Origin: a virus
Direction: 5' to 3' (one strand)
DNA length: 23,675 bases
Virus record (IMG/VR): IMGVR_UViG_3300031706_000046
Coordinates: 1 to 23,675 of that record
Below, one piece after another: positions 1 to 23,675 of the stretch. The notes beneath the pieces were generated by a model, which did no database searches, was not told the DNA's origin, and saw only the letters and a program-made list of their open reading frames with translations. Positions within the stretch are counted from its first letter, which is position 1, and every line of letters begins with the position of its first letter. Both the position numbers and the translations under genes were made by a program.

Positions 1-1707
1 CACTACATACGCCGTATCCAAGAGTCTATGATTAGGGCTCCAGTAGTTATTCTTATTTAGCTCAGGGATAGTAGTTTGTAGCTTAAACTCTTCGTTCGCT
101 GATTTTTGAACTAAAAGGTCGTTTGCTTCTTGGTTAGGCTTACCTGTATGCACAAAGACTGTTGCAGGTGCGGTTGAACTACCTGAGGCGGCTAAACTAA
201 AGGTTGTTTCGTGCTGGAGGCCTTGGCCGCCTGAGGAGTTTAAGCTGTAACCAAAATTAGGCTGTGCATATACAGTATTCATTCCTCCTTCTCCACCTAT
301 ATTTATGTTGAGCTGAATATTTTGGCCGAAAAGATTAAAGTTGAGTAGACTACCTGATCTAGAGCTTGAGCCTGCAAGTACGTCGCCTTTATCGGCTCTA
401 CCGTAGCAAACCACCGCAGCGTCTGTAGCTACCGCTGCACTTCGAGCATTAGAGTCATTTAAGTCTAGGCATACGGTACTATTATCTTCTACGTGTATAT
501 CATATATACCTCCGATTTCTCCCTCACAAAAAGCGTGTGCAACATACACTTCTTTCGCGTTGGAGGATAGAATATCTGCAAATACCGGTATACTATCTAC
601 TTTTTGAATTCCGTAAACAACGGGCAAAGACTGCGCACTTAGATTAAACTGTAAGTCAACCTCTCTATCTACTTCGACTTGGTACTCTACTGTTTTCTTT
701 CCGCCAATAAGACCTGCAAAACCTCCTCGCTTTTTCATTTTGTAGCGAGTTTCTTGAGCTTGGAAAGTTGCAATAAGATTTATTGATCTTTCTGCGTGTG
801 CAAAACCTGCGTCAAATTCATATTCGGGACGTATAAGCGCATCTACATCAGAACGCCCTGTAGTGCTTAGAGCTCTGTGAGCTGAGTCAGATGTCATACG
901 ACTTTGTACACGAACGAAATCACCCCAATGCGAGGTAAGATTCCAAGAAACCTTTGAACTCTTAAAGGCGTCTTCCGCTATAGATCCTTTTGAGATAATG
1001 CCTCTAAATATAAGAAAAGGTTTTCCTATAATCACCCCTGTTTCAGGATTAGAGTGCGCTCTGTAAATCATGACCTCTCGGTTAACATAGTTTACATAGT
1101 TTGTTGCTTCTTTATTTCCAATTAAAGAACTTATCTCTTCGGATGCAAAAGAAAGCGTATATACTTGATTACTAGATACGGCTGTTAAAGAGGTATCCAT
1201 AGGTGTTAAGGATACTGTTTTATTATCGTTAGTAAATTTATTTATTCTTACATACTTATTATTATTAGCATTACCAGTACTTTCTAGAAGCAATACATCG
1301 CCTTCTTGGTATCCCGCTTCTAATAGATCAGTAGTGGTTGTCATGCTTGACGTTGTAAAAGCAGCATTTGTAGTTATGACAGTGCCAAGAGCAGTACCTG
1401 AAAGTACTAGACTCATGTTAGAGGCTTTTGCCTGTGTAGTTTCGTTCACAGTACCTACACTTAATACTTTGTTGGCGACGTAAGTCTGCGAACCGTTAAG
1501 ATTTTGTTTAGAATCTTTAGAAAGGTCATCAAAGTCTACATTAATTGAGGCATCTGTAATATAGGCGTAGTCTGTAGCCTTGCCAGAGACAAAGCCAGAA
1601 GAAGCCACTGCTTTAGGCTTCTCAAATTTTATTAGGTGAAAATAGGAATACGGAACGTTATCCGTAAGTGCTGTTTTTAAATCGTCATCAAGAGTTCTAT
1701 CTGCCAT
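1..1707 (-). CDS. Tail hub/tip protein, partial (C-terminus off left edge)
   Basis: The frame is open without a stop from an ATG at 1707 to the left edge (569 codons). The ATG lies three bases after the stop of the distal tail gene, with an AGGAGG about 14 bases upstream. Residues about 1-290 look like the N-terminal beta-rich part of tail-tip proteins (lambda gpL or DUF2163-like: 'LIFRGIISKGSI', then 'VSWNLTSHWGDFVRVQ'). The later part resembles the start of lambda gpJ-type hubs ('AHAFCEGEIGGIYDIHVED'), followed by a Gly/Ser/Asn-rich stretch and 'NHRLLDTAYVV' at the edge. Such a protein would form the central tail hub that contacts the host and closes the tube. The position directly after tape measure and distal tail genes agrees. 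The family assignment rests on motif resemblance; that it is a structural tail-tip protein is fairly sure, while the gpL/gpJ fusion reading is an inference. Confidence 0.75.
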   Translation of the reverse strand, partial: MADRTLDDDLKTALTDNVPYSYFHLIKFEKPKAVASSGFVSGKATDYAYITDASINVDFDDLSKDSKQNLNGSQTYVANKVLSVGTVNETTQAKASNMSLVLSGTALGTVITTNAAFTTSSMTTTTDLLEAGYQEGDVLLLESTGNANNNKYVRINKFTNDNKTVSLTPMDTSLTAVSSNQVYTLSFASEEISSLIGNKEATNYVNYVNREVMIYRAHSNPETGVIIGKPFLIFRGIISKGSIAEDAFKSSKVSWNLTSHWGDFVRVQSRMTSDSAHRALSTTGRSDVDALIRPEYEFDAGFAHAERSINLIATFQAQETRYKMKKRGGFAGLIGGKKTVEYQVEVDREVDLQFNLSAQSLPVVYGIQKVDSIPVFADILSSNAKEVYVAHAFCEGEIGGIYDIHVEDNSTVCLDLNDSNARSAAVATDAAVVCYGRADKGDVLAGSSSRSGSLLNFNLFGQNIQLNINIGGEGGMNTVYAQPNFGYSLNSSGGQGLQHETTFSLAASGSSTAPATVFVHTGKPNQEANDLLVQKSANEEFKLQTTIPELNKNNYWSPNHRLLDTAYVV

Positions 1708-1710
1708 GAT

Positions 1711-2349
1711 CTAGTTACTAACCTCCTCAAGTTTTAGCGAAAAGCTATATAAGTTATTTGTGTTTAGTGTGTACTCTCGCGTATCCGAGGTTTGAATTAC
1801 TTTGAGTTTTGGGTCTGCAAAGTTTAAAGACGCACCGCCGACCACTGCTTTTGCAAGGCCGGGACTAATTGTTAAAGCTGTACCATTTACTTGAGTTACT
1901 ACATATGCTTTTGTATGCGCGCTATCCTGACTATCCGCGATAGTAAACAACATGCCGGGTTTTATAGCGGTACCTCCAGATCCTGCAGACGTAACGGCAG
2001 TTGATCCTGCAGCTACAGTACTCGCTATAGTTCTACTGGTAGGGCCTTGTGCTCTGTACTGAGGCAAGGATACAAGAAAAGGTGTTAATGTTCCTCTTTT
2101 ATGGAGAAGAAAGTTATAAATAGGATCAAAGTCATCTTTTGTAAGAGGGTTATAAGTAATACTAATGTCCCACTTATGATAAACATGAGAGCGAGTTATA
2201 ACTCTTCCTGAGTTTGTTCTATCTCTCATTACAGGCTGAACAGCGGCAAGCTTTACCGAAGCAAAACCCGGCCCATAAGTACCGGAAGAATCGTTTCCAG
2301 CATCATTTATTCTGTTGTTTGGATCTGGTAAAGTATTTTGAACAGCCAT
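1711..2349 (-). CDS. Distal tail protein (Dit / lambda gpM-like)
   Basis: A 212-aa protein between the tape measure and the hub, the usual place of the distal tail protein that joins the tube to the tip. Residues about 50-100 have the pattern of these proteins: 'HKWDISITYNPLTKDDFDP', then a helix and 'KRGTLTPFLVSLPQY'. The middle (about 105-175) is a Thr/Ser/Gly/Val-rich beta segment, and the end returns to a beta strand ('LYSFSLKLEEVS'), giving the two halves of a Dit-like fold. The ATG at 2349 follows the tape-measure stop, with TAGGAG about 12 bases upstream that overlaps that stop. Function is inferred from position and pattern; no catalytic motif is expected. Confidence 0.65.
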   Translation of the reverse strand: MAVQNTLPDPNNRINDAGNDSSGTYGPGFASVKLAAVQPVMRDRTNSGRVITRSHVYHKWDISITYNPLTKDDFDPIYNFLLHKRGTLTPFLVSLPQYRAQGPTSRTIASTVAAGSTAVTSAGSGGTAIKPGMLFTIADSQDSAHTKAYVVTQVNGTALTISPGLAKAVVGGASLNFADPKLKVIQTSDTREYTLNTNNLYSFSLKLEEVSN

Positions 2350-2363
2350 TTTTATTTATTCTC

Positions 2364-5300
2364 CTATCGGGACATGTCTGCGCTATCTGACATAATGTCA
2401 ACGCCTTCTAAGAACATCTCTCCATGTGCATTTGCGGACTCTCTTATCATCCCGATTATGTTTCCTCGTTGTGTCATTAGTAAGTCTTCTACACCCGCAG
2501 CGTCTACTGCATTGATTGAGAAGTTTACATTTGTTGTTCCGCCGGTACTTTGACCTGAAGGTATAATTTCTCCTGGAGTTTCGGGCATAAATAGCTCTGG
2601 TCCTTGCTCTCCAACTACGTAGCCTCCACCGGCTCTGTGCTTGTATCCTGAGAATGCGCTTTTCGGTGTATAGTTAGTCATACCACTTCCGGTTCCACTC
2701 TCTCCGCGAGCATAGCCTAACTCACCAGAAGGGCTGCGTGCTGAAGCCATGTCTACGGAGTTTTGACGATTGCCTACGCTCACGGCAGAGACTGCGGGAG
2801 CAGACGCCGCTCCCCCTCCTCCTCCTTGAAAAGAGCTTCCCGCAACAATAGCTATAGAAGCGGCCCCTATGGCTGCAATAGCGCCTCCTATACCTGCAAA
2901 GACGGAAGCAAATGTGATAGGAGCTGCCGGGCCGGTAGCGGCCGCAGCTGATGCGGCGGCTTGGGCGGCAGATACCATAGCCGCTGCTGTAGAAATAGCT
3001 ATTTGTGCCATTTGCATTTTTTTATTTATTTCAAAAGCTTTTTTCTGTGCTGCTACTTTCTTTTTCTCCATCATTGTTATTTTTGCTACTGATCCCGCGG
3101 ACTTTCCGTCTCTTTTCTTTTCTGCCGCTATTTCTTGGTCTATTCCTGCTATTCTTCCGGCGCTGCTAGCCGCCAAAGTCTGGCTCAGCATACTAAGAGC
3201 AGCACCTGCGACCTGTAGCTTGCCTATCGTTTCTGTAGCTGATATTTCTGCTGCACTTAAGCCCTCAGTCATGCCTTCTGAAATGCTGTGTGACATATTC
3301 AGGAAAGCGCTTTGAATAGCCATAGCACCTCCAGATAGGGCGGATACAAGCTCTCCATCAGGTCCAAGAGTTTTTAACTTCTCAAGCATAGGGTCTAACT
3401 GGTTTATTGAAGCCGCCATTGTTGCAACTGCTCCACCTGTTTTGCTTAAACCTTCGGCAGGATCTCCGGCGTCCATAGTATTCTTTATTCTTTCTGCTGT
3501 AGTATCTCCTGTACCGGAAGCAGTTATGGCAGCTTTAGAGACTGCAGATTGTTTAGTTGCTCCTTCTAAGTCTAGGTCTGATGCTTGTGTAAGAGCATTA
3601 CTAATAACCGCATTCATTCTTGCTTGGAACACTTTCGGGAAAGTTGACAAAAGACCATCAAAATCCGCGCTTAAAGAACCTTCTTTCATTCCAAGCTCTT
3701 TTTCTACAATAGTAGCACGAGCTTTTTGAAGTTTAGTTTGTGCTACAAGTAGTTGCTTTTCTAATTCTATGGCATGTAGTTTGCCTGACATTTCTTGAAA
3801 AATAAGTTCTTTTCTTTTCTGTTCCGTAGCTTTAAATTGCTTTAACTCATCAAGAGGTGTAAAGTCTCTTCCTGTTTTCATTTTTGCCATTCTTGCTTGG
3901 TTCTCAGCACGCTTCATACCGTCTAATGCTATTTGTTTCTCTGCGGCGGCTATCTGCGTAGTAAGACCAAGTATCTTCTGTGCGTGCTTAATGCCTTCAA
4001 TACCGGATCTCAAAGTGTCTACAGCAGTATTTGCTCTTGCTGCATCTATTACTGCTAACTCTCTGGTTATCTCTGCCAGACGATCTTTCTTGCTTGTTTG
4101 CATTTCTAAAGTGTTATATGTTTCTTGTTCGGCTTTTAGCGAGGCTTCTTTAGAGGTTCGAACTTGCTCTTCCAAACCGATTAAAACTTTTGTAGCTTGT
4201 TCGTTTCCTGCTGCAAATTCTTTTACTTTGCCCATTTCTACTTTGAGTCTTTTTTGTACTTGTACTTGCTTAAGCATCATATCTTTTTGCTTAGTTACGT
4301 GTGCTGTCAGTGCTGCTTGAACCGACGTCAAGCTCATGCTGTCTACTACTTCGTCTGCGAAATTCAAAGTGTCTTTTGCAAACTTACGAAGAGTCTCCTC
4401 TAGTTTAGGGACCTGCTTCAAAAAAGCATCTAATCCCATTCCGCCTGTTGAACCTGCTTGTGCCATTTCATTTGTTAAGTTTCTTTGAGCCTTAATTACT
4501 CCATCAAAAGCATGGGATCCTTTATCTCCAAGATCTGTAATTTCTTTGCGGAAGTCATTATAAACTTGCTTTGCAGCATCTACCGAAGAAATCACTTCTT
4601 TGTTTTTACCCAACAAAGTATCTGTTTCTGTAATAAGCTGGTCGTAGCTCATTCCTTCACCCTCTTTGTTGGCTTCTTTGAATTTTTGTTTTAGAGCCTC
4701 TAAGCCTACTACAGTTCCTGCTAATTCTTCCTTTAAAACATCGTTGCCTTTAATTTTGCGGATTGCATCCTCTAAAACTAAGATACCCTCTGCTTCGCGG
4801 GCTAAACCTATAGTTGTTTTTAGTTCTTTGTGTTCTGCACGGGCACCGTCAAGTCTCGCCTGCAAGTTTGCCATATGCTGTTGAAAAGGAGGGTAAGCCG
4901 CTTCTCCGGCTTCTGTATATTTTTTTGTTACTTTGTCCAGTTCTTTTTCAAGGTCTAAAGCTTTTTGCTTGCTTTCGACTAATTTTTCTGAGTTCATCTC
5001 ATTTGCTGCTGCTTTCATAGCAGAGAAAGCAGAAGAAACTTGCTCAACAACACCCACCTGAACTCTCATAGTAGCAATAAATTTTTCAGCTTCAGAGGTA
5101 TTCCTTCCTAAAGTGTCTGCAAGTTGGTCGCCGATACCGTCAAAACTATTAAAAGCTTCTGTGGCTTTAGCAGCAGCTTTTGCAAGCTTGTCTTTTTCAA
5201 AAAGCTTGCTCAAAAGAGGGTATAATATAGAGGCTACCATTATTAGCTGGCCTACAACAGGGACAGCATTAAGCATAGCAGTACCAAATAACTTTGCGCC

Positions 5301-6767
5301 ATTGCCTGCAACTCTAAAGCCTATAGTTAGTTTATTCAGGGCTCCGGTGGCCTTTGCTACGTCTTTTGATTGCTTACCCACAGAAGCAGCTGCGATCTTA
5401 AAACCGTCAAGTGCACCTGCCCCTTCCATCATCTTGAAAGCTGCTGATGTTTTTCGAGACGTAGAGCTCATACCTTTTGCTTTGCCTAAAGCACCTCCGG
5501 CACTAGATCCTGCTTTTTCTTGTTTTTGTAGTGCAATTAGCTCTGCTTTTAACTGCTTTATTTGATTGATTTCAGTTTGTTTCTGTGCTTGATTTTTGAG
5601 GGCACCTGCATCAAGATTTTTCTGTCTACGGGCCTCAGTCGCACTCAGTTTAACAATAGCATCTTTTAGCTGTGCGGCACTTACAGTGCCTTTTCTCAAA
5701 CTGGTCTCCATAGTAGATAAACTTTTAGGAGCAAATTTAAACGAAGAAACTGCTTTTGCAGATTTCTGAAAAGCGTTAGTAGTTTTTGCAGCAAGTCTGG
5801 TAGCTTCCTGACTTGTGGCCCTGGCCATCTTTCGTGCGGCATCTGCCGAAGCAGTAATTGCAGGCACAATTTGACTTACTAAAGTTCCTGCGAACATAGT
5901 CACAGCAGCCATAAGAGCTACTGGATTAGAAGATAGTATATTGGCAATAGGCTCGAGCGCGACGTTTATAACGTTAATTGCGGTGTTTGATAAGTTAGAG
6001 AAAGATGCGGATAATTTGTCATAGGGGTTTACGTCTACTGCTTCTGCTAATGCTCCAAACTTTTTCAAGCCCTGCTCATTAGTAGCAGTTAGGAATGCCA
6101 TGCGTCTCTCGTACTGGGTAAGATCTTTTGCGTTTTTGTTAAGAGTAATAGCGAATTCTGCTACAGCATCATCTAAGCGAACCATGATACCTAATTCATC
6201 CAAGATCTCTGGCTCCAATTTTGCGGTACCTCTTACTAAACGATCCATGGCATCTGTCATGTCTCTTCCCAAGGCTACGGAAGCACCCTTGGCGACTTTA
6301 GTAAGATCTGCTAATTGTGCAGTAGAAAAGCCCGCACTTACAGCAAGAGCTGTAGAACGCATAGAAGCTTCTGTAGAGATTGCTGCTCCTGTTATGTCTT
6401 TAAGTCTTTCAGCCACAACGGAGAGGTTTGTACCTGCAGCATTACCTACACGTAGCAAGCCTTCTTCGAGTAAACGAAGAGAGGCTGCTTTAGATAGTGC
6501 TCCAAAGAGTGCGGTAAGTGCAAAGACGTTTGCAGCAAGTGTTGCATAAGCAGGAACAAGACCACCGCTGATACCAGTGGTCATCTTCGAGAAAGCTTTA
6601 GTGCTATTAGAGGTCGCTCCTATAACACCTTTCTGTTGCTTATTGTGCTGTGCAGAGGCATCTGTGGCTTTCTTAGTAGACTTAGCAGCTTTCTCAGCTC
6701 CCTTTGCTATTTTGCCCAGACTTCCGTCTTCATTAACTTTGTACGTTACCGTAATCGTATCAGCCAC
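2364..6767 (-). CDS. Tail tape measure protein
   Basis: A 1467-aa protein, the longest in the window and placed right after the G/T tail chaperones. It sets tail length and is expelled into the cell envelope on infection. The N-terminus is Lys/Ala/Thr-rich; hydrophobic segments lie near residues 68-95 and 495-525 and in a long Ala/Ile-rich stretch in the last 200 residues; the centre (about 540-1050) is charged heptad-like helix. The C-terminus has 'GGYVVGEQGPELFMP', common at the end of tape measures. At 0.15 nm per residue the tail would be about 220 nm. The start is GTG, not ATG: the upstream gene's TAG and this GTG overlap as TAGTG, which indicates translational coupling. Many antisense open frames across it are shadows. 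Confidence 0.95.
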   Translation of the reverse strand: MADTITVTYKVNEDGSLGKIAKGAEKAAKSTKKATDASAQHNKQQKGVIGATSNSTKAFSKMTTGISGGLVPAYATLAANVFALTALFGALSKAASLRLLEEGLLRVGNAAGTNLSVVAERLKDITGAAISTEASMRSTALAVSAGFSTAQLADLTKVAKGASVALGRDMTDAMDRLVRGTAKLEPEILDELGIMVRLDDAVAEFAITLNKNAKDLTQYERRMAFLTATNEQGLKKFGALAEAVDVNPYDKLSASFSNLSNTAINVINVALEPIANILSSNPVALMAAVTMFAGTLVSQIVPAITASADAARKMARATSQEATRLAAKTTNAFQKSAKAVSSFKFAPKSLSTMETSLRKGTVSAAQLKDAIVKLSATEARRQKNLDAGALKNQAQKQTEINQIKQLKAELIALQKQEKAGSSAGGALGKAKGMSSTSRKTSAAFKMMEGAGALDGFKIAAASVGKQSKDVAKATGALNKLTIGFRVAGNGAKLFGTAMLNAVPVVGQLIMVASILYPLLSKLFEKDKLAKAAAKATEAFNSFDGIGDQLADTLGRNTSEAEKFIATMRVQVGVVEQVSSAFSAMKAAANEMNSEKLVESKQKALDLEKELDKVTKKYTEAGEAAYPPFQQHMANLQARLDGARAEHKELKTTIGLAREAEGILVLEDAIRKIKGNDVLKEELAGTVVGLEALKQKFKEANKEGEGMSYDQLITETDTLLGKNKEVISSVDAAKQVYNDFRKEITDLGDKGSHAFDGVIKAQRNLTNEMAQAGSTGGMGLDAFLKQVPKLEETLRKFAKDTLNFADEVVDSMSLTSVQAALTAHVTKQKDMMLKQVQVQKRLKVEMGKVKEFAAGNEQATKVLIGLEEQVRTSKEASLKAEQETYNTLEMQTSKKDRLAEITRELAVIDAARANTAVDTLRSGIEGIKHAQKILGLTTQIAAAEKQIALDGMKRAENQARMAKMKTGRDFTPLDELKQFKATEQKRKELIFQEMSGKLHAIELEKQLLVAQTKLQKARATIVEKELGMKEGSLSADFDGLLSTFPKVFQARMNAVISNALTQASDLDLEGATKQSAVSKAAITASGTGDTTAERIKNTMDAGDPAEGLSKTGGAVATMAASINQLDPMLEKLKTLGPDGELVSALSGGAMAIQSAFLNMSHSISEGMTEGLSAAEISATETIGKLQVAGAALSMLSQTLAASSAGRIAGIDQEIAAEKKRDGKSAGSVAKITMMEKKKVAAQKKAFEINKKMQMAQIAISTAAAMVSAAQAAASAAAATGPAAPITFASVFAGIGGAIAAIGAASIAIVAGSSFQGGGGGAASAPAVSAVSVGNRQNSVDMASARSPSGELGYARGESGTGSGMTNYTPKSAFSGYKHRAGGGYVVGEQGPELFMPETPGEIIPSGQSTGGTTNVNFSINAVDAAGVEDLLMTQRGNIIGMIRESANAHGEMFLEGVDIMSDSADMSR

Positions 6768-7087
6768 TAGTGTTTTCTCTTTAGCTTCTCCCTCTCTCTT
6801 TTAAGTTGTTCTTGAGAATGGTTGATAGCCCTTGATTCTAGATAAGTTAGAATCTCTAAAAATAGTTCTTTGTCTTCAACCTCGTAAATATCCATATAGT
6901 GAGGTAGGTTTGTAAAATCTTTCCCTAGATAGCCTATGTCTGGAACTACCTTGTCTCCTAGCATACTGAAAGTATTCATTGCATCTATTGCTATAGAAGG
7001 GAAGTCTTCGAAGTCAGGAGGTATCTCATCTTCGTTCGGCTCTTGCCCCATCTGTTCACACATTTTAAAGTAACGCTCTCGCGTCAT
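6767..7087 (-). CDS. Tail assembly chaperone, T domain (likely made as a G-T frameshift product)
   Basis: An acidic helical protein of 106 aa if started at the ATG at 7087 ('MTRERYFKMCEQMG', then 'EIPPDFEDFP', and a basic end). It sits between the G gene and the tape measure, where siphophages encode the T domain of the G/GT chaperone pair that coats the tape measure during tail assembly. The ATG has no convincing Shine-Dalgarno sequence. The same frame stays open upstream to a stop at 7163-7165 and reads sensible helix ('QLLNRLEKYFKNSDSK') into the end of the G gene. I infer that it is normally made by +1 or -2 frameshifting from G, adding about 25 residues before M1. The stop overlaps the GTG of the tape measure. 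Confidence 0.75.
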   Translation of the reverse strand: MTRERYFKMCEQMGQEPNEDEIPPDFEDFPSIAIDAMNTFSMLGDKVVPDIGYLGKDFTNLPHYMDIYEVEDKELFLEILTYLESRAINHSQEQLKREREKLKRKH

Positions 7088-7097
7088 CTTTGAATCA

Positions 7098-7162
7098 CTA
7101 TTCTTGAAGTACTTTTCCAGCCGGTTTAGGAGCTGGTCCTTTTGGCTTTGAACGAAAGTTCT
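7098..7162 (-). other. Candidate +1/-2 programmed frameshift zone between G and T
   Basis: The T frame is open from 7162, and the G frame closes at the TAG at 7098-7100, so any shift must happen in these 65 bases. T is offset by +1 (equal to -2) from G. Two in-frame Lys codons followed by G, at 7140-7142 (CCA AAA G) and 7113-7115 (GGA AAA G), would let tRNA-Lys re-pair from AAA to AAG in a +1 slip. No perfect -1 heptamer is seen, and -1 would not reach the T frame. Which site is used is unknown. Confidence 0.5.
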
Positions 7163-7547
7163 CTAGATCAAAGACTACCTCGTTGAGCCATGTGTCAAAT
7201 TCAGTTGAAGAACTGACAAGAGTCTCGGCATTATCTTCGCTGAACTCTAGCTCTTTGGAGGCATCTTGCCCGTCTATGTCTACTAAAAGTAGTGTTTCTA
7301 GGTGTGCAAGTGTTAAGCCTTTCCAGTTTTTAATTACAGACCTTGAAAATTCTGTTATAAACTTTTCTTCGTCTAAGTTTTCTACCGCTTGACGTGTTTT
7401 ACGATCGTACTTAGTAGTAGTACATTTTTTACGTAGCCCTGTAAGCTCTTTTCGTGAAAGGTTAGCAACCTCTACTTCAAAACCTTTAAGACCTGGAAAG
7501 TCAACCCAAACTGCTTTGGTATCAACCATTAATTTTTTTAAATCCAT
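7098..7547 (-). CDS. Tail assembly chaperone G
   Basis: A 149-aa protein directly upstream of the T frame and the tape measure. It contains 'DFPGLKGFEVEVANLSRKEL', then 'KKCTTTKYDRKTRQ' and an acidic helical half, the pattern of gpG-type tail chaperones that keep the tape measure soluble before tube polymerisation. The C-terminal 20 residues are Pro/Lys-rich ('RSKPKGPAPKPAGK'), typical of a linker crossed by the ribosome before a frameshift into T. The ATG at 7547 has AAGGAAT about 10 bases upstream; a second Met (residue 7) lacks as good a site. The assignment rests on gene order and pattern. Confidence 0.75.
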   Translation of the reverse strand: MDLKKLMVDTKAVWVDFPGLKGFEVEVANLSRKELTGLRKKCTTTKYDRKTRQAVENLDEEKFITEFSRSVIKNWKGLTLAHLETLLLVDIDGQDASKELEFSEDNAETLVSSSTEFDTWLNEVVFDLENFRSKPKGPAPKPAGKVLQE

Positions 7548-7566
7548 CGTTTTTTATTCCTTATTT

Positions 7567-8481
7567 CTAGTTAAGTGTGATTTTAGTACCGAGATCGGTA
7601 ACGTTGTCGTTCATTTTCCAATCATACGCCTGAGTATAAACATCTGCTACAGTGTTTCTATTTGTAAAAGTACAGTGTGCAAGGTTAAACTTAAAGCCTC
7701 TAAAGTCTGTATTTGACTCGCCGTTACCGGCTGTTATAACAACAGTTACATCTTCTTTCCAACTTTGAACGTCGGAGTTGGAAGTGTTTGTAACATACTG
7801 CCCTATAGAACCTGAGAGTATTCTTTTTTCAAGAGTAAATTGAGAGGGATACATAGAGGTAGCTGCATTAGTTACGCTCAACGCATTATTGACAGTCTCA
7901 TAAGGTATCCACTTTACTTCGTTTTGAAGCTCTATAGAACACTTATAAAGGCCAGAAGAAAGATTATCGCCGTCTATAGAAACTGCTAGCTCTTTTGTTA
8001 GTTGGTAATCTCTAGTGCCCCGTGAAGGCAAGGAGACTCCATCTAAAAGAGTAGTTCCTCTAGTTAGCTTTGATGCTTCACCTGCTAGTGTCAACTTGAG
8101 ATTCTCTAATTTCTCAATTATGAATGTCCCATTAGTTATAACACAAGTTTCAAGCTTATAAACATCATTCGGTAGCTTTATGTATAGAGTAAAGGTATTT
8201 AAAGTATAAGTACCGGTTTTGTAATCCACCAAAAGATTAAACACAACATCTAAAGCACTTTGTGTTATCATTGGTATTTTCATCTCAAAGTTTGCAGGAT
8301 TAGCTTTTTTAATGTTAGATGCTTCGTGCATCTTGTGCTGCTCGTGCAAAGTTTTTTGAGGATATGTCTTATCCGTAAAAGTTTGACTAAAACTTAGCTC
8401 AGGGCCTACGTCTAGTCTATGGTAAGATGAACCGTCATAAAGGTAGACCTCCGCTTCTTTATTGAAATTGAAATTAGCCAT
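7567..8481 (-). CDS. Second tail-tube-like protein
   Basis: A 304-aa, beta-rich protein downstream of the larger tube protein and apparently its diverged paralogue. Both have an N-terminal '-SFSQ-' strand at similar depth followed by a polar loop and 'PA', and both have a late segment of the form R-x-(I/L)-S-G-S-x3-Y-(L/V)-(S/T)-N ('RILSGSIGQYV' here, 'RSISGSFTCYL' in the other). It could be a minor tube subunit, a ring at one end of the tube, or a tube decoration. Its start has GGAG five bases from the ATG, directly after the U-tract of a terminator hairpin, so its level is probably set by promoter P4 and by read-through. It lies just before the tail chaperone genes. Confidence 0.6.
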   Translation of the reverse strand: MANFNFNKEAEVYLYDGSSYHRLDVGPELSFSQTFTDKTYPQKTLHEQHKMHEASNIKKANPANFEMKIPMITQSALDVVFNLLVDYKTGTYTLNTFTLYIKLPNDVYKLETCVITNGTFIIEKLENLKLTLAGEASKLTRGTTLLDGVSLPSRGTRDYQLTKELAVSIDGDNLSSGLYKCSIELQNEVKWIPYETVNNALSVTNAATSMYPSQFTLEKRILSGSIGQYVTNTSNSDVQSWKEDVTVVITAGNGESNTDFRGFKFNLAHCTFTNRNTVADVYTQAYDWKMNDNVTDLGTKITLN

Positions 8482-8493
8482 AATTCTCCGGAT

Positions 8494-8520
8494 AAAAAAA
8501 GGGGCTCGAAAAAGAGCCCC
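8494..8520 (-). terminator. Intrinsic terminator between the two tail-tube genes
   Basis: Read on the minus strand, GGGGCTC and GAGCCCC form a perfect 7-bp stem around a TTTTTC loop, followed by seven T. It would end transcripts of the head and major tube genes. It also lies about 15 bases downstream of the predicted start point of promoter P4, so it may act as an attenuator for the downstream tail genes. Confidence 0.85.
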
Positions 8521-8541
8521 TTCTAACTTTTTCTACTTCAT

Positions 8542-8570
8542 AGTATAGTCCAAAAGACCTCCTATGTCAA
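8542..8570 (-). promoter_or_regulatory. Promoter P4, sigma70 type
   Basis: On the minus strand TTGACA (8565-8570), exactly 17 bases, then TATACT (8542-8547). An A/T-rich tract precedes the -35 box. The predicted start is near 8535. It starts ten bases after the major tube gene's stop and points into the second tube gene, but the terminator at 8494-8520 comes first. Confidence 0.8.
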
Positions 8571-8579
8571 GAAATATTT

Positions 8580-9689
8580 TTACGCACCTACGTACTTGAT
8601 TGCCAATTCGTCTGTGGAGTCAATGTCCGTGCCCAAGGCATGGAAAGTAACTTCTAGAGAAATAACATCATCAATAGAGTGGGTAGGTACTTCTAAGTGA
8701 CATGAAGGCATATCAAACTCTAATCTAGGTGCTGCGCTTCCGCCAATTTTGAAGTTAAGATCAAAATCATTAGTAACAGTGCTTGTTCCGCCTATAAGGT
8801 TCTCAAACAGATCCATGCTGGAATCAGTAGCATTGCTTAAGTAGCAAGTAAAGCTGCCTGAAATACTACGGGTACCTGTTACATGATCCAACGGAGTATT
8901 AACCACACCAAGAGTTTCTGGCGTTAGGAAAGTCATGTTGTTCGAAATAGTAATGCTTCCGCCTGTTAGTGTAAGAGCATAAGCAGATACACTAGTTGGG
9001 CTTGAAGAGGATGCTACAAGCTCAGTTAAACGGTTGCGGATAAAGTTACTGGTGCTTCCAATTGCTTCATAAATAGTACGAGTAGGGGCGGCAGCTTGTT
9101 CTGTGATTATAGTTCCCATACCAGACCAGTTAATAGTAGTGATACCATCAATATCAAAGTCAATACCTGCTTCGTTTACACAACAGTTTGCAATCTTATA
9201 AGTAATTGCGGACTCACCTGTAGTACCGCCAAGTGTAAAGTAAATATTTGCTTTACCAAGACTTGTTTTATTTGAGTTTGCAAAACTGATGTCTAGGTCA
9301 TCTGTACCAAGAGTGAAGCCTTCGAAAGCTGACCCAGTTTGAATAGCACTACCTACAGTCATACCCCATAAAGCCTCTTCTACTGCGTGGTGGTTTGCTG
9401 CACTATCGGCTGCGCCTGCACCAGACCCTGCTGATATAAAAGGTCGTGCATAAGTAGAAAAGCTCCACTCTGCTGGTGCAAGAGAGTCGTTGAACATCTT
9501 GCGACCGCGTCGGCTGACATTACTGCCTGCTGACATTTCGTTTAAGCTTACTTCTGAGCTGTTAGTTGCTTGTGAGAAAGAAAATCCGTCAAGTACTGGA
9601 ATTTCCCATACTCCTGCTTCTGACCCATCTGCAGCTAGGGGTGCGACAAAAACCTTACTGTCGCGGCTAAAAAACATGTTATCTGCCAT
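8580..9689 (-). CDS. Major tail tube protein
   Basis: A 369-aa protein rich in Ser, Thr, Gly and beta strands, without long helices, the composition of siphophage tube subunits. It follows the tail terminator gene and precedes the chaperones and tape measure, as expected. The N-terminus has 'VLDGFSFSQATNSSEVSLNE'; the late '-RSISGSFTCYLSN-' segment is shared in form with the 304-aa protein downstream. Internal Ala/Gly/Ser-rich parts (about 85-100, 215-235) may be surface loops. A strong AGGAG lies before the ATG at 9689 and an intrinsic terminator follows the gene, both fitting high expression. The 63 bases upstream of the start hold no promoter that I recognise. Confidence 0.8.
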   Translation of the reverse strand: MADNMFFSRDSKVFVAPLAADGSEAGVWEIPVLDGFSFSQATNSSEVSLNEMSAGSNVSRRGRKMFNDSLAPAEWSFSTYARPFISAGSGAGAADSAANHHAVEEALWGMTVGSAIQTGSAFEGFTLGTDDLDISFANSNKTSLGKANIYFTLGGTTGESAITYKIANCCVNEAGIDFDIDGITTINWSGMGTIITEQAAAPTRTIYEAIGSTSNFIRNRLTELVASSSSPTSVSAYALTLTGGSITISNNMTFLTPETLGVVNTPLDHVTGTRSISGSFTCYLSNATDSSMDLFENLIGGTSTVTNDFDLNFKIGGSAAPRLEFDMPSCHLEVPTHSIDDVISLEVTFHALGTDIDSTDELAIKYVGA

Positions 9690-9752
9690 AGTTATTCTCC
9701 TATGTTATCTTGAAAAGGCTAGGACGTGAACTTTTGCTCGTGCCTGCATTTT

Positions 9753-10202
9753 CTAATATCGAACCTCTATAAGCATCTCTCCGACGCCCATGGGTTCAAG
9801 CACACCTTCATCAGTTTCAATACTGACTATTGTGATTTGTTGTGTAAATTGACCGGTATTAGTACGATCAAAATACTCTAATCGAGAGTTTTCTTCTAAA
9901 ACAGTCTCTACGTCTTCCATTAATTCGTCTAGTGCCTCTACTGCGTCCTCTGCTTGCACGTAGCATCTTAATGTAATAGAAAGAAACCTATCTTTATACC
10001 CGCCAGCCTGATACTCTCTTGTCTCAGATCCAGCATTTAAGTGAACTGTAGGAAATTCCTCCACTTCATCCCAAAACTTCAGTCTTGGAGATACATTTTC
10101 ATTTAAATCTGTTAAGTATGCTCCCGACCCGTTTATATCCTTGAGCTTACTAACGATGGCTTGTACAATGCCTAGACGTCTTGTAGTGTATGCTCTGCTC
10201 AT
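9753..10202 (-). CDS. Tail terminator / tail completion protein
   Basis: A 149-aa alpha/beta protein: N-terminal helix ('RRLGIVQAIVSKLKDI'), strands around 'FPTVHLNAGSE', then 'RFLSITLRCYV', a helix ('AVEALDELMEDVETVLE') and a final strand 'GVGEMLIEVRY'. This order is that of lambda gpU-like and related tail terminators, which cap the tube and make the joining face for the head. It lies between the gp10-like neck gene and the tube gene. Its ATG overlaps the upstream stop as TAATG with AGGAG seven bases before it, so it is translationally coupled. The family call is by fold pattern and position only. Confidence 0.65.
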   Translation of the reverse strand: MSRAYTTRRLGIVQAIVSKLKDINGSGAYLTDLNENVSPRLKFWDEVEEFPTVHLNAGSETREYQAGGYKDRFLSITLRCYVQAEDAVEALDELMEDVETVLEENSRLEYFDRTNTGQFTQQITIVSIETDEGVLEPMGVGEMLIEVRY

Positions 10203-11425
10203 TATAATCTCCTGGTATATAGTCTACCGATTGCAGCAGAAGCTGCAATTTCTCTTATAGACTTATCAATTAATCTTCTAGGGTCTCTTTCTACGCTACC
10301 TTGTGCATACCCTGGCTCAAAAGTCTGGTACGGATTTTTCTGATAAGTGTAGCCCACACTAGTAAAGCCTTTATTTGTTGTTGTGATATCTACTGCTTTT
10401 ACACTTCTAGCAAATCTTCCTGTACGCCGGTTAAGAGCTGGGTCTTCCATATTCTGCTCTACAACTGTAGGAAGCCGACTGTTTAACATTGTCAACATCT
10501 TTAAAGGGCTAGATGCGGGACTTTCAGAAGCTTTTTGTCTCTGACGACTCATTCTAGTCGCCCCGACTCCTACCCCTAGTTTAGTTGCACTTAGGCCCTT
10601 GCCTCCTGAACTTGCCTTATTAAGTTTATTTGAGGAAGTTTTACTCTTTATTTTAGTATCTTTTGCAGTTACTTTAACATTTTTATTTTTTAACTTCTTA
10701 AAAGGGTCTACAGTATTTTTACGTATTTTCTTTCTTTTCTTATCATCTATGCTGTCAGATCCTTTTAGCTTTGTTAAGCCTTTCCCTGTATCTATTGAAT
10801 CTTCTAATTTTTTAATGGCTGCTTTTAACTGTTTTTGTAGAGCTTTCTTTGCAGCTTTAACTTCAGCACCTCCGCCTTTGCCTTGCTTGTTCAAGTAGTC
10901 CGACTCAATAGAAATAGTGTGTGAATCTTTCTTATCATCTCTTATAACTTTTATCAGACTTCCTACACCTAAAACATCTTGTAAATCTGAGGAGGTTGCC
11001 TTACTATCAAGTTTTTCACTGTTTGCAATACCATCAAAACTATCTCTTAAAAAACTTTCAAAAATACCTGCACCTTTTTCGTGGCCTGCATTATAGTAAC
11101 GGCCTGCAGCTTCTGCAGTTTTACCACTGGCAGTACGTAAACTTCTGTTTCTTACCCTTCCTGTTTCTGGGTTGACTTCTGTAGTACTTTTTAAATGAGC
11201 CTGCAACTTTTTAAAGAACTTTTTAAGGGCAGGCTGATAAGCTAATTTTACTTTTGAAAATACATCACTAGGGTATATTTTTCTTTTAGATCTACCAAGT
11301 GTAATAACACGTTGAGATCCTACGCTTGAATCGAACTTAAACGATATAGTATTTGTTGTTGACTTATACTTATACTCAGCCTTTGTTGCCATTTTTGAAA
11401 GTTTTTTATCAAGATCTTCTTTCAT
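10202..11425 (-). CDS. HK97 gp10-like neck protein, enlarged
   Basis: A 407-aa basic protein. The last 100 residues carry the recognisable part: '-LNSRLPTVVEQNM-', '-NRRTGRFARSV-', '-GYTYQKNPYQTFEPGY-' and '-RDPRRLIDKSIREIAA-', as in gp10-like or head-tail joining proteins of HK97-type phages. The usual family length is nearer 120-170 aa, so about 300 residues are extra. These begin with a beta-rich stretch ('TISFKFDSSVGSQRVITLG') and continue into a Lys-rich, low-complexity middle (about 190-300). It overlaps the 66-aa gene upstream by 17 bases and the tail terminator downstream by 3 bases. The role at the neck is inferred from the C-terminal domain; the job of the Lys-rich middle is unknown. 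Confidence 0.6.
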   Translation of the reverse strand: MKEDLDKKLSKMATKAEYKYKSTTNTISFKFDSSVGSQRVITLGRSKRKIYPSDVFSKVKLAYQPALKKFFKKLQAHLKSTTEVNPETGRVRNRSLRTASGKTAEAAGRYYNAGHEKGAGIFESFLRDSFDGIANSEKLDSKATSSDLQDVLGVGSLIKVIRDDKKDSHTISIESDYLNKQGKGGGAEVKAAKKALQKQLKAAIKKLEDSIDTGKGLTKLKGSDSIDDKKRKKIRKNTVDPFKKLKNKNVKVTAKDTKIKSKTSSNKLNKASSGGKGLSATKLGVGVGATRMSRQRQKASESPASSPLKMLTMLNSRLPTVVEQNMEDPALNRRTGRFARSVKAVDITTTNKGFTSVGYTYQKNPYQTFEPGYAQGSVERDPRRLIDKSIREIAASAAIGRLYTRRL

Positions 11426-11609
11426 TTCTTTTGACAGTCTTTTTAGACTCTAACTGTATTTTTGTTTGTTTAGCCATTTCCAAAGAACTGAACTTAAAAA
11501 CATGTACTCTCTTATTTCCAACAAGATCTCTGTAGAGATTAGTGCCACCCTGACTCTGTAAAGTACTATTTAACTTATTACAAAATGCTAGTACGGATTG
11601 CTTACTCAT
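11409..11609 (-). CDS. Small unknown protein in the head-tail joining region
   Basis: A 66-aa basic protein that I do not recognise. It is mainly helical, with a central beta-like stretch 'NKRVHVFKFSSLEMAKQTK' and a charged C-terminus rich in Lys and Arg. Its ATG overlaps the stop of the connector gene (TAATG), and its end overlaps the start of the neck gene by 17 bases, so it is a true member of the operon and not a chance frame. In HK97-type phages this position is often filled by a head-closure (stopper) protein, but those are usually longer than 100 aa, so I do not assign that role. Confidence 0.55.
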   Translation of the reverse strand: MSKQSVLAFCNKLNSTLQSQGGTNLYRDLVGNKRVHVFKFSSLEMAKQTKIQLESKKTVKRNERRS

Positions 11610-12193
11610 TAAAAGTTCTTATAAAGATCCAAGACTCTTTTAATATGGTCTGGGAACGCTACGTTATTACGTTGGCTAGAAGAAGTATTGTTTTGTATAC
11701 TTGCGCCCTGCATAGTTTGACGGGCTTTGTGCTCGTCTTTCATATAGTATGTAATTAAATCAATAACTGCTAGTTGTAAGTCTGCGGGGCACTCTTGGTA
11801 TCCTGCTTTATATGTAATCTTTACGGCAGCAGGGCCTGTAGGCCAAGACTTACCAATACCGCTTGTATTAACGCGATAGATACTATCAGTAGAGCTATCT
11901 GCATAGTACTCTGTAGAGGGCACAGTAGTATAACTAGCACTAAAAGTTTCTCTTTCCTGTACTGATACTATAGTCACAATAGGGGTCTCTGTCAGTTGTA
12001 CTAGGCTAGTAGCCCAACTAACTGTGAAGTCTTCTACTTTATTTTCAGTGTAGTGGTCTACTAAGGTAGTTCCACAATAAGTTTTTACTAATGCACTCAC
12101 GGCCGAAATCAAAGAATTGATCCGAGAATCTTCTTTTGTACTTTGGATATTCTCCGAAGTTTTGTATTCTTCAAGTGTAATCAAGTTTGCCAT
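11609..12193 (-). CDS. Head-tail connector (HK97 gp6-like adaptor)
   Basis: A 194-aa protein immediately after the capsid gene. It begins 'ITLEEYKTSENIQSTKEDSR' followed by a helix, the classic start of gp6-like adaptors ('lItLeElK.. D..i..li..a...i..y'), continues with strands around 'VQLTETPIVTIVSV', and has 'AVKITYKAGYQECPADLQLA' followed by a helix ('VIDLITYYM'), again typical. Twelve copies would sit under the portal and join it to the tail. The Shine-Dalgarno site is weak (GGA, about 7 bases before the ATG), and a terminator lies between this gene and the capsid gene, so expression is probably lower than that of the capsid. Confidence 0.8.
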   Translation of the reverse strand: MANLITLEEYKTSENIQSTKEDSRINSLISAVSALVKTYCGTTLVDHYTENKVEDFTVSWATSLVQLTETPIVTIVSVQERETFSASYTTVPSTEYYADSSTDSIYRVNTSGIGKSWPTGPAAVKITYKAGYQECPADLQLAVIDLITYYMKDEHKARQTMQGASIQNNTSSSQRNNVAFPDHIKRVLDLYKNF

Positions 12194-12208
12194 TTATAAG
12201 TCCATTAG

Positions 12209-12236
12209 TAAAAACTTAGGGGAGATAAACTCCCCT
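12209..12236 (-). terminator. Intrinsic terminator after the capsid gene
   Basis: On the minus strand AGGGGAG and CTCCCCT form a 7-bp stem (12218-12236) around a 5-base TTTAT loop, followed by AAGTTTTTA. The U-run is short (five T), so partial termination is likely. It lies between the capsid stop (12258) and the connector start (12193) and would reduce transcription into the connector and tail genes. Confidence 0.75.
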
Positions 12237-12257
12237 TCGTTTCTAATCTTTTGTAGA

Positions 12258-14267
12258 TTAAGCGTCAGTACGAATCAACTTAACAACCGATACATCGGTA
12301 GTGCCGTTGTTAGCACGCAACTGGTTGAAGCCGAGTGACTGGCTAGCAACAATTACGTTACGCTGGTTCATTACTTCGTAATCCTGCTCTACAGATACAC
12401 CGCGGAGACGTGGGATGACGTGGTTACGAACGTTAACACAGTAGCCTACAGAAGCAGTGTTGGCTTCAGTTTCGAGCTGGTCAGATACAACAACTGGAGT
12501 GCCATAGATAGCGCCGACCATGCCGGTGATCTTAGTAGCAATATCAGAACCTACGTCAGTAATGTCAGCAAAAGCTGGATCAGCAAGCAGATCATAATAA
12601 CGAGCCTGAGATACGACATAAACGAGGTCAGAAGGCATCATGCCATACTTACCCATCAACTTACGACCAGCAAGGAACTCAGCAGCAGTAACTGCAACAT
12701 CAGCACTACCAGTAGAGTTAAGAACAGCAACGCTGTTAGAACCTGCAAGAGCTTCCAAGCCGTTAAAGCCTTCGTCGCCACCAGAGGTACCGTTGATAAT
12801 TGCGTTGTCTACGGCACGAGCGTGGGCGCGAGCAACAGAGTCAACCAACATAGGCATTAAGTTAACGAGCACTTCTTCATCAACATTGTTGTCCATGAAA
12901 GTAGTAGAAACCAGACGGTTAGCTTTCAGAATTACCTGAGCAGCGTTATACTGGTTACCAGTTACCTGAGGACGGTTAGTCAAGTTACCGGCGGCAGCAG
13001 TGTTTGAGCCCCAAGTAGCTGGAAGTGCGTCGGTCTGAATTGGCAGTACTTGAGTTTGTGAGTTAATAGTAATCTCACGGAAAGCCTGGGCCAACTTCAG
13101 TTCTTGCATGATTTCTTTCTCGATTTGAGTAGAAACGCCTTGAGCGATGTCACCAGCATTAGCTGCATAGTTTACGCCTGCTTTTTCAAACAAGTCCTGA
13201 GAGTAAGAAGTATCCCAGCCTTTGCCAGTCATTACGCCTAGCATGTGGCCAGTCATAAACTCTTTAGCAAACTTAGAAATGTCGCCTTTGCCTTCTGAAC
13301 GGTCGCCGAAGCTTTTCTTGCTGTTCTGCATAGCAGTGATTTCAGCAGACTTTTCTTCGAGGTCTTTGCCGTACTTAGCAATAACTTCGTCGAACTTAGC
13401 ATCTTTTTCGTTAAGCTGCTTCTGTACGTCAGCCATAAGAGCTTCTACGCCAGTTTGTACGCCAGTCTTGACGCGGATGTTTTCGGCTTCTAGAGCCTGA
13501 GCTTTTTCAACTTCTGCTTCGGCGGATGCCTTGGCTACTGCGTCGTCAGCTGCTTTTTGCTCGGCTTGCTTCATTGCGATTTTAGCAGCTGTATCTTCAG
13601 CTACTTTCTTTGCAAAAGCTTCCAAGTCGATGTTTTGATTGTCCATTTTGATCTCCTGATCTGCGGAAATAAGTTCCGCGCTTTTAGGTGTGTTGTCACT
13701 AGCTATATTTGAAGAAGTATCTTCGTCCTTAGCCAGAGACTGACCTGCTAGATCTACACGATTAGTGAAAGTTTTTTTGAATTCTTCGTACTCTTTATCA
13801 GAGTCAAAAGACTTCGCGAGCGAAAAAGTAGCTGACTGATTACAAGGTACGGAAACAACCGATACCTCAAATAGCTCAGCGTCCTTAATCATAAGTCCGT
13901 CGGTTTCCTTAATGTAATCAGCATCCTTGACTCGGAAACCTACGGAAAAGGCCCCAAGAACACCGTCTTTTACTAGCTCTGCAACATTAGCAGGTGCTGA
14001 CTTGCTAATCTTACATTCTAATTCCAAACCATCAGGGCCAGCTTTTAGACCTGTAGCTCGACCAATTGGCTTGTCATAGTCATGATTAAACAAGATAATT
14101 GGATTCTTTTCAAAGTTCTTTAGTCCACCTTTTTGCCAAGCTTCTACTGAGATGGAATCACCCGCGCGATCAAAATCAGCTGTACTTGCAAACCCTCGAA
14201 TCATTACAGAACCATCGTCCTGTGCCTGAGTCTTGAAGGTAGACGTAAGATTAAAGATTTTATTCAT
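12258..14267 (-). CDS. Prohead protease / major capsid protein fusion (HK97 type)
   Basis: A single 669-aa frame. Residues 1 to about 160 are an S78-type prohead protease: catalytic candidates His62 ('ILFNHD'), Ser108 ('GAFSVGF') and Glu134 ('LFEVSVVSVP'). Residues 208 to about 320 are a Lys/Ala/Glu-rich coiled coil like the HK97 delta (scaffolding) domain, and from about 330 to the end an HK97-fold capsid protein with 'LANRLVSTT'-like and 'GLEALAGSN' segments and a C-terminal 'VVKLIRTD'. The protease would cut itself and the delta domain away during maturation. The ATG at 14267 has AAGGA eight bases upstream. A second start with an excellent ribosome site lies at residue 208 (ATG at 13646), so free capsid precursor (462 aa) is probably made too. 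A terminator follows. Confidence 0.92.
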   Translation of the reverse strand: MNKIFNLTSTFKTQAQDDGSVMIRGFASTADFDRAGDSISVEAWQKGGLKNFEKNPIILFNHDYDKPIGRATGLKAGPDGLELECKISKSAPANVAELVKDGVLGAFSVGFRVKDADYIKETDGLMIKDAELFEVSVVSVPCNQSATFSLAKSFDSDKEYEEFKKTFTNRVDLAGQSLAKDEDTSSNIASDNTPKSAELISADQEIKMDNQNIDLEAFAKKVAEDTAAKIAMKQAEQKAADDAVAKASAEAEVEKAQALEAENIRVKTGVQTGVEALMADVQKQLNEKDAKFDEVIAKYGKDLEEKSAEITAMQNSKKSFGDRSEGKGDISKFAKEFMTGHMLGVMTGKGWDTSYSQDLFEKAGVNYAANAGDIAQGVSTQIEKEIMQELKLAQAFREITINSQTQVLPIQTDALPATWGSNTAAAGNLTNRPQVTGNQYNAAQVILKANRLVSTTFMDNNVDEEVLVNLMPMLVDSVARAHARAVDNAIINGTSGGDEGFNGLEALAGSNSVAVLNSTGSADVAVTAAEFLAGRKLMGKYGMMPSDLVYVVSQARYYDLLADPAFADITDVGSDIATKITGMVGAIYGTPVVVSDQLETEANTASVGYCVNVRNHVIPRLRGVSVEQDYEVMNQRNVIVASQSLGFNQLRANNGTTDVSVVKLIRTDA
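13644..13657 (-). promoter_or_regulatory. Internal ribosome binding site and start for the capsid part
   Basis: AGGAG at 13653-13657, six bases, then ATG at 13644-13646, in frame with the protease-capsid fusion at residue 208. This spacing is ideal, and the start falls exactly at the border between the protease tail and the delta-like coiled coil. It would give capsid precursor without protease, in excess over the fusion. Confidence 0.75.
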
Positions 14268-14270
14268 ATC

Positions 14271-14585
14271 TTAATCCTTTTTTACTGCTGGTTTAATAGC
14301 AGGCTTGACCGCTGCCTTAGGTGCAGGCTTTGGTGCTTTGGGTGTAACAGGTTTTGGCTCTGGCTTAGGCGGTGCCTTGGGCGCTGAGAGCTCAGGATAT
14401 TGAATCCTAAGTGCATGAGTAAGGTACTTCCATGCTTTAAAACTTCTTTTAACAGTTATAACACAGCAGGCGTCTAAGCCTACAATTGCCATATATTCTT
14501 TTTGCTGAATACTTAAAGGCAACTCAAACTCTTTAAAATGTTTGAAAGCTTTCTCTAGTACTGCTTGTCTTTGACGAACTGCCAT
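14271..14585 (-). CDS. Small protein with Pro/Lys/Ala-rich tail, head region
   Basis: A 104-aa basic protein between portal and protease-capsid genes; not recognised as a named family. Residues 1-66 are helical and contain two adjacent Cys ('LDACCVITVKRSF') and aromatic residues; residues 68-104 are an irregular repeat of Pro, Lys and Ala ('APKAPPKPEPKPVTPKAPK'), probably extended and exposed. It is tightly packed in the operon: portal stop, TAAATG, and GGAG within the portal's last codons; its own stop is only one base from the next gene's ATG. A part in capsid assembly or DNA contact is possible from the place and charge, but nothing shows it. Confidence 0.6.
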   Translation of the reverse strand: MAVRQRQAVLEKAFKHFKEFELPLSIQQKEYMAIVGLDACCVITVKRSFKAWKYLTHALRIQYPELSAPKAPPKPEPKPVTPKAPKPAPKAAVKPAIKPAVKKD

Positions 14586-15785
14586 TTATTCTTCTCCTTC
14601 TTGTGAAGGTCTTCCGCCTTCATCTGGGTTAGCTGCGGAACCTGCAATATTTGCTGGGATCCTGATTTCCTCTGTACCATCTATAGGCTCGAAACCTAAA
14701 CGCTCTCGCGCCTCTGCTGCGGTAATAATGCCTCCATTTACTAGTGAAGTATAGTAGGCAGACGAGTCACGTAACTCAGGCTGCAGAGCAGGGATGTTTG
14801 TAATATCTTCGCTTAACTCGAAACCGAAATATCTTTCCAGTCCATAATTAATTTTTCGAACAATAGGAAGTATAGTCTCAAGATAATATAATCGCATATT
14901 TGGGCGAATGTTAGCATTGTTTCCAGAGTCCATCAAAATTGGAGGGATTCCGAGCGCCTTTAAAATAATCTTTTCGTTCTCTAAGATTGCACTTTGAAAA
15001 TCCAATTCTTTAAAATTAACGTTAGAGATAGAGTCTACTTCGATGCCACCATCTAAGATAAGAGGTCGGCGGCCACCAGCATCTGGGCGGTAGCGTGCTT
15101 GCCAAGAAACCATCATTCGTTCTTTGATCTTCTCGGAAAGTGTATTTGGTGATTTTAGTACTAAACCTGGAACTGCTCCGTTCTTAAAGAAGTTATCCTG
15201 AAATGATCGCATATGCTTCATAAGAACCATAGTACGAAGTGCAGGTTTTAAACGTGGTACGCCTCTATAGATAGAGTGGAAGGAGTTTTCTTTAATGTGA
15301 ATAATTTCATCAGGACTAAAGGTAATATCAAACATTGTAAACTTCTCAATGTAGGTTTCTTTATCTGAGTGAATTTGCACATCAGTGGCAGGTAGATGAT
15401 AGAGGTGAGCTCCATCAAAGTACAAAAAGATATTACCATCAATAAGTAAGTCAATAATGAGGTTACGTTTAAAGGTGTTAATATCTTGATAAGGGTTAGG
15501 AGACTTGTTGAGAAGAGTCTCTACCTTGGAACGCTTAATACCGGGAACAACGCCTCGAAAAGCATTATTTTTAGATACTAGAGTATGAATCTCAGCTACG
15601 TCATCGACAATCATATTTACGCCGCGATTAACGATCTCTAAGTCTTCATAGGCTCTTTCGTAGCTAAACGTAGGCTCTCTTGAAGACTCGACGCCGTGAC
15701 CACCATTACCAATATGTATTTGGGCAGGGTTCAGCTTTTCTTCAACGTCTACGGTTTTCTTTTCAAAAGGGTTATACCAAGCCAT
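14586..15785 (-). CDS. Portal protein, HK97 family
   Basis: A 399-aa HK97-type portal, close to the usual family length. Seen segments: 'IDLLIDGNIFLYF' (wing strands), 'PDEIIHIKENS' and 'YRGVPRLKPALRTMVLM' before a helix, 'NFFKNGAVPGLVLKS', then 'ILENEKIILKALGIPPILM' and a long helix, followed by 'NGGIITAAEARERLGFEPI', typical of the portal C-terminus. The last 20 residues are Gly/Glu/Pro-rich and probably disordered. Twelve copies form the DNA entry ring and bind terminase. Its start overlaps the HNH gene's end by 14 bases. Confidence 0.92.
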   Translation of the reverse strand: MAWYNPFEKKTVDVEEKLNPAQIHIGNGGHGVESSREPTFSYERAYEDLEIVNRGVNMIVDDVAEIHTLVSKNNAFRGVVPGIKRSKVETLLNKSPNPYQDINTFKRNLIIDLLIDGNIFLYFDGAHLYHLPATDVQIHSDKETYIEKFTMFDITFSPDEIIHIKENSFHSIYRGVPRLKPALRTMVLMKHMRSFQDNFFKNGAVPGLVLKSPNTLSEKIKERMMVSWQARYRPDAGGRRPLILDGGIEVDSISNVNFKELDFQSAILENEKIILKALGIPPILMDSGNNANIRPNMRLYYLETILPIVRKINYGLERYFGFELSEDITNIPALQPELRDSSAYYTSLVNGGIITAAEARERLGFEPIDGTEEIRIPANIAGSAANPDEGGRPSQEGEE

Positions 15786-16137
15786 GTTTTTCTCTTTGAA
15801 TCTCTACCCAGCGCATTTGTTTCTTTGCAGTTCCTAGCGCAGGATCTTTGCCGTAAATTGAGTGGAGCTTTAAATGATGAGTATGACATAAAGTAACTGT
15901 GTAGTCATATAGCTCAGCATGATGCTCTTCTATAAAGTCATCCCGAAGTGCTTGAATATAATCAGGATTATGTTTGTTCTTTAGTAACCATTGATTTAAC
16001 AAAGGTGTCAAACTGTAAAAGTGGTGAAAATCGAGCTGCTCTGTCTCATCGCAAATCTCGCAAGCCGAACCTTTATTATACTTAGACTTTGCCTTATCTC
16101 GTACATATTTTACTACATCGCGTTTTAACTGAGGCAT
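15772..16137 (-). CDS. HNH endonuclease
   Basis: A 121-aa protein with a zinc-bound HNH motif: Cys26 and Cys29 ('ACEICD'), His38/His39 ('LDFHHFYSL'), and 'TLCHTHHLKLHSIYG' with Cys84, His87/88 and His92. HNH proteins encoded beside the terminase often take part in DNA cutting during packaging, as in HK97 gp74; this is the likely role here rather than a homing nuclease, since the gene is in tight operon order, overlaps the portal gene by 14 bases and is not inserted in another gene. Transcription starts at its own promoter P3, and GGAACC lies about 11 bases before the ATG. Confidence 0.85.
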   Translation of the reverse strand: MPQLKRDVVKYVRDKAKSKYNKGSACEICDETEQLDFHHFYSLTPLLNQWLLKNKHNPDYIQALRDDFIEEHHAELYDYTVTLCHTHHLKLHSIYGKDPALGTAKKQMRWVEIQREKHGLV

Positions 16138-16170
16138 TTTAGTTCTGGTTCCTGATTTTTCATTGATAGA

Positions 16171-16199
16171 ATTATATCGGCTTTAGGGTGACTTGTCAA
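16171..16199 (-). promoter_or_regulatory. Promoter P3, sigma70 type
   Basis: Minus strand TTGACA (16194-16199), 17 bases, TATAAT (16171-16176): a perfect consensus, with an A/T-rich tract upstream. Predicted start near 16164, giving a leader of about 27 bases before the HNH ATG. It lies in the 85-base gap after the large terminase and would drive HNH, portal and head genes. Confidence 0.88.
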
Positions 16200-16222
16200 T
16201 AACTATTTTTGGCTAGGTATCG

Positions 16223-17527
16223 CTAGAAGGATACCTGTGCTGTTTGAAACGAGTAAAGTGCGTAGCGCAAACCATCTGCCATGTGAGAAGCCATGTTGTG
16301 CTTCGGCTTTTCCTTTATTAGGTTTGGGTTTGGATCCCATTGATACGCATCCAGGCATTTCAGAGATTGTTTACACTCCTGATCTACAAACAGTAAATTA
16401 TTGTCTGCAATTCCTGCAACATGACTGATACCATCAAGTACAGACTTCTTTGCATTAATAGTACTAATATCATAGTTTTGTGCAAAGTCAAATCGAGTTT
16501 GCTGTGCAGCGGAATCAATATAGATGTAGTCAATATCCCATCTTTCTATAAGTTTTTGTATCTCAGCTGCATGTTGTTCTGTAGTACGCTCTGCGTTGAA
16601 GTATTCGTCAACTAGATAGTACTTGTCCTCATCCCAATCATAGGCAATTACACACATTGCCGTAGGATCTTTAAAGCCAACGTCAAGTCCTGCGAATACA
16701 TCCATATTGCTAGTATCAAGTTGAGATAAGTCTTTAACTTGGTTTTCAAAGTCAAACTTCCAGATCTGTCCTTCATAAGTATTAAAGTCAGCTTCGTACT
16801 CCTGTCTAAACTCTGCTTCTGACATGGACTTTCTTGCTTCGTCAATATCAGACTGAGCCATACGAGGGTTATCTTTATAGGTTGCTCGAATACTACACCA
16901 TTCGGGAAATTCGTCGGAGTATCCTCTATAAAAGAATTCAGAGAACCAGTTGTTGCGACCCCGTGGCGTGGAGATAAAGATTGCTTTTGAACCTTCCTTA
17001 TCTAGTGTGGGACGTAGTGCAACGTTGAAGGCATCCCTGCCATCAGCGAGTGCTGCCTCATCAAAAATGATAAGGTCATAAGATCTACCTACGCAAGAAT
17101 CAACCTGGTTAACCGAGCCCATTCTTACAGTAGATCCGTTAGAGATTTCAATAACCTTGTCCTTGGCGTTATCTTTTGTAACCTCTAAATCAAAATGTTT
17201 AATTAGATTTCTCTGTAAATCAAAAGAGATCTGAGACAAGGCATAGTTAGGAGACATAATAAGGATATTAGAGCCAGGTACCAGAGACACGAGCTGTCCA
17301 ATGATGTTGGCTATGTATGTCTTGCCCTGCCGCCGAGAAACGGCAGCAGACACAAAACGATACTTTGGGTTATTAATCGCATTGATAATTGCTATCTGCG
17401 AAGGTAACGGAGTGACATTCAATAGATCCATATAAGGAGCTATTGGAAGTTTAAGAAATCTTGCCTCAGATCCTAATTCAACTATTTCATCAGAGATAAT
17501 ATCTCTTCTGCTTATTTCTACTGCCAT
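16223..17527 (-). CDS. terL: Terminase large subunit
   Basis: A 434-aa packaging motor with both domains complete. ATPase: Walker A at residues 63-70 ('VSRRQGKT'), Walker B at 151-158 ('DLIIFDEA', with Asp156 and Glu157) and coupling motif 'STPRG' at 186-190. Nuclease: 'GLDVGFKDP' (Asp282), 'YIYIDSA' (Asp338) and 'HMADGLRYAL' (Asp418), the three metal-binding acids of the RNase H-like fold. It pumps DNA through the portal and cuts the concatemer. It starts four bases after the stop of a 53-aa membrane gene, with only a weak ribosome site (GAAGA), and is separated from the portal by P3 and the HNH gene. Confidence 0.96.
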   Translation of the reverse strand: MAVEISRRDIISDEIVELGSEARFLKLPIAPYMDLLNVTPLPSQIAIINAINNPKYRFVSAAVSRRQGKTYIANIIGQLVSLVPGSNILIMSPNYALSQISFDLQRNLIKHFDLEVTKDNAKDKVIEISNGSTVRMGSVNQVDSCVGRSYDLIIFDEAALADGRDAFNVALRPTLDKEGSKAIFISTPRGRNNWFSEFFYRGYSDEFPEWCSIRATYKDNPRMAQSDIDEARKSMSEAEFRQEYEADFNTYEGQIWKFDFENQVKDLSQLDTSNMDVFAGLDVGFKDPTAMCVIAYDWDEDKYYLVDEYFNAERTTEQHAAEIQKLIERWDIDYIYIDSAAQQTRFDFAQNYDISTINAKKSVLDGISHVAGIADNNLLFVDQECKQSLKCLDAYQWDPNPNLIKEKPKHNMASHMADGLRYALYSFQTAQVSF

Positions 17528-17530
17528 GTT

Positions 17531-17692
17531 TTAATCTTCTTTTTTAAGGAGTGTCCAGATACCGTAGCCTAAACCGACCCACGCCATCATTTTTGCTAAA
17601 CCGCCAAACAGTATTACTGATCCGCAGATTGCTATTAACATAGCGCCATCCCAGGAGGTGCGCTCTTTCATTGCTATTTTAAACCATTTCAC
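17531..17692 (-). CDS. Small membrane protein (53 aa), GTG start
   Basis: A frame of 53 codons that fills the gap between the DUF1353 gene and terL. The protein reads 'MKWFKIAMKERTSWDGAML' and continues as one hydrophobic segment (residues about 17-47, with Gly breaks) ending in 'LLKKED'. The GTG start overlaps the end of the upstream gene and has AGAGG ten bases before it; the inner ATG at residue 8 has no ribosome site. From memory, very similar small proteins with 'KERTSWDG' are frequent in marine phages. A holin-like or other membrane role is possible by size and topology, but nothing proves it. Confidence 0.7.
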   Translation of the reverse strand: MKWFKIAMKERTSWDGAMLIAICGSVILFGGLAKMMAWVGLGYGIWTLLKKED

Positions 17693-18263
17693 AGTGTGTA
17701 CCCCTCTTTTTATGCCCGTTCCAAGCTACGAAACCTGCAAGACGCAGTGTCCAGTATGCGAGGTAGTTTAATACTTTAAAACCATTTACTTCAATACAAA
17801 TATCTCGAAAAATGCCGTCCATAAACTTCTGGTCTTTGTAGCCTAAAGTCGTACCGTCTCTCTTTTTGAGAGTGGCGTACTTATAGCCGTAGTCGTGTAT
17901 TAGGCCGCCCATAAGTAGGACGCCTACAGGAGAGAGAAAAGTTGCTAAAAACTTAGGAACTGATGCACCATCGAACTCAAAACCTGCTGGGACTACAAAC
18001 TCTTCCCCGTGTAGACTATAGTGAAAATCTGTAGCAATTACCCACTTACGGCTACCGGTTAGCCAGAGAAGAATACCTTTCCAAAAACCTTTGCCTTTTG
18101 TCGCAATAGGTACGGGAACCATCTTAGGCATTTTACTGTACTGAAAACTTACTATTAATTCTTCTTCTTTGTCCATTTTATTTACTACAAAGCCTACCAG
18201 TATCAATACAATAAGTACTGTCCATTGCCAAAAGTTCATTGCTAAGTCTAAGATTAAATCCAT
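17679..18263 (-). CDS. DUF1353-family protein with N-terminal membrane anchor
   Basis: A 194-aa protein with a transmembrane segment at residues 11-27, a basic linker, then a DUF1353-like domain (about 75-185): 'FVVPAGFEFDGASVPKFL' (89-106), 'GGLIHDYGYKYA' with His123-Asp124, and a 'KDQKFMDGI' helix. The family is common in phages of Gram-negative bacteria; its biochemical function is not established to my knowledge, although the conserved His-Asp and Asp-Gln suggest a catalytic or metal site. A position among several small membrane proteins suggests action at the cell envelope, perhaps lysis. Its ATG overlaps the stop of the EF-hand gene by one base. Confidence 0.75.
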   Translation of the reverse strand: MDLILDLAMNFWQWTVLIVLILVGFVVNKMDKEEELIVSFQYSKMPKMVPVPIATKGKGFWKGILLWLTGSRKWVIATDFHYSLHGEEFVVPAGFEFDGASVPKFLATFLSPVGVLLMGGLIHDYGYKYATLKKRDGTTLGYKDQKFMDGIFRDICIEVNGFKVLNYLAYWTLRLAGFVAWNGHKKRGTHCEMV

Positions 18264-18577
18264 TATTTTTTACCTCCTACTGCTTCCTTGGCATAAAATG
18301 CCGCTACAATAGCTGCAACGGAAACGAAGTAGGTAGGGGCCATGCTCCCTAAAGTACTTGAAGCGTTAGACAGCCCTAATAATTCTGCGGCTACTACGGC
18401 GAAGGGATAAAGTAACATACCGCCAAGCGCAAACCAGGCCATGTTTCTTTGCGCATCCCGCATAGCATCTGCGTCTTCTAACTCTTTGCGCTTTGCTTCA
18501 AGGTACATTGTTTGTTCGGCTTCGGATACTTTTCCGTCACCATTTGTGTCTGCTGGATGAAATTCTTTTTCTACCAT
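18263..18577 (-). CDS. EF-hand membrane protein (holin-like topology)
   Basis: A 104-aa protein. Residues 10-21 are a complete EF-hand calcium loop, 'DTNGDGKVSEAE' (Asp10, Asn12, Asp14, Ser18, Glu21), followed by a charged helix (to about 45) and two transmembrane segments (about 46-67 and 79-96) with a short loop between, ending in 'GGKK'. Two short TM helices and a charged end fit a holin-like or pinholin-like protein, but an EF-hand at the N-terminus is not a normal holin part. The ATG overlaps the upstream stop (ATGGTAG). Function is unknown; the calcium loop is seen directly, the lysis role is a guess from neighbours. Confidence 0.75.
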   Translation of the reverse strand: MVEKEFHPADTNGDGKVSEAEQTMYLEAKRKELEDADAMRDAQRNMAWFALGGMLLYPFAVVAAELLGLSNASSTLGSMAPTYFVSVAAIVAAFYAKEAVGGKK

Positions 18578-18876
18578 TTTTCTTTATCCGCCCAATATGC
18601 CGCAGACATTTTGCCTTTAGCTATATTCTTAGCGTGTCGTGCTTTGAAACTCTTACGCTTGGCCTTCATTGCAGCTGATTCTCCAGCCTTGGGCTTCCCT
18701 GCCGTCTTAGCTCCCTGCTGGCCGAAACGAATCGTCTTAATCTTGGTGCCAACTTTAGCTACAACGATATGAGACTTTTTGGCATGTCCTGGAGTACGTT
18801 TAGGTTTGTTGAAACCTGTAACGCCTGCCCGTTTTATCCTTGAGTCTTTCTTTTTCGCTTTTCGCTTTGCTGGCAT
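18571..18876 (-). CDS. Small basic phage protein
   Basis: A 101-aa, very basic protein (Lys/Arg/Ala-rich) with 'GVTGFNKPKRTPGHAKKSH', 'KIKTIRFGQQG' in the middle and 'RKSFKARHAKNIAKGKMSAA' near the end. I recall close relatives in many marine phages, including cyanophages, without a known function. The charge suggests binding to nucleic acid; no fold or motif proves it. AAGGAGT lies before the ATG and overlaps the region of the lipoprotein stop; the end overlaps the EF-hand gene by seven bases, so the gene is part of the operon. Confidence 0.75.
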   Translation of the reverse strand: MPAKRKAKKKDSRIKRAGVTGFNKPKRTPGHAKKSHIVVAKVGTKIKTIRFGQQGAKTAGKPKAGESAAMKAKRKSFKARHAKNIAKGKMSAAYWADKEKW

Positions 18877-18887
18877 AAAATTACTCC

Positions 18888-19073
18888 TTACTTTTGCGTA
18901 CTTTTGCTTATTGCGCCTGAGACATCTGCCCCGGCTGCGGTGGCTATGTCTGCTACTGCGGTTCCTACTCCACCGAGAGTTCCGTTGATGATACCTTGAG
19001 TGCCGTCAATGGCAGCGTTCATGGTTCCACAGGCTCCGAGTAGTAGTGCAGATACTAAAATTAAATATTTCAT
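18888..19073 (-). CDS. Small entericidin-like lipoprotein
   Basis: A 61-aa protein with a lipoprotein signal: 'MKYLILVSALLLGACGTM', where Cys15 would be lipidated after cleavage at 'LLGA'. The mature part is Gly/Ala/Thr-rich and short, as in entericidins. It would sit in the inner or outer membrane leaflet facing the periplasm. Possible roles, none shown by sequence: superinfection exclusion (short phage lipoproteins such as T5 Llp do this) or an outer-membrane spanin part. AAGGAAC precedes the ATG. It lies directly downstream of a region with several inverted repeats, which may control it. Confidence 0.7.
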   Translation of the reverse strand: MKYLILVSALLLGACGTMNAAIDGTQGIINGTLGGVGTAVADIATAAGADVSGAISKSTQK

Positions 19074-19176
19074 AGTCTGTTCCTTATGTCCTGGCTTTCC
19101 GAGCCTGTATTTAGCCTACAGTGCAAGCTTTCCGCCCGTATCCGACTACCAATAATTACCCTCGTCTCATACGGGC
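19074..19176 (-). promoter_or_regulatory. Possible structured leader RNA before the lipoprotein gene
   Basis: In transcript order: a perfect 8-bp inverted repeat GCCCGTAT...ATACGGGC (19169-19176 with 19134-19141, 27-base loop), then hairpin CTGTA-GGCTAAA-TACAG (19105-19121), then GGCT-CGGAA-AGCC (19093-19105) sharing one base with it, then AAGGAAC and the ATG. The loop GGCT can also pair with the downstream AGCC, giving exclusive folds next to the ribosome site. I cannot match it to a known riboswitch class. Confidence 0.4.
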
Positions 19177-19177
19177 T

Positions 19178-19321
19178 TTACGCATTTGCATATGCTGAAG
19201 GGTAAACTTTAAATTTTCTTTTTACTGAGCTTTTTACTGCCGAGTATAGTCGCTTGTTCGTTGGAACTGGCTTCTTAGTAGCCGCGCTTTTTCTTCGAGG
19301 CTTTTTTCTTTTTACCGCCAT
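19178..19321 (-). CDS. Small basic DUF5872-like protein, C-terminus shortened
   Basis: A 47-aa gene, short but with a strong AAAGGAG six bases before the ATG at 19321. The N-terminus is basic ('MAVKRKKPRRKSAATKK'), followed by 'PTNKRLYSAVKSSVKRKFKV' and 'YPSAYANA', which matches my memory of the DUF5872 pattern of marine phages (Lys-rich helix, then 'KVYPSAYANA'). Known members continue with about 12 more residues containing a Tyr-Lys-Lys-Arg-Gly-Gly-like end; here a TAA stops the frame, while the +1 frame carries 'RKARMRRG' before its own stop. It may be a shortened natural form or a one-base error. It overlaps the previous small gene by 47 bases. Function unknown; nucleic-acid binding is possible by charge. 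Confidence 0.65.
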   Translation of the reverse strand: MAVKRKKPRRKSAATKKPVPTNKRLYSAVKSSVKRKFKVYPSAYANA

Positions 19322-19412
19322 GAGATGCTCCTTTCATTAACTTGCCATTCGGCATTCTATGATACCCTTTCGGAGCTCTTTTTGCTTTAGTCTTCGTTTT
19401 CCTCTTCTTCAT
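19275..19412 (-). CDS. Tiny basic phage protein (45 aa) with 'PKGYHRMPNG' motif
   Basis: A 45-aa frame overlapping the genes on both sides. The protein has a Lys/Arg-rich start ('MKKRKTKTKAKRAP'), the motif 'KGYHRMPNGKLMKGASH', and a Lys/Ser-rich end. The middle motif (Gly-Tyr-His-x-Met-Pro-x-Gly-x-x-Met) is one that I recall from many small phage proteins, which supports a real gene. AGAGGA lies nine bases before the ATG. The first 26 bases overlap the acidic C-terminus of the previous gene and the last 47 overlap the next gene, each in another frame. Function unknown. Confidence 0.75.
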   Translation of the reverse strand: MKKRKTKTKAKRAPKGYHRMPNGKLMKGASHGGKKKKASKKKRGY

Positions 19413-19572
19413 AGTCAACGTCCTCTAGCTTTTCTACCAGCTCTTTTACTGCGGGAGGTACCCATCCTGAGTACTCTTTTGCTTCCTCTTCAGTAGCAAA
19501 CTTAGCCACCAGTACTCCGTCCAAGTGAACGTTCCAGCGCTGTCGTTTTTCAAAAATGTAATAGTCTTTCAT
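19387..19572 (-). CDS. Small protein with acidic tail (61 aa)
   Basis: A 61-aa protein not recognised as a named family. The first 35 residues look like a compact three-strand unit ('YYIFEKRQRWNVHLDGVLVAKFATEEEA'), of the kind seen in small phage proteins, followed by a helix ('VKELVEKLEDV') and a run of Glu/Asp ending in 'EENED'. AAAGGAT lies before the ATG. It is three bases from the stop of the upstream coiled-coil gene, and its last 26 bases also encode the basic N-terminus of the next gene in another frame. Confidence 0.6.
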   Translation of the reverse strand: MKDYYIFEKRQRWNVHLDGVLVAKFATEEEAKEYSGWVPPAVKELVEKLEDVDYEEEENED

Positions 19573-19575
19573 AAT

Positions 19576-19827
19576 TTATCCTTTAGAGATTAGTGTTGCT
19601 AGGACACCTGCTAGGAACATAATTAGGGTTCCGCCTATTACAGTCATGCGAGACTCTATCCTGTGCAGTCCAGTTTCAACATCGGTTAGGCGCTGAAAGC
19701 AGGTTTTCCATCTCTCTTCGCACTGAACTTCATGCGTTGCAAGCTCCAGTTCAAGCTTATTTACTTTCGGAGTAACGCTTCTAAGTTCTTTTAGGTCTGC
19801 TTCATATTGTGCGCTAGTCTTTTCCAT
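19576..19827 (-). CDS. Coiled-coil protein with C-terminal membrane segment (XhlA-like)
   Basis: An 83-aa protein: residues 1-60 form a charged, heptad-like helix with two Cys (around 'HEVQCEERWKTC') and 'LTDVETGLHRIESRM', and residues 62-80 are a transmembrane segment ('MTVIGGTLIMFLAGVLATLI') ending in 'SKG'. This layout is that of XhlA-type haemolysin/holin-associated proteins, which work with holin and endolysin in some phages. No endolysin is visible in this window, so the lysis role is an inference from topology. It overlaps the small terminase gene by 14 bases. Confidence 0.65.
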   Translation of the reverse strand: MEKTSAQYEADLKELRSVTPKVNKLELELATHEVQCEERWKTCFQRLTDVETGLHRIESRMTVIGGTLIMFLAGVLATLISKG

Positions 19828-20275
19828 TTAAAAGTTTTTCCATCAGCTTACCATAGTTACCTTGACCGAAAGGAACAGCTTCATTAATCTGTACATTAGT
19901 CTGGTTTTTGATATTGCCGCTTTCTGCTTTTGCAAGATCAGCTTGTGCTTTAATCTCGTCAATACGCATTTTATGTGCCATTTGTAATAGATCTGCTAAA
20001 TCTTTACTAGAGTATACGCCAGATTCCTGAGCCTCTTCCAGTTTAGATGCGATCATCTCGTCTAACAAGGCTCCGATATTGTTCTTATTACGGTAACCCA
20101 GGTCTAAGTACACTGTGTCAATGTACTTCTTTACTTCGCGTTTATTAAGTACATCTACTACTTGCTGTTCTGATACTTGCAAGTACTCACACACCGCCCG
20201 TATATTGCCGTATTGTAGATAACTATTCGCTATCTCAAGCCCCTCAGGGGATATTGTGGTTAGTTCTTTTGCCAT
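19814..20275 (-). CDS. terS: Terminase small subunit (probable)
   Basis: A 153-aa helical protein. Residues about 8-50 read as a helix-turn-helix unit ('GLEIANSYLQYGNIRAVCEYL' then 'VSEQQVVDVLNKREVKKYI'), followed by oligomerisation helices ('NIGALLDEMIASKLEEA', 'DLADLLQMAHKMRIDEIKAQ') and a short C-terminal tail. Length and helix pattern fit small terminases, which recognise the packaging site and feed DNA to TerL. TerL is about 2.3 kb downstream in the same transcript, so the two are separated by small genes. The ATG is at, or one base from, the predicted transcription start of P2, with no room for a Shine-Dalgarno site: leaderless translation is likely. No alternative start codon lies in the first 60 residues with a good site. 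Confidence 0.75.
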   Translation of the reverse strand: MAKELTTISPEGLEIANSYLQYGNIRAVCEYLQVSEQQVVDVLNKREVKKYIDTVYLDLGYRNKNNIGALLDEMIASKLEEAQESGVYSSKDLADLLQMAHKMRIDEIKAQADLAKAESGNIKNQTNVQINEAVPFGQGNYGKLMEKLLNGKD

Positions 20276-20282
20276 GTTTCAA

Positions 20283-20311
20283 ATTATACTCAAATAGTGG
20301 TGGGTTGTCAA
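20283..20311 (-). promoter_or_regulatory. Promoter P2, sigma70 type
   Basis: Minus strand TTGACA (20306-20311), 17 bases, TATAAT (20283-20288), preceded by a run of seven A then CTTC. It shares AAAAAAA-(C/G)-TTCTTGACAA with P1, which looks like a repeated UP-element plus -35 unit. Predicted start near 20276, at the small terminase ATG (20275). Confidence 0.9.
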
Positions 20312-20329
20312 GAAGTTTTTTTCTCAGGT

Positions 20330-20788
20330 CTAGTCAGCTAACGGGTTGTCCAAAGCTCTTTGGAGTTTATCTGTTAGTCGTTTTTCTAGTTCTTTCATAT
20401 CTCTATCCGTATCTGACTTTAAAGCATCTCGTTTTGTTTCAAAACGATCATTTGCATTATCAATCATTAGTCTTACTTTTTCTTCTGATTCGCGAACTTT
20501 ATCTTCAACTCGATCAGCTTGTTTTTCAATAGATATAATATCGTCTCTTAGCCCAGACTTAATGTCTCGGGTGTAGGATATAGCAGAGTCTAGTTTTTGT
20601 TCTATAATCTTATTACGGGACTCAATCTCACCTGTGTCAATATTCTGTACGACTTCTTTCATATCCATGTAATCGCTGTAGAATTCAAAGCCCGCCCATG
20701 CTGCACCTCCTAGTGTAGAGAGTGCTGTAAGCATAACGAACATCTTGCCACCTTTAAACGTCATTCCTCCGATTTCAAACTCTGCCAT
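20330..20788 (-). CDS. Membrane-anchored coiled-coil protein
   Basis: A 152-aa protein. After a short 'MAEFEIGGMTFKGGKMF' start, residues about 15-36 form a transmembrane segment ('MLTALSTLGGAAWAGFEF'), and residues about 45-150 are a long charged coiled coil ('KSGLRDDIISIEKQADRVED', then more Lys/Glu/Asp heptads). Topology suggests an inner-membrane anchor with the coiled coil in the periplasm or cytoplasm; this is not decided by sequence. It is the last gene of the secreted-protein operon: its ATG overlaps the previous stop (TAATG) with AAGGAAG upstream. I do not recognise a named family. Confidence 0.7.
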   Translation of the reverse strand: MAEFEIGGMTFKGGKMFVMLTALSTLGGAAWAGFEFYSDYMDMKEVVQNIDTGEIESRNKIIEQKLDSAISYTRDIKSGLRDDIISIEKQADRVEDKVRESEEKVRLMIDNANDRFETKRDALKSDTDRDMKELEKRLTDKLQRALDNPLAD

Positions 20789-21210
20789 TAATCTTCCTTT
20801 GCGAATTGCAATTGCCTGAGATTGTTAATCTCCGCCTTGAGCTTCATTACCTCCATTCGTTTCTTTTCAAGTTCCAACTGGTAAAGAGTATTACAGTTAA
20901 TGCGTTCTTTTGGTCCACCAATTGGTATATTAATCTTTGCGTACACGCCTACATCTCCGACACGAGTCTGACTCATTGTCATATCTGTGTCGTAAGGATT
21001 AACAGTCTCATTTCCGCTATTTATAAAGCCTACAACACCAAACTCTAAGTTAGTGGAAGAGCCAATTGCATTTTGGCAATCCAGTGTTCCTGCTCTAATT
21101 CTATCAGAAGCATAACTCTGTTGAGAGCTAGGTAAGTTTAAGTTTAGTGAGCTGGAGTCTCCGTAGGATTGGTGACTAGCCAGCAGCAGTATAAGCAGTA
21201 AGCGTTTCAT
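20788..21210 (-). CDS. Secreted protein with C-terminal coiled coil
   Basis: A 140-aa protein with a Sec signal peptide (residues 1-17, 'MKRLLLILLLASHQSYG'). The mature part starts Ser/Asn-rich, then 'SDRIRAGTLDCQNAIG' with Cys45, a beta segment 'TNLEFGVVGFI', 'GVYAKINIPIGGP', and 'RINCNTLYQLELEKKRMEV' with Cys106 leading into a C-terminal coiled coil (about 107-137). Cys45 and Cys106 may form a disulfide in the periplasm. Close relatives, from memory, occur in many marine phages, with no agreed function. The ATG overlaps the upstream chaperone-like gene by 35 bases and has AAGAGAT before it. Confidence 0.75.
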   Translation of the reverse strand: MKRLLLILLLASHQSYGDSSSLNLNLPSSQQSYASDRIRAGTLDCQNAIGSSTNLEFGVVGFINSGNETVNPYDTDMTMSQTRVGDVGVYAKINIPIGGPKERINCNTLYQLELEKKRMEVMKLKAEINNLRQLQFAKED

Positions 21211-21592
21211 CAGTATCTCTTTTTATTTTTGAACATATCCTCGACATTATAATAGCAGGATCTTTAACACTTGCTAGGATTTTTGACTTGGAGCATACGT
21301 AGGTTATGATATCCTTATCTTTGTCTTGGATGAAAATCTCTATACTTTTTCTTTCCAAGTGTTTTAAATTAATTAGCTTAGAAGAACTAGCGAAAGCTAT
21401 GCTATTCCAGTCTTTATCGTACACATTGATAGAGTACCAGGAAATCTCTTTTCGACTATTAAATATATTCATGTTTATTACTTTTACGCCTTCCACATAA
21501 GTAGTTAATAGTTCGGGGTAGGTAGGAGTAAACTGGTGAGCACTTGCGTACCCACCGAGCATACCTAGTATTAGTATTACTGTGCGATACAT
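21176..21592 (-). CDS. Secreted PapD-like chaperone N-domain protein
   Basis: A 138-aa protein with a signal peptide (residues 1-18, '-GGYASA'). The mature part has the strand order of an immunoglobulin-like PapD N-domain: 'FTPTYPELLTTYVEGVKVIN', 'NIFNSRKEISWYSINVYDKD', a loop and 'KSIEIFIQDKDKDIITYV'. Cys100 and Cys120 lie in a C-terminal extension ('YVCSKSKI', 'RICSKIKR'). Only one domain is present; classical pilus chaperones have two. The neighbour upstream encodes a pilin-like protein and the genes overlap by 16 bases, so the two products probably act together. Chaperone function is inferred from strand pattern and context; the diagnostic Arg and Lys of PapD cannot be placed with certainty. 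Confidence 0.55.
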   Translation of the reverse strand: MYRTVILILGMLGGYASAHQFTPTYPELLTTYVEGVKVINMNIFNSRKEISWYSINVYDKDWNSIAFASSSKLINLKHLERKSIEIFIQDKDKDIITYVCSKSKILASVKDPAIIMSRICSKIKRDTDETLTAYTAAG

Positions 21593-22065
21593 TCTGCCAC
21601 TACCATAGCAGTATAGTCACCTGCAGGAAAAGACTTATCGTATCCGTAGTCCGCAGTAGAGTCTACATTAAACCATACGCTACCTGCTACTGTTAGATCA
21701 AACTCAACAGTGTTGTTATAGGTAATTTTATTGGTTTCAAAACCTGACATCAAAGCATCAGAGGTTTGACCTACTGTGACATCTCCTGTCCAGTTGGTAA
21801 CATCTGCAAGCTCTGGGCTAGAAGCAAAAGTGTCGGGGTAGGAAATTACAGCTTTATAATGATCTGCTGCAAGAATGTCATATCGAACAATCGGCACTAC
21901 ACCGCCATCGCTGGCAGAAGTACTTAGTTCACTTGGGCTGGGGTTGCCATAGACTCCGGTAGTGTCTGTTTGTATAACACATTTAGACTCAACGGTTCCT
22001 TGGATGGGGGTATTTGCTGCAACCGCTAAAGGAGCGAAGCAAGCGAGTAAGAGTAACTTTTTCAT
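21577..22065 (-). CDS. Secreted pilin-like / spore-coat-U-like beta-sandwich protein
   Basis: A 162-aa protein with a signal peptide ('MKKLLLLACFAPLAVA', residues 1-16) followed by 'IQGTVESKCVIQTDT' with Cys29 and a last Cys159 three residues from the end ('VVAECIAQ'). An N-terminal Cys in an Ile-x-Gly-x-Val context, 'GVYGNPSP', many strands and a final 'GDYTAMVVAEC' strand fit chaperone-dependent pilins and SCPU proteins, where the last strand and the Cys pair hold the fold. I chose the ATG at 22065, with GGAACC upstream, over the ATG four codons earlier (22077). The next gene encodes a chaperone-like partner. The structural reading is an inference from pattern. Confidence 0.6.
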   Translation of the reverse strand: MKKLLLLACFAPLAVAANTPIQGTVESKCVIQTDTTGVYGNPSPSELSTSASDGGVVPIVRYDILAADHYKAVISYPDTFASSPELADVTNWTGDVTVGQTSDALMSGFETNKITYNNTVEFDLTVAGSVWFNVDSTADYGYDKSFPAGDYTAMVVAECIAQ

Positions 22066-22110
22066 ATGTGGTTCCATAATAAGGCATTACGCCCCTTTGG
22101 TAGTTTATTG

Positions 22111-22974
22111 TTAGTATTGGGCCTCTACCATCTTTTCATGCAGCAATTGTTGAGCCAGCCCCACTCTCTTTGCTTTCTTATTATCCGGAAGATTAGAATC
22201 TACCAGAACTAGTGTATCATTGTAGCTTCCGCCTTTTAAGGAGTTATCATAGCTCCGTGGCAGGTAATTCATTGCAAACAGTGCTTGCTCCGTAAGAGAA
22301 GCCTGAGCAGACATAGCTTTCATGTTAAGACCTCCTAGTAAGTTTTCTAGGTCTACTACTACTTTCTTTGTTCTCTGCTTGCGTTCGTATTCCTCTTCTT
22401 TATCTGCTTCCGCTTGTCTCGCAAGCTCTGCTAGTACAAGTTCATCCTGTAAAGGATCATTAAACTCTACTGTTGGTATAAGAGAGGGATCATAGGGTAT
22501 CTTGTACCCAGCGCAGCTAGGGTCTGCTTGTGGGTCAAAACAAGGATCATATTGATAGCTGTAAACGACAGAAGGGTCGAGTACCGTACCAAAGCCTTCA
22601 ACTTGTATTGAGCCATCGCCCCATGCTTCAATTGGTATGTCACCTACACCAATTACTTTATAAATCTTGTTGCCAGGAAGTCCTGACCAGTCATCTCGCT
22701 CTCGAAAGATATAACCATCTCCAGCAGCGTTCTCATTCTGAACGTACACAACCATATCATCTTCGGTGTTTTTTACTGTCTCATATCGGTATACTACAGT
22801 ACCTACAGTAAGGCCTGCCTGCTGAGGAAGTATATTCTGCATCACCCAGTCATAGGCAGTTGTTCTGGCTTGCCCTGTAATTATCTCAGAGTACGAGAAG
22901 AGTGGCAAGCAAGCTAAGGATACCGCCAACACCATAGAGTGTCTTCTTGGTAGTTTCGTCCATTGCATTCTCAT
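22111..22974 (-). CDS. Secreted protein of marine-phage cassette, unknown function
   Basis: A 287-aa protein. Residues 1-29 are a Sec signal with a basic start ('KLPRRHSMVLAVSLACLPLF'). The mature N-half is beta-rich ('AYDWVMQNILPQQAGLTVG', 'VYRYETVKN', 'DWSGLPGNKIYKV'), with Cys145 and Cys154 in 'CFDPQADPSC'. The C-half has an acidic/basic helix (about 175-205, 'AEADKEEEYERKQRTKK') and a helical end. I recall similar proteins in marine phages, beside the other members of this cassette. Start: AGAGGAG lies before two ATGs (22974 and 22968); either is possible. The first 89 bases overlap the end of the upstream gene in another frame. Confidence 0.7.
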   Translation of the reverse strand: MRMQWTKLPRRHSMVLAVSLACLPLFSYSEIITGQARTTAYDWVMQNILPQQAGLTVGTVVYRYETVKNTEDDMVVYVQNENAAGDGYIFRERDDWSGLPGNKIYKVIGVGDIPIEAWGDGSIQVEGFGTVLDPSVVYSYQYDPCFDPQADPSCAGYKIPYDPSLIPTVEFNDPLQDELVLAELARQAEADKEEEYERKQRTKKVVVDLENLLGGLNMKAMSAQASLTEQALFAMNYLPRSYDNSLKGGSYNDTLVLVDSNLPDNKKAKRVGLAQQLLHEKMVEAQY

Positions 22975-23446
22975 CTTTCTCCTCTAAAGGTTCTTCTTCT
23001 TTATGAGTTTCCCAACCGGCTTTTGCTTCTGGTCCGATCATACCATCATAAGGGCAAGGTGTGCCTGCCATCATCATTGCATCAAAGACACGTTTGTCCT
23101 GACACATTACCGATACTGCTGCTACCTTCATACCCATATCATACAAAGTCTTTGCGTTCTTTAACTTTTCGCAATTCATGTCTCTTGTCGTAGTACCCAT
23201 TGAGATACCCAGTATCTGGGTTTGTACTGCTCCTGCCACACCAACGGTACAAAGGTCAGAGTTTGATATGTTCATTGTCGGTGTTATAGCCGACGGGGGT
23301 GGAGACTTCAACGTAGTAGTAGTTTTACTATTAATATCACTAGTAGTAGTTGAGTCAGTAACAATAGTGTCCGTGTTTGTTGTATCATCCTGAGCGTATA
23401 AAGCACCGGATAACACAAGCGGTAAAATAAGTAATAGTTGTTTCAT
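22886..23446 (-). CDS. Secreted protein with Cys-rich domain and C-terminal membrane segment
   Basis: A 186-aa protein from the ATG at 23446; a longer frame to 23554 is open but runs through promoter P1 and would hide the signal peptide. Residues 1-18 are a Sec signal ('MKQLLLILPLVLSGALYA'), then a Thr/Asp/Ser-rich linker (19-48), a domain with Cys66, Cys92, Cys115 and Cys131 ('SDLCTVGVAGAVQTQILGIS', 'RDMNCEKLKNAKTLYDMGMK', 'AGTPCPYDG'), an acidic stretch and a C-terminal hydrophobic segment (171-186). Two disulfides are possible. The protein is first in the operon from P1. From memory, the Cys domain is widespread in marine phages. No enzymatic motif is seen. Confidence 0.75.
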   Translation of the reverse strand: MKQLLLILPLVLSGALYAQDDTTNTDTIVTDSTTTSDINSKTTTTLKSPPPSAITPTMNISNSDLCTVGVAGAVQTQILGISMGTTTRDMNCEKLKNAKTLYDMGMKVAAVSVMCQDKRVFDAMMMAGTPCPYDGMIGPEAKAGWETHKEEEPLEEKDENAMDETTKKTLYGVGGILSLLATLLVL

Positions 23447-23491
23447 ATAAAGCCTATTGAGTTCAGTTAGTTCTTTTTCAATTATTTTTAC

Positions 23492-23520
23492 ATTATACCC
23501 GACGAGGGAAAAATTGTCAA
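23492..23520 (-). promoter_or_regulatory. Promoter P1, sigma70 type
   Basis: Minus strand TTGACA (23515-23520), 17 bases, TATAAT (23492-23497), preceded by AAAAAAAGTTC. Predicted start near 23485, leaving a leader of about 39 bases before the ATG at 23446. It drives the secreted-protein operon. Confidence 0.88.
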
Positions 23521-23540
23521 GAACTTTTTTTAAGGTGCTA

Positions 23541-23621
23541 TTAGACGCGCACATCGACTAATGTACCGAGACGTGTTTGTCGATACCCATATTTGCGTGT
23601 TATGTAGCGTGCTCTATTCAC
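23541..23621 (-). CDS. Possible 26-aa basic peptide, GTG start
   Basis: A 26-codon frame starting with a GTG that overlaps the stop of the upstream partial gene (GTGAATAG). It reads as 'MNRARYITRKYGYRQTRL' plus 'GTLVDVRV', with high Arg and Tyr content. The overlap and the non-random composition are in favour; the short length and the lack of a clear ribosome site are against. Function unknown. Confidence 0.3.
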   Translation of the reverse strand: MNRARYITRKYGYRQTRLGTLVDVRV

Positions 23622-23675
23622 TAGGGGGTGTGGGCCACTCAAAGTCTGCTATGTCAGTTACGGGAGTAGTAATAG
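23614..23675 (-). CDS. C-terminal end of a gene entering from the right edge
   Basis: The last 19 codons and stop of a minus-strand frame that continues past the right edge; the end reads '-PVTDIADFEWPTPPSE'. It looks like a real protein terminus (acidic, Pro-rich), possibly of a structural protein, but too little is present to name it. Confidence 0.45.
   Translation of the reverse strand, partial: ITTPVTDIADFEWPTPPSE

Follow-up and report, generated by a model that had tools for sequence, protein, structure and literature searches.

A conserved UUU_CGN site as the probable point of +1 frameshifting between the tail assembly chaperone genes of T5-type phages

Depending on the phage, tail chaperone genes are known to shift −1, −2 or +1, and the roles of the products G and GT are known from lambda, which shifts −1 (according to passages of PMC5009743). 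The locus analysed here is similar to that of lambda in having two tail assembly chaperone ORFs between the tail-tube and tape measure genes and differs from it in direction, since the shift would be +1 and would take place at UUU_CGN. The protein families also differ, lambda G belonging to PHROGs 42/32165 and T to 39/32165, as opposed to 313 and 3914 here, a difference compatible with distant homology. A chaperone extension in the +1 frame is shared with Mu gpGT and with HSTV-2, described as 'very likely +1' (in the relevant part of PMC5009743); Mu, unlike our locus, is known to shift −2, and the comparison with HSTV-2 is one of direction. The site itself resembles that of influenza A PA-X (UCC_UUU_CGU), with which it has in common the UUU_CGU core, the +1 direction, the predicted movement of tRNA-Phe from UUU to UUC and the F-V joint; a passage of the source paper (PMC3498833) argues for the tRNA-Phe slip in PA-X and predicts a general class of UUU_C sites. 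In contrast to PA-X, we are dealing here with a bacterial virus, with unrelated genes, with a variable E-site codon (AAC, AAT, ACT, TCC, TCT, TCA or ACG) and with a site predicted from sequence. The shifts of SPP1 and Listeria phages are likewise similar by direction; they occur in the gene for Tsh, the major tail protein, and not in a chaperone gene. They are +1 events in siphophage tail genes, established by protein sequencing (part of PMC3498833).

Within the literature searched, the recoding is of a known kind; the site type, the phage family and the switch of direction described below were not found described. The family is that of T5, a classical model phage. As stated in a passage of the Sugarland paper (PMC6256483, citing Zivanovic et al. 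2014), neither Sugarland nor T5 has a predicted frameshift signal. No report of a frameshift in the T5 family was found in the titles and abstracts searched (subscription papers and preprints being outside the scope), and the passages on frameshifts or chaperones in PMC10721106, PMC10038345, PMC11313276 and PMC8624392, as well as those in PMC10714931, PMC4319617, PMC3326045 and PMC10713586, contain no frameshift for this gene pair. According to part of its description (PMC10885494), the PRFect predictor admits forward slips only via motifs 'four' and 'three' with a favourable A-site ratio.

The G/T locus and its frame offset

The window, that is, the whole stretch of DNA analysed, is a 23,675-base virus fragment with structural genes on the minus strand. 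Its tail genes match T5-type Pfam families (Baseplate_Tube_p140, Phage_tube_2, DTP-pb9 and, below threshold, T5_p143) and also PHROG tail families. As in G/GT loci generally, two overlapping ORFs of chaperone families lie between the tail tube and tape measure genes. The features of the locus are the following.

7547..7098, minus strand: G, tail assembly chaperone, 149 aa, zero frame (ORF; PHROG 313 'Tail assembly chaperone', E=2e-16; 6-nt Shine-Dalgarno (SD) core)
7173..7181, minus strand: GAG_GTA_GTC, near invariant, candidate stimulator (66/70 exact; GAGGTA 70/70)
7163..7165, minus strand: in-frame T stop TAG, just 5' of the shift site (sequence)
7162..6767, minus strand: T open frame, +1 relative to G (ORF; PHROG 3914 'tail assembly chaperone', E=7e-21)
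7160..7152, minus strand: predicted shift site AAC_TTT_CGT, G-frame codons N130 F131 R132 (TTT + CGT/CGC/CGA conserved 73/73; TTT_CG[T/A] in 17/17 named T5-family records)
7157..7155, minus strand: putative slip codon UUU (codon-anticodon pairing and conservation)
7088..7156, minus strand: T-frame segment 5' of the ATG, 23 codons, helical (invariant 69-nt length; periodicity; AlphaFold2 helix)
7085..7087, minus strand: T ATG, probably a Met inside GT and not the sole start (ATG 68/70, TTA 2/70; strict SD 4/70)
2364..6767, minus strand: tape measure protein gene, directly 3' of T (PHROG 3779, E=2e-83)

G and T overlap by 62 nt in the window, the T frame being +1 (equivalently −2) of G, and the gap between the G stop and the T ATG is 10 nt. 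Relatives comprised 10 loci collected with T and the best 80 of 228 collected with G, giving 91 rows with G, window included; one of these (L029) has no T, its contig ending there. T lies in the +1 frame in all 90 rows that have both ORFs (window counted; G relatives being the best 80 of 228), and this offset is far beyond chance. Since some contigs are present twice, there are 68 to 73 distinct contexts, the number varying with the stretch under comparison. A preliminary description made from the letters of this DNA had noted that the T frame is open back into G at a +1/−2 offset, and the 90 rows bear this out. The marks of the lambda subtype are absent: T is +1 in 90/90, not −1 at an X_XXY_YYZ heptamer, and G/T homology is not seen, the PHROGs being different. 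The T frame opens 6 nt 5' of the +1 codon TTC in most relatives and 18 nt 5' of it in the rest, and in most relatives the segment between this codon and the T ATG can be reached only by a frameshift.

Two other genes of the window are worth pointing out. A single 669-aa ORF at 12258-14267 combines a prohead protease (Peptidase_S78, residues 11-151) with a phage capsid protein (375-514), and is by its domain matches a fused protease and capsid gene. Between the terminase and portal genes lies a 121-aa ORF (15772-16137) whose Cys/His pattern resembles, by eye, that of an HNH nuclease; it has no match in Pfam.

T upstream of its ATG

The site and the T Met are 69 nt apart in every one of the 68 distinct loci, and the length of the G tail varies. 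Within the overlap, differences at T codon positions 1, 2 and 3 numbered 137, 100 and 189 (of 595, 595 and 562; 35 disjoint pairs), so that the third position of G is the least variable (p=1.2e-8, G third vs G first). A control stretch lying 5' in G has the reverse pattern, with 124, 100 and 321 differences (of 875 each). In other words, it is the T frame and not the G frame that is under protein selection in the overlap. Among T5-like phages, the T frame between the G stop and the T Met behaves in the same manner (17, 11 and 39 differences in 8 disjoint pairs, p=4e-5). Judged by its evolution, T appears to be translated 5' of its ATG. In line with this, alignments obtained by tblastn with the open T frame start at residue 1 or 2 in all 60 matches listed and, in a second search, in 59 of the 60 listed, that of Akh-2 starting from residue 11; residue 2 is the +1 TTC codon. 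The AlphaFold2 model of the extended T (mean pLDDT 89.8) has a helix at residues 2-21, 5' of the Met, with pLDDT of 82-89 for this block, in agreement with the plausible helix that the preliminary description had read in the open frame. A PDB fold search with the extended T model gave no match at E < 0.001, and bacterial genomes scanned with the T5-like T alignment contained no relative. A wide alignment of T is too weakly conserved to serve for such a scan.

Of the readings that dispense with +1 slippage at UUU_CGN, the one that fares best is that T is a separate gene starting at the 7087 ATG, coupled to the end of G and expressed with no frameshift. We regard it as improbable. It accounts for the fact that records annotating T give it a CDS of its own, never joined to G, and for the proximity of the G end to the ATG in the window family. 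The ATG is also kept in 68 of the 70 window-family loci, but it is TTA in the other two, and there is no Met at this position in L065 and L066, nor in Sugarland, Kamaji, KKP_3711, Pontus and VspSw_1 (ATA, GTA, ATA and non-Met codons). The constant spacing of 69 nt likewise speaks against a gene that begins there, and so does the selection acting on the T frame 5' of the ATG. The start signals point the same way: a strict SD core precedes the T ATG in 4/70 loci, compared with 69/69 for the G start and 13.7% for random positions. By a loose definition (at least 4 nt matching the extended anti-SD complement) the figure for the T ATG is 40/70 vs 23% at random. In the window itself the 7087 ATG has no SD core and the G start has its 6-nt match, just as the preliminary description had it when it stated that T lacks a ribosome site. 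That description named homologues with T as a gene of its own and a ribosome site as grounds for giving up the frameshift; with a strict SD count of 4/70, below the level of random positions, this check did not refute it. Having no initiation signal of its own while being selected as a protein 5' of any start, T conforms to the general G/GT pattern. Because the ATG is kept in 68/70, some T might nonetheless be initiated separately alongside frameshifting.

We also considered the SD-like element GAGGTAGTC as a ribosome site for T. For most loci it was rejected, because the sole well-spaced start, TTG at 7171 in the T frame, meets the conserved TAG two codons on; only the few loci without a T-frame stop there could make use of it.

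The UUU_CGN site and the predicted slip

Frameshifting from G into T very probably occurs as a programmed +1 event at AAC_UUU_CGU, which would make a GT fusion of the two. G (7547-7098) would be the major tail assembly chaperone, and a fraction of the ribosomes translating it would slip +1 at AAC_UUU_CGU (7160-7152). There, the P-site tRNA-Phe (anticodon GAA), which reads both UUU and UUC and should pair more strongly with UUC, would leave UUU and re-pair with UUC (7156-7154), and translation would continue in the T frame with GTT at 7153. The predicted GT product has 259 aa (G 1-131 followed by 128 residues), with the T domain tethered to the G domain. On the lambda model, G would coat the tape measure protein and a few copies of GT would bring in the tail-tube protein, so that the slip rate would set the G:GT ratio.

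Codon choice in the 73 distinct G genes is nearly free except at the GAG, GTA, GTC, TTT and CGT/CGC/CGA codons. The codon at 7157 is TTT in 73/73, and the one that follows at 7154 is CGT in 54, CGC in 16 and CGA in 3, with AGA and AGG absent. By way of control, TTC occurs 7-30 times in each of seven other near-invariant Phe columns of G, and AGA 19-42 times in each of four other near-invariant Arg columns. At the protein level, all 16 G proteins compared have F131 and R132; identity to the protein of the window is 27-80% for the remaining 15. The proposed re-pairing from UUU to UUC agrees with the invariant C and with the CGT/CGC/CGA codon. In some phages the site is also fixed by position: only four codons separate TTT_CGC from the G stop in L048, and in My1 and 70E37.1 G ends with TTT_CGT_TAA, the T frame opening 11 nt before that stop. 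Because the G stop follows closely or directly in these three, the shift should lie at or beside TTT_CGN, and My1 and 70E37.1, with an overlap of only 11 nt, pin it down.

With UUU in the P site, then C, and CGN, a sense codon, in the A site, all 73 genes carry the UUU_C arrangement of the PA-X type. The UCC of PA-X is not found in the E site of the window family, which holds AAC (60/70) or AAT (10/70); the 35 T5-like records have ACT 24, AAC 5, TCC 3, TCA 1, TCT 1 and ACG 1. The frequency of CGT is 10.3 per 1000 in 17 window genes and 18.4 in T5 tail and head genes, values that apply to phage genes. At these frequencies CGT is no rare codon of the phages, and their codon use lends no support to a slow A-site codon.

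Possible stimulators were looked for on either side. The element GAGGTAGTC has GAG and GTA in 73/73 distinct G genes, and GTC accounts for 69 of 70 Val codons at its third position. It was not seen in T5-like phages and is constrained in the window family alone. The SD-like GAGGT inside it lies at an odd distance from the slip codon UUU, its end being 19 nt 5' of it; the element could act as a 5' stimulator. On the other side, no consistent 3' structure was found in 68 loci (mean z −1.05, range −3.9 to 1.4, mononucleotide shuffles), and a 3' stem-loop stimulator was set aside as weak and inconsistent across loci.

A −2 shift in the style of phage Mu at the same place would reach the same frame, and −2 is known for Mu (passages of PMC5009743 and PMC3498833), but we find it very unlikely. 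With it, tRNA-Phe would come to lie on ACT in the window and, in T5-like phages, on CTT, CCT, CAT or CGT, codons for which we infer no pairing shared across the relatives, whereas +1 gives UUC in every one of them. The +1 slip would also account for the C after UUU, presumably invariant because re-pairing needs UUC.

Hardly credible is a +1 slip on tRNA-Lys at AAA_G, as the preliminary description had proposed: the tetranucleotides do occur in frame with G, at 7142 and at 7115, but AAA is kept there in just 40/73 and 22/63 G genes, and position excludes them in L048, My1 and 70E37.1. Its frameshift thus stands as to the +1/−2 direction and not as to the slip site. The comparison of relatives that it recommended did yield a conserved site at the same offset, TTT_CGN, whose UUU_C (7157-7154) falls within the interval it had singled out, 5' of both AAA_G sites.

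T5-type phages and a sister marine clade

Nineteen named records of the T5 family (Demerecviridae) were taken, in 17 of which both ORFs were readable (DU_PP_V, Sugarland, Kamaji, 70E37.1, Pontus, VspSw_1, RP7, PR1, My1, KKP_3711, DT57C, smaug, T5, Thalassa, AG74, phi 3 and VTCCBPA139). Each of the 17 carries either TTT_CGT or TTT_CGA, with T in the +1 frame. The same site and offset are found in 31/31 T5-like IMG/VR loci (L106, L111-L140; copies of named phages included), eight of which were left out of one count for having two candidate sites each. Of the 258 positions of PHROG 313, T5-like G matches 12-141 and T matches 170-258; as the profile spans both parts, it has fused members, so that in part of the deposited relatives the annotation is of one joined or fused protein.

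The other two of the 19, the Aeromonas phages Akh-2 (L100) and AhSzq-1 (L224), were left out on account of interrupted frames. The interruptions, which probably reflect sequencing indels, run through G and its neighbours, and in these records G and T are either fragmented or lack annotation. Both phages have TTT_CGA at an apparently matching place.

In a sister marine clade the direction appears to be different. There G and T are homologous to those of the window, and the joint has the same Asn-Phe codon pair, but T is in the −1 frame and the site is an invariant A_AAT_TTT_AC as against +1 at TTT_CGN. In three loci (L107-L109) G ends with GAA_AAT_TTT_AC, and T opens in the −1 frame at the heptamer A_AAT_TTT. 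With the best 80 of 508 relatives of their G added, the clade comprises L107-L109 and L141-L220, L110 having been discarded as a false match. T is −1 in 82/82 of the loci examined (relatives being the best 80 of 508), and 83/83 contain GAAAATTTTAC, in 66 distinct contexts (same best 80 of 508). The sister clade appears to shift back by one base, and to do so at the same Phe codon. In a tree built from 44 G proteins it forms one group (99/96) and joins the clade of the window (87/78), with the T5-type G proteins outside both (midpoint root for drawing only; long branches flagged). On this G tree a single change of direction would suffice, and the order of +1 and −1 hinges on where the root is placed. 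It is worth noting that in five of 70 window-type contexts (L073, L075, L080, L084, L088) A_AAT_TTT stands before CGN with T still +1; these might be two-way sites and, as such, a possible route for a flip of direction.

Taken at its broadest, our reading is that the whole T5-type lineage, T5 included, uses an undescribed +1 site, UUU_CGN, and that one marine branch flipped to −1 (A_AAU_UUU_AC) with the G-T fusion kept. On balance we consider this probable, with less assurance than for the +1 shift at the window's own site. A conserved +1 site would close the gap left by the missing frameshift signal of T5 and Sugarland. Many deposited genomes that carry the gene pair would need their annotation corrected, as 901 phage records match T. 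For bacterial virology the gain would be a UUU_CGN +1 element that has the core of PA-X and is testable in E. coli. Finally, the two clades would constitute a natural experiment in which a recoding site changes direction and its product is kept.
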